DNA of 64,000 nucleotides from an uncultured Kiritimatiellota bacterium. GTDB lineage: Bacteria; Verrucomicrobiota; Kiritimatiellia; RFP12; DVOR01. The translations under genes were made by a program, and so were the position numbers. The stretch is taken from positions 1 through 64,000 of the forward strand of contig CALXMT010000008.1 of NCBI GenBank assembly GCA_944389545.1, written 5' to 3'. Positions 1-64,000 of this stretch are shown one piece after another. The notes beneath the pieces are model-generated. The model had not been told where the DNA came from, searched no databases, and worked only from the letters and a program-made list of their open reading frames with translations. Position 1 is the first letter of the stretch, and the number at the start of each line of letters is the position of its first letter.

Positions 1-617
1 GGGCGTCCTTTCCACCTAGAAAAGACACCCCAATAATACACCATCTGACTAGATAAGGAGATTCAGGAGATGCAGGAGCGCCCCTGCGGGGCGACAAACA
101 AACCGTTCTGCTGAGCGGCGGTAGCCGCCGTCCTATAGGTCCTATGTGTCCTACCGCGTCGCTTGTTGGCACATCGCAGACGAGCCGGGGGTACAGGGGC
201 AGTTGGAAGTTTGGAAGCTTGGATGCTTGGAAGTTTGGTTTCTCTGCACAACGATTGTTTTGTCGCGCGCTTGCCGCGCGCTCTGTTTTCTGTTTTCTGT
301 GGCCGTGGAAGGTTTGGCCCTTTGGGCCTGCACGCTCTGTTCTCTGGGGCGCGCTAGCGCCCCTTCCCCTGCCGGGGCGTGGGGCAGCGCCCCACACCTT
401 TCCAATCAGCTAATCAGCCAAATCCTTTGTGTACCTTGTGTGGTCCTTCGTGTTCTTAGCCGTGGAAGGTTTGGCCCTTTGGGCCTGCACGGTGATAGCC
501 GCGCAGCGTGAGGCCTGTCCAAGTCTCCAAGCCTCTAAGCTTCCAAGCTTCCACGCAAACCGTCTTCGCGGTAAAACTTCCCCGGAAAGTAGGCAGAGCG
601 GGAGGGGCGGGGATTTG
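1..617. repeat. Intergenic repeat mosaic, no gene
   Basis: No credible coding region. The stretch is a chain of modules that recur elsewhere in the window: CAGGAGATGCAGGAG followed by a CGCCCC/GGGGCG hairpin (about 65-95), TCCTATAGGTCCTATGTG (132-152), a GGCACATCGCAGACGAGCC segment (168-190), TTGGAAGTTTGG-type tracts (205-240 and 528-552), a GCGCGC hairpin next to CTGTTTTCTG heptamers (268-300), the 30-bp hairpin repeat at 305-334 and 462-491, CTGCCGGGGCGTGGGGCAGC (372-395), an AATCAGCTAATCAGCC tract (403-420) and a TTGTGTACCTTGTGTGG-type tract (425-455). Short ORFs here are in repeat DNA. Confidence 0.85.
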
Positions 618-618
618 C

Positions 619-624
619 TATGCT
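619..624 (+). promoter_or_regulatory. -10 box of the phosphoesterase operon
   Basis: TTTGC followed by TATGCT, with only seven bases before the ATG at 632. No Shine-Dalgarno sequence fits in the gap, so the transcript is probably leaderless. The TTTGC-TATxxT form recurs at several other gene starts in the window. Confidence 0.55.
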
Positions 625-631
625 ATAGCTT

Positions 632-1204
632 ATGGATTGGTTTATTGCGGACACGCATTTTGGGCATGAGAAGATGCGGGTGAGGCGTGGGTTCGCCTCG
701 GCCGAAGAGATGGATGAGACGTTGATCGCGCACTGGAATGAACAGGTGCGCGACACGGATGAGGTCTTCATCGCGGGGGATTTGATTTGCCATAGCGACA
801 AGCCGCCGGCGGAGTATCTGCGGCGGCTGAAGGGGCGTAAGCATCTGGCGGTGGGGAATCACGACCGCGCGTGGATGCGCGGGGTCATGCTGGGGGAGTG
901 GTTTGTGGAGGTGGCGCTGACGCTGGAGGCGTTCCGGCCGGGGTGTTGTTTCACGGTGTGCCATTACCCGATGTTGGACTGGTATCGACGGCGGCATGGG
1001 GCCTCGTTGATCTACGGCCACATCCATGACTCGCGCAAGGAGCCCTATTATCCCTATCTGCAGACGATCCCGCGGGCCTACAACGCGGGCGTGGACGTCA
1101 ATGGCCTCCGACCCGTCTCGTTGGAGGAGCTGATGGCGAACACGGCGGAGTGGCGCGCGCGGCAGGAGACGGAGCGCCGCATGACGAAAGGAACCCGGCA
1201 ATGA
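632..1204 (+). CDS. Calcineurin-like metallophosphoesterase
   Basis: A 190-residue single-domain metal-dependent phosphoesterase. Metal ligands of the family are visible in order: DTHFGH near residue 8, GDLICHSD near 50, GNHDR near 75, CHYPM near 108 and GHIHDSR near 130. Small cytosolic members of this type include YfcE/MJ0936-like enzymes and RNA or nucleotide phosphodiesterases, so the substrate cannot be read from sequence. It is first in a five-gene operon; its TGA overlaps the ATG of the sulfatase gene (ATGA at 1201-1204). The start follows a -10 box directly, suggesting a leaderless mRNA. Confidence 0.88.
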   Translation: MDWFIADTHFGHEKMRVRRGFASAEEMDETLIAHWNEQVRDTDEVFIAGDLICHSDKPPAEYLRRLKGRKHLAVGNHDRAWMRGVMLGEWFVEVALTLEAFRPGCCFTVCHYPMLDWYRRRHGASLIYGHIHDSRKEPYYPYLQTIPRAYNAGVDVNGLRPVSLEELMANTAEWRARQETERRMTKGTRQ

Positions 1205-3378
1205 AGAGACGTGACTTTTTGAGGAGCCTTGGCGCGGCGGCGGCGTTGCCGGCCCTGGCGCGGGCGCAGGACGCCGGCGTGGCGCCGGCCCCCGTGACGG
1301 CGATGAATCCCTTCGGCCTGCCCGGCATCGGGGCGCGCCCGAACGTCATCCTGGTGCTCTGCGACGACCTGGGCTGGGGCGACCTGGGGTGTTTCTGGCA
1401 GAACGGGCGGAAGAACGGTCTGCCGCGCATCCATACGCCGAACCTGGACCGCATGGCCGCCGAGGGCGCGCGGCTCACGGATCACTGCACCACGGCGCCG
1501 GTGTGCGCGCCGGCCCGAGCCTCGTTGATGACGGGCAAGAACCAGGGCCACTGCAATCTGCGCGACAACACCTTCGACGCGGCCATCGACCCGCACATGA
1601 CGTTGGCCACGGTGATGAAGACGGCGGGTTACGCCACGTGGCACATCGGCAAGTGGGGCATCGGCGGCGGCTACCAGAGCAACTCGAAGCGGACGGCGAT
1701 GGCCTGCCAGGCGGGTTTTGACTACAGCTACGGCTATCCCGCCCACCTGCATGGGCACAGTTACTACCACTGCTTCATCGAGGGCAAGACCGACATCGAT
1801 TCCGCCGTCAAGCAGTCGCCCGTGCTGGAGAGTTACTCCGAGGCCGCCTATGCCGCCGCGGGCAACCCCGCGGGCTTCTCGCGCGACCAAGACGAGGGCG
1901 CGAAGACGGCGCAGTGGCGGCGCGTGGTGCCGAACGCTGAGGCGCGTTTCGTCTACGACACCGACCTCTTCACGGCGAAGGCCAAGGCCCTCATCCGCGC
2001 CCACCAAGAGGGGCCGGACAAGGAGAAGCCCTTCTTCCTGCAGCTCTGCCACACCACCATCCACGGCAGCGGCAACCGTCAGGTGGCCGACCCCGCCATC
2101 GCGAACCAGGAGGTCTTTCAAGTGCCCGGCGGCCCCTACCCCGCCCTGCGCGACGACGACCCGACGTGGGGCGGCGGCGCCGACCTCACCGGCAGCGTCA
2201 AGGGCGACGCCCAGACCGCCAACACCTGGATCCACCCCGACTACCGCGGCTACGCCACGCCCAGTCTGCGCCGTTACGCCACCGGCGTCCGCCGTCTGGA
2301 CGACGCGATGGGCGACCTACTCCACTTCCTGGCCCTGCGCGGGCTGGACAAGGATACGCTGATCGTCTTCACCTCCGACAACGGCCCCGCGGGCGAGTAT
2401 CTGCAGCCCGCCGGCCTCAAATGGGTGGAGACGCTGGACTCCAACGGCCCCCTGCGCGGCATGAAGCGCTGGAGCTATCAGGGCGGTCTGCGCGAGCCCA
2501 CGGTGGTGCGCTGGCCTGCGGCCGTCAAACCCGGCCAGACGCTCGATTTCCCGTGCGACCAGACTTGCTGGATGCCCACCTTCGCCGAGGCCGCCGGCCT
2601 GCCCGCGCCCGCCCACTCCGACGGCGTCTCGCTCCTGCCGCTCCTCACCGGCGCGGGACGTCAGCTGGGCCAACGCCTCTACACGGAATACGTCGACGGC
2701 GGTTCCGGACAGGGCTTCGGCCTGGAACAGTCCCTCCGCGAGGGCGACTGGGCCGTGGTCCGCAACGTCGGCAAGGGCGGCAAGGTCGAGCTCTACAACC
2801 TGGCGGACGACCCCGGGCAGGAGCACGACGTGGCGGCGGCCAACCCCGAGGTCGCGGCCCGCTTGGGCGCGCTCCTCATGGCCTCGCGCATCCCCACCTC
2901 CCAAACGCCCGCGGCGAGCGGCGCGCCCACCTTCGCCGAGAACGGCTGCCCCGGCCGCACGGCGTTGGACGCGGCGGCGATGCCCGCGCCCGTCGGCGAG
3001 CCCCCGGTGCGTCCGGCCCTGTGGATTTACCAGGGCCATTGGCCGTGGGTGCCCGATTTCCGCACGCTCATGCCGGTGCACGAGGTGCCGCCCGAGCGCA
3101 TCCCCGCTGTCCTGGCGCACTTGCCGAAACAGGGATGCGGGGCGCTGGTGCACGGCGTGCTGGAGCTCGAGGCCGAACGCGAGGTCACCTTCCGTGCCGA
3201 GGGTGCCGGCGGTTGCCAACTGTGGGTGCAGGGCGCGCACATCTTGGAATACGAGGCCGGCGACTGCGCCGCGGGCCGCACTTACACGCTGCGTCTGGCC
3301 GCGGGCAACCACCCCTGGCGCGCCTGCCTCACCGCCCCCTTCGTCGCCCTCACCGCCGATGGAAGGAGCCTGCTGTGA
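1201..3378 (+). CDS. Tat-exported arylsulfatase (type I sulfatase)
   Basis: A 725-residue sulfatase. I chose the ATG at 1201, not the in-frame ATG at 1150, because it overlaps the upstream stop and begins a Tat signal (MKRRDFLRSLGAAAALPALA). The metal-binding LCDDLGWGD sequence comes early. The active-site signature is CAPARASLMTGK, the Cys-x-Pro-x-Arg form in which Cys is converted to formylglycine; no maturase gene lies in this window. TSDNGP and a conserved Lys/His region follow. The last ~100 residues extend past the usual sulfatase fold and resemble a small beta-sandwich or PA14-like module. It probably removes sulfate from polysaccharide or mucin glycans in the periplasm. The stop overlaps the GTG of nth. 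Confidence 0.93.
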   Translation: MKRRDFLRSLGAAAALPALARAQDAGVAPAPVTAMNPFGLPGIGARPNVILVLCDDLGWGDLGCFWQNGRKNGLPRIHTPNLDRMAAEGARLTDHCTTAPVCAPARASLMTGKNQGHCNLRDNTFDAAIDPHMTLATVMKTAGYATWHIGKWGIGGGYQSNSKRTAMACQAGFDYSYGYPAHLHGHSYYHCFIEGKTDIDSAVKQSPVLESYSEAAYAAAGNPAGFSRDQDEGAKTAQWRRVVPNAEARFVYDTDLFTAKAKALIRAHQEGPDKEKPFFLQLCHTTIHGSGNRQVADPAIANQEVFQVPGGPYPALRDDDPTWGGGADLTGSVKGDAQTANTWIHPDYRGYATPSLRRYATGVRRLDDAMGDLLHFLALRGLDKDTLIVFTSDNGPAGEYLQPAGLKWVETLDSNGPLRGMKRWSYQGGLREPTVVRWPAAVKPGQTLDFPCDQTCWMPTFAEAAGLPAPAHSDGVSLLPLLTGAGRQLGQRLYTEYVDGGSGQGFGLEQSLREGDWAVVRNVGKGGKVELYNLADDPGQEHDVAAANPEVAARLGALLMASRIPTSQTPAASGAPTFAENGCPGRTALDAAAMPAPVGEPPVRPALWIYQGHWPWVPDFRTLMPVHEVPPERIPAVLAHLPKQGCGALVHGVLELEAEREVTFRAEGAGGCQLWVQGAHILEYEAGDCAAGRTYTLRLAAGNHPWRACLTAPFVALTADGRSLL

Positions 3379-4034
3379 AACTCCGCACCGTCGCCGAACT
3401 GGACGAGATCCACGACGCCCTCGCGGCCGAATTCGCGAAGGTCGAGGCGCCCATCATGGACTTGGTGGCCGCGCAGACCCGCGACCCGTGGTGCGTGTTG
3501 CTCGGCACCATCCTCTCCGCCCGCACCAAAGACCAAGTGACCGCCCAGGCCGTGCGGCGCCTCCTGCCCGCCGCGCCCACGCCCCAGGCCCTGGCCAAAC
3601 TCTCGGTCGAGGAGATCGAGGAACTCATCTTCCCCGTCGGCTTCTACCACGCCAAGGCGCGCCACCTGGCCGATCTCCCCGCCGTGCTCGAGGCGAAGTT
3701 CGGCGGCAAGTTGCCCGACACCGTCGAGGCCCTGTGCGAGCTCCCCGGCGTGGGCCGCAAGACCGCGAACCTCGTGGTCGCGCTCGGCTTCGGTCTGCCC
3801 GCCATCTGCGTGGACACGCACGTGCACCGCATCAACAACCGTCTGGGCATCGTGCGCACCAAGACGCCGTTGGAGACCGAGATGGCCCTGCGCCGCCGTC
3901 TGCCCCAGCGCCTCTGGGTGCCGTGGAACTCTATCTTCGTCTCCTTCGGCCAGACGCGTTGCAAGCCCATCGGCCCCAAGTGCGAGGGCTGCCCCGTGGC
4001 GAAGTTCTGCCTCGACAAGGGGAAGCGCAAATGA
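3375..4034 (+). CDS. nth: Endonuclease III (DNA glycosylase/AP lyase)
   Basis: A 219-residue base-excision repair enzyme for oxidised pyrimidines. The helix-hairpin-helix LPGVGRKTANLVV carries the catalytic Lys, and CVDTHVHRINNRLG carries the catalytic Asp. The C-terminus has the iron-sulfur ligands Cys-x6-Cys-x2-Cys-x5-Cys (CKPIGPKCEGCPVAKFC). The start is GTG at 3375, preceded by GGAAGGAG at 3361-3368 and overlapping the sulfatase stop as GTGA. Its stop in turn overlaps the next start. Length is normal. A repair enzyme in a sulfatase/flippase operon is odd and probably reflects operon compaction rather than pathway logic. Confidence 0.96.
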   Translation: MKLRTVAELDEIHDALAAEFAKVEAPIMDLVAAQTRDPWCVLLGTILSARTKDQVTAQAVRRLLPAAPTPQALAKLSVEEIEELIFPVGFYHAKARHLADLPAVLEAKFGGKLPDTVEALCELPGVGRKTANLVVALGFGLPAICVDTHVHRINNRLGIVRTKTPLETEMALRRRLPQRLWVPWNSIFVSFGQTRCKPIGPKCEGCPVAKFCLDKGKRK

Positions 4035-4693
4035 CCGCCCTCCCCGCGCTCGCCCTCTTCGACATCGACGGCACGCTCTTCGACTCCGAGCGCGTGTGGG
4101 CCGAGGCTCTGGCCCTCGCGATGGAGGAACTCGGCGAACGCCAACGCCCCGAGCGTCTCATGGCCCTGATCTACGGCATGGCCTGGCCCGACGCCTGGCG
4201 CACCCTGCGCGACGCCTTCCCCGAGGCCCTCGGCGGACTCTCGGCCTTCGCGCTCGGCCAGATGATGGTGAAGCGCTTCGACGCCCTCTTCGCCGCGCGC
4301 CCGCCCGTCATCCAGCCGGCCATCGACCTCCTGCGCCGCCTCCGCGCCGCGGGCGTCCCCTGCGCCTACGTCTCGGGCAGCCCCCGCGCCACCATCGCCC
4401 ACGACCTCCGCGCCGCCGGCATCGAGACCCTGCTGGACGAGTCCCGCTCCGTCCCCTCCGACGACGTCACCCACGGCAAGCCCGACCCCGAGGGCTACCT
4501 GCTCGCGCTCAGCCGCTTCGGCGCCGACCCCGCGCAGACCGTCGTCTTCGAGGACAGTCGCGTGGGCGCGACCGCCGCGTTCGCCGCCGGCATTGGCCGC
4601 GTCTGCGTCTGCCCGCCGCCCTCGGCCCCCGCGCAGGACTACCCCGAAGGCGTCGTCCGCCTGGCCTCGTGGCACGACTTCCCCCTGCCATGA
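4031..4693 (+). CDS. HAD-family phosphatase (PGMB/phosphonatase-like)
   Basis: A 220-residue haloacid dehalogenase-superfamily hydrolase. Motif I is FDIDGTLFDSE with the nucleophile Asp near residue 11, motif II is YVSGSPR, motif III is the Lys in HGKPDPEGY, and motif IV is VFEDSRVG. The alpha-helical cap between motifs I and II places it with beta-phosphoglucomutase-like or phosphoglycolate phosphatase-like enzymes; the substrate is unknown. The start (ATG 4031) overlaps the nth stop, and the stop overlaps the flippase start. Third codon positions are strongly C-biased. Confidence 0.9.
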   Translation: MTALPALALFDIDGTLFDSERVWAEALALAMEELGERQRPERLMALIYGMAWPDAWRTLRDAFPEALGGLSAFALGQMMVKRFDALFAARPPVIQPAIDLLRRLRAAGVPCAYVSGSPRATIAHDLRAAGIETLLDESRSVPSDDVTHGKPDPEGYLLALSRFGADPAQTVVFEDSRVGATAAFAAGIGRVCVCPPPSAPAQDYPEGVVRLASWHDFPLP

Positions 4694-6252
4694 CCGAGAA
4701 CGGGCGCCTCTTCGTGAACGTCGCGGCCTCCTATGGCCGCTCGCTCGTCGCGCTCGTCTGCGGCCTCTTCACGGGGCGCTGGATTCTCATGGCCTTGGGG
4801 CAGAGCGACTACGGCCTCTACGGCGTGATCGGCGGCCTCACCATCTTCATCGACTTCTTCAATATGCTCTTGGCCGACGCCGTCGCCCGTTTCTACGGCG
4901 TCGCCGTGGGGCGCGCGGCCGTCGCCCAAGACTCCGCCGCCGCGCTGGAGGACTGCCGCCGTTGGTTCAACGTGGCCCTCCTCCTGCACACCCTTCTGCC
5001 CCTGACGTTGATGGCCGTGGGCTATCCGCTGGGCGTCTGGGCCGTGCGCCACTGGTTCGAGATTCCGCCCGACCGCGTCGAGGCCTGTGTGTGGGTCTTC
5101 CGCTTCCTCTGCGTCTCCTGCTTCGTGAGCATGGTCAACGCGCCCTTCCGTGCCCTCTTCATCGCCAAGCAACGCCTCGCCGAGCTGAACCTCTACACCT
5201 TCCTCCAGACGGTCGCCAACTTCTGCTTCGTCCTCTGGATGGTCACCCGCCCGCCGGACTACGGCCCGTGGCTCGTCCCCTTCGCCGCCTGGATCATGGT
5301 CATCCGCGTCCTGCCCGAGCTCGCCATGGTCCTCCGCGCCGCCTGCGCCTTCCCGGAATGCCGCCTCCGCCCCCGCTGGCTCTGGGACGCCGCCCGTGCC
5401 CGCGCCCTCTGCGCCTTCGCCGGGTGGAGCGTCTTCGGCGCATTGGGCGACCTCCTCCGCCTCCAAGGCATCGCCATCCTCATCAACAAATGCTACGGCT
5501 CCATCGCCAACGCCGCCTTCTCCGTCGCCAACACCGTCAACTTCCACTGCGGCAACCTCGCCGCCGCCCTCATCTCCGCCTTCACCCCCGCCATCGCCAA
5601 CGCCCGCGGCGCCGAGGACCTCACCCATATGCGCGACCTCGCCTACCGCACCTCCAAGGTCGCCCCCCTCCTCACCCTCCTCTTCCTCCTGCCCCTCGCC
5701 CTCGAACTCCCGCAGGTCCTCCGCCTCTGGCTGGGCGACCCGCCCCCCGCCGCCGCCGGCCTCGCCTACTGCGTCTTCGCCGCCACCCTCATCGACAAGC
5801 TCGCCGTCGGCCACCTCCTCGCCGTCCAGGCCAACGGCCGCATCGCCCGCTACCAATTCTTCACCGGCGTCGCCTACTGCCTCACCCTGCCCCTGGCCGC
5901 CGCCTTCGCCCTGCTGGGCTGGGGACTCTACTCCGTCGGCGTGGCCCTCATCATCGGCTCCGCCGTCTGCTCCGCCGGACGCGTCTGGATGGCCCGCGGC
6001 CTGGTGCGGATGTCCGCCCGCTACTGGCTGGGCCGCATCCTCCTGCCCCTCACCCTCGTCACCCTGGCCGCCGCCGCGGTCGGGTTCTTGCCCCATCTCT
6101 GGCTGGGCCCCACCTTCTGGCGACTCTGCCTCACCGTCCTCTGCGCCGAAGCCGCCCTCCTGCCCCTCTCCTGGTTCCTCCTCACCCCCTCCGAACGCGC
6201 CTACCTCCGCACCACCCTCCGCCGCCTCCTCAACAAAAAGACCAACCGCTAA
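4690..6252 (+). CDS. Polysaccharide flippase, MOP superfamily (Wzx-like)
   Basis: A 520-residue integral membrane protein with about 12-14 hydrophobic helices and the N-terminal pattern of oligosaccharide flippases (FVNVAASYGRSLVALVCGLF, GRWILMALGQSDYGLYGVIGG). Members move lipid-linked repeat units across the inner membrane for O-antigen, capsule or EPS. The start overlaps the HAD stop (ATGA at 4690-4693). It is the last gene of the operon; no clear U-tract terminator follows, but a GGGGCGGC/GCCGCCCC hairpin starts four bases after the stop. The 3' half is extremely rich in C-ending codons. Confidence 0.85.
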   Translation: MTENGRLFVNVAASYGRSLVALVCGLFTGRWILMALGQSDYGLYGVIGGLTIFIDFFNMLLADAVARFYGVAVGRAAVAQDSAAALEDCRRWFNVALLLHTLLPLTLMAVGYPLGVWAVRHWFEIPPDRVEACVWVFRFLCVSCFVSMVNAPFRALFIAKQRLAELNLYTFLQTVANFCFVLWMVTRPPDYGPWLVPFAAWIMVIRVLPELAMVLRAACAFPECRLRPRWLWDAARARALCAFAGWSVFGALGDLLRLQGIAILINKCYGSIANAAFSVANTVNFHCGNLAAALISAFTPAIANARGAEDLTHMRDLAYRTSKVAPLLTLLFLLPLALELPQVLRLWLGDPPPAAAGLAYCVFAATLIDKLAVGHLLAVQANGRIARYQFFTGVAYCLTLPLAAAFALLGWGLYSVGVALIIGSAVCSAGRVWMARGLVRMSARYWLGRILLPLTLVTLAAAAVGFLPHLWLGPTFWRLCLTVLCAEAALLPLSWFLLTPSERAYLRTTLRRLLNKKTNR

Positions 6253-7101
6253 GGGGCGGCACAGCCGCCCCGGAGAACAGAAAACAGAGCGTGCAGGCCC
6301 AAAGGGCCAAACCTTCCACGGCTAAGGGCACGACGCAGGGAGGCGGGCCGTGCGTGCGCAAAGGCGCACGTCCGGCCCGGGAGCCTGTAGGGGCATGGCG
6401 GGCTTCGCACGCCATGCTTTGGTTTTTGGAAGTCCTCCGATGGAGCCCCGTCCTATAGGTCCTATATGTCCTATTGGTCCTACCGCGGCGTGTTATGGCA
6501 CGTCGCAGACGTGCCGGGGGTGCAGGGGAAAGTGGAAGTTTGGAAGCTTGGATGCTTGGAAGTTTGGCTTTCTCGTTGTACAACTATTTCGCCTGTCGCC
6601 CGCTTGTCGGGCGTTCTGTTCTCCGTGGCCGTGGAAGGTTTGGCCCTTTGGGCCTGCACGCTCTGTTCTCCGTTCTCCAGGGCGCGAAAGCGCCCTTCCC
6701 CTGCCGGGGCGTGGGGCAGCGCCCCACATCCAATCGCCAATCAGTTAATCTGCCAAGTAGCCAATCCCCTTTGTGTTCCTTGTGCCCCTTTGAGCGCTTT
6801 GTGATAAAAACACACAGACAGTCTTCGTGTACCTTTGTGGTTCTTCGTGTCCTTCGTGTCCATCTAAGAACACTCCACTTTTCTCCAGCGGCTTATCCGT
6901 CGCCCCGCAGGGGCGTTCCGTTCTCCGGGGCGCGTCAGCGCCCCTTCCTGTCAGTCACCCCGGCTTTTCTAGGAAAACACAGAGGCGCAAGGGATGGGCA
7001 CGGTAATGAGGCGCGATGCGCCGAACGGTGAAGTGCCCAGGCCCTTGCGCAACTTGGTGTCTTCGTGGTGAGGGGGCGTGACGGGATGGGCGAAATCGCG
7101 C
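6253..7101. repeat. Intergenic repeat mosaic, no gene
   Basis: Modules in order: a GGGGCGGC/GCCGCCCC hairpin (6253-6271) with GGAGAACAGAAAACAG heptamers, the 30-bp hairpin repeat inverted (6290-6319), a ~100-bp module (about 6345-6435) that reappears at about 61430-61525, TCCTATAGGTCCTATATG (6450-6482), GGCACGTCGCAGACGTGCC (6496-6514), TTGGAAGCTTGGATGC-type tracts (6535-6572), the hairpin repeat direct (6631-6660), CCGGGGCGTGGGGCAGC (6702-6725), an AATCAGTTAATCTGCC tract, and TTCGTGTCCTTCGTGTCC-type tracts (6765-6865). ORFs here are confined to these modules. Confidence 0.85.
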
Positions 7102-7107
7102 TATACT
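7102..7107 (+). promoter_or_regulatory. -10 box of hemB
   Basis: TATACT, then ATTGGC and the ATG at 7114. The six-base gap leaves no room for a ribosome-binding site, so the hemB transcript is probably leaderless. Confidence 0.6.
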
Positions 7108-7113
7108 ATTGGC

Positions 7114-8109
7114 ATGAATGCTTACCCAGAGTTGCGTCTCCGCCGCGTCCGGCGCACTGCCGGCATCCGCGCACTGTTCGATCTTGAAATCCCCGGCCCC
7201 GCGAAGTGGTGCTGGCCCATGTTCGTTGTCCCGGGAACGAGCATCAAAGAGGAAATCGCCTCCATGCCCGGGCAGTTCCATTGGTCCGTCGACCGCGTGT
7301 GTGAGGCTGTCGAACCCGTGGTGCGACAGGGCATCGGCTCGGTGTTGCTCTTTGGGCAGACCGACCGGACGAAGGACAACGGCGGCTCGCCGGCGTGGGA
7401 TGATCGCGGTGTGGTGCAGCAGGCCGTTCGGGTCCTGAAGCGCGCCTTCCCGGGTCTCACCGTGATGACCGACGTCTGTCTTTGCGCCTACACCAGCCAC
7501 GGCCATTGCGCCCCGCTCCGCCCCGATGGCTCGATCGACAATGACGCCGCCTGCGACTGTCTGTCCAAGGTCGCCCTCTCGCATGCTGCCGCCGGCGCCG
7601 ATGTCGTTGCGCCCTCGGCGATGATGGATGGGCAAATCGCCGCCATCCGTACCGCTCTCGCCGAAAACGCCTTTGACGACACCCTGCTGATGGCCTACTC
7701 CACCAAGTTCGCCTCCGCCTGCTATGGGCCCTTCCGCGACGCAGAAGGCTCCGCGCCCCAGCCCGTCCCCGGCGCCCCCACCGACCGCAAGGGGTACCAA
7801 GCCTCTTTCGCGAACCCGCGCAACGCGCTCCTGGAATCCGCGCTCGACGAACAGGAGGGCGCCGACATCCTGATGGTCAAGCCTGCCCTCTTCTACACCG
7901 ACATGATCGCCGCCGTCAAGGCCCGCACTCTTCTTCCCGTCGCGGCCTACAACGTCAGCGGCGAATACTCCATGCTCATCGCCACCGCCCGCGCCGGGTG
8001 GGGCGACCTGCGCGAGCTGGTCCGCGAGAGCACCCTGGCCCTCACCCGCGCCGGCACCGACCTCATCATCTCCTACTGGGCCAACCGTTATGACGAGCTC
8101 CTCGCCTGA
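7114..8109 (+). CDS. hemB: Porphobilinogen synthase (delta-aminolevulinate dehydratase)
   Basis: A 331-residue enzyme that condenses two 5-aminolevulinate molecules to porphobilinogen in tetrapyrrole synthesis. Visible features are the DVCLCAYTSHGHC metal-site loop with its cysteines, VAPSAMMDGQ, the first Schiff-base Lys in AYSTKFASACYGPFRDA, and the second in MVKPALFYTDMI. The ATG at 7114 (MNAYPELRLRR) is preferred over 7078 because a TATACT box ends seven bases before it. The gene overlaps the next start by 20 bp, so the two are co-transcribed. Confidence 0.95.
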   Translation: MNAYPELRLRRVRRTAGIRALFDLEIPGPAKWCWPMFVVPGTSIKEEIASMPGQFHWSVDRVCEAVEPVVRQGIGSVLLFGQTDRTKDNGGSPAWDDRGVVQQAVRVLKRAFPGLTVMTDVCLCAYTSHGHCAPLRPDGSIDNDAACDCLSKVALSHAAAGADVVAPSAMMDGQIAAIRTALAENAFDDTLLMAYSTKFASACYGPFRDAEGSAPQPVPGAPTDRKGYQASFANPRNALLESALDEQEGADILMVKPALFYTDMIAAVKARTLLPVAAYNVSGEYSMLIATARAGWGDLRELVRESTLALTRAGTDLIISYWANRYDELLA

Positions 8110-9037
8110 CGCCTTCGCCCACGACCTCGATGCCTTCCTTGACGCCGCGCAGTACGCCCGCGGCCTCTCCCCCGCCACCCGCGCCGCCTACAGCAATGCA
8201 CTCGGCACCCTTCGCGATGACCTCCTCCGCCGAGGCATTCGCGACTGGGCGAGTGTGGACGCAACAATCCTCGCCGAACACCTTCGCCGCCTCCAAGAAG
8301 GTCGAGGCTACGCTCCCGCCACCCTCGCCCAGCACACCGCCGCCATCCGCTCCCTCTTCAACTGGCTCCTCGACCAAGGCCGTATCCAAGCCTCCCCCCT
8401 CGATGCGCTTCCTCCCGCCAAACGCCCCAAACGCCTCCCCAAAACGCTCCCCGAAATCAAACTCAACGAACTGATTGAGGCCGTCGACGGCGATGACCTC
8501 GACTCCCTCCGCGACCGCGTGGCGCTGGAGTTGCTCTATGGCTGTGGATTGCGCTGTGCCGAACTCATCGGCCTGAACCTGCACGATGCCGACCTCCGCG
8601 CCCACACCCTCCGCGTTCACGGCAAAGGCAACAAAGAACGCGTCGTCCCTTATGGATCGCCCGCCCACACCGCGCTCCTCCGATGGCTCCAGGCCCGCAA
8701 ACACTTCGCCCTCACCTATAAGAAAGGCGACCTGGCCGCCGATCTCCTCACCCCCCGCGCCCCGCTCCTTCTCAGTCCCACCGGTCGCCGCGCCGGCCGT
8801 CCCCTGATTGCCGCCATTGTCCACCGCCGCATCCACGCCTTCCTGCCCGAAGGCACCCAAGCCACCCCCCACACCCTCCGCCACGCCTACGCCACCCACC
8901 TCCTCGAACACGGCGCCCCCCTCATGGACATCCGCCAACTCCTCGGCCACGCCTCCGTCGCCACCACCCAAATCTACACCCACGTCACCCCCTCCCGCCT
9001 CCGCGCCGCCTTCGATGCCGCCTTCCCCCGCAAGTAA
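8090..9037 (+). CDS. Tyrosine recombinase, XerC/XerD type
   Basis: A 315-residue site-specific recombinase with an N-terminal SAM-like core-binding domain (about 1-105) and a C-terminal catalytic domain. All catalytic residues are visible: Arg in YGCGLRCAEL, Lys in HGKGNKERV, His-x-x-Arg in PHTLRHAYATHLL, His in LLGHASVATT and the nucleophile Tyr in TQIYTH. Length fits Xer proteins that resolve chromosome dimers, although an integrase-like role is possible. It overlaps hemB by 20 bp. The last 69 bp, from the Gln codon two residues before the catalytic Tyr to the stop, are the first bases of the 722-bp direct repeat and recur at 12536-12604. Confidence 0.92.
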   Translation: MTSSSPDAFAHDLDAFLDAAQYARGLSPATRAAYSNALGTLRDDLLRRGIRDWASVDATILAEHLRRLQEGRGYAPATLAQHTAAIRSLFNWLLDQGRIQASPLDALPPAKRPKRLPKTLPEIKLNELIEAVDGDDLDSLRDRVALELLYGCGLRCAELIGLNLHDADLRAHTLRVHGKGNKERVVPYGSPAHTALLRWLQARKHFALTYKKGDLAADLLTPRAPLLLSPTGRRAGRPLIAAIVHRRIHAFLPEGTQATPHTLRHAYATHLLEHGAPLMDIRQLLGHASVATTQIYTHVTPSRLRAAFDAAFPRK

Positions 9038-9089
9038 ACACGCAAGACCTCCAAGAACCGTCAGCAAGCAGACCCTTGTAGGAGTGTCT

Positions 9090-9212
9090 GCGGGAAAATT
9101 GGGACCGCAAAGACGCCATTGTGAGCGCGAACCGCTTCGGGCTCCATCGGTCGCTCTACGGCTTCGCCGCTGACCGCGACCGCCGCCCTCCGTTTCGCGC
9201 TTTCTCGGCTTA
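9090..9212 (-). repeat. About 120-bp dispersed repeat module (family A)
   Basis: A module recurring at 12657-12779, 26206-26312, 41678-41770, 43088-43212, 51386-51460 and 63648-63757, in both orientations. On its reference strand it reads roughly from GCGCGAAACGGAGGGCGG through a variable hairpin to GCGTCTTTGCGG. The hairpin is GCGGCGAAGCCGC in some copies and GCGGGC/GCCCGC in others. Confidence 0.8.
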
Positions 9213-9452
9213 AGAAAAGCAAGGGTGTGGGGCAGAGCTCCACCACGAATACCAAAGCTAATCAGCCAAGCTTCCACTTCCCCCTTTGAGCGCCCCTTCA
9301 GGGGCGCGATAGCGTGGAAATCCCAAGGGCGGCGTGACCGGCGGGAGCGATGGAGCCCGTAGGGTTTCCACGCCAAACCGTCTTCGCGGAAAAACTTCCC
9401 CGGATAGTATTGCCGAACAGTATAAGTGACGATACGGCAAGTCGGCTTTTGC

Positions 9453-9458
9453 TATACT
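9453..9458 (+). promoter_or_regulatory. -10 box for RNA leader, copy 1
   Basis: TTTTGC followed by TATACT, the best match to the recurring -10 form in this window. The predicted transcript would begin around 9464, so the leader up to the ATG at 9661 is close to 200 nt. Confidence 0.6.
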
Positions 9459-9461
9459 ATT

Positions 9462-9660
9462 GGCACGCTACGGGAAAGCCGTAGTACCACCTACGCTAAG
9501 CGTAACAAGGTTGCTTTATCTGAAACCTAGGAAATTTCTGTAAGCAAGCAACGTGTTAGGCGAGGCGTGCCGTCCTATAGGCACGCTTCCCTTCGCGTGT
9601 TTGTTCACGGGCACATCCTAGGGCCTCAGATAAAGCACGCAAAGGGAGCGTGCTTTTTTC
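9462..9660 (+). promoter_or_regulatory. Structured RNA leader with terminator/antiterminator, copy 1
   Basis: Predicted stems: GGCACGC (9462-9468) with GCGTGCC (9565-9571); TACGG (9469-9473) with CCGTA (9479-9483); TACGC (9492-9496) with GCGTA (9500-9504); GTTGCTT (9510-9516) with AAGCAAC (9546-9552). GCTTTATCTGA (9513-9523) can instead pair with TCAGATAAAGC (9626-9636), extended by CCTAGG (9526-9531) with CCTAGG (9617-9622). That long-range stem uses bases needed by the terminator AAAGCACGC (9632-9640)/GCGTGCTTT (9648-9656) plus six U. A Shine-Dalgarno-like AAAGGGAG lies in the terminator loop and the ATG follows the U-tract by one base. This resembles riboswitch or processive antitermination leaders; I do not recognise the family. 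Confidence 0.7.
9632..9659 (+). terminator. Attenuator-type terminator before the 9661 ORF
   Basis: AAAGCACGC / GCGTGCTTT stem with loop AAAGGGA and a TTTTTT tract, immediately before the ATG at 9661. It is mutually exclusive with the upstream long-range stem. Confidence 0.75.
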
Positions 9661-11430
9661 ATGCCCATGACAGTAAAGATGGCGCATTTGCGCGAGCGGA
9701 TCGGGTTCTTATGGACTCGGCATCGAGAGTTTGTGGTCTACTGCTTAAACAAAACCAGTGGGATGACGCAGGATTGTCAAGGTGGCGCGTGGTTACGGGG
9801 GATGGTGTGGTGTTGTTTGCTCCCGCTTGTTTCGGGTGGTATCGCGGTTTCGGGGTTACCGTTTAAGTTGTCGCTTTTCTCGGTGGCACTGCCGATTGGT
9901 TTATTTGTGGTGTTGGCTGTGGCGTTGTGGCGAACGGGATGGCGAGGTGCCCTTGGAGCTGTGCTTTTTTTGATAGTTTCGTTCTTTTTAGCAGATGCGT
10001 TTGCGCTAGGCGGTATTGGGGATGACTGGCTTTATCGTTTTCCGCAGGTTTTCTTGTTGGAGGATGGATGGAACCCCGTACTTTATCGTATGACAGAAAG
10101 TGCGGAGGCAGTGGGATTGGATTTGGGGGATGTGCGACTTTACCATGTCTTTTTCTTGCCAGTATTCAATGCTGCATGGGCGGCCTCGGTTGATAGCGTT
10201 TTGGGGTCGTTGGGCGGGTTCGTTTGGGAAGCATTCCTGTTTCTTCCATTGGTGGCACTGTTGGCTGTTCGAGTTGGCAGATTGATTGCTCCTTCGTGGC
10301 GATGGATGGGGATCCTCTTGTTCTTGGCGAGTTTCGCGGCGTGCTATCGGGGCAACTTCATTTGGAGCCCTACAGATGCTTTGGGCGCGTTTGTGTATGT
10401 GGCGCTTGTCTTTGCGCTTGTTTTGTCATTGCGTGGGCAGAGTCAGTACTTCTGGATGTCGGTGTGCACGGTGTTTCTGCTGTGCACGAAGCCTAACCAT
10501 GCTAGCTATTGTGTGCTTATCTGGGGTGCACTGATGATTGGGCTCTTTGTATCTCGGCGATGGGAGGAAATGAGGCGGGTGTTTTTGCTTCTTTTCCCTT
10601 GGTTGGCGATTGTGGTGTTATGGTTGAACTTTCATCCCTATCTTACCGGTTGGGTCTGCCAAGGGAGTCCGCTTTATCCTTTCCATTCGTTTACGTTGGA
10701 TGTGAGCCAGACCAATATCCTTTCTGATTTAGGGACCGCACCGGAGGGGGCAGTGCCTTCACTGAGTGCGCTAGTGAAGTCGCCCATTCTGGTGTTTGCG
10801 GCCTTCCCGTTTGTGATGACAGGGCTTTTATGGAAGATTCGTCATCCAGTATGGCCGTTGGTGGGATGGTTACTCTTTATTTGCGCGGTACTCACGCCAA
10901 GCCGTTGCTACAACTATAGTCGCTATTATCTTTGGCTGCCCATTCTGCCAGTGTTGCTTGGATGTATGCTGTTAGAGGGACGGTTACGGCTGACGCGGTG
11001 GCTCGGCGTGGCGGTTTTGTTGTGTGTGACGGTCGCCTTGGGCGGTCTTGTGGCGTTGCGCACCATCACGTTCGGGACCTTCTCATTTGACCTTTACAAG
11101 GTCACCCAAGCACAAGTGACAGTAAAGACTTGGCCTACTAGTCCAGACTGGTTCCCGGAAGTTTATCCACCCAATGGAACAGCGTACACGGTCGACATCC
11201 TTCTTCGCCAACGCGCTGGCAATCCCATCGAACACATAGAGAAGAAAGGTCCGAGCGATATCGCTTTCCCCGATCGACCTATTGCGGTTACGCGTGAGGA
11301 CGCGGAACGTCTAGGTTTGGATGGCCCAAGTTGCGGTACGAACACCCCTTCCCTGCGCGCGACCTTACGCTTCCCCATAATGCTGGTCCAGACCATCTTC
11401 CGGAATCGTCAGAAGGAAAACAGAAAATGA
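9661..11430 (+). CDS. Polytopic membrane protein with GtrA-like N-terminus (chimera)
   Basis: A 589-residue ORF. Residues 1 to about 40 match the GtrA-family protein at 13228 (shared MPMTVKMAHL and REFVVYCL) but the GtrA fold stops there. The rest is an unrelated hydrophobic protein with about 10-12 membrane segments and a soluble C-terminal tail from about residue 475. It resembles membrane glycosyltransferase or polymerase-like proteins of surface-polysaccharide loci, but I recognise no family. GC is visibly lower than in the neighbours, with many T- and G-ending codons, suggesting transfer. An internal ATG at 9802 preceded by GGGGG could be the original start. Transcription would come from the leader promoter at 9453. 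Confidence 0.6.
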   Translation: MPMTVKMAHLRERIGFLWTRHREFVVYCLNKTSGMTQDCQGGAWLRGMVWCCLLPLVSGGIAVSGLPFKLSLFSVALPIGLFVVLAVALWRTGWRGALGAVLFLIVSFFLADAFALGGIGDDWLYRFPQVFLLEDGWNPVLYRMTESAEAVGLDLGDVRLYHVFFLPVFNAAWAASVDSVLGSLGGFVWEAFLFLPLVALLAVRVGRLIAPSWRWMGILLFLASFAACYRGNFIWSPTDALGAFVYVALVFALVLSLRGQSQYFWMSVCTVFLLCTKPNHASYCVLIWGALMIGLFVSRRWEEMRRVFLLLFPWLAIVVLWLNFHPYLTGWVCQGSPLYPFHSFTLDVSQTNILSDLGTAPEGAVPSLSALVKSPILVFAAFPFVMTGLLWKIRHPVWPLVGWLLFICAVLTPSRCYNYSRYYLWLPILPVLLGCMLLEGRLRLTRWLGVAVLLCVTVALGGLVALRTITFGTFSFDLYKVTQAQVTVKTWPTSPDWFPEVYPPNGTAYTVDILLRQRAGNPIEHIEKKGPSDIAFPDRPIAVTREDAERLGLDGPSCGTNTPSLRATLRFPIMLVQTIFRNRQKENRK

Positions 11431-11478
11431 GCAAGACGTTGTTACCAGCATTGGAATATGCATAATGTTATCGCATAC

Positions 11479-12528
11479 TCAGCGAGGGACAGCGAGCTCT
11501 GGCAACAAATGAACCGCGCGAATGTGCGCATCACTCGCCGGAGCTTTACCTATCAACAGATACCGCCCATGCGTGGTGGGCAAGACTTGAACGGATAATC
11601 CGCAGGGCACAGGAGGGTCACGCCGCGCGGCCAACTCGCGTTGCACCCGCGCACGAAGCCCCGGTGGAAAGGCGTAGTCCACCTGCGCACGCCTCGCGCT
11701 CCAGTCCGTCTTATCGTCCGCCGGGAGCGGCATGACGATGGCATTGGAGGCGGGGACGGTGTAAAAGTCGCCGTTGATGGGGAGACGATTCTCCGGCACG
11801 CAGAGGGTATCACGTAGGAAAAGATTGTCGTAAAGCGCACGATTGAGGGCGATGGGCGCAACCGTACGCCCATGGTAGCCCGCGAAGGCGCGGCCATGAA
11901 GATCCCCCTGCCACCACGTGTAGAGAGCCTGATGGAAGAAGCGCGCGAAGGGACCGCACGGCACGCGTTCATGGCACGTAACGCCATCCGGTGAGGCCAA
12001 ATAGAGGTTCGTGAAGGACTCGAAATTAGCCTTGATACGTACCCCCAACGAAACCAAGACGACGGCCAATGCCGCAAGCGCTGCAAGTATTCCAACCGCC
12101 AACCAGCGCGGCGGCGTGAACTCCCGCACCACGATCGCGATGGCGAAAAGGTTGGCGCACCACAGGCTCCGCTCCCCATTGAAGCCCACCACGGAAATCA
12201 TCAGCAGACTCCCCAGCACCACCAGGAGCTCAAAGGCATTGCGCCGCAGAAAGCCCAAGCGATCCCGCATAAAAATCAAGCAAAGGGCCAGAGTCCACAC
12301 CCCCTTCGCCGCCATCCAAATCTTGAGCTGCGTCATCACGAGCGCGGAGAGGGAAAAGGCCGTCAACATCTCCGGCTTGCGCCCCGTCTGCAACCCCAAC
12401 ACCAAAAGCAACACCCCGATGCCATAGCACCCAAAGAACACCACTTTCGCCACGGTCAGCGCCCGCAAATGAGCCAATGACCACAGCCCCAACGCAAAGC
12501 ACATCGGCAGGACAAAACTCTCCTGCAC
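11479..12528 (-). pseudogene. Membrane protein, probably truncated at its N-terminus by the repeat
   Basis: A 349-residue ORF starting at a GTG, with about 6-8 hydrophobic helices (for example VAKVVFFGCYGIGVLLLVLG) and a soluble C-terminal ~190 residues. No family recognised; composition resembles membrane glycosyltransferase-like or DUF6056-type proteins. Eight bases upstream of the GTG lies the boundary of the second 722-bp repeat copy, and an in-frame TAG occurs just inside it, so the ORF has no room for a promoter or the usual N-terminus. It is convergent with the 9661 gene. Expression is doubtful. Confidence 0.5.
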
Positions 12529-12535
12529 CCATCCG

Positions 12536-12604
12536 CAAATCTACACCCACGTCACCCCCTCCCGCCTCCGCGCCGCCTTCGATGCCGCCTTCCCCCGCAA
12601 GTAA
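12536..12604 (+). pseudogene. 3' fragment of tyrosine recombinase gene
   Basis: Encodes the last 22 residues of the recombinase at 8090-9037, including the catalytic Tyr, then the same TAA. There is no start or catalytic domain; it exists only as part of repeat copy 2. Confidence 0.9.
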
Positions 12605-13019
12605 ACACGCAAGACCTCCAAGAACCGTCAGCAAGCAGACCCTTGTAGGAGTGTCTGCGGGAAAATTGGGACCGCAAAGACGCCATTGTGAGCGCGAACC
12701 GCTTCGGGCTCCATCGGTCGCTCTACGGCTTCGCCGCTGACCGCGACCGCCGCCCTCCGTTTCGCGCTTTCTCGGCTTAAGAAAAGCAAGGGTGTGGGGC
12801 AGAGCTCCACCACGAATACCAAAGCTAATCAGCCAAGCTTCCACTTCCCCCTTTGAGCGCCCCTTCAGGGGCGCGATAGCGTGGAAATCCCAAGGGCGGC
12901 GTGACCGGCGGGAGCGATGGAGCCCGTAGGGTTTCCACGCCAAACCGTCTTCGCGGAAAAACTTCCCCGGATAGTATTGCCGAACAGTATAAGTGACGAT
13001 ACGGCAAGTCGGCTTTTGC

Positions 13020-13025
13020 TATACT
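13020..13025 (+). promoter_or_regulatory. -10 box for RNA leader, copy 2
   Basis: TATACT preceded by TTTTGC, identical to 9453-9458. It should drive the leader and the gtrA/glycosyltransferase pair. Confidence 0.6.
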
Positions 13026-13028
13026 ATT

Positions 13029-13227
13029 GGCACGCTACGGGAAAGCCGTAGTACCACCTACGCTAAGCGTAACAAGGTTGCTTTATCTGAAACCTAGGAA
13101 ATTTCTGTAAGCAAGCAACGTGTTAGGCGAGGCGTGCCGTCCTATAGGCACGCTTCCCTTCGCGTGTTTGTTCACGGGCACATCCTAGGGCCTCAGATAA
13201 AGCACGCAAAGGGAGCGTGCTTTTTTC
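13029..13227 (+). promoter_or_regulatory. Structured RNA leader with terminator/antiterminator, copy 2
   Basis: Base-for-base identical to 9462-9660, with the same competing long-range stem and terminator (13199-13226) ending one base before the gtrA ATG at 13228. Here the downstream gene is an intact GtrA, so this copy is the one likely to have the ancestral arrangement. Confidence 0.7.
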
Positions 13228-13677
13228 ATGCCCATGACAGTAAAGATGGCGCATTTGTGCGAGCGGATCGAGTCTTTGTGGACTCGATATAGGGAGTTTG
13301 TGGTCTACTGCCTAATCGGGGGCAGTGGGGTGACGCTGGATTGTCTGGTCTTCGTGGGCTTGACGATGGGGCTGGGGTGGCACTATCAGCTGGCGAACGC
13401 CATCAGCGTCTCATGCGGCATCTGCAACAACTTCTTCCTCAATGCCTTTTTCAACTTCAAGCGAACGGACCGCCTGTGGTTGCGCTTCCTCTCCTTCTAT
13501 AGCGTGGGCTTGTTGGGACTGGGGGTAAGCGCGGCGTTGCTATGGCTCTTCGTTGAAGTCCTTTGTTGGAACGAGCTGATTGCCAAGCTTGTCATCATCT
13601 TTGTCGTCACAATTCTGCAATTCACGCTCAACAAATGCGTGACCTTCCGAAAGCGAGCCGCCGATGAAACCTTATGA
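13228..13677 (+). CDS. GtrA-family membrane protein
   Basis: A 149-residue protein with four hydrophobic helices typical of GtrA: FVVYCLIGGSGVTLDCLVFVGL, LANAISVSCGICNNFFLNAFFNF, a third near residues 90-110, and LVIIFVVTILQFTLNKCVTF. GtrA proteins are thought to flip polyprenyl-phosphate sugars across the inner membrane for O-antigen or wall glycosylation. The ATG at 13228 follows the leader terminator directly, so translation initiation and attenuation may be linked. It overlaps the glycosyltransferase gene by 14 bp. The first 40 residues are shared with the chimeric ORF at 9661. Confidence 0.9.
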   Translation: MPMTVKMAHLCERIESLWTRYREFVVYCLIGGSGVTLDCLVFVGLTMGLGWHYQLANAISVSCGICNNFFLNAFFNFKRTDRLWLRFLSFYSVGLLGLGVSAALLWLFVEVLCWNELIAKLVIIFVVTILQFTLNKCVTFRKRAADETL

Positions 13678-15814
13678 TCTCTCCGTCGTCATGCCGGTCT
13701 ACAACGAGGCCGAGGCGATTGGCCCCGTGTTGAAGAAGTGGATGGCGATGCTCGACACGCTCGGCATTCGCTACCGTATCCGCGCCTACAACGATGGCTC
13801 CAAGGATGCCACGGGCAAGATTCTGGCCGAGGTTGCCGACGCGAGCGGCGGACGTGTGTTGGCCGTGGATAAGCTCAACTCCGGCCATGGCCCCACGATT
13901 CTGCGAGGCTACCGCGAGGCGGCGGAGGATTCTGACTGGGTCTTCCAGATTGACTCCGACGACGAGATGGGGCCCGACTCCTTCCCTGAGCTGTGGGCCA
14001 AGCGCAACGATTACGACTTCTTGGTCGGTCGCCGCGATGGCCGCCGCCAACCCCTTGCACGCAAGGTCGTCTCCTTCGTCTCGCGCCTCTGCGTCCGCCT
14101 CTTCTATGGCAAGGGGATTTGGGACGTGAACACGCCCTATCGCTTGATGCGTGCCGAGGTTTTTGCTCCTTTTTACGCGCAGATCCCGGACGAAACCTTC
14201 GCGCCCAACGTGATTCTCTCCGGCCTCGCCGCCCGTCACCGTCTGCGCCTGTTGGAAATTCCCGTGCCGCAGCATGATCGTACCACCGGCGAAGTCTCCA
14301 TCAAAAAATGGAAGCTCCTCAAAGCCGCCGCCCGATCCTTCTGGCAAACCATCCATTTTGCGGGAATCAGCCGTAAGATGGGTTGGAGTGTCTTCATCCT
14401 TTTGGCGGCGGTATGCTTGGCGGTCAATTGCCTGACGTTGACGCGTTCACCGACGGTGTGGATGGACGAGGTATCTTATTCAGACCCTGGCATTCGATTG
14501 GCGGAAGGCCAGGGCTTTACTTCTTCCGTGTGGTATTCTCAGAACGAGAATACCTTTTTTGCGGGTAATGTCCCGATGCATCCGTTGTATATCGCGGGCT
14601 GGGTGACGCTCTTCGGTTCAGACATCTTCTCCATCCGTGCCGCCAATCTACTCTTGGCGTTGGTGGCCGCATGGTTGGCCTGTCTGTTGGGACGGAGGCT
14701 CTCGGGTTCGTTCGCATATGGGTGGCTGGCCGCGCTGATGATGTGGTGTCTGCCGGGCGTGCTCTTCTCTTATCGTTCGGCCCGTCCGGACATGGAAGTG
14801 CTTATCCTAGGCGAGCTTCTCCTTTTGGCATTGCTGAGCAAATGCTCGGTCAAGCGCATAGTGGGTGTTGGACTGGTGGCGTTGGCGATGCCCTTTGCGG
14901 GGCTTCAGGGAGCGCCGTGGTTGGCCATGCTCTTTCTTTTCGCGATTGCCCTGCGGCAACTCCTTGGGAAGTCGCTTACACTGTGCGCATGGATCAAGCT
15001 AGGCGTGATCGCGGCGATTGGCGGGGCTGTCGGAGCGGTGCTCTTGTTGGGACTTTATTGGCTGAATGATGTGCTGGACGTCTTTCTTGCCGCCACGTTG
15101 GGCATGCAAAGCATCGCGGCGTTGTCTTCACCTCTCTCGCGCGTGCTTGCCATCTTCTGGCCGCTCCCGTGGTCGGGTGTCTTTTGGACACTTTTAGCAT
15201 GTGGGGCAGTCGTGGTGTGGCAGAGTCACTCTCGTCGCTGGGGTGTTGCCGCATGGATACTTTGTGCGCTCACGCCGATAGTGTTGAACGTGCTGGGCAA
15301 ATATCCCATTTATTATCACTTCATGGGCGACTTCATGGTCGTGATGCTGCTTTGCCTGTTGCTTCCGCGGTTGCGGACGTGGCCGGTGACAATACACGGG
15401 GCTGTGGTGAGCGCTTGCCTGGTGCTGTGCTTGATTGGCTTGCCCGCGCGGACGGCAGTGGCGGTGCTCGGCTGGGAAGCGCGCAATCCGCGCCCGGTCG
15501 AGGCCTTTGTCGCTCAGCATGTCCCTGAAGGGAGCATCGTCGCCTGCACGTGGCAGGTTTGTTATGCCGTACGCGCGCGCACGCCGCATTTCTATCTCTA
15601 TACGATTGATGAACCGCCGCGCCCCGCCTCCATCTATGCCGGCAAAGAGGACTTCTGGATTGTCGAGGAGGCTTATCTAAAAGACTTCAAGACCAATCAT
15701 CCCGATCTTCTCCCCATCGCGCGCTATACGGCCTCGGGAGAATCCGTTGGGCCCACACGTTCCTTTGCCTTCACCATCTTCCGTGGGCAAGGCAACGCCT
15801 CCATGACACCTTGA
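13664..15814 (+). CDS. Bifunctional protein: GT2 polyprenyl-P sugar synthase fused to membrane glycosyltransferase
   Basis: A 716-residue fusion. Residues 1 to about 235 are a GT2 domain like dolichol-phosphate mannose synthase or GtrB (LSVVMPVYNEAEAI, YNDGSKDATG, QIDSDDEMGPDS, GKGIWDVNTPYRLM). From about 245 on there is a multi-helix GT39/ArnT-like domain with the expected acidic loop after the first helix (PTVWMDEVSYSDPGIRLAEG) and a C-terminal soluble region. The GT2 half would charge undecaprenyl phosphate, the upstream GtrA would flip it, and the C-terminal half would transfer the sugar outside. That is the gtrABC scheme compressed into two genes. The acceptor is unknown. Confidence 0.85.
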   Translation: MKPYDLSVVMPVYNEAEAIGPVLKKWMAMLDTLGIRYRIRAYNDGSKDATGKILAEVADASGGRVLAVDKLNSGHGPTILRGYREAAEDSDWVFQIDSDDEMGPDSFPELWAKRNDYDFLVGRRDGRRQPLARKVVSFVSRLCVRLFYGKGIWDVNTPYRLMRAEVFAPFYAQIPDETFAPNVILSGLAARHRLRLLEIPVPQHDRTTGEVSIKKWKLLKAAARSFWQTIHFAGISRKMGWSVFILLAAVCLAVNCLTLTRSPTVWMDEVSYSDPGIRLAEGQGFTSSVWYSQNENTFFAGNVPMHPLYIAGWVTLFGSDIFSIRAANLLLALVAAWLACLLGRRLSGSFAYGWLAALMMWCLPGVLFSYRSARPDMEVLILGELLLLALLSKCSVKRIVGVGLVALAMPFAGLQGAPWLAMLFLFAIALRQLLGKSLTLCAWIKLGVIAAIGGAVGAVLLLGLYWLNDVLDVFLAATLGMQSIAALSSPLSRVLAIFWPLPWSGVFWTLLACGAVVVWQSHSRRWGVAAWILCALTPIVLNVLGKYPIYYHFMGDFMVVMLLCLLLPRLRTWPVTIHGAVVSACLVLCLIGLPARTAVAVLGWEARNPRPVEAFVAQHVPEGSIVACTWQVCYAVRARTPHFYLYTIDEPPRPASIYAGKEDFWIVEEAYLKDFKTNHPDLLPIARYTASGESVGPTRSFAFTIFRGQGNASMTP

Positions 15815-16237
15815 TTCAGAGCCTTTGACCAGAGAAGGTATATGCCGGCGGCAATCAGTAGTTGCCGCTTGGGGTACTTACGAAGGCGGGCGTGGGCTTC
15901 GGTATGGAAGTCATTGGCGATGACTTGACGCATGAAGCGGAGGCGGCAGTGGCCTTGGGGAGGATGAGGAGAATGGGGAGGGAACAAGGCTTTTGCTCGT
16001 TCTCTTTCCGGGGGTGATTTAGACCCGAGAAGGGGGCTTCGCGGACCCTTAAGGGTTTCGACCCCGACCACTATAGTGGTTGACCTCGGACCACTATAGG
16101 GTCTCAGAAAGGGGGGTGCAGGGGCTGATTGCGGAGGCGTACGGAGAGGTGTGACGACCGCTGCGCGGGAGTGTCAGATGTGGCGTTTCACCAATGAGAA
16201 ATTTCGGAAACGCGCGGTCTAAGTCTTGTGCAGGCAC
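15815..16237. repeat. Intergenic region with a palindrome-ladder element
   Basis: No supported gene. A 115-codon minus-strand ORF (15724-16071) overlaps the end of the glycosyltransferase gene and has no recognised domain. At 16045-16103 there is a ladder of short palindromes: ACCCTTAAGGGT (16045-16056), ACCACTATAGTGGT (16067-16080) and GACCACTATAGGGTC (16089-16103), followed by TCTCAGAAAGG. Related ladders occur at 32385-32465 and 41882-41986. Confidence 0.6.
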
Positions 16238-16261
16238 AAAAAAGGCCCCGTGGCGGGGCCT
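16238..16261 (-). terminator. Terminator of the PepSY gene
   Basis: On the minus strand, AGGCCCCG-CCA-CGGGGCCT followed by TTTTTT. It lies about 35 bp after the stop of the PepSY reading frame. Confidence 0.85.
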
Positions 16262-16293
16262 GAGATTGGTTGGGAAAGGAAGTGGAGAAATGT

Positions 16294-16642
16294 TTAATCG
16301 TCGTTGTCGTCCTCCTCGTCTTCGTCCTCCTCGCGGTCATTGGGGTTTTCGGCCTCCTGTTTTTGGGCGAGGATGGTGCCGTCTGCGGCGGCGATTACGT
16401 AATCGAACTCGATGCCGTTGGCGCGCAACTCGATTTCGTAGGTCTCCACCTGGGTTGTGTCATCCTGGTCGCGTTTGACGACCAGTTTGGTGATGGCCGT
16501 GGGGGCGGCCTTCGCCTGCACGGTGGCGATGGCAATGGCACGTTCGGTGCCGATAACCGTCGCCTCCGAGCTTTGTTTGGGCCGCGCTCACGCACAGAGC
16601 GGCCATCAAGGCACCGGACAGAAACAAACCTTTCGGGTTCAT
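16294..16642 (-). pseudogene. Secreted PepSY-domain protein, frameshifted
   Basis: A good ribosome site (AAAGGAG) precedes ATG 16642, which starts a signal peptide (MNPKGLFLSGALMAALCVSAA). About 24 codons in, the frame runs out of homology; the PepSY domain continues one base shifted, reading SEATVIGTERAIAIATVQAKA, then VKRDQDDTTQVETYEIEL, FDYVIAAADGTIL and a very acidic tail (EEDEDEEDDNDD). PepSY domains are periplasmic and often inhibit peptidases or bind metals. The shift lies between the signal peptide and residue ~28, near GCCCAAACAAAG. It could be a real pseudogene or a sequencing error; terminator and RBS are intact. Confidence 0.7.
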
Positions 16643-16971
16643 GCGATCTCCTTTCTTGTGAAACCTTCCAACCTCCGTTGGAATTGCCCTTATTGTCCCA
16701 CACCGGGATTACGGCCCGTTTCCCTGTATATGACCAATTGTATCCAAGGTAATTACAACAGAGACACAACGCAGGAAGAAACCGCAGATTTAGCAGATTT
16801 TGGGCAGATTAAGGGCGTGCTAGCGCACGCAGGACTGCCAGCGTGTCTTTAGATTACAGAGGCACACAGAGGAATGCACAGAGATACACAGAGCTGGACT
16901 GCCAGCGTATTTTTAAATCACAAAGGACACGAAGGACACAAAGAGGGCGATGCCGAGAGCGAACCGAACCT
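16643..16971. repeat. Intergenic region with degenerate repeat tracts
   Basis: Upstream of the PepSY gene, with no gene seen. Contains GCAGATTTAGCAGATTTTGG-type sequence (16785-16810), a GTGCTAGCGCAC hairpin (16817-16828) and CACAAAGGACACGAAGGACAC-like tracts (16855-16945). Confidence 0.7.
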
Positions 16972-17097
16972 GAGAAATTGCGTTAACTCGGCACTTAGAG
17001 GGGCGAGAAATTGACTTAACTCGACAGTTGACGGGGGTAGAAATTGCGTTAACTCGACAGTTGGGGGGGGGGTAGAAATTGCGTTAACGTGGCGGGG
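16972..17097. repeat. Array of four ~33-bp repeats, downstream of the ATPase gene
   Basis: Units start at 16972, 17005, 17038 and 17073 and share GAGAAATTGCGTTAACTCG followed by a CA-TT-G-rich tail; unit 2 has the variant GAGAAATTGACTTAAC. Unit 4 contains the stop codon of the ATPase gene inside its GTTAAC. The four units correspond one-to-one with those at 18407-18531, same orientation and order. Confidence 0.9.
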
Positions 17098-18367
17098 CAC
17101 AGAGCCAGTCGCGGGCGCGGACGATGGGGACGCGGATGCCATCGATGGTTTCTTCGCCGCTTTCGTGGAGGGTGACGAGTGTGGCCTCCGGGCAACCGGT
17201 GGCTTTGGCGGCGGCGACGGCCCCGCGGAGTTCGCGTTCCCGGGTCTTGGGCTTGGAGATGTCCGCGGAGACTTGGACGACGGCAAGGGTGTTGTTGCCA
17301 TGGCACACCACAAAGTCGGCCTCAGAACGATTCTCTTGATAATAGAAGACTTCATCGTTGAAAGGACGATGGCGGCGGAGCAATTCGATGAGAACAACGG
17401 TTTCCAAGCGCCAGCCCACGTTTTCGCCGGGGTTGGCTTGGCGGCCACCTCCCATGAGAGCGACGTCCACGGGGTAGAGTTTCTCGTTGCGGATACGCAG
17501 ATGGGCCTTGCGTGACCATTTGTGGATGGCGATGAGCAGATAGGCGCGGCGCAGGTGGTCGATATAGGTCTTGACGGTGTTCGGGGCGCGGCCCAACTCG
17601 AGGCGCGCGCCAAGCGCACTGGAATTGAGAACGGTGGGGACGACGCTGAGCAGATAGTCCGCCACAATGCGGATGGGGCGCACGGAACGTTGGCGGAGGC
17701 GTTGGCGGATGTCGCGCTCGAGGATGCCGTCTATCAAGGCACTGACGTATTCCGGTGCGGAGGCGCCTTCTGTGAGCAATTCGGGGAAGCCGCCCTGGCG
17801 GAGGTAGTCATCGAGCGCCCGTTGGCGGAGGCCCGCGCCCAACGTCGTCTTGTCCGCAGGGTCGACCCCGTGGAAGGCGCAGAACTCGGCGAAGGAGAGC
17901 GGGAAGAGCTCCACGGCATGATAGCGACCGACCATGTGGGTGGCCAGCTCGCCGGAGAGGAGTTTTGCGTTGGAGCCGGTCACCAAGACGTGCATCCCTT
18001 GGCGAAGCAGGCGGTTGACAAAGAGGTTCCACTCGGGGATGTTCTGCACCTCATCCAAGAAGAGCACGTCAAAGTCGCCGTTTAGTGCGTAGAGCGTCTC
18101 CAGGACCGCATTGAGGTCTTCCCCGCGCAGGGAGGCCAGGCGTTCGTCATCGAAGTTCACATACCCGAACGGATGCCCCGATTGGAGCACGGCGGCCTGG
18201 CAGAGAGTCGATTTCCCGCTACGCCGCACGCCGATGACGACCTGGGCCAAAGTGCTGTCCAAATGAACCTGCCCCTCCTCCACCCGGGCGACAAGCCGCG
18301 ACCGGTCGTGACCCAGCAGTTCTTTCCGCTGATCCGCAAGCACTTGCTCCAAGTCTTCTCGATTCAT
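17084..18367 (-). CDS. AAA_14/DUF4143-type ATP-binding protein
   Basis: A 427-residue protein. Near the N-terminus are Walker A GVRRSGKST and Walker B VLFLDEVQNI, then VTGSNAKLLSGELATHMVGR and LFPLSFAEFCAFHG of the AAA_14 family. A DUF4143 region follows (GGFPELL, FYYQENRSEADFVV with the restriction-fold-like Asp, and a C-terminal Val-rich strand). Function in this family is unresolved; toxin-antitoxin or defence roles have been proposed for relatives. The start has AAAGGAG 11-17 bases upstream. Its promoter abuts one repeat array and its stop lies inside the other, so gene and arrays form one unit. Confidence 0.85.
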   Translation of the reverse strand: MNREDLEQVLADQRKELLGHDRSRLVARVEEGQVHLDSTLAQVVIGVRRSGKSTLCQAAVLQSGHPFGYVNFDDERLASLRGEDLNAVLETLYALNGDFDVLFLDEVQNIPEWNLFVNRLLRQGMHVLVTGSNAKLLSGELATHMVGRYHAVELFPLSFAEFCAFHGVDPADKTTLGAGLRQRALDDYLRQGGFPELLTEGASAPEYVSALIDGILERDIRQRLRQRSVRPIRIVADYLLSVVPTVLNSSALGARLELGRAPNTVKTYIDHLRRAYLLIAIHKWSRKAHLRIRNEKLYPVDVALMGGGRQANPGENVGWRLETVVLIELLRRHRPFNDEVFYYQENRSEADFVVCHGNNTLAVVQVSADISKPKTRERELRGAVAAAKATGCPEATLVTLHESGEETIDGIRVPIVRARDWLCAPPR

Positions 18368-18389
18368 CGCCTCGCTCCTTTCGCCTTAA

Positions 18390-18395
18390 AGTATA
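18390..18395 (-). promoter_or_regulatory. -10 box of the ATPase gene
   Basis: TATACT on the minus strand, followed by a ~22-nt leader with AAAGGAG. The -35 region falls within the first repeat unit at 18407, so the array could act as an operator. Confidence 0.55.
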
Positions 18396-18406
18396 GCATA
18401 GCGGCG

Positions 18407-18531
18407 GAGAAATTGCGTTAACTTGACACTTGGAGGGGTGAGAAATTGACTTAACTCGGCAGTTGGCGGTTGTAGAAATTGCGTTAACTCGACACTTGAG
18501 GGGATGAGAAATTGCGTTAGCGTGGTGGGTG
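18407..18531. repeat. Array of four 33-bp repeats, upstream of the ATPase gene
   Basis: Units start at 18407, 18440, 18473 and 18506, an exact 33-bp period. Unit 2 again has the GAGAAATTGACTTAAC variant and unit 4 again ends in GTGG-GGG, matching the units at 16972-17097 position by position. There are no unique spacers, so it is not a CRISPR array. Confidence 0.9.
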
Positions 18532-18536
18532 GACAT

Positions 18537-18565
18537 AAAAAAGGGCCCCCGGGCGGGGGCCTTTT
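18537..18565 (-). terminator. leuS terminator
   Basis: On the minus strand, AAGGCCCCCGCCCGGGGGCCC followed by TTTTTT, starting about 20 bp after the leuS stop. Confidence 0.9.
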
Positions 18566-18585
18566 GGGGGCATCGGGGCATCGCT

Positions 18586-21093
18586 TTATTTGGCGACGAT
18601 GTTGACGAGCTTGCCGGGGACGACGATGACTTTGGCGATGGTGAGGCCGGCGGTGTGTTTTTGGACCTCGGGGGCTTCGCGGGCGGCGGCTTCGAGAGCG
18701 GCGCGGTCGAGGCCGGCGGGGAGGGTGATTTTGCCGCGCATCTTGCCGTTGACCTGGAGGATGATCTCGATGGCGTCTTCCTTGAGGGCTTCGGGGTTGA
18801 CGGCGGGCCAGCCGGCGTCGAGGATGGAGCCTTGGCCGCCGAACTCGGACCAGATTTCTTCCGCGATGTGGGGGGTGAAGGGGGCCATCATGCGGGCGAT
18901 GGTGAGGATGGTCTCGCGGAGGAGGGCCTTGGCGGCGGGGCTGGAGGCGGCGTCGACCTTGGCTTTGTCGAGGGTGTTCATGAGCTCCATGAGCTGGGCG
19001 ATGGCGGTGTTGAAGCGGAAGCCATGCTCGATGGAGTCGGTGACGCCCTGGAGGGTCTGGTGGAGTTTGCGCCAGAGGGTGCGCTGGGCGGGGTCGAGGG
19101 CGGCGCCGTCGACGGGCTCGTCGGTGGCGGGGACGATGGGTTTGGCGTCGTAGGCCTTTTTCCAGAGGCGGCAGAGGAAGCGGTAGGGGCCCTGGATGGC
19201 GGTGTCTTGCCACTCGGCGTCGAGCTCGGGCGGGCCGATGAAGAGGGTGTAGAGGCGGACGGTGTCGGCGCCGTAGGCTTCGATGAGTTCATCGGGGGAG
19301 ACGACGTTGCCGACGGATTTGGACATCTTTTTGAGGACGCCGTTTTCGTCGCGCTTGCAGATCATGCCCTGGGTGAAGAGGGCTTTGAAGGGCTCGACGC
19401 AGTCGAGGGCGCCGGCGTCGTTGAGGATTTTGACGACGAAGCGGGAGTAGAGGAGGTGGAGGACGGCGTGCTCGACGCCGCCGATGTATTGGTCGACGGG
19501 CATCCATTTGTCGACGAGGGCTTTGTCGAAGGGGGCCTGGTCGTTGCGGGCGTCGATGTAGCGGAGGAAGTACCAGCAGGAGCAGAGCCATTGGGCGAGG
19601 GTGTCGGTCTCGCGTTTGGCGGGTGCGCCGCACTTGGGGCAGGTGGTGTTGATGAAGCCTTCGTGGCGGGCGAGGGGGTTGCCTTGGTCGCTCTTGAAGT
19701 CGACGTCGTCGGGGAGGCGGACGGGGAGCTGGTCTTCGGGGACGGGGACGGGGCCGCAGTGGGGGCAGTGGACGATGGGGATGGGGGCGCCCCAGTAGCG
19801 CTGGCGGGCGACGTTCCAGTCGCGGATGCGGAAGTTGGTGGTGAATTCGGCGAAGCCTTGGTCGACGCCGCGCTGGGTGATGGCCTGGATGGCGTCGCGA
19901 TTGAGCATGCCGGTGAAGTCGCCGCTGTCGACGAGGGTGCCGTCTTCGACGTAGGCGGCGGTCATGTCTTCGAGGCGGAGGGTCTTCTCGGGGTTCTGGA
20001 TGACGATTTTCTTGGGGATGCCGTATTTGGTGGCGAAGTCCCAGTCGCGCTGGTCGTGGGTGGGGACGGCCATGACGATGCCGGTGCCGGAGTCGGAGAC
20101 GACGTAGTTGGTGACCCAGAGCTGGATGTCGGTGTCGCCGTTGTAGGGGTTGGTGACGTGGAAGCCGGTGAAGACGCCTTCCTTGGCGAGTGCGTCGGAG
20201 AAGCGCTCGGCGGCGGGGATGTTGGCGAGCTTTTCGGCGAAGGCTTTGACCTCGGCCTCGCGGGGGGAGCCGGGGAGGAGCTTCTTCAGCAGGGGGTGGT
20301 CGGGCGCGATGGCCATGAAGGTGACGCCGAAGATGGTGTCGGGGCGGGTGGTGTAGACGGGGCAGTCGTCGCCGGTCTCGGTGACCTTGAAGGTGACCTT
20401 GGCGCCCTGGGATTTGCCGATCCAGTTGGCCTGCATCTGGCGGACCTTCTCGGGCCAGCCTTCGAGGAGGTCGAGGTCCTTGAGGAGGCGGTCGGCGTAT
20501 TGGGTGATGCGGAAGAACCACTGCTTGAGGTTCTTCTTCTCGACGGGGCGGCCGCAGCGGACGCAGTGGCCGTCGGCGGTGACCTCTTCGTTGGCGAGGT
20601 TGGTGCAGAGGGGGCACCAATTGACGGGGGCCTCTTTCTGGTAGGCGACGCCGAGCTTGTAGGCCTGGAGGAAGACCCACTGGGTCCACTTGTAGTAGTC
20701 GGGGTGGCAGGTGGCGATCTCGCGGTCCCAGTCGTAGCCGACGCCCCAGCTGCGGACCTGGCGCTTCATCTCGCGGATGTTCTCGATGGTCCACTTGTGG
20801 GGGTGGACGTGGAACTTTTTGGCGGCGTTCTCGGCGGGGAGGCCGAAGCTGTCCCAGCCCATGGGGGAGAGGACGTTGTAGCCGAGCATCTTCTTGTAGC
20901 GGGTGATGACGTCGCCCATGATGTAGTTGCGGCCGTGGCCCACGTGCATGTGGCCGCTGGGATAGGGAAACATCGTCAGGCAGTAAAACTTGGGCTTGCT
21001 GTCGTCGTGCGCGTCGCACTTGAAGGTGCCGTGCTCATCCCAGTACTTCTGCCACTTGGGTTCAATCGCGTGAAACGGATACTTCTCTTCCAT
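18586..21093 (-). CDS. leuS: Leucyl-tRNA synthetase
   Basis: An 835-residue class I aminoacyl-tRNA synthetase. The HIGH motif appears as [15 protein letters not shown] near residue 45 and the KMSKS loop as [12 protein letters not shown] near 585. An editing domain interrupts the Rossmann fold, with zinc-type cysteines at [11 protein letters not shown] and [11 protein letters not shown]. Length is close to other bacterial LeuRS. The start is ATG 21093 with AAGGGAC upstream. The promoter diverges from that of the MBL gene, the two -10 boxes being about 20 bp apart. A strong terminator follows. Confidence 0.98.
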
Positions 21094-21127
21094 GACGGGG
21101 GTCCCTTGCTAAAATCAATCGCGCGTC

Positions 21128-21133
21128 AGTATA
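21128..21133 (-). promoter_or_regulatory. -10 box of leuS
   Basis: TATACT preceded by ATGC on the minus strand, giving a leader of roughly 27 nt with AAGGGAC near the start codon. It faces away from the TATAAT at 21148. Confidence 0.6.
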
Positions 21134-21147
21134 GCATATTTCTTTGG

Positions 21148-21153
21148 TATAAT
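21148..21153 (+). promoter_or_regulatory. -10 box of the MBL hydrolase gene
   Basis: Perfect TATAAT seven bases before ATG 21161. The alternative in-frame ATG at 21152 overlaps this box and is therefore unlikely to be transcribed. The arrangement implies a leaderless mRNA. Confidence 0.65.
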
Positions 21154-21160
21154 GCATCGC

Positions 21161-21946
21161 ATGAGAATTTGCGTATTGGCTTCCGGCAGCAAAGGCAACG
21201 CCACCTATGTCGAGGGCGGCGGCGTGCGGCTGCTCATCGACGCCGGGATTTCCTGCCGCGATCTGGAGAAACGTCTGGCGGCCGTGGGCGAAAGCCCCGA
21301 TGGCCTGGACGGCATCCTGATCACCCACGAACACATCGACCACGTGCGCGGACTGGCCCGCTTCGTAGACCGCCACGGCACGCCCGTCTTCGCCAACGAA
21401 GGCACCGCCGCCGTCGTCGAGCGCCAGTGTCGGCTGGAGGGCAAATCGCCGCCGCCCGACTTCACGCTCTTCGAGTCGCGCGTGCCCTTCGCCCTCGGCG
21501 GCCTCACCGTCACCCCCGTGCGCACCAGCCACGACACCGCCGAGCCTGTGGCCTACACGCTGGACGACGGCGCCGCGCGCCTGGGCTACTTCACCGACCT
21601 CGGCTTCGTCTCCGGCGAGGTCGCCGCCGCGCTGGCCGCCTGCGACGCGCTCGTGCTGGAATCCAACCACGACCTCACGATGCTCCGCGAGTCCGGCCGC
21701 CCCTTCGCCCTCATCTCGCGCATCGCCGGCGACTCCGGCCACCTCTCCAACGACCAAGCCTGCGAGGCCATCGCCCGCTGCGCCTCGCCCAACCTGCGCG
21801 CCCTTGTCCTGGCGCACCTCTCCGAGGAATGCAACCAACCCGCCGTCGCCCGCGCCTGCATGGCCCGCGCCCTCAAAGCCCGCGGACTCGCCCCCGCCCT
21901 CGCCGTCGCAGAACAATCTGTTCCACTTCCATTTCTGGAAGTGTAG
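21161..21946 (+). CDS. MBL-fold metallohydrolase (YycJ/WalJ-like)
   Basis: A 261-residue metallo-beta-lactamase-fold protein starting MRICVLASGSKGNATYV. Metal ligands are visible in THEHIDHVRGL, in the His of VRTSHDTAEP, in FTDLGFVS, in ESNHD and in GHLSNDQ. This arrangement matches the YycJ family of predicted exonucleases or phosphodiesterases linked to DNA mismatch repair and wall homeostasis. It is transcribed divergently from leuS, apparently without a leader. Confidence 0.9.
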   Translation: MRICVLASGSKGNATYVEGGGVRLLIDAGISCRDLEKRLAAVGESPDGLDGILITHEHIDHVRGLARFVDRHGTPVFANEGTAAVVERQCRLEGKSPPPDFTLFESRVPFALGGLTVTPVRTSHDTAEPVAYTLDDGAARLGYFTDLGFVSGEVAAALAACDALVLESNHDLTMLRESGRPFALISRIAGDSGHLSNDQACEAIARCASPNLRALVLAHLSEECNQPAVARACMARALKARGLAPALAVAEQSVPLPFLEV

Positions 21947-22016
21947 GAGAACGGAGAACGGAAAACGGAGAACAGACGCCCCTGCGGGGCGACAATGTGA
22001 CCGAAAGGAACGAACG

Positions 22017-22427
22017 ATGTCAAGCTTCAGAGATTTGGACGTATGGCAACTCGGCATGGACCTGGTTGTCGAAGTCTATAAGCTCTGTAAGATTCTGCCG
22101 CCCGAAGAACGCTTTGCGCTCACGGGTCAGCTTCGCCGCGCCGTCATCTCCGTTCCTTCCAATGTCGCCGAGGGTTTCTCCAGAAACTCCCCAAAGGAAT
22201 TCCGTCACTTCCTCCAGATTGCCTCCGGGTCTCGCGCAGAGGTGCAAACCCAGCTCTTAATTGCCGAACGTGTCGGGTTGTTGACGCGGGAACAGACCAA
22301 ACCCGCGCTTCTCCTCACGGAGCGTCTCGGCAAGGCCCTGCATGCCCTGGCGGAATACCAACACAACCAGACCTTCCCCAAACGTTCAGACCGTCACCCC
22401 AAAGGCTCCACGAGGTTCCCGTCATGA
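22017..22427 (+). CDS. Four-helix-bundle protein (23S rRNA-intervening-sequence type), copy 1
   Basis: A 136-residue helical protein of the family named for ORFs found in 23S rRNA intervening sequences. The conserved start SFRDLDVWQLGMDLVVEVYK and the LRRAVISVPSNVAEGFSRNS segment are clear. The function is unknown; relatives form pentameric bundles. The start has GAAAGGAAC upstream and sits right after a GCCCCTGCGGGGC hairpin repeat. A close paralogue (roughly 85% identical by eye) is at 24301, on the other side of adenine deaminase. Its stop overlaps the beginning of the longer deaminase ORF. Confidence 0.85.
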   Translation: MSSFRDLDVWQLGMDLVVEVYKLCKILPPEERFALTGQLRRAVISVPSNVAEGFSRNSPKEFRHFLQIASGSRAEVQTQLLIAERVGLLTREQTKPALLLTERLGKALHALAEYQHNQTFPKRSDRHPKGSTRFPS

Positions 22428-22499
22428 ATGCTTCCACCAATTACCACGAACAGCCGGCCCAACCGTCGCCCGATAAGGGCGAATCCGTTCTCTGTAGCC

Positions 22500-22529
22500 G
22501 TGGAAGGTTTGTCCCTTCGGGCCTGCACG
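22500..22529 (+). repeat. 30-bp hairpin repeat inside the 5' end of the ade reading frame
   Basis: A copy of the GTGGAAGGTTTG...CTGCACG repeat with stem GTCCC/GGGCC. It lies within the open frame upstream of the chosen ade start, one reason for choosing the later start. Confidence 0.8.
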
Positions 22530-22590
22530 CTCCGTTCTCCGTTCTCCAGCGGACCTCCGTGAGGAGGGACGCGTCCGAACTTGCCGCTTG

Positions 22591-22596
22591 TATAGA
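22591..22596 (+). promoter_or_regulatory. Candidate -10 box of ade
   Basis: TATAGA seven bases before ATG 22604, the same spacing as at 632, 7114 and 21161. The -35 region is poor, so this is weaker than the others. Confidence 0.4.
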
Positions 22597-22603
22597 CGTC
22601 GCT

Positions 22604-24202
22604 ATGCGGAGGCGACCCGCTGATTTGGTCATCAAAGGTGCACGCCTCTTCAATCTCGCCACCGGCGAACTGGAGCGGGCTGACCTGGCCATTTGCGGGG
22701 AGCGCATCGCCGCCGTGGGCGAAGGCTACGAAGGCCTCGAGACCCTCGACGCGACCGGCCTCACCGCCGTCCCCGGTTTCGTGGATGCCCACTGCCACAT
22801 CGAGTCCTCCCTCGTCACGCCCTACGCCTGGGAACGCCTCGTCCTGCCCCACGGCGTCACCGCCGCGGTCTGCGACCCGCACGAGCTCTCGAACGTGGGC
22901 GGCACGGCGGCCATCGACTTCTTCCGCCGCTCCGCCGCCGGGATGCTCTTGCGCCTGCAGGTGCAGATTCCCTCGTGCGTGCCCGCCCTTCCCACGGAAT
23001 CCGCCGGTGCCGTGCTCGACGCCACGGCCATCGCGCCCTACGCCGATGACGCCTCCCTGGCCGAGTTCATGAACCTCCCCGGTCTCCTCGGCAAAGCCCC
23101 CGACGCGCTGGCCAAGCTCGCTGCCTTCTCCGGCCGCCCCATCGACGGCCACGCACCCCTCGCCGAGGGCGACACGCTCAACGCCATCTGCGCCGCCGGC
23201 CTCGCCAACGACCACGAGTCCAGCGCCGTCCCCGAGGCCCTCGCCAAGCTCCGCCGCGGCATGACCGTCTTCATCCGCGCCGGATCCGTCGCCCGCAACC
23301 TCGCCGACCTCGCGCCCCTCCTCACCCTCACCCTCTGCGACCGCCTCTGCCTCTGCACCGACGACCGTGACCCCCTCGACATCCGCGACGAGGGCCACCT
23401 CGACGCCGCCATCCGCCAGGCCATCGCCGCCGGCTGCGACCCCCTCGCCGTCTACCGCGCGGCCAGCCTCTCGCCCGCCCGCCACTTCGGTTGGCGCGAC
23501 CGTGGCCTCCTGGCCCCCGGCTTCCTGGCCGACGTCGCCCTCCTCTCCGACCTCAACGCCTGCACCGTCGAGCGCGTCGTCTGCCGCGGCAAGGTCGTCT
23601 CCGACGCCGCCTTCGACGCCCGCCCGCCCGAGCCCGACGCCACGCCCTTCCGCGGCTCCGTCCGCTGCCGACCCCTCACCGCCGACGACTTCGCCGTGGC
23701 GCCGCAGCCCCGCGTCATCGGCGTCCGCGAAGGCTCCCTCCTCACCGATGACCTCGCCTGGGAAGACGTCGCCGGCGACCGCCTCCCCTGCGCCCTTGTC
23801 GCCCGTCACGGCACCGATGGTCGCATCGGCCACGCCTGGACCCACGGTTTCGGCCTCAAACGCGGCGCCATCGCCTCCACCGTCGGCCACGACAGCCACA
23901 ACCTCTGTGTCGTTGGCGCCGACCCCGCCGACATGGCCCTCGCTGCCAACGCCCTGCGCGACTGCGGCGGCGGCTTCGCCGTCGCCATCGAGGGTCGCCT
24001 GACCGCGCTCCTCCCCCTGCCCATCGGCGGCCTCATGTCCGACCGTCCCGCCGCCGAAGTCGCGGACTCTCTGGCCGCCCTCCGCGCCGCCGCCCGCGAC
24101 ACCGGTGCCACCCTCGCCAACCCCTTCCTCGCCTTGGCTTTTCTTCCCCTCCCGGTGATTCCCTTTGCCCGCCTCACCTTGAAAGGCTTCCTCGGTTTGT
24201 AG
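22604..24202 (+). CDS. ade: Adenine deaminase (amidohydrolase superfamily)
   Basis: A 532-residue enzyme that deaminates adenine to hypoxanthine. Family features include RPADLVIKGARLFNLATGE near the start, the metal-binding VPGFVDAHCHIESS, VCDPHELSNVGG, DGHAPL, NDHESS and SLSPARHFGW. The frame is open back to 22424, but the extra 60 codons are mostly intergenic-repeat sequence. The ATG at 22604 matches the family N-terminus and has a TATAGA box seven bases upstream; a GTG at 22559 is possible. Confidence 0.88.
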   Translation: MRRRPADLVIKGARLFNLATGELERADLAICGERIAAVGEGYEGLETLDATGLTAVPGFVDAHCHIESSLVTPYAWERLVLPHGVTAAVCDPHELSNVGGTAAIDFFRRSAAGMLLRLQVQIPSCVPALPTESAGAVLDATAIAPYADDASLAEFMNLPGLLGKAPDALAKLAAFSGRPIDGHAPLAEGDTLNAICAAGLANDHESSAVPEALAKLRRGMTVFIRAGSVARNLADLAPLLTLTLCDRLCLCTDDRDPLDIRDEGHLDAAIRQAIAAGCDPLAVYRAASLSPARHFGWRDRGLLAPGFLADVALLSDLNACTVERVVCRGKVVSDAAFDARPPEPDATPFRGSVRCRPLTADDFAVAPQPRVIGVREGSLLTDDLAWEDVAGDRLPCALVARHGTDGRIGHAWTHGFGLKRGAIASTVGHDSHNLCVVGADPADMALAANALRDCGGGFAVAIEGRLTALLPLPIGGLMSDRPAAEVADSLAALRAAARDTGATLANPFLALAFLPLPVIPFARLTLKGFLGL

Positions 24203-24300
24203 GAAAACGGGAGGGGCGCTAGCGCGCCCCAGAGAACAGAAAACAGTGAACAGTGAACAGAACGCCCCTGCGGGGCGACAAAGAAACTGGAAGGGACAAG
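24203..24300. repeat. Short repeat cluster between ade and the second four-helix gene
   Basis: A GGGGCGCTAGCGCGCCCC hairpin (24213-24230), AGAGAACAGAAAACAG heptamers and a CGCCCCTGCGGGGCG hairpin (24264-24278). The order of hairpin, heptamers and hairpin is that seen at other gene ends here. Confidence 0.75.
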
Positions 24301-24678
24301 ATGGCGAGTTACCGCGACCTAAAGGTTTGGCAGTTGGGCATGGACTTGGTGGTCGAAGTTTACAAACTTTGCAAGGCCTTGCCCGCGGAGGAACGATTCG
24401 CGCTCGGCGACCAACTCCGCCGTGCGGTGGTTTCTATCCCTTCTAACATCGCCGAAGGTTTCACCCGCAACGCTCCGAAAGAGTTCCGTCACTTTCTCCA
24501 AATTGCCTCCGGCTCCCGCGCAGAGGTGCAAACCCAACTCTTGATTGCCGAACGTGTTGGTCTTCTCACTCGCGAACAGACAAAGCCTGCACTCCTTCTC
24601 ACAGAGGGCCTTGGCAAGGCATTGCACGCTTTGGCTGAGTACCAACACACCCAAACTAAACCCAAGCGCTCTCATTGA
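24301..24678 (+). CDS. Four-helix-bundle protein (23S rRNA-intervening-sequence type), copy 2
   Basis: A 125-residue paralogue of the protein at 22017. It shares VWQLGMDLVVEVYKLCK, the PSNIAEGFTRNAPKEFRHFL region and the following helices, and differs mainly at the C-terminus. The ATG at 24301 has GGAAGGGAC upstream; the longer frame from 24253 is repeat sequence. The function is unknown. Two copies around ade suggest a local duplication or repeat-associated gene mobility. Confidence 0.85.
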   Translation: MASYRDLKVWQLGMDLVVEVYKLCKALPAEERFALGDQLRRAVVSIPSNIAEGFTRNAPKEFRHFLQIASGSRAEVQTQLLIAERVGLLTREQTKPALLLTEGLGKALHALAEYQHTQTKPKRSH

Positions 24679-24841
24679 CGCCCGTAAGGGCGCCTCTCTG
24701 TTCTCGTTTTATGGCAACTTCCATCACACAGTCTTCCCTTCCGCTTCAGCCGTCGCGCGCTTGCGCGCGGTCTGTTCTCTGTTCTCCGTTCTCTGTTCTC
24801 TCTTTCCCCGTTCTCCCTCTTATCTAACAGGGCTCCTCCTC

Positions 24842-26026
24842 ATGAAGAAACTTATTTCCTCCGAGATTGCCGCGGCAATGAACAATGCTTCCTGGATCAG
24901 GAAGATGTTCGAGGCTGGCAACGAATTGCGCAAAACCCGCGGCGCTGACAACGTCTTCGACTTCTCCCTCGGCAATCCCGACGTCCCCCCGCCCGAGAAG
25001 GCCCGTGAAACCCTCCGCGCCCTCGCCGACGATGCCATCCGCCCCTGCGGCTTGGGCTACATGCCCAACGCCGGCCTCCCCGAGTTCCGCGCCGGCCTTG
25101 CCGCCAAACTCTCCCGCGAACAGGGCGTTTCCCTCGAGGCCAAGCACGTCATTGCCACCGTCGGTGCCGCCGGCGCCCTCGTCGCCCTCTTCCGCGCCAT
25201 CCTCGAACCCGGCGACGAAATCCTTGTCCCCGCCCCCTACTTTGTGGAATACGGCTTCTACTGCGGCCACTTCGGCGGCAAGCTCATCCCCGTCCCCATG
25301 CGCGGCCCCGACTTCGCCCTCGACCCCGACGCCCTCCTCGCCGCCGTCACCCCCCGCACCCGCGCCATCCTCCTCAACTCCCCCAACAACCCCACCGGCG
25401 CCATCTACCCCGAGGCCACCCTCCGCCGCCTCGCCGCCGCCATCGACACCCTCAACGCCGACCGCGACCGCCCCCTCTTCCTCCTCTCCGACGAGCCCTA
25501 CCGCGTCTTCGCCTTCGACGGCGCCGCCGTCCCGCCCTTCCTCCGCCTCAGCCCCTGGGCCATCGTCCTCGGCTCCTTCTCCAAGAGCCTCTCCCTCGCC
25601 GGCGAACGCATCGGCTACATCGCCGTCAACCCCGCCCTCGAAGGTGCCGACACCCTCCTCGCCGCCGTCACCCTCACCAACCGTACCCTCGGCTACGTCA
25701 ACGCCCCCATCCTCGGCCAGCGCCTCGCCCTCGCCCTCCTCGATGAGTGCGTCGATCTCGCTCCTTACGCCGAGCGCCGCCGCGCCATGGCCGACATGCT
25801 CACCGCCGCCGGCGTCCGCTTCGCCATGCCCCAAGGCGCCTTCTACTTCTTCCCCGAAGCCCCCGGCGGCGACGACCTCGCCTTCTGCCAAAAACTCCTC
25901 GAAGGCGGCGTCATCGCCGTCCCCGGCCGCGGCTTCGGCATGCCCGGCCACATCCGCCTCTGCTCCGCCGTCCCCATGGACACCATCCTCCGCGCCCAAC
26001 CCGCCTTCGAGGCTGCATGTAAATAA
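24842..26026 (+). CDS. PLP-dependent class I/II aminotransferase
   Basis: A 394-residue fold-type I aminotransferase. Visible motifs are FSLGNPDVPPP near the start, the substrate and cofactor loops LLNSPNNPTGAIY and LLSDEPYRVF, the PLP Lys in GSFSKSLSLAGERIGY, and the C-terminal Arg region GHIRLCSAV. It most resembles aspartate/alanine-type transaminases; substrate specificity cannot be read. The start (MKKLISSEIAAAMNNAS) follows CTCCTCCTC without a clear Shine-Dalgarno. The coding strand becomes almost saturated with C-ending codons towards the 3' end. Confidence 0.92.
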   Translation: MKKLISSEIAAAMNNASWIRKMFEAGNELRKTRGADNVFDFSLGNPDVPPPEKARETLRALADDAIRPCGLGYMPNAGLPEFRAGLAAKLSREQGVSLEAKHVIATVGAAGALVALFRAILEPGDEILVPAPYFVEYGFYCGHFGGKLIPVPMRGPDFALDPDALLAAVTPRTRAILLNSPNNPTGAIYPEATLRRLAAAIDTLNADRDRPLFLLSDEPYRVFAFDGAAVPPFLRLSPWAIVLGSFSKSLSLAGERIGYIAVNPALEGADTLLAAVTLTNRTLGYVNAPILGQRLALALLDECVDLAPYAERRRAMADMLTAAGVRFAMPQGAFYFFPEAPGGDDLAFCQKLLEGGVIAVPGRGFGMPGHIRLCSAVPMDTILRAQPAFEAACK

Positions 26027-26355
26027 GAGAACGGAAGGGGTGCTGGCGCGCCCCAGAGAACAGAGAACAGAAAACAGTGAACAGAGCGCCCGCAAGCGGG
26101 CGACAATGTGAAAGTGGACGCTTAGCTGATTGGCTGATTAGCTGATTGGTGTTCTTGGTGGGGCTCCGCCCCACACCTCAACTCCTTCTCTTTGTAAAAG
26201 GCCACCAGGCGCGAACCGGGGGCGGCGGTCGCGGTCAGCGGCGTAGCCGCAGAGCGACCGATGGAGCCCAAGGGGGCCGCGCCTCCCCCCGCGTCTTTGC
26301 GGTCCTCTCACTTTCCGAACACGCCTGCCACAAAATCTATGGACAGCGATTGTGG
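26027..26355. repeat. Intergenic repeat mosaic
   Basis: A GGGGTGCTGGCGCGCCCC hairpin (26038-26055), AGAGAACAGAAAACAG heptamers, a CGCCCGCAAGCGGGCG hairpin (26087-26102), a GCTGATTGGCTGATTAGC tract (26124-26145) and family-A module (26206-26312). No gene seen. Confidence 0.8.
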
Positions 26356-26361
26356 TACACT
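26356..26361 (+). promoter_or_regulatory. -10 box of the small ORF/rsmB operon
   Basis: TACACT about 26 bases upstream of an AAAGGAG site and the ATG at 26393. A classical leader, unlike the leaderless starts elsewhere. Confidence 0.4.
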
Positions 26362-26392
26362 ACGCTTAAATAAAAAGAGAAAGGAGCTCGCC

Positions 26393-26686
26393 ATGTCCAA
26401 CTTGCAGGAAGACGCACGGGCCGCCATGCTGGAGAGTCTGCGGAGCCACTATGGGCCGCAGCCGATGGCGCGTCGGTCGCTTGCCGCCGGCCCGAATGGT
26501 GAGCTCCTTGTCGTCAATGACTCCATCCGCGCCCTCGAAAAGGCCCAGCGGGACTTCTCCGGCGCGGCCGAGTTGCTCGGCGTAAAGAACGAAGACGATG
26601 TCCAAGCCCTCGTAGACGAATTGCGCCTTGCCCCGCCTCTTTATTTTATCTCTAATCCGGCCCTTGAGCGCGAAGGGATTGTCTGA
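26393..26686 (+). CDS. Conserved-looking small protein of unknown function
   Basis: A 97-residue soluble, mostly helical protein (MSNLQEDARAAMLESLRSHY, later DDVQALVDELRLAPPLYFI). I recognise no family. A strong AAAGGAG site precedes the ATG at 26393. The stop is four bases before the rsmB start, so the two are probably co-transcribed and coupled. Confidence 0.7.
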   Translation: MSNLQEDARAAMLESLRSHYGPQPMARRSLAAGPNGELLVVNDSIRALEKAQRDFSGAAELLGVKNEDDVQALVDELRLAPPLYFISNPALEREGIV

Positions 26687-26690
26687 CGCT

Positions 26691-27914
26691 ATGCCCACCC
26701 CAACAACTCATCCTTCGCCGCGTAGGGACGCGATCTTCGCCTTGGCTCTGTGGAAGGCCCGCGGTGACCATCCGACTCAGGCCCTACCGGAGGGGCCGGA
26801 GCGGGCCTTCGCGCTAGAGTTGGTGGGGGCGGTGCTTCGCCATAAGGCCAGCTTGGAGTGGGCTGTTGGCCGGTGTGTTAAGCGCATGCCCCCGGGCGAG
26901 CTCTGGGCCGCCCTCCTCATCGGCGCGGCGCAGCTCCTCGTCCTCCGTGTGCCCGACCACGCCGCCATCGCCGAGACCGTCCAGGCCGCCAAACCCATCG
27001 GCAAAAGCGCCGCCGCCTTCGTCAACGCCGTCTTGCGCCGCCTCCAACGCGAACGCGACACCCTCACCGCCGAACTCGCCCGCCAGCCCGCCCACGTCCG
27101 CCTCAATTTGCCCAAGGCCCTCTGGACACGTTGGTTCCGCGACCTCGGCCCCGACCGCGCCACAGCCGTCGCCGAATCCCTCGCCGAACCCCCGCGCACC
27201 GTCCTCCGGCCCCTCCCACCCTTCCCCCCACCGCCCGGTTGCGAACCCCACCCCGACGACCCCGACTTTTTCGTTGTCCCCCACAGTACCCGACTCGACG
27301 CCCTCCCCGGATTCGCCGAAGGCCACTTTGTCGCGCAAGACCCCGCCACCCGTCCCGCCATCGACCTCCTCGACCTCCGCCCCGGCCAACGCGTCCTCGA
27401 CGCCTGCGCCGCCCCCGGCGGCAAGACCGCCCAAATCGCCGCCCGCCTCGCGCCCTGGCCCGACGGCACCCGCCTCGTCGCCAACGAACCCAACCCCGAC
27501 CGCGCCGAAACCCTCCGCGACACCCTCCGCCGTTGCGGTTTCCTCGACCGCATCGAACTCTCCACGCTCCCCGCTCAAGACCTCACCGGCGGCCCCTTCG
27601 ACCGCATCCTCCTCGACGTCCCCTGCTCCAACACCGGCGTCCTCGGCCGCCGCCCCGACGCCCGCTGGGCTTGGACCCCGACCCGCCTCCGCCGCGCCGC
27701 CGACCTCCAAGCCCAAATCCTCGAAGCCTGCGCCCCCCTCCTCGCCCCCGGCGGCAGACTTGTCTACTCCACCTGCTCCATCGAACCCGAGGAAGACACC
27801 CTCCAACTCCAAGCCTTCCTCACCCGCCACCCCGATTTCACCCTCCTCGACAGCCGCCTCACCCTCCCCACCCCCCTCCACGACGGCTCCTTTGCCGCCG
27901 CCCTCACCCGCTGA
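26691..27914 (+). CDS. rsmB: 16S rRNA (cytosine-967-C5)-methyltransferase, RsmB/NOL1 family
   Basis: A 407-residue RNA m5C methyltransferase. An N-terminal NusB-like helical domain (about 1-130) is followed by the SAM-binding LDACAAPGGKTAQIA, the catalytic-cysteine motif DVPCSNTGVLGRRPDARW and the second cysteine in VYSTCSIEPEED. It methylates 16S rRNA during ribosome assembly. The last residues of the family are slightly short. The start at 26691 is just after the upstream stop. The 3' half is extremely C-rich on the coding strand. Confidence 0.9.
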   Translation: MPTPTTHPSPRRDAIFALALWKARGDHPTQALPEGPERAFALELVGAVLRHKASLEWAVGRCVKRMPPGELWAALLIGAAQLLVLRVPDHAAIAETVQAAKPIGKSAAAFVNAVLRRLQRERDTLTAELARQPAHVRLNLPKALWTRWFRDLGPDRATAVAESLAEPPRTVLRPLPPFPPPPGCEPHPDDPDFFVVPHSTRLDALPGFAEGHFVAQDPATRPAIDLLDLRPGQRVLDACAAPGGKTAQIAARLAPWPDGTRLVANEPNPDRAETLRDTLRRCGFLDRIELSTLPAQDLTGGPFDRILLDVPCSNTGVLGRRPDARWAWTPTRLRRAADLQAQILEACAPLLAPGGRLVYSTCSIEPEEDTLQLQAFLTRHPDFTLLDSRLTLPTPLHDGSFAAALTR

Positions 27915-28210
27915 GCCGGAAGATTTCCCACAAAGACACGAATCGTAAAGCGATTTGATTGGTGAAGTGTGGCGTAAAGGAGTCACGAATTTCGGCAAGA
28001 AGGAGCTCAAAGCAGGTTGCTTCACGAAGGTGATTGACAAGACAGTAATAGGACAATACGATTAAAGTAAAGCGACCCGGCGCGCTTGCCGCGCGTTCTG
28101 TTTTCTGTGGCCGTGGGAGGTTTGGCGCTTCGCGCCTGCACGCTCTGTTCTCTGGGGCGCACCGCGCCCCTCCGTTCTCTAGGCGCGGCACGAAAGTGCC
28201 GCGCCTTTGC
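27915..28210. other. Intergenic: low-GC remnant plus repeats
   Basis: 27930-28070 is about 140 bp of visibly lower GC than its surroundings, with no supported gene; it may be a remnant of a lost coding sequence. It is followed by a GCGCGCTTGCCGCGCG hairpin, a CTGTTTTCTG tract and the 30-bp hairpin repeat (28113-28142). Confidence 0.5.
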
Positions 28211-28216
28211 TACAAT
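28211..28216 (+). promoter_or_regulatory. -10 box of eboE
   Basis: TTTGC followed by TACAAT, six bases before ATG 28223. There is no room for a ribosome-binding site, so the transcript is probably leaderless. Confidence 0.55.
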
Positions 28217-28222
28217 AACGTC

Positions 28223-29347
28223 ATGAATCCGATTACGTATTGCATGAATGTCCACCCGGGCGAAGACTTGCCTGCCATCATGAAGGCGTTGGAGACGGTG
28301 ACGTTGCCGTTGCGCGACGCGCTTGGCGAAGATGAGGTCTTCCCACTGGGATTGCGCTTTGGGAGTCAGACGGCCAAGGCCCTGCGCGTGCCCGAGACGA
28401 TGCGTTCGCTCGTCAGCTTCATGCAACGCAACCATTTGACGACCATCGGCATCAACGGCTTCCCTTACGGTCCCTTCCATGGGCAGACCGTCAAAACCCG
28501 GGTCTACGAGCCGGACTGGGAGAGTCAGCACCGCGTCTCCTACACGCGCGACCTCTTCTATGCGCTCACGCGTCTGCCGGGGGCGCGCCTGGGCAACGAC
28601 CACCGTCTCTCCATCACCACCGTCCCGCTGGCCTATGACCGCGGCCAAGGCATCTCCGAGACCATGTACCAGAACATCTGCGCCATGGCCCTCTTCCTGC
28701 GCAAGCTGGAGGGCTTCACCGGTCTGCGCATGTGCCTGGCCCTGGAGCCCGAGCCCGATTGCCTGCTGCAGGACACCCACACCACCGTCGACTTCTTCGA
28801 GCATCTCTGGCAACACCCGGACTGGAACCCCGCCTACCGCGAGCTGATCGGCCTCTGCTTCGACACCTGCCACTTCGCCGTCAACTACGAAGACCCCCTC
28901 AACGCCCTCCGGCACCTCGTCTCCGCCAACGTCCCCATCTCCCGCATCCAAATCTCCGCCGCGCTCGAATTCAACCAATACACCACCGCGGCCGACCTCG
29001 ACCCCTTCCTCGATTCCGTCTACCTCCACCAGACCGTCCGCCGCGAAGACGACGCCTCCATCACCTGCTTCCCCGACCTCACGCGCAACCTCCTCCCCGA
29101 GATCATCGGCCGCCGCGGCCGTATCCACTACCACGTCCCCCTCACGTGGGGCGGCACCGGCCGTCTGGGCTCCACCCGCCACGCCCTCACCCCCGCCTTC
29201 TGGCGCTACGTCCGCTCCGGTGGATGGCCCGTCGAAATCGAGACCTACGCCTACTTCGTCTACCCCGATTACCTCCGCTCCCGCACCCTCTCCGAGGCCC
29301 TCCTCGCCGACCTGAATTGGACCCGCGAGCAACTGCGCAACGCCTGA
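28223..29347 (+). CDS. eboE: EboE-like TIM-barrel protein
   Basis: A 374-residue protein beginning ITYCMNVHPGEDLPAIMKAL, the characteristic start of the EboE 'metabolite traffic' family (xylose-isomerase-like TIM barrel). Further family-like features are NGFPYGPFHG, LALEPEPDCLLQDT with likely metal ligands, and LCFDTCHFAVNYED. In cyanobacteria eboA-F act together in moving metabolites to the periplasm, but no other ebo gene is present here. The ATG at 28223 is chosen over 28196 because a TACAAT box ends six bases before it. A TIGR04076 gene follows after five bases. Confidence 0.75.
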   Translation: MNPITYCMNVHPGEDLPAIMKALETVTLPLRDALGEDEVFPLGLRFGSQTAKALRVPETMRSLVSFMQRNHLTTIGINGFPYGPFHGQTVKTRVYEPDWESQHRVSYTRDLFYALTRLPGARLGNDHRLSITTVPLAYDRGQGISETMYQNICAMALFLRKLEGFTGLRMCLALEPEPDCLLQDTHTTVDFFEHLWQHPDWNPAYRELIGLCFDTCHFAVNYEDPLNALRHLVSANVPISRIQISAALEFNQYTTAADLDPFLDSVYLHQTVRREDDASITCFPDLTRNLLPEIIGRRGRIHYHVPLTWGGTGRLGSTRHALTPAFWRYVRSGGWPVEIETYAYFVYPDYLRSRTLSEALLADLNWTREQLRNA

Positions 29348-29351
29348 ACCC

Positions 29352-29864
29352 ATGCCCTGCCCTTTCGCCACGCGCCGCGACTTTCTGGGACGGGCCTCGG
29401 CCGTGGCCATCGCGGTCGCCTTGCCGCTCCCTGCCGGGCGCGCCGCGCCCTCCGACTTCGAAAGGAATCCCTCCGCCATGAAGCACAAAGTCACCATCCT
29501 CGACAAGAAGTGTTATCCCGAGCTCCACCGGCAATATTGCAAAGACCCCAACGACGGCCCCTGCCCCTGCTAAAGCGTCGGCGATGAATTCATCTTTATG
29601 CGCGACGAGGGCCGCGATGACTATTGGCACCTGGGCCTCAACACCCTCGTCAAAACCAACGGCAACCCCGACACCGTCGCCGGCGGCCCCAAGATGCCCT
29701 TCTGCTCCGAGCTGTGGGATGCCATCTCCCGCTATATCTACGCCGGTCTGCAGGGCGGCTCCATCATGGAGGGCTGGATGGCCCAGGAGAACACCATGAT
29801 CACCTGCTGCAACGACGGCACGCGCCCCGTCATCGTCAAAATCGAACGCATCGACTACGAATAA
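29352..29864 (+). pseudogene. Tat-signal TIGR04076-family protein interrupted by an in-frame TAA
   Basis: The frame starts with a Tat-like leader (TRRDFLGRASAVAIAVALPL), then TIGR04076 sequence (KHKVTILDKKCYPELHRQY, GPCPC). A TAA at 29571-29573 interrupts it, and the same frame continues with family sequence SVGDEFIFMRDEGRDD, PFCSELWDAISRYIYAGLQGG and ITCCNDGTRPVIVKIERI to the stop at 29864. One substitution (AAA to TAA) would explain the break. Downstream translation could restart at ATG 29598. An alternative start without the leader is 29478. It sits between eboE and a secreted protein gene, probably in one operon. Confidence 0.75.
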
Positions 29865-29867
29865 GCC

Positions 29868-31622
29868 ATGCACACCTTCGCACGCTTGGCCGCCGCGGCC
29901 ACACTCACCCTCACCGCCGCCGCGGCCCTCGCCGCGCCCACCTACCTCCTGCAACGGACCGACGGCCCCATCTCGGTGGACGGCGTGCTGGATGAATCCA
30001 CCTGGGCCAAGGCCGCGCCCACCAGTCCCCTGCGCGACCTCTCCGGCGACCCGAGCGACTACGCCGCAGACATCCGCATGGCCTACGACGACACCTGCCT
30101 CTACGTCGCCGCACGTCTCCCCGCCAAGCGCCTCCGCGCCACCCTCACCCAGCGCGACGCCGTCATCTACCGCGACGACGACTTCGAGGTCTTCATCGAT
30201 CCCTTCGCCCGCGGTCGTGACTACCTCGAGCTGGAAATCAACCAACTCGGCACCGTCTGGGACCTCTTCCTCACCGCGCCCTACCGCGACCCCGAGTGCC
30301 TCGCCCTGCACGATTGGGACATCAAAGGCCTGAAGACCGCCGTCACCCTGCAGGGCACCCTCAACGACGACACCGACGACCAAGGCTGGTGCGTCGAAAT
30401 CGCCTGGCCCTGGGCCTCCATCACCGGCCACTCCAACCACCCCCGCACCGGCACGCCCCCGCCCCCCGGCACCGAGATGCGCATGAACTTCTCGCGCGTC
30501 GACCACCCCTCCCCCGGCGACGAACGCAACACCGTCTGGGCCCCCACCCGCCAGGCCACCATCCACGCCCCCGAGCACTGGGGCCGCGTCCGCCTCTCCG
30601 CCAACCCCGTCGGCACCCCCGAGGCCTTCCCGCCCACCGTCGGCCTCTGGGTCCACGCCGACAATCCCGACCTCTCCCCCGCCGATTTCCGCGCCTGGAA
30701 AGCCGCCGGCATCACCACCCTCATCCTCGGCGGCACCGACGCCAACATCGCCAAGGTCGCCCAATGGGCCCACGCAGAAGGACTCCGCGCCGTTGCCTGG
30801 CTCTGGGCCCTCAACCGCCCCGACGATCCCGTCGCCCTCGCCCACCCCGACTGGCACGCCGTCAGCCTCGAAGGCAAGTCCACCTTCCGCCCGGAGGACC
30901 GTCCCTTCGTGGCCTACTACCAATTCCTCTGCCCCACCCACCCCGAGGTCCGCGCCTACCTCGCCGACAAGGCCCGCGCCCTCGCCGCGCTCCCCTGCGT
31001 CGACGCCGTCCAGCTCGATTACATCCGCCTGCCGGACGTCGTCCTCCCCAAGGCCCTCTGGCCCACCTACGGCCTCGATATGTCCACCCTCCTCCCGCCC
31101 TACGACTTCTGCTACTGCCCCCGCTGCAAGGCCGCCTTCGGCAAGGAGCCCGACCCCAACGACCCCGCCTGGGCCGACTTCCGCCTCACGCAGGTCGCCG
31201 CCGTCGCCAACACCGTCGCCGACGCCGTCCGCGCCGCCGGCAAACCCTGCGGTGCCGCCGTCTTCCCCACCCCGCGCCTTGCCGCCAAAATGGTCTACCA
31301 AGACTGGGCCCGTTTCCGCCTCGACTTCGCCCTCCCCATGGACTACGCCTCCTTCTACAGCGAAGGCGACCCGTGGGTTCTCGACCGCCTCCGCGAGGCC
31401 CAAAGCGCCATCGACGGCGCCTTCCCCATCCTCCCCGGCCTCCATATCCCCGACTTCTACGACCGCCCCGACGCCCTCCGCGCCCTTATCCAGGCCATCC
31501 TCAAAGAAAACCCCGCCGGCTTCTGCCTCTTCTCCGACAGCGAACTCCGCCGCCTCCACGAACAACACCTTCAAGGTCGCCCGCTGCTGCAACACGCACC
31601 GGATGCCCGAGAACACGAATAA
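29868..31622 (+). CDS. Secreted CBM9-like/TIM-barrel protein
   Basis: A 584-residue exported protein with a Sec signal (residues 1-23, ending in ALAAP). Residues ~25-240 look like a CBM9-type carbohydrate-binding domain of the kind found at the N-terminus of surface glycosidases (ISVDGVLDESTWAKA, DDDFEVFIDPF, VEIAWPWASI). Residues ~250-570 read as a TIM barrel related to putative glycosyl hydrolase families (GLWVHADNPD, VDAVQLDYIRLPD with a candidate acid, YCPRCKAAFG, LPMDYASFYSEG). It probably acts on a polysaccharide in the periplasm or outside. It starts three bases after the broken TIGR04076 gene. Confidence 0.75.
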   Translation: MHTFARLAAAATLTLTAAAALAAPTYLLQRTDGPISVDGVLDESTWAKAAPTSPLRDLSGDPSDYAADIRMAYDDTCLYVAARLPAKRLRATLTQRDAVIYRDDDFEVFIDPFARGRDYLELEINQLGTVWDLFLTAPYRDPECLALHDWDIKGLKTAVTLQGTLNDDTDDQGWCVEIAWPWASITGHSNHPRTGTPPPPGTEMRMNFSRVDHPSPGDERNTVWAPTRQATIHAPEHWGRVRLSANPVGTPEAFPPTVGLWVHADNPDLSPADFRAWKAAGITTLILGGTDANIAKVAQWAHAEGLRAVAWLWALNRPDDPVALAHPDWHAVSLEGKSTFRPEDRPFVAYYQFLCPTHPEVRAYLADKARALAALPCVDAVQLDYIRLPDVVLPKALWPTYGLDMSTLLPPYDFCYCPRCKAAFGKEPDPNDPAWADFRLTQVAAVANTVADAVRAAGKPCGAAVFPTPRLAAKMVYQDWARFRLDFALPMDYASFYSEGDPWVLDRLREAQSAIDGAFPILPGLHIPDFYDRPDALRALIQAILKENPAGFCLFSDSELRRLHEQHLQGRPLLQHAPDAREHE

Positions 31623-31662
31623 AACCTCCAAACACTCCCCCGTGATTGAAGGAGCTCCAACA

Positions 31663-32259
31663 ATGAGCAATAAGGATTCTCATGCGACTCGACAAGGTGA
31701 AGCGCTGCGCCCCACAATCCCTGTCGCGAAATCGCCCGACCTGACGCTCTTGTTCAACAATTCGATTGCGTTGATTCGCCATGCGAGAGAAATCGTCACC
31801 CGCCAGGTGAACGTTGTTCAGCTCATGACCTATTACATCTTGGGATGTTGGATTGTAGAGGCTCAACAATCTGGAGAAGCGCGGGCTAAATATGGAGAAA
31901 AGATTATCCAGACGCTCTCAGACCGGCTGACCGTTGAGTTCGGCAAAGGCTTCTCTGCAGACACCTTGGAGAAAGCGAGACGTTTTTATCTGTGCTATCA
32001 GACGCGAATTTCCGCGACAGTGTTGCGGAAATTCACAGAGGGAAATTCCGAAACACTGTCGCGGTTTTTCGAAAAGTCCACACCTTTCACCTTGTCTTGG
32101 TCGCATTATCTTCTGCTGACACCCCTCCCCCTGACGCCGGCCGATCGCCGTGCGGATTGGCGGCGCACCGGAAGGTGTCCGACAGAAAGTGGACATACTA
32201 TATCTAGTAGGTCGACCCTTTTGAGACGTGCTCCCAAAAGGGTCTTTTTTGCCCCCTGA
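31663..32259 (+). pseudogene. YhcG/DUF1016 N-terminal domain protein, truncated
   Basis: A 198-residue frame. Residues ~25-150 match the N-terminal DUF1016 region of YhcG-type PD-(D/E)xK nucleases (ARFQ-like start, VNVVQLMTYYILGCWIVEAQ, GKGFSADTLEKARRFYLCY, FTLSWSHYLLL). The following ~50 residues are not family-like and the nuclease domain is missing. The break is at about 32110, just before an inverted-repeat-bounded intergenic element. AAGGAG lies ahead of ATG 31663. Full-length relatives are near 340-370 residues and occur in accessory or defence loci. Confidence 0.75.
32214..32250 (+). terminator. Terminator after the truncated yhcG
   Basis: GACCCTTTT / AAAAGGGTC stem with a 13-base loop followed by TTTTTT. 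Confidence 0.6.
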
Positions 32260-32517
32260 AAAGGTCGGTTTCGGAGGCGTTTTGGGCGCCCTTTCGGGGC
32301 ACCTTTGCCAGATATTGCACAACCCATTGATTTTATGGCAACAAAAGAGGGTCTTGTCGAAAACCTGAAAAGTCTCGCGGAGAAACCGTTAGGGTTTTGA
32401 GGTGAAACCTCCTAGGTTTCGGGTCCAAACCGTAACGGTTTCGAGGTGAAACCTAGGAGGTTACAAAACGCACCCTTTGGCGCGGGGGTGAAAAACCTCC
32501 CCGATTGAGCCCCAAAA

Positions 32518-32545
32518 GGTCGCCTCCCCAAAAGGGGGCGACCTA
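32518..32545 (-). terminator. Terminator of the GH110 gene
   Basis: On the minus strand AGGTCGCCCCC-TTTT-GGGG-AGGCGACCT followed by TTT; about 40 bp after the gene's stop. Confidence 0.6.
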
Positions 32546-32582
32546 CTACATCTAGTTGCACCGGGGGTATCGGGGCGGAGGG

Positions 32583-34355
32583 TCAGGGATGGTGTTCGGC
32601 GGGAGGCTCGGCGGTCACATTGTCGCAGGCGCGGAGGGTGAGCCATTGGCGGTTCCAGTGGTAGGGGGCATAGTCGGTGTTGCGCACCAGGCGGTTGCCC
32701 GTGACGGTCAGTCCGTCGACGCTTTTGGCGAAGACGAGGGGGGCGTCGAAGGCGACGAAGGTGTTGCCGGTGATGCGGATGTCGCCGTGGAGGCGGCGCT
32801 TCTGGGCGGCGAGGTCGGGGATTTCGGGGCAGATGCTGATGACGGCCTCGGTGAATTGGAAGGGGGAGGTGAGCGCATTGACGAAGAGGTTGCCTTGGAT
32901 GAGGACATCTTTGGCGGCGCCGGTTTCGTACCATCCGTTGCAGTCGCCGCAGATGAGGATGGCGCTGCCGCTGGTGTGGTCGAAGAGGTTGTTCAGGCAG
33001 CGCACCGGCTTGGGCGTGGAGAAGAGGGCGCCGCGGGCGCGGTTGTCGGCGATGCGGTTGCCGATGAAGTCGACGCTTGGGGTGCGGGTGAGGTTCTCGA
33101 TGCCCCAGGCCTCTTGGGCGGGGTCAATCTCCGGCGGGAGGGGGTCGCGGAAGGTGAGGCGGAGGCGTTTGGCGCCGTCGCGGACGGTGGGTTTGTCCAG
33201 CGCCGTGACGGTTTGCAGAATGTTGTCCGCGCCCGGCGCATGCTCCATGGTACGCGAGCGGATGAAGGTGACGGCCTCGCCGGGGGCGCCCCATTCCATG
33301 CCATAGGATTGGCCGTGCATGTAGGCGCATTCCAGGGTGCGGTCGTCCACGCGGCGGATCAGGCGCAGATAGGTGCCGTGCACGTTGATGGCGTCGTCCA
33401 TCATGCCCACGAATTCGCCCGCCGTGCAGCGGATGTGGCCGGAACATCCGGAGAAGTGCAGGGCGTCGGCCTGGGTGGAGAAGGCGCGCCCTTTGGCGCG
33501 GTTGGGCACCACGCGGATGCGTTCGAGGGTGATGGTCTCGGTGTTTTGCCCCAGCACGCCCATGCCATCGGCGGCGTGGAGGGTCACGTCGCGGAGGGTC
33601 ACGTCGCGCGAATCCGAGAGGACGATTCCCGGCGCGGGGCGTTCGCCGGTGCGCAGGGCCATGCGTTGGCCCGGGCGGAAGGCGCGATGGGCGCAGCCGG
33701 CCGCCGTGAAGGAGCCATCGGCGTTCCGCGAGACGCGGGCGAGGCTGAAGCCCAGGTCCGACGTGCGGTAGGCGATGCGGCCGTCGGCCTCGAAGAGGAT
33801 GCCGCCGCCGGGGCTGACGCGGAAATCCGGACCGGTAAAGAAGAGGCGTGTGCCCTCGAGCGTGGGGTTGGCCTCCGGCAGGAGGGTGAAGGTGACGGTT
33901 TGGGCCACGGCGTCCACCGCCGTCAGGTTGATCTGCGTCATCGGCTGCGTTTCGCAGTCGATGGTCAGGCCCTGCACCGTCACGTTCGCGCTGTCCCAGA
34001 CGCCCAGGGCGATGATACGACCCCGCAGGTTGATGAAGGCGCCCTCCGCGCGCACCGTCAGGTCGCGGATGCCTTCCAGCGGCAGGAAGACGCGCCGGGG
34101 GTTCGTTTGGTCGTGGTTGGAGATGAACCACGTCCGCGTCTGGCATTGCGCCGCGCCCACGTCGTAGCGGCCGGGCTCGAGGAGGAGGGTCTTGTCGCCT
34201 TCCGTCCGGCGCAAATCCTCCACCAAGCGAGCCACCTGCCCCGCCGAGAAGGCGTTCCCGGGCACAATGCCGTAATCCGCGGCCCGGAAGGCCGCCGCAC
34301 CCTGCGCCGACGCGGCCATCGCCGCCGCCAGCACCGTCATCGCAATCGTTTTCAT
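32583..34355 (-). CDS. Secreted GH110 alpha-1,3-galactosidase
   Basis: A 590-residue right-handed beta-helix enzyme with a Sec signal (MKTIAMTVLAAAMAASAQGAA). The GH110 pattern is clear: ADYGIVPGN, LLLEPGRYDV, the FISNHDQTNPRRVFLPLEGI stretch, GGGILFEADGRIAYRT, the active-site regions ALHFSGCSGHIRC and GMMDDAINVHGTYLRLI, then beta-helix rungs ending IRITGNTF and LTVTGNRL. Characterised members release terminal alpha-1,3-galactose from blood-group B or linear Gal-alpha-1,3-Gal glycans. Together with the sulfatase it suggests use of host mucin glycans. A TATGTT box sits 11 bases before the ATG. Confidence 0.88.
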   Translation of the reverse strand: MKTIAMTVLAAAMAASAQGAAAFRAADYGIVPGNAFSAGQVARLVEDLRRTEGDKTLLLEPGRYDVGAAQCQTRTWFISNHDQTNPRRVFLPLEGIRDLTVRAEGAFINLRGRIIALGVWDSANVTVQGLTIDCETQPMTQINLTAVDAVAQTVTFTLLPEANPTLEGTRLFFTGPDFRVSPGGGILFEADGRIAYRTSDLGFSLARVSRNADGSFTAAGCAHRAFRPGQRMALRTGERPAPGIVLSDSRDVTLRDVTLHAADGMGVLGQNTETITLERIRVVPNRAKGRAFSTQADALHFSGCSGHIRCTAGEFVGMMDDAINVHGTYLRLIRRVDDRTLECAYMHGQSYGMEWGAPGEAVTFIRSRTMEHAPGADNILQTVTALDKPTVRDGAKRLRLTFRDPLPPEIDPAQEAWGIENLTRTPSVDFIGNRIADNRARGALFSTPKPVRCLNNLFDHTSGSAILICGDCNGWYETGAAKDVLIQGNLFVNALTSPFQFTEAVISICPEIPDLAAQKRRLHGDIRITGNTFVAFDAPLVFAKSVDGLTVTGNRLVRNTDYAPYHWNRQWLTLRACDNVTAEPPAEHHP

Positions 34356-34878
34356 GGCACGAGTTTAACATATCCATGCGCGCGGCCGGGGCACGCGCGG
34401 CAGATTCCTTCGTGGGACGGCTCTGCCGTATGCAGGCGCAGGACTGCCAAGATGGGAAACCGCAGATTTTTGCAGATTTGGGGCCGGCTACCGCCGGCAG
34501 GACTGCCAGTGTGTTTCACCACAAAGAGCACAAAGAACCACAAGGGCCACAAAGGAAATTGGCTGATTGGCTGATTAGCTGATTGGAAGATTGGAAGATG
34601 TGGGGCGCGGCCCCACGCCCCGGCAGGGGGAAACACCCCCTGCACCCGCAGGCACGTCTGCGACGTGCCAACAGGCGACACAGTAGGACAAGGGGCGGCG
34701 TTGCCGCCCCGCTGATTAGCTGATTGGCTGATTAGCTGATTGGAAGGCGTCGCGGTAGGACATATAGGACGGGGTGGCTAATGCCGCCCTGTATGTACAG
34801 CGGCCTCTTCGTCGCCCCGGAGGGGCGGGCCAAGCCTCCAAGCCTCTAAACTTCCAAGCTTCCCACAGCGGGGCGCTT
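34356..34878. repeat. Intergenic repeat mosaic
   Basis: GCAGATTTTTGCAGATTTGG-type sequence with a GCCGGC-TACC-GCCGGC hairpin (34465-34500), CACAAAGAGCACAAAG tract (34518-34552), GCTGATTGGCTGATTAGC tracts (34560-34582 and 34710-34742), a CCCCACGCCCCGGCAGGG segment (34610-34630), GGCACGTCTGCGACGTGCC (34650-34670), a GGGGCGGCGTTGCCGCCCC hairpin and CCTCCAAGCCTCTAAAC-type tract (34835-34862). No gene. Confidence 0.8.
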
Positions 34879-35331
34879 TTAGCGCTCCGCTGTGTGCTGT
34901 CCGGGGGTGGCGAGGTAGGTGGGGAGGTCGTCGATGAGGTGGGCGGGGAGGAGGTTGGCGGCTTTGAGGGAGGGGGCGTCGAAGGGGACCCAGGCGAAGG
35001 TGATCCAGGGCTCGGCGGCGGGGAGTGCGGCGGGCGGCGGAGGCAAGGTTGGGACGTCGAGGCGGAAGATGAGGTTGATCTCGCAGTGGCGTTCGCCGCC
35101 TTGGATGAAGGTGTTTTCGGTGACGGCGAGGAAGTCGCCGGCGGTGGAGTCCAGGCCGAGTTCTTCCTTGACTTCACGGACGAGGGCCTGTCGGCCGGTC
35201 TCGTTGAATTCGATGTGTCCGCCGGGGAGGTAGGCGCGGCCGCCTTTGGCGGGTTTACAGAGGAGGATGTGGCCATCGCGGATGCAGACGCCGCGGGCGA
35301 TGGTCTCGATGTTGGCGTTTTCGTAGGACAT
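34879..35331 (-). CDS. NUDIX hydrolase
   Basis: A 150-residue NUDIX protein. The box is complete: GGHIEFNETGRQALVREVKEELG (family spacing G-x5-E-x7-REVxEExG), preceded by RGVCIRDGHILLCKPAKGG. Members cleave nucleoside diphosphates linked to another moiety; the substrate is not evident. I chose ATG 35331 (MSYENAN) because the longer frame to 35451 runs through repeat tracts. It is flanked by mosaics on both sides and appears monocistronic. Confidence 0.9.
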   Translation of the reverse strand: MSYENANIETIARGVCIRDGHILLCKPAKGGRAYLPGGHIEFNETGRQALVREVKEELGLDSTAGDFLAVTENTFIQGGERHCEINLIFRLDVPTLPPPPAALPAAEPWITFAWVPFDAPSLKAANLLPAHLIDDLPTYLATPGQHTAER

Positions 35332-35750
35332 AGCGTGGAAGTTTGGAAGTTTGGAGGCTTGGAAGTTTGGAGGAGCCCCGGAGGTTGAAGCCCGAGCCGC
35401 CGCCGTTGGCGGCGATGAGACCGAACGTTGCGCGGCACCCGCAAAGGGCACAAAGGACTGCCAGGATGGGGCGTGCAGGTGCGAAGCATCAAACCTTCCA
35501 CGGCTACCGCCGATTCCGCCGATTGGAGCCGATTAGGGGCCGGTTGCCGCCGGCAGGACTGCCAGAGGGCGCTACGCGCCCGGAGAGCGGACGGAAAACG
35601 GAACAGGAAAACACAGGGGAAAGTCTTGGATGACGACTTTGTCGTTTGGGCTATCCCCTGCCAGTCGCGCGCTTGCGCGCGTTCTGTTCTCTGTTCTCCG
35701 TTTTCCGTTCTCCGGGGCGGCATCAGCCGCCCCTTAGCTTCCAAGCTTCC
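35332..35750. repeat. Intergenic repeat mosaic
   Basis: TTTGGAAGTTTGGAGGCTTGG-type tract (35337-35375), a CGCCGTTGGCGGCG hairpin, GCACAAAGG tract, the 30-bp hairpin repeat (35472-35501, stem GGTGC/GCATC), GCCGATTAGGGGCCGG (35527-35545), an unmatched ~60-bp piece around 35600-35660, and a CGCGCGCTTGCGCGCG hairpin with CTGTTCTC heptamers (35665-35715). No gene. Confidence 0.75.
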
Positions 35751-35779
35751 CGCGTAAGGGCGCGGGGCGCCCTTACGCG
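35751..35779 (-). terminator. 13-bp hairpin overlapping the galE stop codon
   Basis: CGCGTAAGGGCGC-CCC-GCGCCCTTACGCG on the minus strand; the TAA of galE lies inside the 5' arm. There is no U-tract, so it may protect the 3' end rather than terminate. Confidence 0.45.
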
Positions 35780-36789
35780 TCGTAGCCGTTGGGGTTCATG
35801 GACTGCCACTTCCAGGAGGAAGCGCACATGTCGTCGAGGGTGTGGGTGGCTTGCCAGCCGAGGAGTTCCTTGGCGTAGGTGGGGTCGGCGTAGCACTCGG
35901 GGGCGTCGCCGGGGCGGCGGTCGACGATCTCGTAGGGGATTTCCTTGCCGCAGGCGCGGGAGAAGGCGTGGATCATGTCGAGGACGGAGTAGCCGGTGCC
36001 GGTGCCGAGGTTGACGGTGTAGATGGCGCCGGGCTCCTGCTCGAGCTTCTTGAGGGCGGCGAGGTGGCCGCGGGCGAGGTCGACGACGTGGATGTAGTCG
36101 CGCACGCCGGTGCCGTCCTTGGTGGGGTAGTCGTTGCCGAAGACGCGGACCTTGGGGAGGCGGCCGACGGCGACCTGGGCGATGTAGGGCATGAGGTTGT
36201 TGGGGATGCCGTTGGGGTTTTCGCCGATGCGGCCGCTGGGGTGGGCGCCGACGGGGTTGAAGTAGCGCAGGAGCATGACGCCGAGGTCGGGCTCGGCGAC
36301 GTGGACGTCGGAGAGGACGCGCTCGAGGAAGAGCTTGGTGGCGCCGTAGGGGTTGAGGGCGCCGGTGGAGCAGTGTTCGTCGAGGGGGACCTTCTCGGGC
36401 ATGCCGTAGACGGTGGCGGAGGAGGAGAAGACGATGTTGCGGCAGCCGTACTGCTTCATGAGCTTGAGCAGGTTGAAGGTGCCGGTCATATTGTTGTGGT
36501 AGTAGAAGAGGGGCTTGGCGACGGATTCACCGACGGCCTTGAGGCCGGCGAAGTGGATGACGGCGTCGTAGTGGGCGGCCTTGAAGACGTTCTCAAGGGC
36601 GTCGTAGTCGAGGAGGTCGACCTTGTGGAAGATGGGGGCGCGGCCGGCGAGCTCGGCGCCGCGGCGGACGGCCTCTTCCTGGGAGTTGTAGAGGTTATCG
36701 ACGATGGTGACGTCGTAGCCCGCTTGGAGGAGCTCGATGACGGTGTGGGTGCCGATGTACCCGGCGCCGCCGGTGACGAGGATGTGCAT
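35773..36789 (-). CDS. galE: UDP-glucose 4-epimerase
   Basis: A 338-residue extended short-chain dehydrogenase. The NAD-binding GGAGYIGTHT is at the N-terminus, the Ser of FSSSATVYG and the Tyr-x3-Lys of YGATK are catalytic, and RYFNPVGAHPSG and DGTGVRDYIHV are GalE-specific. It interconverts UDP-glucose and UDP-galactose, supplying galactose for glycans or channelling galactose into metabolism. I chose ATG 36789 with AAAGGA upstream rather than 36813. It follows the kinase gene by 17 bp and is last in the operon. Confidence 0.96.
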   Translation of the reverse strand: MHILVTGGAGYIGTHTVIELLQAGYDVTIVDNLYNSQEEAVRRGAELAGRAPIFHKVDLLDYDALENVFKAAHYDAVIHFAGLKAVGESVAKPLFYYHNNMTGTFNLLKLMKQYGCRNIVFSSSATVYGMPEKVPLDEHCSTGALNPYGATKLFLERVLSDVHVAEPDLGVMLLRYFNPVGAHPSGRIGENPNGIPNNLMPYIAQVAVGRLPKVRVFGNDYPTKDGTGVRDYIHVVDLARGHLAALKKLEQEPGAIYTVNLGTGTGYSVLDMIHAFSRACGKEIPYEIVDRRPGDAPECYADPTYAKELLGWQATHTLDDMCASSWKWQSMNPNGYDA

Positions 36790-36806
36790 GGTGCGTTCCT
36801 TTCGTG

Positions 36807-37712
36807 TTACCATTCAGCGTTAAAGGCGACCGAGCTTTCGCCCGGCTGGAGAGGGGTGGCGAGGAGGGGTTCGTTCGCGTAGAGTCGAGCGATGTCCGCT
36901 TCCAACGTTTCCCAATTAGGATAGCGCAAAGTGCGGTCTTTGGCAAGCATGCGATTGAGCATGAGCGCGAGTGCGCGGGGGACGGAGGGTGCGAGTGTGC
37001 GGGGGTCGCGGGCGAAGTTGGGGCCGATGTGGGCGTCGACGACCTGCTGGTCGGTCTTGCCGGGGAAGAGGGAGGTGCCGGTGAGGAGGTGGTAGGCGGT
37101 GGCGCCGAGGGAGTAGATGTCGGCGCGGCAATCGAGGTCGGGGAGGTCGTAGATTTGGTCGGGGCTGATGTAGGCGGGGGTGCCCATGATCTCGCCGGCG
37201 GCGTCTGCGCCGGAGCCGCGCGCGGCGGTGAGGAGGGAGCGCGAGATGCCCAGATCCATGAGCTTGACGGTGCCGTCGGCATCGACCATCAGGTTGTCGG
37301 GCTTGAGGTCGCAGTGGACGACGCGGAACTTCTGCCAGGCGTATTCGAGCGCGGCGCAGACGGCCTCGAGGATGATGAGGACGTCGCCGACGGCCACCTG
37401 GCCCTTGCGGCGGAGGTAGCTGGCGAAGGTGTAGCCCTCGACAAGCTCCATGACGAAGTAGTAGATGCCCTGCTCCTGGCCGACATCGTAGACGCGGACG
37501 ATGTTGCGGTGGCGGAAGCGGGCGGCGGCCTTGGCCTCGTTCACGAAGCGGTCGATGTCCTCGGAGGTGCGCACGAAGTCGGCGTCGAGGACCTTGACGG
37601 CGACCTCGCGGCCCGTGGAGAGCTGGCGCGCGCGGTAGACGATGGCGGTGCCGCCGCGGCCGATCTCGGCCTCCAGACGCAGGTTCGGAAGCGAGACGCC
37701 TTCCTCACTCAT
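36807..37712 (-). CDS. Serine/threonine protein kinase (PknB-like, non-RD)
   Basis: A 301-residue Hanks-type kinase without a membrane anchor. Visible are the glycine loop GRGGTAIVYRA, the ATP Lys in VAVKVLDAD, a catalytic loop VVHCDLKPDNLMV in which HRD is HCD, DLG in place of DFG, and GTPAYISPDQ as the activation/APE region. Catalytic Lys, Asp and Asn are kept, so activity is plausible, with non-RD regulation. The start at 37712 overlaps the upstream gene's stop by 8 bp; the longer frame is an out-of-gene extension. Co-transcribed with galE. Confidence 0.92.
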   Translation of the reverse strand: MSEEGVSLPNLRLEAEIGRGGTAIVYRARQLSTGREVAVKVLDADFVRTSEDIDRFVNEAKAAARFRHRNIVRVYDVGQEQGIYYFVMELVEGYTFASYLRRKGQVAVGDVLIILEAVCAALEYAWQKFRVVHCDLKPDNLMVDADGTVKLMDLGISRSLLTAARGSGADAAGEIMGTPAYISPDQIYDLPDLDCRADIYSLGATAYHLLTGTSLFPGKTDQQVVDAHIGPNFARDPRTLAPSVPRALALMLNRMLAKDRTLRYPNWETLEADIARLYANEPLLATPLQPGESSVAFNAEW

Positions 37713-38775
37713 CTTCGAGCACCACCGTGAGCGCGAGGAGCGCGTAGCTGGTGGAGAGGGCGGGGTCGCCCTCCCAGTAGCGATTGCTGGTGTTAACCCA
37801 CGAGCCGTCGGGCTTCTGGCGCTTGAGGATGGCGCGGACGAGCTCCTCGCGCCAATCGACCTCGCCGCCGCCCTCGAGCGGGAGCTTGTCCACCTGCGCG
37901 GCGTCGAGGGCGCGCGCCAGTACGTCATAATAGAAGTAGAGGCCCTGGTTGCCCTGGCCGGCGTTCTCGTCGGTGGACCAATGCTTGCCCAGCCACTGGA
38001 GAGCCGAACGCACGCGCGGGTCGTCGCGGGAGAGCTGACAGTGGAGCATGGCCAGGAGCCCGGCGTAGGTCATCGAGCCGTAGGAACGGAGCGTCTCGCC
38101 CTCGCGCGGGGTCTCGCGATTGTAGAGGAAGCCGCCGGCGTCCGTGCCCTCGGCCTGTTGCATGGAGAGGATGTAGCGCTTGGCCTTGTCCCAATCGATG
38201 TCGACGCGCTTGCCGCCGGGGCGGACCTCCTCCACGTCGGCGGTCAGACGCATGGCCTCAACGGCATAGAAGGTGTTGTTCAGGTCGGTGTAGGCGCGGG
38301 GGGACGACTTGTCGTAGCCGAAGCCGCCCTCGTGCAGGCCCGCGGTCTCAATCTGCGTGCTGGCGACGTAGGCACGCGCGTTCAGCAGGGTCTGCGGGTG
38401 ACGTTCCTTGCCACCGGCGGCATGGAGCGCGGTCAGGCAGAGGCAGGTGTTGTAGTTGCCCAGGCCGCTGCCGCGCCGCCCCGGGATGGGGACGTAGATG
38501 CCGCCGTCGGGCTGCGCGCAGGAGACGATGTAGGCCTCGGCCTTCGCTATGGCGTCCTTGTTGGCGTCGCTGTCCGCGTTGGCCATCGCCCAGAGGGCCA
38601 GGGCGCTCATACCCGGGAAACGGCGGTCCGACCAACTGCCGTCCGCCTGCTGCGCCCCGCGCAACCACGCGAAGCCGCGGTCCAACGCCGCCTGCGCCTC
38701 CGCCTTCGTCTCCGCGGTGAGCGCCGCCACCGGCAACGCCACCAACGCCATCAGCCAAAAGAGCAACTTTCTCAT
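37705..38775 (-). CDS. Secreted prenyltransferase/squalene-oxidase-repeat protein
   Basis: A 356-residue protein with a Sec signal (MRKLLFWLMALVALPVAA). It is an alpha/alpha-toroid of squalene-cyclase/prenyltransferase-type repeats: FAWLRGAQQADGSWSD, IVSCAQPDGGIYVP, YILSMQQAEGTDAGGFLY and AILKRQKPDGSW. No DxDD cyclase motif is seen, so it is probably not a hopene cyclase. Planctomycetes and Verrucomicrobia carry many such periplasmic proteins of unknown function. A TATACT box ends nine bases before the ATG. It overlaps the kinase gene, so a functional link is likely. Confidence 0.82.
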   Translation of the reverse strand: MRKLLFWLMALVALPVAALTAETKAEAQAALDRGFAWLRGAQQADGSWSDRRFPGMSALALWAMANADSDANKDAIAKAEAYIVSCAQPDGGIYVPIPGRRGSGLGNYNTCLCLTALHAAGGKERHPQTLLNARAYVASTQIETAGLHEGGFGYDKSSPRAYTDLNNTFYAVEAMRLTADVEEVRPGGKRVDIDWDKAKRYILSMQQAEGTDAGGFLYNRETPREGETLRSYGSMTYAGLLAMLHCQLSRDDPRVRSALQWLGKHWSTDENAGQGNQGLYFYYDVLARALDAAQVDKLPLEGGGEVDWREELVRAILKRQKPDGSWVNTSNRYWEGDPALSTSYALLALTVVLEDE

Positions 38776-38784
38776 AGTACTGTA

Positions 38785-38790
38785 AGTATA
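38785..38790 (-). promoter_or_regulatory. -10 box of the toroid/kinase/galE operon
   Basis: TATACT on the minus strand with a possible TTGCCG -35 about 18 bases further upstream. Only nine bases separate it from the ATG, so the mRNA is leaderless or nearly so. Confidence 0.6.
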
Positions 38791-39343
38791 CCAATTTACC
38801 TTGCCTCACGGCAAATGGGGCGGCCGATGGCCGCCCCGGAGAACGGAGAAACCGCTGAGCAAAGCGACGTAGCCGCCCCGTCCTAGTCGTCCTATAGGTC
38901 CTATGTGTCCTACCGCGACGCCTTCCAATCAGCTAATCAGCCAATCAGCCAATCAGCGGGGCGGCAACGCCGCCCCTTGTCCTACCGCGTGTCTTGTGGC
39001 ATGTCGCAGACGTGCCGGGAGTGCAGGGAGAACTTCTCCCTGCCGGGGCGTGGGGCAGCGCCCCACACATTCTAATCAGCTAATCAGCCAATTCTCTTTG
39101 TGGCCTTTGTGATTCTTTGTGCTCTTTGTGGTAAAACACACTGGCAGTCCTGCCGGCGGTAGACGGCTCCAAATCTGCCCTAATCTGCGCAATCTGCGGT
39201 TCCCCTATTCTGGCGGCCTTCGTGTATCTTCGTGGTCCTTCGTGTCCTTCGTGTTTACCTAAAACACCCCCACCTCTGTACAACGGCCCCATCCGCCGCG
39301 CGCTTGCCGCGCGCTCCAATCAGCCAATCAGCTAATCAGCCAA
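38791..39343. repeat. Intergenic repeat mosaic
   Basis: GGGGCGGCCGATGGCCGCCCC (38818-38838), TCCTATAGGTCCTATGTG (38891-38910), CAATCAGCTAATCAGCC tracts (38927-38958, 39072-39090, 39317-39345), GGGCGGCAACGCCGCCC, GTCGCAGACGTGCCGG (39003-39018), CCGGGGCGTGGGGCAGC (39044-39065), TTTGTGGCCTTTGTG-type tracts (39096-39135 and 39220-39262), a GCCGGCGGTAG segment (39153) and a GCGCGCTTGCCGCGCGC hairpin (39299-39315). No gene. Confidence 0.85.
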
Positions 39344-40153
39344 TCAGCCATATCTTTCCAATTCATCGAAGGCCGGCAGGGGCAGATGGGCGTCCGGCGT
39401 GCCCTCGGGGATGGCATCCACCCAGAGTTCGCCGAAGAGCGTGGGCTGCGTCACCGTCACATGGCGCAGACGCAGCAACTCCAAGAGCGCCACAAAGGTC
39501 ACGATGATCTCCCCCTTCGGCGCACCTTCGCGGAAGAGCGTGCCAAAGGCACAGTGTTGTTCCTCCGCCACCCGGGCCAGAATCCCCTGCATCTTCTCCG
39601 GCACCGACCACCGCTGCATCTTCAAGTGGCCAAAGGAAACCGTCTCGCTCGCCCGCGCCAACACCTCCTGGAACGCCGCCAGGAGCGTATCCGCCCCCAC
39701 GTCCCCCAGACGCACCGGCGCCTCCTCGGCCAACGCCCCCGCCTCCGCCGGCGACCCGCGCCCGAAGGTCTCCCCACGCAGGGCCTCGCGCGCCGCCAGG
39801 GCCGCCGCGGCATCTTTGCACCGCTTGTACTCAATCAGCTGACGCACCAAGTCCAACCGCGGGTCGGGGGCGTCCTCCTCCTCGTCCCCCTCCTGCGGCT
39901 CCTGCGGCAGGAGCGTCCGGCTCTTGATGAGCATCAGCGTGGCCGCCATGACCACAAACTCCCCCGCCAGGTTCACGTCCAGCGCGCGCCAACGGTCCAG
40001 ATAGGCCAGATACTGCGCCGTGATGCGCTCGATGGGGATGTCCGTGATGGACACCTCCTCCTTGCGAATCAAGTGCAACAACAAATCCAGCGGCCCCTCG
40101 AACGCGTCGAGGCTCACCCGGTAATCATCGAACAGCGACAGCGTGGCGTCCAT
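39344..40153 (-). CDS. scpA: Segregation and condensation protein A
   Basis: A 269-residue kleisin subunit of the SMC-ScpAB condensin complex. The N-terminal SMC-binding part is recognisable (YRVSLDAFEGPLDLLLHLIRKEEVSI, DIPIERITAQYLAYLD, AGEFVVMAATLMLIKSRTLLP), as is the C-terminal winged helix (GEIIVTFVALLELLRLRHVTVTQ). It works in chromosome compaction and segregation. It lies 43 bp after trpS, probably in the same transcript; no scpB is present in the window. Confidence 0.95.
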   Translation of the reverse strand: MDATLSLFDDYRVSLDAFEGPLDLLLHLIRKEEVSITDIPIERITAQYLAYLDRWRALDVNLAGEFVVMAATLMLIKSRTLLPQEPQEGDEEEDAPDPRLDLVRQLIEYKRCKDAAAALAAREALRGETFGRGSPAEAGALAEEAPVRLGDVGADTLLAAFQEVLARASETVSFGHLKMQRWSVPEKMQGILARVAEEQHCAFGTLFREGAPKGEIIVTFVALLELLRLRHVTVTQPTLFGELWVDAIPEGTPDAHLPLPAFDELERYG

Positions 40154-40196
40154 GCGACAGCACGGCGGGGACGCGGGCGGCGATGCCGCCCCGTCC

Positions 40197-41159
40197 TCAA
40201 TCCAGGCCGACGGCCTTGCGCGCGGCCTGCAACGTCACACGCGCGGTCTCGCGGGCCTTGGCCGCACCCGCCTGCAGGATGGCCTCCACCTCTTCGGGGT
40301 GGGCCTCCAGATAGGCGCGACGCTCGCGGAAGGGCGCCATCTTGCGCTGATAGATCTCGAAGAGCGCCTTCTTCGCGTGGCCATAGCCATAGCCGCCGCG
40401 CAGGTAATTCTGGCGCATTTCCTCGGTCTCCGCCTCGTCCGCGAAGAGACGATACAGCGCGAAGACACGGCAGTTGTCCGGGTCCTTCGGCGCCTCAAGC
40501 GGCGTGGAGTCCGTGGCGATGCGCATGATCTTGGTCTTGACCTCCTTGGGGTCGTCGAAGAGGCCGATGGTGTTGTTGTAGCTCTTGGACATCTTCTGGC
40601 CGTCGAGGCCCGGGATCACCGCCACCTTCTCCGCGATGAGCGGCTCGGGCAGACGGAACACCTCGCCGAAGGTCTGGTTGAACTTCGCCGCGATGTCGCG
40701 CGTCACCTCCACATGCTGCTTCTGGTCGCGCCCCACCGGCACGCAATCGCTCTGGTAGAGCAGGATGTCCGCCGCCATCAGCACCGGATAGGCAAAGAGG
40801 CCATGGCTCGCCGGGATGCCGCGCGCCAACTTATCCTTATAAGAGTGGCAACGCTCCAGCAACCCCATCGGCGTCACGATCGAGAGCAACCACGCCAGCT
40901 CATGCACCTCCGGCACGTCGCCCTGACGGAAGAGGCACGCCTTCGCCGGGTCCAACCCGCACGCCAAAAAGTCCAGCGCCACATCGCGCGTCGCCGTGCG
41001 CAACTTCTCCGCGTCATGCACCGTCGTCAGCGCGTGATACTGCGCCACAAAGACAAAGGTCTCGCCCTTGTCCTGGCTGTCGATGATGGGCTTCATCGCC
41101 CCGAAATAGTTGCCCCAATGCAAATGGCCCGAAGGCTGCACGCCTGTCAAAATACGCAT
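40197..41159 (-). CDS. trpS: Tryptophanyl-tRNA synthetase
   Basis: A 320-residue class Ic aminoacyl-tRNA synthetase. The HIGH-like motif is SGHLHWGNYFGA, the KMSKS loop is GQKMSKSYNN, and tryptophan/ATP-site segments such as DILLYQSDCVPVGRDQKQHVE are present. The length is typical. AAAGGAG precedes ATG 41159 and a TATCAT box lies about 26 bases upstream. scpA follows on the same strand. Confidence 0.97.
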   Translation of the reverse strand: MRILTGVQPSGHLHWGNYFGAMKPIIDSQDKGETFVFVAQYHALTTVHDAEKLRTATRDVALDFLACGLDPAKACLFRQGDVPEVHELAWLLSIVTPMGLLERCHSYKDKLARGIPASHGLFAYPVLMAADILLYQSDCVPVGRDQKQHVEVTRDIAAKFNQTFGEVFRLPEPLIAEKVAVIPGLDGQKMSKSYNNTIGLFDDPKEVKTKIMRIATDSTPLEAPKDPDNCRVFALYRLFADEAETEEMRQNYLRGGYGYGHAKKALFEIYQRKMAPFRERRAYLEAHPEEVEAILQAGAAKARETARVTLQAARKAVGLD

Positions 41160-41184
41160 AAGAACTCCTTTGTTCTGACCCTAA

Positions 41185-41190
41185 ATGATA
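41185..41190 (-). promoter_or_regulatory. -10 box of trpS-scpA
   Basis: TATCAT on the minus strand, 25 bases before the start codon, followed by a leader with AAAGGAG. Confidence 0.5.
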
Positions 41191-42070
41191 CCATAAAAGG
41201 GGCGCTGGCGCGCCCCGGAGAACGGAAAACGGAAGGGCGGCTTTCGCCGCCCCGGAGAACGGAGAACAGAGCGTGCAGGCGCGAAGCGCCAAACCTTCCA
41301 CGGCCACGGAGAACGGAACGCCCCTACGGGGCGACGAAGAGGTCGCTGTACATACAGGGCGGCATTAGCCGCCCCGTCCTATATGTCTTATACGTCCTAT
41401 ATGTCCTACCGCGACGCTTGAGAAGACATCGCAAAAGGAACCGCCGATTACGCCGATTGGAGCCGATTAGGGGCCGGCTACCGCCGGCAAGACGCACAAT
41501 GGAAGCGTGGTGGAGGGTTGGAGGTGCCACAGAGGATGAAGCCCAATCCGTCGCCCCGCAGGGGCGCTCCTGCATCTCCTGAATCTCCTGCGCGGACTTT
41601 AATGGAAGTTTGGAAGCTTAGTTTTCAGGGAGGGGCTTCGCCCCGTACCATATACTATAAGGGACAAGGTGCGAAACGGAGGGTGACGGGCGCGGTCAGC
41701 GGGCGTTTAGCCCGCAGAGCGGACCGGCGTCAGCCCATCGGACTTCGCGCGCTCTGGCGTCTTTGCGGGGGAAGAGAACTGGCTTATTTACACAGACTCT
41801 ATTGATTTTACGCGTGTTATCGCACAGCGACTGGGCTCTCGCGCCCCGGTCCCATCTGCCCCCTCAAAGGGGCCTTTCTGAGACCCTATAAGGGTCCGAG
41901 GTCAACCACTATAGTGGTCGAGGGTGAGACCCTATAAGGGTCGGGGGCGAAACCCTTAGTGGTCCGAGGCCGACCCTTATAGGGTCTCAAAATGGGCCTT
42001 TTAAGCGCCCCTTTTTCAAGGGTGCCTGGGAGCATCTATGCCCCTCTTTTTCCTCGACAAGATAAAATAA
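41191..42070. repeat. Intergenic repeat mosaic with palindrome-ladder element
   Basis: Hairpins GGGGCGCTGGCGCGCCCC (41200-41217) and GGGCGGCTTTCGCCGCCC, heptamers, the 30-bp hairpin repeat (41272-41301), CGCCCCTACGGGGCG (41320-41334), TCCTATATGTCTTATACG (41388-41408), GCCGATTACGCCGATTGG (41441-41460), CTCCTGCATCTCC tract (41568-41590) and family-A module (41678-41770). 41882-41986 is a ladder of five near-palindromes: GACCCTATAAGGGTC twice, ACCACTATAGTGGT, AAACCCTTAGTGGTCC and GACCCTTATAGGGTC. No gene found in these 880 bp. Confidence 0.75.
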
Positions 42071-42104
42071 AAAGCCCCGACCTTCGGAAGAAGGTCGGGG
42101 CTTT
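42071..42104. terminator. Bidirectional terminator after the PEP-CTERM gene
   Basis: AAAGCCCCGACCTTC-GGAA-GAAGGTCGGGGCTTT, a 15-bp perfect stem with A- and T-tracts on the two sides, so it can work in both directions. Confidence 0.92.
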
Positions 42105-42129
42105 TTGTGTCTCGGTAGGCGGCTGTGCG

Positions 42130-42765
42130 TTAGGCCACGCGGCGGCGAAGGGCCACACCCGCCACGCCAAGCGCCAACAAAGCCAGCGCCGTCGGCTCGG
42201 GAACGCCTTCGGTGGTCAGCACGGAGGAACCGTTCGCCACCAAGGAGGCAATCTCATCCTCGGTCAGCAGGCCCTCGTAAGCCGCGGTGTCGACAATGTC
42301 CCAAGCGGCATTGTCGTAGACCCAAACGTTGAGGCCTTTCTTATCGCTCTCACCGAAACTGACGTAAAGCGTTCCATCCACATAAATGGAAATTGTCAAA
42401 GCGGTGTTACTGGAGGCATCGACATTGATGGCGATGACGTGTTTCCCGATGTCCAACTCAGGACGTGTTTCACCCGAACTCCAAGTACCAGCCTTATAAA
42501 AGAATTTGCCGGAAGAATCAATCTTGAAGAGTCCTTCATTGCCCTTCCAATAACCAAACTTACCCAAATCCGTTTCAGCAGTGATGGCACTGGTCACATC
42601 AAGGGTAAAGGCAAAAGAGACATCACGGAGCGAGGCGACCGATCCGTCGATAATACCTGCGTTGGTCACGGCTTCGTTCGCGCCGGTTTGCCACATCAGC
42701 GATGCGGCTTGGGCCGCACCGAAAACAAATCCAAAGGCCATCACGGCCAGCATCAATTTCTTCAT
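42130..42765 (-). CDS. PEP-CTERM sorting-domain protein
   Basis: A 211-residue exported protein: signal peptide MKKLMLAVMAFGFVFGAAQAA, a central ~160-residue beta-rich domain with LamG/concanavalin-like features (IAINVDASSNTALTISIYVDG), and a C-terminal sorting signal VPEPTALALLALGVAGVALRRRVA (Pro-Glu-Pro, helix, Arg cluster). Such proteins are cut and anchored or released by exosortase, usually in EPS-producing bacteria. No exosortase is visible here, but a large EPS operon starts 0.8 kb away. I chose ATG 42765 over 42843. Confidence 0.9.
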   Translation of the reverse strand: MKKLMLAVMAFGFVFGAAQAASLMWQTGANEAVTNAGIIDGSVASLRDVSFAFTLDVTSAITAETDLGKFGYWKGNEGLFKIDSSGKFFYKAGTWSSGETRPELDIGKHVIAINVDASSNTALTISIYVDGTLYVSFGESDKKGLNVWVYDNAAWDIVDTAAYEGLLTEDEIASLVANGSSVLTTEGVPEPTALALLALGVAGVALRRRVA

Positions 42766-42816
42766 GTCTGCTCCAATCGTCTGTCTCCCCGGGCACCTGC
42801 CCGAGGATTTGACTCT

Positions 42817-42822
42817 ACTATA
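42817..42822 (-). promoter_or_regulatory. -10 box of the PEP-CTERM gene
   Basis: TATAGT on the minus strand about 51 bases before the start, implying a ~45-nt leader. Confidence 0.45.
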
Positions 42823-43496
42823 ACACAACACAAGGGGGGGCAAGACTTATTTTGTCCATGCAATCCTAGCGCGCCCGATTTCATGCCAAGGGGACGGCCA
42901 ATGCTTCCTCTATATAGTAGAAACGAAGCGTGTAAGCGCGACGAACGAAAGCGCGGCCAGGCGGTGTAGTCCCTCGTCCTCCTGCGCCGTAATCCGGCAC
43001 ATCGCAGCAGGAGATTCAGGAGATACAGGAGCGCGCGTAAACGCGCGACGTGCAAGCCGCCATTCAATCAAAAGGCGTGCGCCCAATAGTGTCCGGGGAA
43101 AATGGGAACCGCAAAGACGCAATGTGTGGGCGCGAACCGCTTCGGGCTCCATCGGTCGCACTGCGGCTTCGCCGCTGACCGCGACCGCCGCCCTCCGTTT
43201 CGCGCCTGGGCCGTCTTTAGAAGTCTTTTTGGCGCAGGAAAGTGGGGCGCGGGAAGGCGCACGGCGTTAGCGCCTCACCTTTCCTGCAAGATTTGCGTCT
43301 TTGCGTTAGCCGTGGAAGGTTTGGTGCTTCGCACCTGCACGCCCATCCTGGCAGTCCTTTGTGTCCCTTTGTGGTTCTTCGTGTTCTTCGTGAATGCCGC
43401 GCAGCGTTCGGCTTCATCGCCGCCAAGGCGGCGGGCCGGGCCTTAACCTCCGGGGCTTCTCCAAGCTTCCAAGCCTCCAAACTTCCAAGCCTCCCC
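42823..43496. repeat. Intergenic repeat mosaic
   Basis: A GGAGATTCAGGAGATACAGG tract and CGCGCGTAAACGCGCG hairpin (43010-43046), family-A module (43088-43212), a ~85-bp module (43229-43310) that recurs at about 51484-51570, the 30-bp hairpin repeat (43312-43341, stem GGTGC/GCACC), TTTGTGGTTCTTCGTGTTC-type tract (43358-43392) and CTTCCAAGCCTCCAAAC tract (43462-43492). No gene. Confidence 0.8.
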
Positions 43497-43534
43497 AAAC
43501 ACAAGAGCCCCGGGGGACCGGGGCTCTTGTGTTT
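43497..43534 (-). terminator. Terminator of the EPS operon
   Basis: A 15-bp perfect stem AAACACAAGAGCCCC / GGGGCTCTTGTGTTT with an 8-base loop, ten bases after the kinase stop. The U-tract is weak. Confidence 0.7.
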
Positions 43535-43543
43535 GTGTGTGAC

Positions 43544-46012
43544 TCAATCGTCGTCGGTGAGGGAGTCATCGAGGGGACGGTCGTCCGGGTGGAGGTCGAA
43601 GGGCGTCTCGGAGGGTTTTGGCGCGTCCTTGTCCGCCTTCGGCGCGGGGGTGTCCAGCTCGGGAGCCGGTTTGTCGGCCTGCTTGTCGGCGTGTTTGGCG
43701 TGGCGCTTGGCGGGGTCGTTGGGAGAACCTTTGGCGCCGGGGAGGTCGCGGGTTTCGCGGGGGATGTAGGTCTTGGTGGTGTAACCGTAGCGGGAGGAGT
43801 AGTTGCCGAAACCACTCCAGCGGCCGAAGTCGACGTTGTTGACGATGACGCCGAGAATCTTGGCGCCGACCTCGGTGAGGCGACGGGAGGCGAACTGGAT
43901 GGGCCCAAAGCGGGTCTTGTCGGGCGTCGCGACGAGGAGGACGGAGTCGGCGAGGTTGGCGAGGACGATGACGTCGCCGACGAGGCCGAAGGGCGGGGAG
44001 TCGATGATGATGTGGTCGTAGTTCTTGCGGGCCCAGGCGAAGAAGTCGGTGATGATGTTGGTGCCCATGAGGACGGAGGGGCTGATGGAGCCGGAGGCAC
44101 GGGAGTAGACGATGTGGAGGTTGGGGACCTGGGAGTCTTGGGGGAGGTCGGCGAAGGCGTTGGGGTCGTTCTTCGCGAGGACGTGGGGGAGGGAGGGGAA
44201 GGAGTTGGGGTCGCGCCCGAAGATGCCGGCGAGGCGGGGGCGGCGCATGTCGAAGTCGACCAGGAGGGTGCGCTGGCCGGACTGAGCGTAGGCGATGGCG
44301 AGGTTGGTGGAGGTGCAGGTCTTGCCTTCGCCGGGCTGGGTGGACATGCAGAGGATGACCTTGGTGAGGTCGTGGTAGCGCGGGGAGTCGAGGAGGTTGC
44401 GGAGGCCGGCCATGGACTCGGCGTACTGGGAGAAGGGCGCGTTGTGCATGGTGAGGGCGACCTGCGAGCGCTGGAGGCGGCGGAGGTGCGGGAAGACGAC
44501 GAGGGCCTTGAGGCGGAGGCGCTGCTCGATATCCGCCACGCCGGCGAGCTTGTCTTCCATGTGGTCGAGGAGGAGGACGAAGAGGACGCCGAGGAGGAGG
44601 CCGATGATGACGCCGGCGGAGAAGATGATGTAGGGGTTGGGGCTGGCGGGCTTATCCGGGGGGATGGCGTCGCGAACGGACTTGATGGCGGCGGCGTTTT
44701 CGTCGGCCTTGAGGCTGGCGACGCGCTGGCGCTCGCGGAGCTCGGAGGTCTTGCCGATGCCGATTTCGCGCTGGCGCTCGAGCTGCTGGACGCGCATCTG
44801 GGCGGCGATGATGTCGCCATCGAGCTTGATGATCTCGGCGCGGACCTTGGCGGCTTCCTCGACGATGGGCTGGCGCTGGCTCTCGAGGAACTTGACCTGG
44901 GTGAGACCGGTGTCGTAGGCGCGCTGGGCGACCTCGACGAACTGTTCGCGGAAGACTTGGACCTCGCGATCCTTGAGGATGACGTCGGGGTGCTTTTCGG
45001 TGAGGCGGATGAGGAGGGTCTTGCGCTCGTTGAGGGCGGTCTGCCAGCGCTCATAGGCGGTGACGATTTCCGCGGAGCGGTAGTCCTCGGGGATGACGGT
45101 GAAGCGCTCGGGGGTCTCCTTCACGATGGCCAGGGCGCTGATGAGGTCCTTGGCGATGGCGATCTGGCGCTCCAGTTCGATGGACTGGCTGTCGAGTGCG
45201 GAGAGGCGGCTCTGGACGAGCTCGCGTTCGCGGGTGAGGTTTTCGATGCGCTGGGACTTGCGCTCTTCAAGGAGGTCGTTCTCGGTTTCGGCGAGGCGGC
45301 GCTCCTCTTCGGCGAGGGTTTGGGTCAAGAAGGCGACGGCGTTTTCGGCGAGGGCCTTGTTCTGCTCGCTCATGAATTCTTCGCAGACCTCGATGTAGGC
45401 GTTGGCGAGGTCGGAGGCGAGCTTGGGGTCGCCGGCCACGATGGTGGTGCGCACCAGACGGGAGCGGGGGATCAGCTCCATCTCGAAGTCGTTCTTGAAG
45501 ATGTCGCGGAAGGTCTGGGTGGCCGTGCCGTCGTCGGGGTTCTTGGCGCGGTAACGCTCGATCACGCGGTCCTGGATTTCGGTGGTCTGGAACTGGGTGT
45601 AGCGGGTGTTGAAGACCGATTCCAGGGAGGTGTCGATACCGGAATACATGCCATTGCCATCATCGCTGACGAGCGACGGGCCCTGGATGGTCATCTCATA
45701 GTAGGCCTCGGCCTCGAACTTCTGCGGGAGCAGCTGGAAGACGACGAAGGCGCTGAGGAGGCCGAGCACCAGGAAGACGAAGATGGTCATCCAGTGGCTG
45801 GAGCAGACGCGCAGGATGCGCCCCACGCTCATGGAGCCGCCCTCGCCCTCCGGCGCACCGGCCGCCGAGCCATAGGCGGAGCCATAGGCCGAACCGTAGG
45901 CCGCGCCATAGGCGGGGCTGGAATAAGCAGGCGCGCCCCCGGGGAGGGCATCTTTGGTGAAGCGTTGGTAATAGAGGCTACGCCCCTTCTGGCTGTTGTC
46001 TTCCTCGGCCAT
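43544..46012 (-). CDS. Polysaccharide co-polymerase/tyrosine autokinase (Wzc/BY-kinase type)
   Basis: An 822-residue inner-membrane protein. After a Gly/Ala/Tyr-rich N-terminus (AYGSAYGSAYGSA) comes a first membrane helix (about 75-95), a periplasmic Wzz-like domain with long coiled coils (about 230-470), a second helix (about 500-520) and a cytoplasmic BY-kinase domain: Walker A STQPGEGKTCTSTNLA, Walker A' LLVDFDMRRPRL and Walker B HIIIDSPP. A short tyrosine cluster (YSSRYGYTTKTY) follows, then an acidic, Pro/Lys-rich tail. It controls EPS chain length and export by cycles of autophosphorylation. Last gene of the operon, 22 bp after the Wzy-like gene. Confidence 0.93.
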   Translation of the reverse strand: MAEEDNSQKGRSLYYQRFTKDALPGGAPAYSSPAYGAAYGSAYGSAYGSAAGAPEGEGGSMSVGRILRVCSSHWMTIFVFLVLGLLSAFVVFQLLPQKFEAEAYYEMTIQGPSLVSDDGNGMYSGIDTSLESVFNTRYTQFQTTEIQDRVIERYRAKNPDDGTATQTFRDIFKNDFEMELIPRSRLVRTTIVAGDPKLASDLANAYIEVCEEFMSEQNKALAENAVAFLTQTLAEEERRLAETENDLLEERKSQRIENLTRERELVQSRLSALDSQSIELERQIAIAKDLISALAIVKETPERFTVIPEDYRSAEIVTAYERWQTALNERKTLLIRLTEKHPDVILKDREVQVFREQFVEVAQRAYDTGLTQVKFLESQRQPIVEEAAKVRAEIIKLDGDIIAAQMRVQQLERQREIGIGKTSELRERQRVASLKADENAAAIKSVRDAIPPDKPASPNPYIIFSAGVIIGLLLGVLFVLLLDHMEDKLAGVADIEQRLRLKALVVFPHLRRLQRSQVALTMHNAPFSQYAESMAGLRNLLDSPRYHDLTKVILCMSTQPGEGKTCTSTNLAIAYAQSGQRTLLVDFDMRRPRLAGIFGRDPNSFPSLPHVLAKNDPNAFADLPQDSQVPNLHIVYSRASGSISPSVLMGTNIITDFFAWARKNYDHIIIDSPPFGLVGDVIVLANLADSVLLVATPDKTRFGPIQFASRRLTEVGAKILGVIVNNVDFGRWSGFGNYSSRYGYTTKTYIPRETRDLPGAKGSPNDPAKRHAKHADKQADKPAPELDTPAPKADKDAPKPSETPFDLHPDDRPLDDSLTDDD

Positions 46013-46033
46013 GTGAACCCTTTCTGCCCGACC

Positions 46034-47431
46034 TCAACGCGGTCTGGGCAACCAGCCTGCCAAGCAGGCACAAACAATCAAAAACGCGCACAACGGCGCC
46101 GGCGCATGCAACGGCGCGCCAATCACGGAGAACACCAACATGGACACCACGCCCAAGAGCGATCCCACGAACACAAAGCTATAACGATAGTCCAGCCGCC
46201 GCGAGCGCAGGCGCGCCAACGCCACGCCGCGCACCGCACACCGCCCCAGGAGGGCGATCCCCGGCAAGAGAATCAGGATGGCCCCCAAGAGGCCGCGCTC
46301 CATCAGCAGTCGCGTGAAATCGCACGGCAGGGCCGTCCCGCCGGTCTTCCACAGCTCCCAGCCGGAGATGTCGGCGGGGTCCAGCACCTGCTCGGCGAAG
46401 TAGGCCAGGCCATTGGGGCCAACGCCCAGCATGGGGTTCAGATCCAGCACGTCAAAGGCGAGGGCCTGACGGAAATTCCACTGGGTGGAGAAGGTCTCCC
46501 AAGCGGCGGAGAGCGGTCCGTGCCCAAAGAGCGCCCCGAAGTCGCGCCCGCCGGGCGCCAAGAAGAAGCCCACCAGGGCCGCGAGCACCAGGGGCACCCC
46601 CAACGCGCCGCCCCAGAGCACCGCCACCTTGTGCCCGGAGACCCGCGCCGCAAAACCGGCGCAGACAAACCACAGCACCGTCACCATGCCCGCAAGCATG
46701 ATGGCCAACGTGCCGCCAAAGGCAAAGAGGCCCAGGCTGTTCAGGCAGGCCGCGACCAGAGCCACGGCGCAGAGGCGCCCGCGGTGGCGCAGAAAGGCCT
46801 CGCCCGTCACCCCCAGGCAAACGCAAAAGAGCAAGAGCCACAGCGTGGCGGCGCCTTCCGCCCCGCCCAACCAAGCCAATCCCTCCGTCAACCCCGGCGC
46901 GAGCATCGCCACGAGTGCGAGCAGGCCGGTCAAGAGGCCCACCCCCACCAGCGCCAAGAGGCGTTGACTGCGGGGCAACGCGACACGCACGGCCAGCGCG
47001 CACGCCACACCGCAGAGCAACCCCACGAAGAGGGGCACCCCCTCGGCGGGATTGACGGCGGAAGGCGCGAAGGCCATGGGCGGATCGGTGAAGCGCCACT
47101 TGGGCTTCGCGCTCAGGTCGAGCACATTGAAGGAGCTGAGGTCGAGCACGAAATCGCGAGGCCCATTGAAAAGCGCGATACCGACATAGAGGACGGCCAA
47201 GATGCCGGACCACGTGAGGATGTCGCCCCCCATGGCGCGGTCGACACGGGTCCGTGCGGCCCAAAAGCCCTCGCCTTTGAGCGCGGGCGGCAGGAAGCGC
47301 GCAAAGAGCAGGAGGCTCCCCGCGGCCCACAACGCGAACCACGCGGAGAGATTCGGGACAAAACAAAGGGTGCCTGCCACCAACAAGAGGTGGGCAAGCA
47401 CCCAATATTTCGTCAACAGAATCCGAATCAC
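46034..47431 (-). CDS. O-antigen ligase/Wzy-type polymerase-like membrane protein
   Basis: A 465-residue protein with about 11-12 membrane helices and a large periplasmic loop containing LDLNPMLGVGPNGLAYF, the typical 'G-G-N' region of the O-antigen ligase/polymerase superfamily, followed by FTRLLMERGLLGAILILLPG. In an EPS operon with Wza and Wzc homologues it most likely polymerises repeat units. The coding strand is relatively G-rich compared with neighbours. It sits 23 bp downstream of the barrel gene. Confidence 0.82.
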   Translation of the reverse strand: MIRILLTKYWVLAHLLLVAGTLCFVPNLSAWFALWAAGSLLLFARFLPPALKGEGFWAARTRVDRAMGGDILTWSGILAVLYVGIALFNGPRDFVLDLSSFNVLDLSAKPKWRFTDPPMAFAPSAVNPAEGVPLFVGLLCGVACALAVRVALPRSQRLLALVGVGLLTGLLALVAMLAPGLTEGLAWLGGAEGAATLWLLLFCVCLGVTGEAFLRHRGRLCAVALVAACLNSLGLFAFGGTLAIMLAGMVTVLWFVCAGFAARVSGHKVAVLWGGALGVPLVLAALVGFFLAPGGRDFGALFGHGPLSAAWETFSTQWNFRQALAFDVLDLNPMLGVGPNGLAYFAEQVLDPADISGWELWKTGGTALPCDFTRLLMERGLLGAILILLPGIALLGRCAVRGVALARLRSRRLDYRYSFVFVGSLLGVVSMLVFSVIGAPLHAPAPLCAFLIVCACLAGWLPRPR

Positions 47432-47454
47432 GGCGGTTCTGCGGCGGCGCGGCC

Positions 47455-48672
47455 TTACAGCGTGAAGGTCAGGCCGACATCAAGACGGATGTCATCGGCG
47501 GAATCGTCGCCGTTGCCATCGTACTGGTCGTTCTTCCAGGAGACGCTTCCGTACATCGAGACGTAGTTGTTGAAGCGGTAGGAGGTGTTGCAGGCCACCT
47601 GGATATAGGTGCGGTCGCGGTCGGAGAGGCCGGGGGCGGTCGCCACGTGCTCTTCGTAGAAGCCGGAGAGGGAGAGCGAGGAGTAGAGCTTGTCGCTCCA
47701 CTGGACGGTCACGGACCCGGTGAGGTTGTGCGACCAGACGTAAGTGGTCTTGGCGTTGTAGAACGCGCCGTTGTAGTACTCAGACTCGTAGCGGGAGTTG
47801 AGCGACAGGGCCAGGGCGACGCGCTGGGAGAGGCGGTAGGAGAGGGACAGGGAGTAGGAGGGGTCAACGCTCGTGTCGTCGTTGTAGCCCTGGTAGTCCT
47901 GGAAGCTGGCACCCACCATCGCCGTGAGGGAGAGGCGATTGCTGATGGTGTGGGAGAGACCGGTCATCAGCGAGTAGGAGTGAGAGGTCTCGCCGCCATC
48001 AGGATCGTCGGTGGAGGCGGAGAGGGAGAAGTTCCAGCTCGTACGCTCACTCCAACGCCAGCCGGCGGTGGCGGAGAGGGTGTAGCTGTCGCTCGAGGAG
48101 CCCCAGGAATCATCGTAATCGGAGCGGCTCCAGCCGGCACCGATGGAGAGGTTCCACTTGCGGAAGCCGGTGTAGGCGAGGCCCACGTTCACGTTGTAGT
48201 TGTCGGACTTGTCGGTGTCGATGCGCGGCAGGGTCGGGTTGGCGGGGTCCCAGCCGGAGCCGTAGAACTCATCGTTCTCGGAGTGGGAGTAGGAGCCCGA
48301 GACCGAGAGGCGCCAGCGGGGGTTCAGGGTGCGGGTGTAGTTCAGCGCGAGACCGTAGGAATCGGAGTCCTGGGCGTCCTCGTCGTCGAAGCCGTGCTCC
48401 ATGGTGTAGAAGAGGCTCGAGCTGAAGGAGGAGCGGTCGCCGAGCTTGCGGCTGAGGGTGAGGCTGGGCTGGACGCGCCAACCTGCGCCGCTCTCGTCGT
48501 CGTTGGTGGTGTTGTGGGCGTTGCTTTCCCAGAAGGCACCCACGCTGACGGAGGCGGCGATGTCCCAGCCTTTGTAGCGGAAGCCGGGGCCTTTGTCGAT
48601 GTTCTGCGCGAAGACCGATGTCGTGATGAGGCAGCCACACAGCAAAGCGGCCAACTGAAGCGGTTTCTTCAT
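47455..48672 (-). CDS. Outer-membrane beta-barrel protein of the EPS operon
   Basis: A 405-residue protein with a Sec signal (MKKPLQLAALLCGCLITTSVFA) and dense alternating beta strands (SLTLSRKLGDRSSFSSSLFY, RWRLSVSGSYSHSEND and WNLSIGAGWSRSDYD are examples) ending in LDVGLTFTL, a C-terminal Phe/Leu signature for barrel insertion. It resembles EpsL/BBP2-type outer-membrane proteins of Wzy-dependent EPS clusters, probably an 18-ish-stranded pore or secretion channel working with the Wza-like protein. Confidence 0.85.
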   Translation of the reverse strand: MKKPLQLAALLCGCLITTSVFAQNIDKGPGFRYKGWDIAASVSVGAFWESNAHNTTNDDESGAGWRVQPSLTLSRKLGDRSSFSSSLFYTMEHGFDDEDAQDSDSYGLALNYTRTLNPRWRLSVSGSYSHSENDEFYGSGWDPANPTLPRIDTDKSDNYNVNVGLAYTGFRKWNLSIGAGWSRSDYDDSWGSSSDSYTLSATAGWRWSERTSWNFSLSASTDDPDGGETSHSYSLMTGLSHTISNRLSLTAMVGASFQDYQGYNDDTSVDPSYSLSLSYRLSQRVALALSLNSRYESEYYNGAFYNAKTTYVWSHNLTGSVTVQWSDKLYSSLSLSGFYEEHVATAPGLSDRDRTYIQVACNTSYRFNNYVSMYGSVSWKNDQYDGNGDDSADDIRLDVGLTFTL

Positions 48673-48719
48673 GTCTTTATCCTTAGGGAAATCTTAGGGA
48701 AGCGTGACGGTCACCCCGA

Positions 48720-49781
48720 TCAGCGGACGCGCTGGTTGCGGTACAACGGGCTGGGCGGCATCGGGCGGGGGCGCGGGAAGGGCGCGGGGATCTGCGCGTC
48801 GATGCCGACGGAGATGGGCAGGCCCGTCTCATACTGGAAGACGCGGCCGGGCATCGTGGCGGGGTGGGTCTCCCAGTCGTAGAAGAGGTTGTCGACCGCG
48901 TCGGACATCGCGTCCTGGGTCAGGCCCAAGTTGTCGGTGACGCAACGGGAGAGGAGGGGCACCTGCACGCCCTCGGGCGCGGGGATCGTCTCGAAGGCGG
49001 AGGGGGCGTCAGGCGTGCCGGCGGCGGCCGCATCGCGCACGTCGGGGGAGGTGCGCTCGAGGTAATCCTCGGCGACCTCTTCGGCCTGGGACTGGGGCTG
49101 ACGCTGGACGACGTTGTTGGCGTCGGGGTCGGCGGGGGTCGGGGCGACGGCGTCCACGCCGGCGCGCTCGGCCACGAAGGCGCGGGTCTGACCGGCGGTG
49201 GCGGCGTTGCCGTATTGCTCCACGGCGTTCACGTAGCCGGCGGGAAGGACGGCCACGAGCGCGGGGCGCGTGCGGGCGGGGTCGTTGCTGCCCTTGGAGA
49301 AGGCATCGACCAGCGTGGCGATGCGGACGTCAGGGGCGGAGGTGCCGGAAGCGGCGATGTAGTCGGAGGCCGTCTTCACCACCTTGGCGCAGAAGGCGTC
49401 ATACTGCGCGTCCGTCATCTTGTTCTCTTCCTGGCCGAAGCCGTTGTCGGCAAGGAGGTCCGAAAGGCCCTGGAGGTTCTCAAGCGGCGCGGAGGTGTAA
49501 ATCTCCGCGATCATGGCCAAGCCCTGGCGGTTGCCGGCGCCACCGATGAGGGCGCGCGCCGCGGAGACCAAACGCTGGGTCTTCGCGCCGGCCTCGCCGG
49601 GCATCGCGCCGATGGAGACCATCACCTGGCGGGCGTAGTTGAGGCGGGCCTGCCCTTCGGCGGTCGCCTGAATGGTACGGCTGATTGTGGCGGGCGTCAA
49701 ATCCGCCTCGGTCAAGACCGCCGCGTGCACGCTCCCGACCCCCAGAAGGAGGATCGCGGCCAAAAGCATCATCCTTTTCAT
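48720..49781 (-). CDS. Secreted protein of unknown function in the EPS operon
   Basis: A 353-residue exported protein (signal MKRMMLLAAILLLGVGSVHA). The N-terminal ~190 residues are Ala-rich and helical (SRTIQATAEGQARLNYARQV, LLADNGFGQEENKMTDAQYD); the middle is Pro/Asp/Gln-rich and the C-terminus is proline-rich (FPRPRPMPPSPLYRNQRVR). No family recognised. ATG 49781 fits the signal peptide; the longer frame to 49850 does not. Its place between the Wza-like exporter and the barrel suggests a periplasmic accessory role in export. Confidence 0.75.
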   Translation of the reverse strand: MKRMMLLAAILLLGVGSVHAAVLTEADLTPATISRTIQATAEGQARLNYARQVMVSIGAMPGEAGAKTQRLVSAARALIGGAGNRQGLAMIAEIYTSAPLENLQGLSDLLADNGFGQEENKMTDAQYDAFCAKVVKTASDYIAASGTSAPDVRIATLVDAFSKGSNDPARTRPALVAVLPAGYVNAVEQYGNAATAGQTRAFVAERAGVDAVAPTPADPDANNVVQRQPQSQAEEVAEDYLERTSPDVRDAAAAGTPDAPSAFETIPAPEGVQVPLLSRCVTDNLGLTQDAMSDAVDNLFYDWETHPATMPGRVFQYETGLPISVGIDAQIPAPFPRPRPMPPSPLYRNQRVR

Positions 49782-49827
49782 CTCAGCTCTCTTTCTCTTC
49801 TCTCTAGACCAACAACAAAACAAACGG

Positions 49828-50490
49828 TTACCAGTTGCTCTCCGGGACATGAAGAATGTCGCCCGGCATCAAAACCACGTTCAGTTCAGCGGCGGCATCG
49901 GTGCCGATGTCGTCCAAATCGATCACCACGCGCTGGCGCTCGCCGTTCTCCAGCTCACGCGTCAGCGTGACGGCGGAACGGTCCGCCCACATGGAGGCGC
50001 CGCCCGCGGAGCTCAGCGCCTGCATCACCGTCAGGTCACGCGTCGGCGGGATGCTCACCGGCCCCGGCGTGGCCACGCTCCCGGTCACCAGCACCGAGCC
50101 ATAGGGCGAGGAGCCGCCCGCGCTCACGGGCACGTAGTCCACCGCGACCTGCGGATTCACGTAAAACTCGGAATAGCGCTTCACCAGCTCCTGGCGCAGC
50201 TGCTCGATCGTCATGCCCTCGCACTTCACGCTGTCCACGTAAGGCAGGAGCACGTCGCCTTCGGCCGAGACCTCTTTCTGCTGCGCGGCAAAGACTTCCT
50301 GGCCCAACGCCGAGACCGAGACCGAAATCTGCAGGCCGGGGCGAAGCTTGGGCGCAGAGACGTTCGATTTCAGCTCGCTCACCGTCACGCGCTGCACGTC
50401 GCCGGGAAAGAGGAAATCATAAACCGCCCCGCAACCGCTGAAAAGCGGCATCAAGCAAGCCAAAATCAGTGCCAGACGAAATCGTTGCAT
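49828..50490 (-). CDS. Polysaccharide export lipoprotein (Wza-like, SLBB)
   Basis: A 220-residue lipoprotein: signal and lipobox LMPLFSGC near residue 20. A Poly_export domain follows (LRPGLQISVSVSALGQEVF, VSAEGDVLLPYVDSVKCEGM, YVNPQVAVDYVP), then an SLBB domain (VLVTGSVATPGPVSIPP, TVMQALSSAGGA, VVLMPGDILHVPES). It forms the outer-membrane exit channel. It is shorter than E. coli Wza, with one SLBB domain and no C-terminal barrel helix, consistent with the separate barrel protein in the operon. First gene of the operon; TACAGT -10 at 50518-50523. Confidence 0.92.
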   Translation of the reverse strand: MQRFRLALILACLMPLFSGCGAVYDFLFPGDVQRVTVSELKSNVSAPKLRPGLQISVSVSALGQEVFAAQQKEVSAEGDVLLPYVDSVKCEGMTIEQLRQELVKRYSEFYVNPQVAVDYVPVSAGGSSPYGSVLVTGSVATPGPVSIPPTRDLTVMQALSSAGGASMWADRSAVTLTRELENGERQRVVIDLDDIGTDAAAELNVVLMPGDILHVPESNW

Positions 50491-50517
50491 ACTTTTCCTA
50501 AAGTGATAAGTACCTAT

Positions 50518-50523
50518 ACTGTA
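50518..50523 (-). promoter_or_regulatory. -10 box of the EPS operon
   Basis: TACAGT followed by TATAGG on the minus strand, 27 bases before ATG 50490; the leader contains TAGGAAAAG as a ribosome site. Confidence 0.5.
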
Positions 50524-50553
50524 CCACATCCATCCTTCCCCTGCAAGCCCCTA

Positions 50554-50862
50554 ATAGTATATTGTAGTTTTAATGAAGAGGTGTAGGCGCTGGGCATTGG
50601 TCTGGAGAACGGAGAACGGAAAACGGAGCGTGCAGGCGCGAAGCGCCAAACCTTCCACGGCCACGGAGCGCGCGGCAAGCGCGCGACGGGCGGAGTGGAG
50701 GGAAAACTGTGGAGGGTTTGCCCTGCGGGGCTGACACGAAGGACCACGAAGAACCACAAGGCTCACAAAGAAAGTAGGGAAGGAGGAACCGCAGATTCCG
50801 CAGATTTCACAGATTTTGAGCAGATTAAGAGCGTGCTAGCGCACGCAGGACGAAGAATGGAA
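50554..50862. repeat. About 300-bp direct duplication of mosaic, copy 1
   Basis: Starts TAGTATATTGTAGTTTTAAT and continues through heptamers, the 30-bp hairpin repeat (50629-50658), a GCGCGCGGCAAGCGCGCG hairpin, GTGGAGGGTTTGCCCTGCGG and a CACGAAGGACCACGAAG tract to a GTGCTAGCGCAC hairpin. Copy 2 begins at 50963 and has the same order but lacks the 30-bp hairpin repeat. Confidence 0.85.
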
Positions 50863-50962
50863 GCTTGGAAGTTTGGAGGCTTGGAAGGTTGGAGGAGCCC
50901 CAGAGGTTTGGGCCCGAGCTGTCGCCTCCGGCGACGATCTGGCCGGAACCCAAAGACTGCAT

Positions 50963-51236
50963 AGTATATTGTAGTTTTAATGAAGAGGTGTAGGCGCTGG
51001 GCATTGGTCTGGAGAACGGAGAACGGAAAACGGAGAACGGAGCGCGCGGCAAGCGCGCGACGGGCGAAGTGGAGGGAGAACTGTGGAGGGTTTGCCCTGC
51101 GGGGCTGACACGAAGAACCACAAAGAACCACGAAGATTCACAAAGAAAGTAGGGAAGGAGGAACCGCAGAATGGGAACCGCAGATTTCACAGATTTGGAG
51201 CAGATTAAGGGCGTGCTAGCGCACGCTAGACTGCCA
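50963..51236. repeat. About 270-bp direct duplication of mosaic, copy 2
   Basis: Second copy of 50554-50862, starting with the identical TAGTATATTGTAGTTTTAAT and about 60 identical bases. It lacks the 30-bp hairpin repeat present in copy 1 and has an extra heptamer, so one copy gained or lost that module. Confidence 0.85.
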
Positions 51237-51642
51237 GTGTGGAAGCTTGGCGGGTTGGAGGTGCCACAGAAGGTGAAGTCCCATCCGTCGCCCCGCAGGG
51301 GCGGTCCTGCATCTCCTGCATCTCCTGAATCTCCTGATTGGCTGATTGGGATGCCCTAGGCCTCTGCTTCTCGCCTTCAAGCGCGAAAGCGATGGGCGGG
51401 AGGGAGCGATCAGCGGGCGTTTCGCCCGCAAAGCGACCGGCGTGAGCCCATCGGACTTCGCGCTTAGGCCGTTTGAAAGGAATGTTGGCGCAGGAAAGTG
51501 GGGCGCGGGAGGGCGCACGGACGTGCGCCCGGCGTAGCGCCCTTCTTTCCTGCAAGAGTCGCGTCTTTGCGCTCCTTCTCTTTTCCCCGGACGGCATTGG
51601 CCCAGGCCTGCGCGACCGTCTCTTCGTGGAGAGGAGGAAAGA
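51237..51642. repeat. Intergenic repeat mosaic upstream of the tRNA cluster terminator
   Basis: CGCCCCGCAGGGGCG hairpin, TCTCCTGCATCTCCTGAATC tract (51308-51340), family-A module (about 51386-51460) and the ~85-bp module shared with 43229-43310 (51484-51570). No gene. Confidence 0.75.
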
Positions 51643-51679
51643 GCAAAAAAAGAAAAGGCCGGGAAGACCCGGCCTTTTG
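51643..51679 (-). terminator. Terminator of the tRNA operon
   Basis: On the minus strand AAGGCCGGG-TCTT-CCCGGCCTT followed by TTCTTTTTTT, six bases after the last tRNA. Confidence 0.9.
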
Positions 51680-51684
51680 GAAAA

Positions 51685-51760
51685 TGGTAGGGGTGCACGG
51701 GCTTGAACCGTGGACCCAGTGATTAAGAGTCACTTGCTCTACCAACTGAGCTACACCCCC
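51685..51760 (-). tRNA. tRNA-Lys (CTT), copy 1
   Basis: 76 nt including encoded CCA. Acceptor GGGGGTG/CACCCCT with a G1-U72 wobble, D-arm GCTC/GAGC, anticodon stem AGTGA/TCACT with loop CTCTTAA (anticodon CTT), variable GGGTC, T-arm CACGG-TTCAAGC-CCGTG. Identical to the copy at 51878. Confidence 0.96.
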
Positions 51761-51767
51761 GGAAGGA

Positions 51768-51843
51768 TGGAGCGAACTAAGGGACTCGAACCCTCAACCT
51801 CCACCTTGGCAAGGTGGAGCTCTGCCAATTGAGCTAAGTTCGC
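51768..51843 (-). tRNA. tRNA-Gly (GCC), copy 1
   Basis: 76 nt with encoded CCA. Acceptor GCGAACT/AGTTCGC, anticodon stem CCACC/GGTGG with loop TTGCCAA (anticodon GCC), T-arm GAGGG-TTCGAGT-CCCTT. Lies seven bases upstream of tRNA-Lys copy 1 in the transcript. Confidence 0.96.
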
Positions 51844-51877
51844 CTCACTGGCGTTTTTGGGCGCTTCCATCCTCGGA

Positions 51878-51953
51878 TGGTAGGGGTGCACGGGCTTGAA
51901 CCGTGGACCCAGTGATTAAGAGTCACTTGCTCTACCAACTGAGCTACACCCCC
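51878..51953 (-). tRNA. tRNA-Lys (CTT), copy 2
   Basis: Identical to 51685-51760 at an offset of 193 bp, including the G1-U72 pair and encoded CCA. Confidence 0.96.
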
Positions 51954-51960
51954 GGAAGGA

Positions 51961-52036
51961 TGGAGCGAACTAAGGGACTCGAACCCTCAACCTCCACCTT
52001 GGCAAGGTGGAGCTCTGCCAATTGAGCTAAGTTCGC
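51961..52036 (-). tRNA. tRNA-Gly (GCC), copy 2
   Basis: Identical to 51768-51843 at the same 193-bp offset. It is the first tRNA of the transcript; the order is Gly-Lys-Gly-Lys. Confidence 0.96.
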
Positions 52037-52056
52037 ACGCTCAAAAAACAGGGCAT

Positions 52057-52085
52057 ATAATACCAAAGGCCGATGGTCCATGCAA
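52057..52085 (-). promoter_or_regulatory. Promoter of the tRNA operon
   Basis: TTGCAT (52080-52085), 17-bp spacer, TATTAT (52057-52062) on the minus strand, about 20 bases before the first tRNA. The best sigma-70-like -35/-10 pair in the window. Confidence 0.75.
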
Positions 52086-52089
52086 GCAC

Positions 52090-52588
52090 TTTTTTAAGAA
52101 TGTTTGTTTGGGGCGCCCAGCGCCCCAAACAAACAGAGAACGGAGAACAGAAAACAGAGAACAGAGAACAGAGAACAGAACGCGCGACAAGCGCGCGACG
52201 GAGAGAACGCTAGGAAAAAATGGAAGGTTTTGAGAAAAACACAAAGGACACCAAGGACCACGAAGGCTCACAAAGACTGCCAGAATGGGGCGTGCAGGTG
52301 CGAAGCATCAAACCTTCCACGGCTACCGCCGATGTTTCTTCGCTTCGCTCGAAAGACCTTCGGTAGTTCACAGATTAAAGCCGATTAGGGGCCGGCTGCC
52401 GCCGGCTGACTGCCAGGATGGATTACATTGCGCGAGCACCCACAAAGGCACAAAGGTTCGCAAAGGATACAAAGCGTTCCATGATTCTCCTTTCGGCTGC
52501 TCCGTCGCCCGTCAGGGCGCTCTGTGGCCGTGGAAGGTTTGTCCCTTCGGGCCTGCACGCTCCGTTTTCCGTTCTCCGTTCTCCTAAA
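52090..52588. repeat. Intergenic repeat mosaic
   Basis: GGGGCGCCCAGCGCCCC hairpin, GAGAACAGAAAACAG heptamers, a GCGCGACAAGCGCGCG hairpin (52182-52198), CACAAAGGACACCAAGG tracts (52241-52275 and 52440-52470), the 30-bp hairpin repeat inverted (52291-52320) and direct (52530-52559), and GCCGATTAGGGGCCGG (52380-52396). No gene. Confidence 0.8.
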
Positions 52589-52590
52589 TA

Positions 52591-52623
52591 AAAAGCCCCC
52601 ACCCTTTCGGGCGGGGGCTTTTT
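52591..52623 (-). terminator. Terminator of rpoBC
   Basis: On the minus strand AAAGCCCCCGCCCGAAAGGG followed by TGGGGGCTTTTT, starting 15 bases after the rpoC stop. Confidence 0.9.
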
Positions 52624-52637
52624 GGGGCGCGGGGCGC

Positions 52638-57020
<4,383 letters not shown>

Positions 57021-57041
57021 GTGGATCCTCCGGAAGAATGA

Positions 57042-61007
<3,966 letters not shown>

Positions 61008-61204
61008 AGCCTCAATACCTCTTCATAGGGGTTCTCGACTCCGCCCCGCGGTCACCCGCAAGGCCGCTAACAACAAGGTAAGCCCCGGGCATCTCAGCCC
61101 GCAAACTCCGGCCTAAGCCGGGCCCCCGCGCGACAGTAGACTGCTGTATCCGCCGCGAAGGCCTCGCCGCCTGGGGACACTACACCCCCAGACGAAACCC
61201 ATTA
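61008..61204 (-). promoter_or_regulatory. Long GC-rich 5' leader of rpoBC
   Basis: About 190 nt between a TATCTT -10 (61205-61210, preceded by TTTGC) and rpoB. No ORF. It can form several strong hairpins (for example GGGG-TGTAGTGT-CCCC near 61180 and GCGGCCTTGCGGGTGACCGC near 61060). Near its 3' end is TGAAGAGGTATTGAGG. In many bacteria rplJL-rpoBC is controlled by an r-protein leader; this one has no rplJL and may be autoregulatory. Confidence 0.5.
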
Positions 61205-61210
61205 AAGATA
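61205..61210 (-). promoter_or_regulatory. -10 box of rpoBC
   Basis: TTTGC followed by TATCTT on the minus strand; same TTTGC-TATxxT form as other promoters here. Confidence 0.45.
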
Positions 61211-61239
61211 GCAAATCCCCCACCCCAAAGCAAGCCCTT

Positions 61240-61911
61240 TTTTCTGGAAGTTTGGAAGTTTGGAGGCTTGGAAGCTTGGAGGAGCCCCAGAGGTTGAAGC
61301 CCGATCCGCCGCCCCTGGCGGCGATGAAGCCGAACGCTGCGCGGCTATCACAAAGAACACAAAGAACCACAAAGGGACACCGTGCAGGCGCAAAGCGCCA
61401 AACCTTCCACGGCTAAGAAGGTTACGCTGGGGCGGGCCGTGCGTGCGCAAGGCGCACGTCCGGCCCGGGGGCCTGTGAGAACATGGCGGGCTTCGCACGC
61501 CACGCTTTGGTTTTGGAAAATCTAGCGGCGCAGCCGCCGTCCTATATGTCCTATACGTCCTATATGTCCTACCGCGTCGTGTTATGGCACGTCGCAGACG
61601 TGCCGGGGGTGCAGGGAGAACTTCTCCCTGCCGGGGCGTGGGGCAGCGCCCCACACCTTCCAATCAGCCAATCGGCCAATTTTCTTTGTGCCCTTTGCGG
61701 TCCTTCGTGTTCTTTGTGATAAAACCCGACAGGCCTTCTCTGTGAGCCTCTGTGGATTCCTCTGTGAGCCTCTGTGTTCTAAAGTCCAGCCGGCGGTAGC
61801 CGGCCCCTAATCTGCTCAAAATCTGCGGAATCTGCGGTTCCTGTTCTGGCAATACTTTGTGCTCTTTGCGGTTCTTTGTGCCTTTGCGGGTGCCGCGCAG
61901 CGTGGATATCG
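61240..61911. repeat. Intergenic repeat mosaic
   Basis: GGAAGTTTGGAAGTTTGG tract (61245-61285), a CGCCGCCCCTGGCGGCG segment, CACAAAGAACACAAAG tract (61350-61372), the 30-bp hairpin repeat (61381-61410), the ~100-bp module shared with 6345-6435 (61430-61525), TCCTATATGTCCTATACG (61540-61570), GGCACGTCGCAGACGTGCC (61587-61605), CCGGGGCGTGGGGCAGC (61632-61655), CAATCAGCCAATCGGCC, TTGTGCCCTTTGCGG-type tracts (61684-61720 and 61855-61890) and GCCGGCGGTAGCCGGC (61790-61805). No gene. Confidence 0.85.
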
Positions 61912-63486
61912 TCACCGCACAGGTTCGACGGCGGTGTCGAGGAGTTGGTGGGTCTTGGGGTCGAAGACCAAGCCGATGCGGTGAATGGTCTGAGCAGAGG
62001 CGAGATAGGGCAGGTCGTAGCGGCGGTCGCGAATTTGCGCGAGGGCCTCTTCGGCCGTGCCGCCGACCTTAAGCTCGAAGATAAAGACGCGTCCAAAGGC
62101 GTCGGCCACAAGGTCGGCGCGCCCCTGTGCTTGGGTGTCCTCGGAGACAACGCGAAGTCCACCGGCGGTGAGCAGGACGAAGAGACTGCGTTGGTACGAG
62201 GCCTCGTTCACGTGCTCCTCCTTCGCACCGTAGGTGAGACGGGCGTAGAAGGATTTGAGGCACGTGAAGAAGGTGGGGAAGTCGTATTTCAACAGGGCCG
62301 TCCTAGCCTTGCTCCAGCCCAAACTGTTGTCGCCCTTCAGGGTCTGGTCCACGAGAATTTGGTTGAGGTCCTGGCGCACGTCCTCATTGGGAATGCCGAG
62401 GGTGTAGCCGCTGATGGGGTCAAAATCTTTGATGGTGAGATAACCGCCCTGATAAAGGAAGGTCTTATACCCGATGTTGTCCAAATCGTAGACATCGAAG
62501 ACGGTTCGCTCGACTTCCGGGATGCATTCGTAGTCGCGGGCGGTGAGGGGATGGGTGGAGAGATACTTCATGAGCGCGGTGGAGTGGCCGGTCTCCGACC
62601 AGGTGGGCTCGAAGTAAGTCTTGCGTCGCAACAATGTGCGCCCGATAGCTAAGGGGTTATAAACCTTAACCTCGCAGTCCGGCGAGAAACGATAGCCATT
62701 GTACCACCAACGGAGTTGACCGCGATAATCCTCGTAGGAAAGGCCCATGACCTCGGCGTGGCGGTGCAACGACTTACTGAAGTTGGCCTCCAATTCCTCT
62801 TCGGTGTAGCCCAAAAGCGTGGCGGCCTCGGGCTGAAGCGTCAGGTCGGTGAGGTTGTTGAGGGCGGAGAAGACCGAGAGTTGCGTGAACTTCGTCACGC
62901 CGGTCATCATCATGAAGCGAATGTTACCGACGTTGTTCTTGATTTCACCGTAAAAGGCGGAAAGTTTGGCGCGGATGGCCGTGGCCTTCTCGATGTCGTT
63001 CAGCGCTGCACCGACGGGCGCGTCATACTCGTCAATGAGAATAACCACAGGCTTGCCGCGCTCCCGGGCAAGAGCCTTGATGGCACGCGAGAAATTGTCG
63101 TTCGGGGCAAGGGTGGGATTATAAGTGACCTTGGCATTCTCAATCACTTCCTGCACACGCGCCACAAAACCGGCCAGGAAGGCCTCAAACGTCGTCACAT
63201 CCATCGTGCCGAAGTTGAAGTGCAGGATGGGATACTCCGCCCAATCATAATCCATCTTGTCGATGGCAAGCCCCTTGAAGAGTTCGCGCTCGCCGCGGAA
63301 AAGACACTCCAACGTCGAGAGCATTAGCGACTTGCCGAAGCGCCGCGGACGGGAAATGAAGAAGAAGGAGTCTCTCCCGCGCGTGACGAGCGGATAGAGC
63401 AACGCCGTCTTGTCCACATAACGGAATCCATCCTCCCGCATAACGCGGAAGTCATAGGTCCCTTGCGCAATCTTCTCTTCGTCCAT
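61912..63486 (-). CDS. AAA-ATPase_like (PF09820) protein with C-terminal PD-(D/E)xK domain
   Basis: A 524-residue protein of a family abundant in gut anaerobes. It starts IAQGTYDFRVMREDGFRYVDKT, then a Walker A variant SRPRRFGKSLMLSTLE, Walker B VVILIDEYDAPV, and MMMTGVTKFTQLSVFSALNNL. The C-terminal PDDEXK_9 domain has GRADLVADAFGRVFIFELKV, with Asp and Glu-x-Lys as nuclease-like residues. The function is not established; defence or mobile-element roles have been suggested. TATACT at 63506-63511 and AAGGAG precede the ATG. Flanked by repeat mosaics. Confidence 0.9.
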   Translation of the reverse strand: MDEEKIAQGTYDFRVMREDGFRYVDKTALLYPLVTRGRDSFFFISRPRRFGKSLMLSTLECLFRGERELFKGLAIDKMDYDWAEYPILHFNFGTMDVTTFEAFLAGFVARVQEVIENAKVTYNPTLAPNDNFSRAIKALARERGKPVVILIDEYDAPVGAALNDIEKATAIRAKLSAFYGEIKNNVGNIRFMMMTGVTKFTQLSVFSALNNLTDLTLQPEAATLLGYTEEELEANFSKSLHRHAEVMGLSYEDYRGQLRWWYNGYRFSPDCEVKVYNPLAIGRTLLRRKTYFEPTWSETGHSTALMKYLSTHPLTARDYECIPEVERTVFDVYDLDNIGYKTFLYQGGYLTIKDFDPISGYTLGIPNEDVRQDLNQILVDQTLKGDNSLGWSKARTALLKYDFPTFFTCLKSFYARLTYGAKEEHVNEASYQRSLFVLLTAGGLRVVSEDTQAQGRADLVADAFGRVFIFELKVGGTAEEALAQIRDRRYDLPYLASAQTIHRIGLVFDPKTHQLLDTAVEPVR

Positions 63487-63505
63487 GACCGAACTCCTTG
63501 CCTAC

Positions 63506-63511
63506 AGTATA
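63506..63511 (-). promoter_or_regulatory. -10 box of the PF09820 ATPase gene
   Basis: TTTTGC followed by TATACT on the minus strand, 19 bases before the start codon, with AAGGAG in between. Confidence 0.6.
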
Positions 63512-63782
63512 GCAAAAGGGGCGGCCTGATGGCCGCCCCGGAGAACGGAGAACGGAAAACGGAGCGTGCAGGCCCGAAGGGACAAACCTTCCACGGCCAC
63601 AGAACGCCCCTGCGGGGCGACGGGTGAGACTCCGAAAAACGAAAAGGCACGAAACGGAGGGCGGCAGTCGCGGTCAGCGGCGAAGCCGCAGAGCGACCGA
63701 TGGAGCCCGAAGCGGTTCGCGCTTCTTCTTGCGTCTTTGCGGTTCCAATTTTCCCCGGACAGTATTGCTTCGCGGAGAACTC
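63512..63782. repeat. Intergenic repeat mosaic
   Basis: GGGGCGGCCTGATGGCCGCCCC (63519-63540), GGAGAACGGAGAACGG heptamers, the 30-bp hairpin repeat (63565-63594), CGCCCCTGCGGGGCG (63605-63620) and family-A module (63648-63757). No gene. Confidence 0.85.
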
Positions 63783-64000
63783 TTACCGCAGGCGGAAGCG
63801 ATAGCCGGGCTTTGGCTCGGGCTCCGGCTCCGGTTCCTCAATCGGCTCCAACGTGCCCGTGATGGTCACCGGCTCCGTGACGGTGAAGGAGGTCTTGAGG
63901 ACAAAGCGCTCGGAGCCGTCCTCGAAGTCCAAGCGATCCTTCCCCGAATCCGGATAGTCCGGCCAATCGAAGCGTTCCAGAACATCCCTATTACTGAGCT
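63783..64000 (-). CDS. C-terminus of an unidentified protein (partial)
   Basis: The last 71 codons of a gene that continues beyond the window, ending at TTA (TAA on the minus strand) 63783-63785. It reads VLERFDWPDYPDSGKDRLDF, SFTVTEPVTITG and a Glu-Pro repeat (EEPEPEPEPKPGYRFRLR). The composition suggests an extracellular or periplasmic protein with a Pro-Glu linker and a basic end. No family recognised. Confidence 0.6.
   Translation of the reverse strand, partial: LSNRDVLERFDWPDYPDSGKDRLDFEDGSERFVLKTSFTVTEPVTITGTLEPIEEPEPEPEPKPGYRFRLR

Follow-up and report, generated by a model that had tools for sequence, protein, structure and literature searches.

Directly against the start of two GtrA-type genes in the window (the whole stretch of DNA analysed, 64 000 nt long) lies a leader of about 200 nt. 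The question raised by this locus is whether the leader is a regulatory RNA and, if so, of which kind, how it would work and which genes it would control. It is one copy of a widespread RNA switch of gut Kiritimatiellae and many Bacteroidota. We give a probability of about 0.78 to the reading that it is a cis-acting two-state RNA attenuator of a previously uncatalogued Verrucomicrobiota and Bacteroidota RNA family; the existence and breadth of this family, its two sets of pairings and its position at gene starts are directly documented. The locus comprises the following features; ORFs were called mechanically, and the E-values of the custom covariance models R1 and R2 are rough:

9462–9660, + strand: leader RNA, first copy (folding z −7.57; model R1 match 9510–9658, 147 bits, E 2.7e−29)
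13029–13227, + strand: leader RNA, second, identical copy (model R1 match 13077–13225, 147 bits, E 2.7e−29)
9453–9458, + strand: −10-like hexamer TATACT within the conserved TTTTGCTATACTAT, just 5′ of the leader; candidate promoter element (direct reading)
9661–11430, + strand: putatively regulated ORF 1, a GtrA-like N-terminus fused to a polytopic membrane protein, 589 aa (no Pfam match)
13228–13677, + strand: putatively regulated ORF 2, GtrA (PF04138, E 2.8e−24)

Every motif named in a preliminary description of this DNA lies at the position given there: GCTTTATCTGA at 9513 and TCAGATAAAGC at 9626, CCTAGG at 9526 and 9617, GCACGC at 9463, 9581 and 9635, GCGTGC at 9565 and 9648, AAAGCACGC at 9632 and GCGTGCTTT at 9648. 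The Shine–Dalgarno-like AAAGGGAG at 9641 is indeed in the loop of the terminator-like hairpin T, and the start codon does follow the U-tract (9654–9659) by one base (C at 9660, ATG at 9661). Folding of the 200-nt leader gave a minimum free energy of −95.9 kcal mol−1, as compared with −60.0±4.75 kcal mol−1 for 200 dinucleotide shuffles (z −7.57; no shuffle was as low). Upstream, TTTTGCTATnCTA is kept 5′ of the genus copies in the alignment.

The two leader copies are contained in a perfect 722-bp duplication (8969–9690 = 12536–13257), which reaches from the 3′ end of an xerC-like gene through the leader into the start of gtrA; the downstream duplicate retains an xerC remnant of ∼22 codons. The copy at 13029 is therefore no independent evidence beside that at 9462. 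The GtrA portion of ORF 1 comprises ∼37 aa and is followed by an unrelated membrane protein; this fusion is no assembly artefact of the genome, since the same fusion is present in the congener G003 (L117). A GT2 glycosyltransferase gene (Glycos_transf_2, E 3.5e−14) begins at 13664, after ORF 2. Elsewhere in the window, four tRNA genes on the − strand (51688–52036) form two near-identical pairs (69.3/68.8 bits twice), a tandem tRNA-pair duplication.

The preliminary description had opposed a 17-pair helix to a terminator as two exclusive states. Exclusive folds exist, but that helix and the terminator overlap by a few bases and are largely compatible; the real exclusive alternatives are P4/P6/P7/P8/T and R/Q, an exchange that was half glimpsed in the GCACGC/GCGTGC repeats offered as additional alternative pairs. 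The key feature of the leader is a segment absent from that account: 9581–9599 is an imperfect antisense copy of 9636–9653, which holds the terminator and the Shine–Dalgarno sequence. In core numbering (core nucleotide i = window 9509 + i), state A consists of P4 4–14/117–127, P5 17–23/107–113, P6 31–38/92–99, P7 42–46/85–89, P8 54–62/71–79 and T 123–131/139–147, and state B of R 1–7/37–43, helix R2 (window 9503–9506/9555–9558) and Q 72–77/139–144, 80–84/133–137 and 86–90/127–131. The elements of the window copy are given below in window positions; tree-corrected E-values are rough, being extrapolated from 50–60 null alignments:

9462–9468, + strand: 5′ strand GGCACGC, with the T 3′ strand (minimum-energy fold) or the P8 5′ strand (state B) as predicted partner (folds; too conserved for covariation)
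9468–9484, + strand: hairpin P2, 9468–9473/9479–9484 (tree-corrected covariation 9469–9483, E 4e−6; 9471–9481, E 2e−4)
9492–9504, + strand: hairpin P3, 9492–9496/9500–9504, its 3′ strand taken by helix R2 in state B (alignment, fold)
9503–9558, + strand: state B helix R2, 9503–9506/9555–9558, UAAC/GUUA (own versus swapped partners)
9510–9552, + strand: state B helix R, 9510–9516/9546–9552, GUUGCUU/AAGCAAC (94.6 % of cells paired; double changes in five of seven pairs)
9513–9636, + strand: state A helix P4, 9513–9523/9626–9636, GCTTTATCTGA/TCAGATAAAGC (tree-corrected covariation, E down to 1.9e−11)
9526–9622, + strand: helix P5, 9526–9532/9616–9622, CCTAGG/CCTAGG, candidate kissing loop of stems S and U (tree-corrected E 1e−7 to 1e−4)
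9522–9538, + strand: stem S, 9522–9525/9535–9538, GAAA/UUUC, with the P5 5′ strand as its loop (98 % of cells paired in A2, 95 % in A8; A-U to G-C double changes)
9609–9626, + strand: stem U, 9609–9612/9623–9626, GGGC/GCCU, with the P5 3′ strand as its loop; weaker than S (84–86 % of cells paired, some double changes)
9540–9608, + strand: state A helix P6, 9540–9547/9601–9608, one mismatch in the window copy (tree-corrected E down to 3e−10)
9551–9598, + strand: state A helix P7, 9551–9555/9594–9598 (92.6 % of cells paired; one-sided changes only)
9563–9588, + strand: state A hairpin P8, 9563–9571/9580–9588 (98.9 % of cells paired; tree-corrected E 0.002–0.0035 at 9568–9583)
9581–9653, + strand: state B helix Q, 9581–9599/9636–9653, spanning both arms and the loop of T, Shine–Dalgarno sequence included (92 % of cells paired; double changes in 10 of 16 pairs)
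9632–9659, + strand: 3′ hairpin T, 9632–9640/9648–9656, AAAGGGAG in its loop, then U6; terminator-like, Shine–Dalgarno-sequestering (93 % of cells paired)

Helix R2 takes the forms CAAAC/GUUUG, UAGAC/GUCUA and UGAC/GUCA in other copies, and P6 is free of its mismatch in a 98 % identical homologue (L007).

Both sets of pairings are conserved with compensatory changes. In A2, the alignment of 30 cores from which model R1 was built, standard pairs occupy 93.5 % of the cells of state A and 92.8 % of those of state B, and double changes were found at 27 of 44 and 15 of 23 pairs, respectively. None of 500 shuffled controls matched the measures for paired cells, double changes and covariation, and slid pairings dropped to 30–60 %. 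Covariation was also analysed with a tree-corrected, R-scape-like test, by using FastTree, Fitch reconstruction, substitutions re-placed along the branches and a G statistic with APC. With 98 sequences of the genus, 20 significant pairs were obtained on a structure-fitted alignment and 12 on a MAFFT alignment, all of them in named helices apart from two off-by-one neighbours of P5. The crossing Q pair 76–140 (window 9585–9649) was significant (rough E 0.007–0.04), P2 gained significance once the 5′ extension was included, and on A2 alone significance was limited to P4 and P5 pairs. Overall, tree-corrected support extends to P2, P4, P5, P6, P8 and one Q pair; no R or T pair was individually significant in this test, by which R is mostly missed because it is too conserved.

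The state B helices were further assessed by an alignment-free comparison of duplexes with their own and with swapped partners. This gave 30/2000 permutations (genus) and 0/2000 (A4) for R, 0/2000 for helix R2 (−9.21 kcal mol−1 with its own and −7.55 kcal mol−1 with a swapped partner), and 0/2000 (genus) and 0/5000 (each of two Bacteroidota clades) for Q. Alignments A8 and A4 were fitted to model R1, and the A4 loci were picked by sequence pattern, so that conservation of the pattern there is by selection. The preliminary description would have been refuted by a lack of homologues with compensatory changes; such homologues are plentiful in related genomes, by pair counts as well as by tree-corrected covariation. 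Among non-Watson–Crick cells, G·U outnumbers A·C by 763 to 223, which argues for selection on a sense-strand RNA and against selection on the opposite strand or on a DNA site that folds.

The flanks of the two P5 strands, GAAA…UUUC and GGGC…GCCU, are complementary and vary together, with the alternative type GGAAUA/UAUUUC for S and the types GGGU/ACCU and AAGCC/GGCUU for U, and P5 itself is almost without G·U (1 of 684 cells, as compared with 99 of 880 in P8). On these grounds P5 is probably a loop–loop (kissing) helix between hairpins S and U. State A would then be a four-way junction, P4–S–P6–U, and the switch would be a swap of the outer strands of this junction, paired as P4/P6 in state A and as R/Q in state B. 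Within this model, support is weakest for stem U.

Hairpin T is followed by a run of at least four U in most copies, 84 of 98 within the genus and 58 of 75 outside it (three or fewer in 14 and 17), and its median energy is −8.4 kcal mol−1 in the genus and −8.6 kcal mol−1 elsewhere; at the sequence level, most copies thus have the GC-rich hairpin and U-run of an intrinsic terminator. It is not certain that all copies act as strict intrinsic terminators, because three T are all that the tract contains at some loci (L005, L023); these loci suggest a role for ribosome-site occlusion that may equal that of termination.

Searches with the leader sequence alone returned six copies in its own genome and matches in 10 congeners and one other genome. 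With model R1, the count rose to 19 in the own genome, and two congeners had 32 and 28; at least one copy was found in 16 of the 17 genomes of the window's genus, and copies were present in 68 of 388 sampled Verrucomicrobiota genomes. The exact pattern GAAACCTNNGAAATTTC-N(52–82)-TCNNAGGGCCTC, applied to GTDB representative genomes, identified more than 115 stretches; among the matches listed, those with informative titles belong to Bacteroidota (Prevotella, Pedobacter, Niabella, Dyadobacter, Muribaculaceae and others) or to Kiritimatiellae/Verrucomicrobia/Lentisphaeraceae. Model R1 gave a full-length match at all 74 loci searched, and of 296 genomes from the phylum to which a Pedobacter belongs, 19 had the element according to model R2. 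Rfam, searched at gathering score, holds no family for the element in the window or at 18 Bacteroidota loci, in keeping with the earlier statement that it matched no familiar riboswitch. At E up to 10, Pedo-repair was the sole match below 0.1 on the window copy; it was absent from the weak matches on 12 loci in a bulk search, which was larger and less sensitive.

Some loci carry two copies of the element within ∼0.5–1.5 kb (L132, G005:C4; L295, G001:C4; L092, G356:C15), the pair at L092 being divergent. At Prevotella-type loci (L160, L209, L184) a conserved stretch, AGAGGCC…GCCC…CCGATAAGTGCTTAT, is located ∼20–75 nt after the U-tract, between the 3′ hairpin and the start codon; it is partly complementary to the core GGGCCTC and may be another regulatory layer.

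The copies are co-directional and lie 5′ of genes. Of 47 Bacteroidota loci, 33 have an ATG ORF of at least 120 aa that begins no more than 150 nt from the 3′ end of the element, as compared with 5 of 47 on its other side and 11.9±2.8 at random places; in the window's genus an ATG lies at most 5 nt from the leader end in 61 of 82 cases. Judged by family matches, the controlled genes appear to be largely those of restriction-modification enzymes, joined by surface-glycan genes in the window's genus. Among 67 proteins from outside the genus (overlapping counts), EcoRI_methylase (7), MmeI_Mtase (8), Eco57I (5), N6_Mtase (5) and N6_N4_Mtase (4) were found, and PADLOC type II methyltransferase models matched up to 12. 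The 60 proteins from within the genus included GtrA (7), acyltransferases (6), GT4 glycosyltransferases (4), PEP-CTERM (7) and FrhB-like proteins (3) as well as N6_Mtase (4), Mrr/ResIII type ISP-like proteins (4), EcoRI_methylase (3), HsdM (3) and Eco57I (3). Among 50 control genes upstream of the element, the 25 families listed included no methyltransferase and none occurred twice; single weak matches are possible. In the own genome, 16 loci were read; at seven of them the leader stands before restriction-modification genes (two Eco57I/N6, two Mrr/ResIII, two EcoRI methylase and one HsdM), and at several others before surface genes. The earlier view that the leader precedes surface-glycan genes thus holds for the GtrA and glycosyltransferase targets of the genus; long glycan operons are not the main targets, and restriction modification is the clearer class across phyla. 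Gene loss need not remove the leader: at L023 (G007:C3) it stands before a short, truncated beginning of gtrA that is closed by a stop.

In the proposed mechanism, cross-molecule pairing of the outer strands (P4, P6, P7, P8), with the P5 strands paired, would leave the 3′ end free in state A to form T and its U-tract. The same strands would pair locally in state B: R and R2 would extend S, Q would extend U, and the antisense segment would take the whole of T together with the Shine–Dalgarno sequence. Formation of P8 would use up 9581–9599, and T could form; if R and R2 held the 5′ strands, P8 would open and 9581–9599 would pair with T as Q. In Bacteroidota, where the start codon lies ∼65 nt downstream and a U-run follows T, the simplest reading is that T would end transcription and Q would act as antiterminator. 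A signal, either ligand or protein, would shift the balance of the states, and expression of restriction-modification and surface genes would be made conditional by the leader.

Nearest-neighbour energies, which ignore kissing loops and kinetics, are −95.5 kcal mol−1 for the minimum of the window copy, −93.1 for state A with T and −83.3 for state B, so that state B would cost ∼12 kcal mol−1 in 95. Several points count against the attenuator reading: the predicted minimum is a third form, in which the 5′ end pairs with the T 3′ strand; T and Q both occlude the Shine–Dalgarno sequence in the window's genus; some copies have three T only; and the controlled genes are of non-uniform function. In folds of the growing transcript, R is formed by ∼9551–9571 and displaced once 9600–9640 has been made, which makes a kinetic decision possible. 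Swapped antisense/target duplexes between copies of one genus average −34 kcal mol−1 and are nearly interchangeable; for this reason, on a bolder and speculative reading, leaders of one genus could, once terminated, silence each other in trans and bring about mutually exclusive expression without DNA rearrangement.

Readings other than a cis-acting leader were weighed against the same data. The preliminary description had likened the element to ops/JUMPstart or EAR/LoaP elements, which would recruit a specialised NusG (RfaH, LoaP, UpxY) to long surface-glycan operons; the leader position and some glycan-gene targets are as expected, but the comparison fails because the genus has no second NusG. 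A paralogue search gave at most one NusG match per genome of the genus, the housekeeping gene; the window has no Rfam JUMPstart match, and targets elsewhere are mostly restriction-modification genes rather than long glycan operons, so that we regard this explanation as scarcely credible. Slightly less remote, and still very improbable, is the idea that accessory genes are moved by the element as a DNA site, either an attC-like recombination site in folded form or a MITE. The element is palindromic, lies beside variable genes, is part of the 722-bp duplication, adjoins a tyrosine recombinase (8090–9037) and has a GTTAGGC motif in some copies. Integron attC sites have conserved RYYYAAC/GTTRRRY boxes, an integron integrase and cassette arrays. 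The GTT is not conserved here, however, being GTC or other in several copies; the genome has three tyrosine recombinases only, none shown to be IntI; copies are dispersed; viral contigs, searched with one exact pattern, gave no match; and two alternative folds exist. The integron attC/MITE reading was rejected on the sense-strand excess of G·U over A·C, the oriented placement at gene starts and the lack of cassette arrays. The leader might also be a small RNA in its own right, transcribed from its own promoter to its own terminator and acting in trans or like a type III antitoxin; the downstream gene would then be incidental or its protein partner. The promoter-like element, T with its U-tract, the many copies per genome and the precedent of AbiF RNA, an RNA partner of a defence gene (PMC12373285), speak for it; yet unrelated protein families follow the same RNA, the co-directional bias is strong, and in copies from the window's genus the U-tract abuts the ATG and the Shine–Dalgarno sequence is part of the RNA; we consider this reading improbable. 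A second NusG-family gene was seen in other families of the order (G020, G021, G022, G025, G027, G029).

Within the attenuator reading, two triggers come into question. The P4–S–P6–U junction with the P5 kissing loop might be a small-molecule aptamer, which would make the leader a ligand-binding riboswitch; the conserved multihelix core with its likely kissing loop, the separate expression platform and the very diverse target genes are in favour of this. Pairing in state A or in state B, however, accounts for most conserved nucleotides and few invariant positions are unpaired, the core varies across the phylum, and the regulon points to no obvious metabolite; a ligand is thus a serious possibility, with the odds against it. 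A protein, or the translation or transcription machinery, could act instead, as in ribosomal-protein or attenuator leaders. The anatomy resembles that of known attenuators, and diverse genes under one signal would be accommodated, but no common partner gene was seen beside the copies and a single protein would need to serve two phyla; we consider this trigger rather unlikely.

Restriction modification is known to be regulated by C proteins, promoters, methylation and single-system antisense RNAs. A common two-state leader before unrelated restriction-modification families and surface genes would, if the attenuator reading is true, be a new regulatory layer of phage defence; no description of such an RNA-leader layer in Bacteroidota and Verrucomicrobiota was found in the literature searched. 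That search found no RNA leader of restriction-modification genes, and an unnamed entry in the supplementary tables of a microbiome RNA survey (PMC8040213) is possible. A more far-reaching proposal is speculative and more doubtful than not: a new riboswitch class, built on a kissing-loop four-way junction with Pedo-repair as a distant branch, might sense one intracellular signal and switch restriction-modification and surface-glycan genes together, as an RNA-level defence regulon of two phyla. For a search for the signal, the family offers cultivable hosts (Segatella copri, Xylanibacter brevis, Pedobacter and Niabella).

Pedo-repair (RF01715) is catalogued as a probable RNA, with cis-regulatory function marked '?' and riboswitch 'n', from Pedobacter only (PMC2864571); it has no assigned function. 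It has the same helix order and topology as the leader in both states (R, P4, P5, P6, Q): in nine copies from Pedobacter sp. L105 and a relative, 96.4 % of the cells of P4, P5 and P6 are paired, with 15 double-changed pairs, and 94.9 % of those of R and Q, with seven. Model R2, built without any Pedo-repair sequence, matched three of the nine copies weakly (rough E 7e−4 to 7e−3) in the same helix order, and model R1 matched none. Pedo-repair differs in its long P8 and its sequence motifs, and its Rfam model gave a weak match to the window copy (22.1 bits, E 0.0054), far from the gathering cut-off of 150 bits. The window element is not filed as Pedo-repair because of this formal result; Pedo-repair is probably a distant branch of one superfamily with the leader, and this orphan motif would gain a place in a large family.

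Two-state attenuators and riboswitch expression platforms likewise have exclusive helices with a terminator-like hairpin and a ribosome-binding site. The leader differs from them in that it has no known aptamer class, its gene set lies outside one metabolic pathway, and its antisense segment pairs with the entire 3′ hairpin, loop and both arms; it shares with riboswitches the conserved, structured 5′ leader with an exclusive expression platform, and a riboswitch would in addition directly and specifically bind a ligand that shifts the fold. JUMPstart/ops (RF01707), EAR and LoaP elements are also leaders of surface-polysaccharide genes, from which this one differs by the lack of a matching sequence, a genus without specialised NusG and other target genes. 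Antisense RNAs of EcoRI and Eco29kI control restriction modification, and a review of such control names antisense RNAs and not riboswitches or attenuation (PMC3874152). These RNAs, too, act on restriction modification, but they are antisense transcripts of single systems, whereas the leader is a conserved 5′ element that precedes unrelated type I, II, IIG, III and ISP-like systems.
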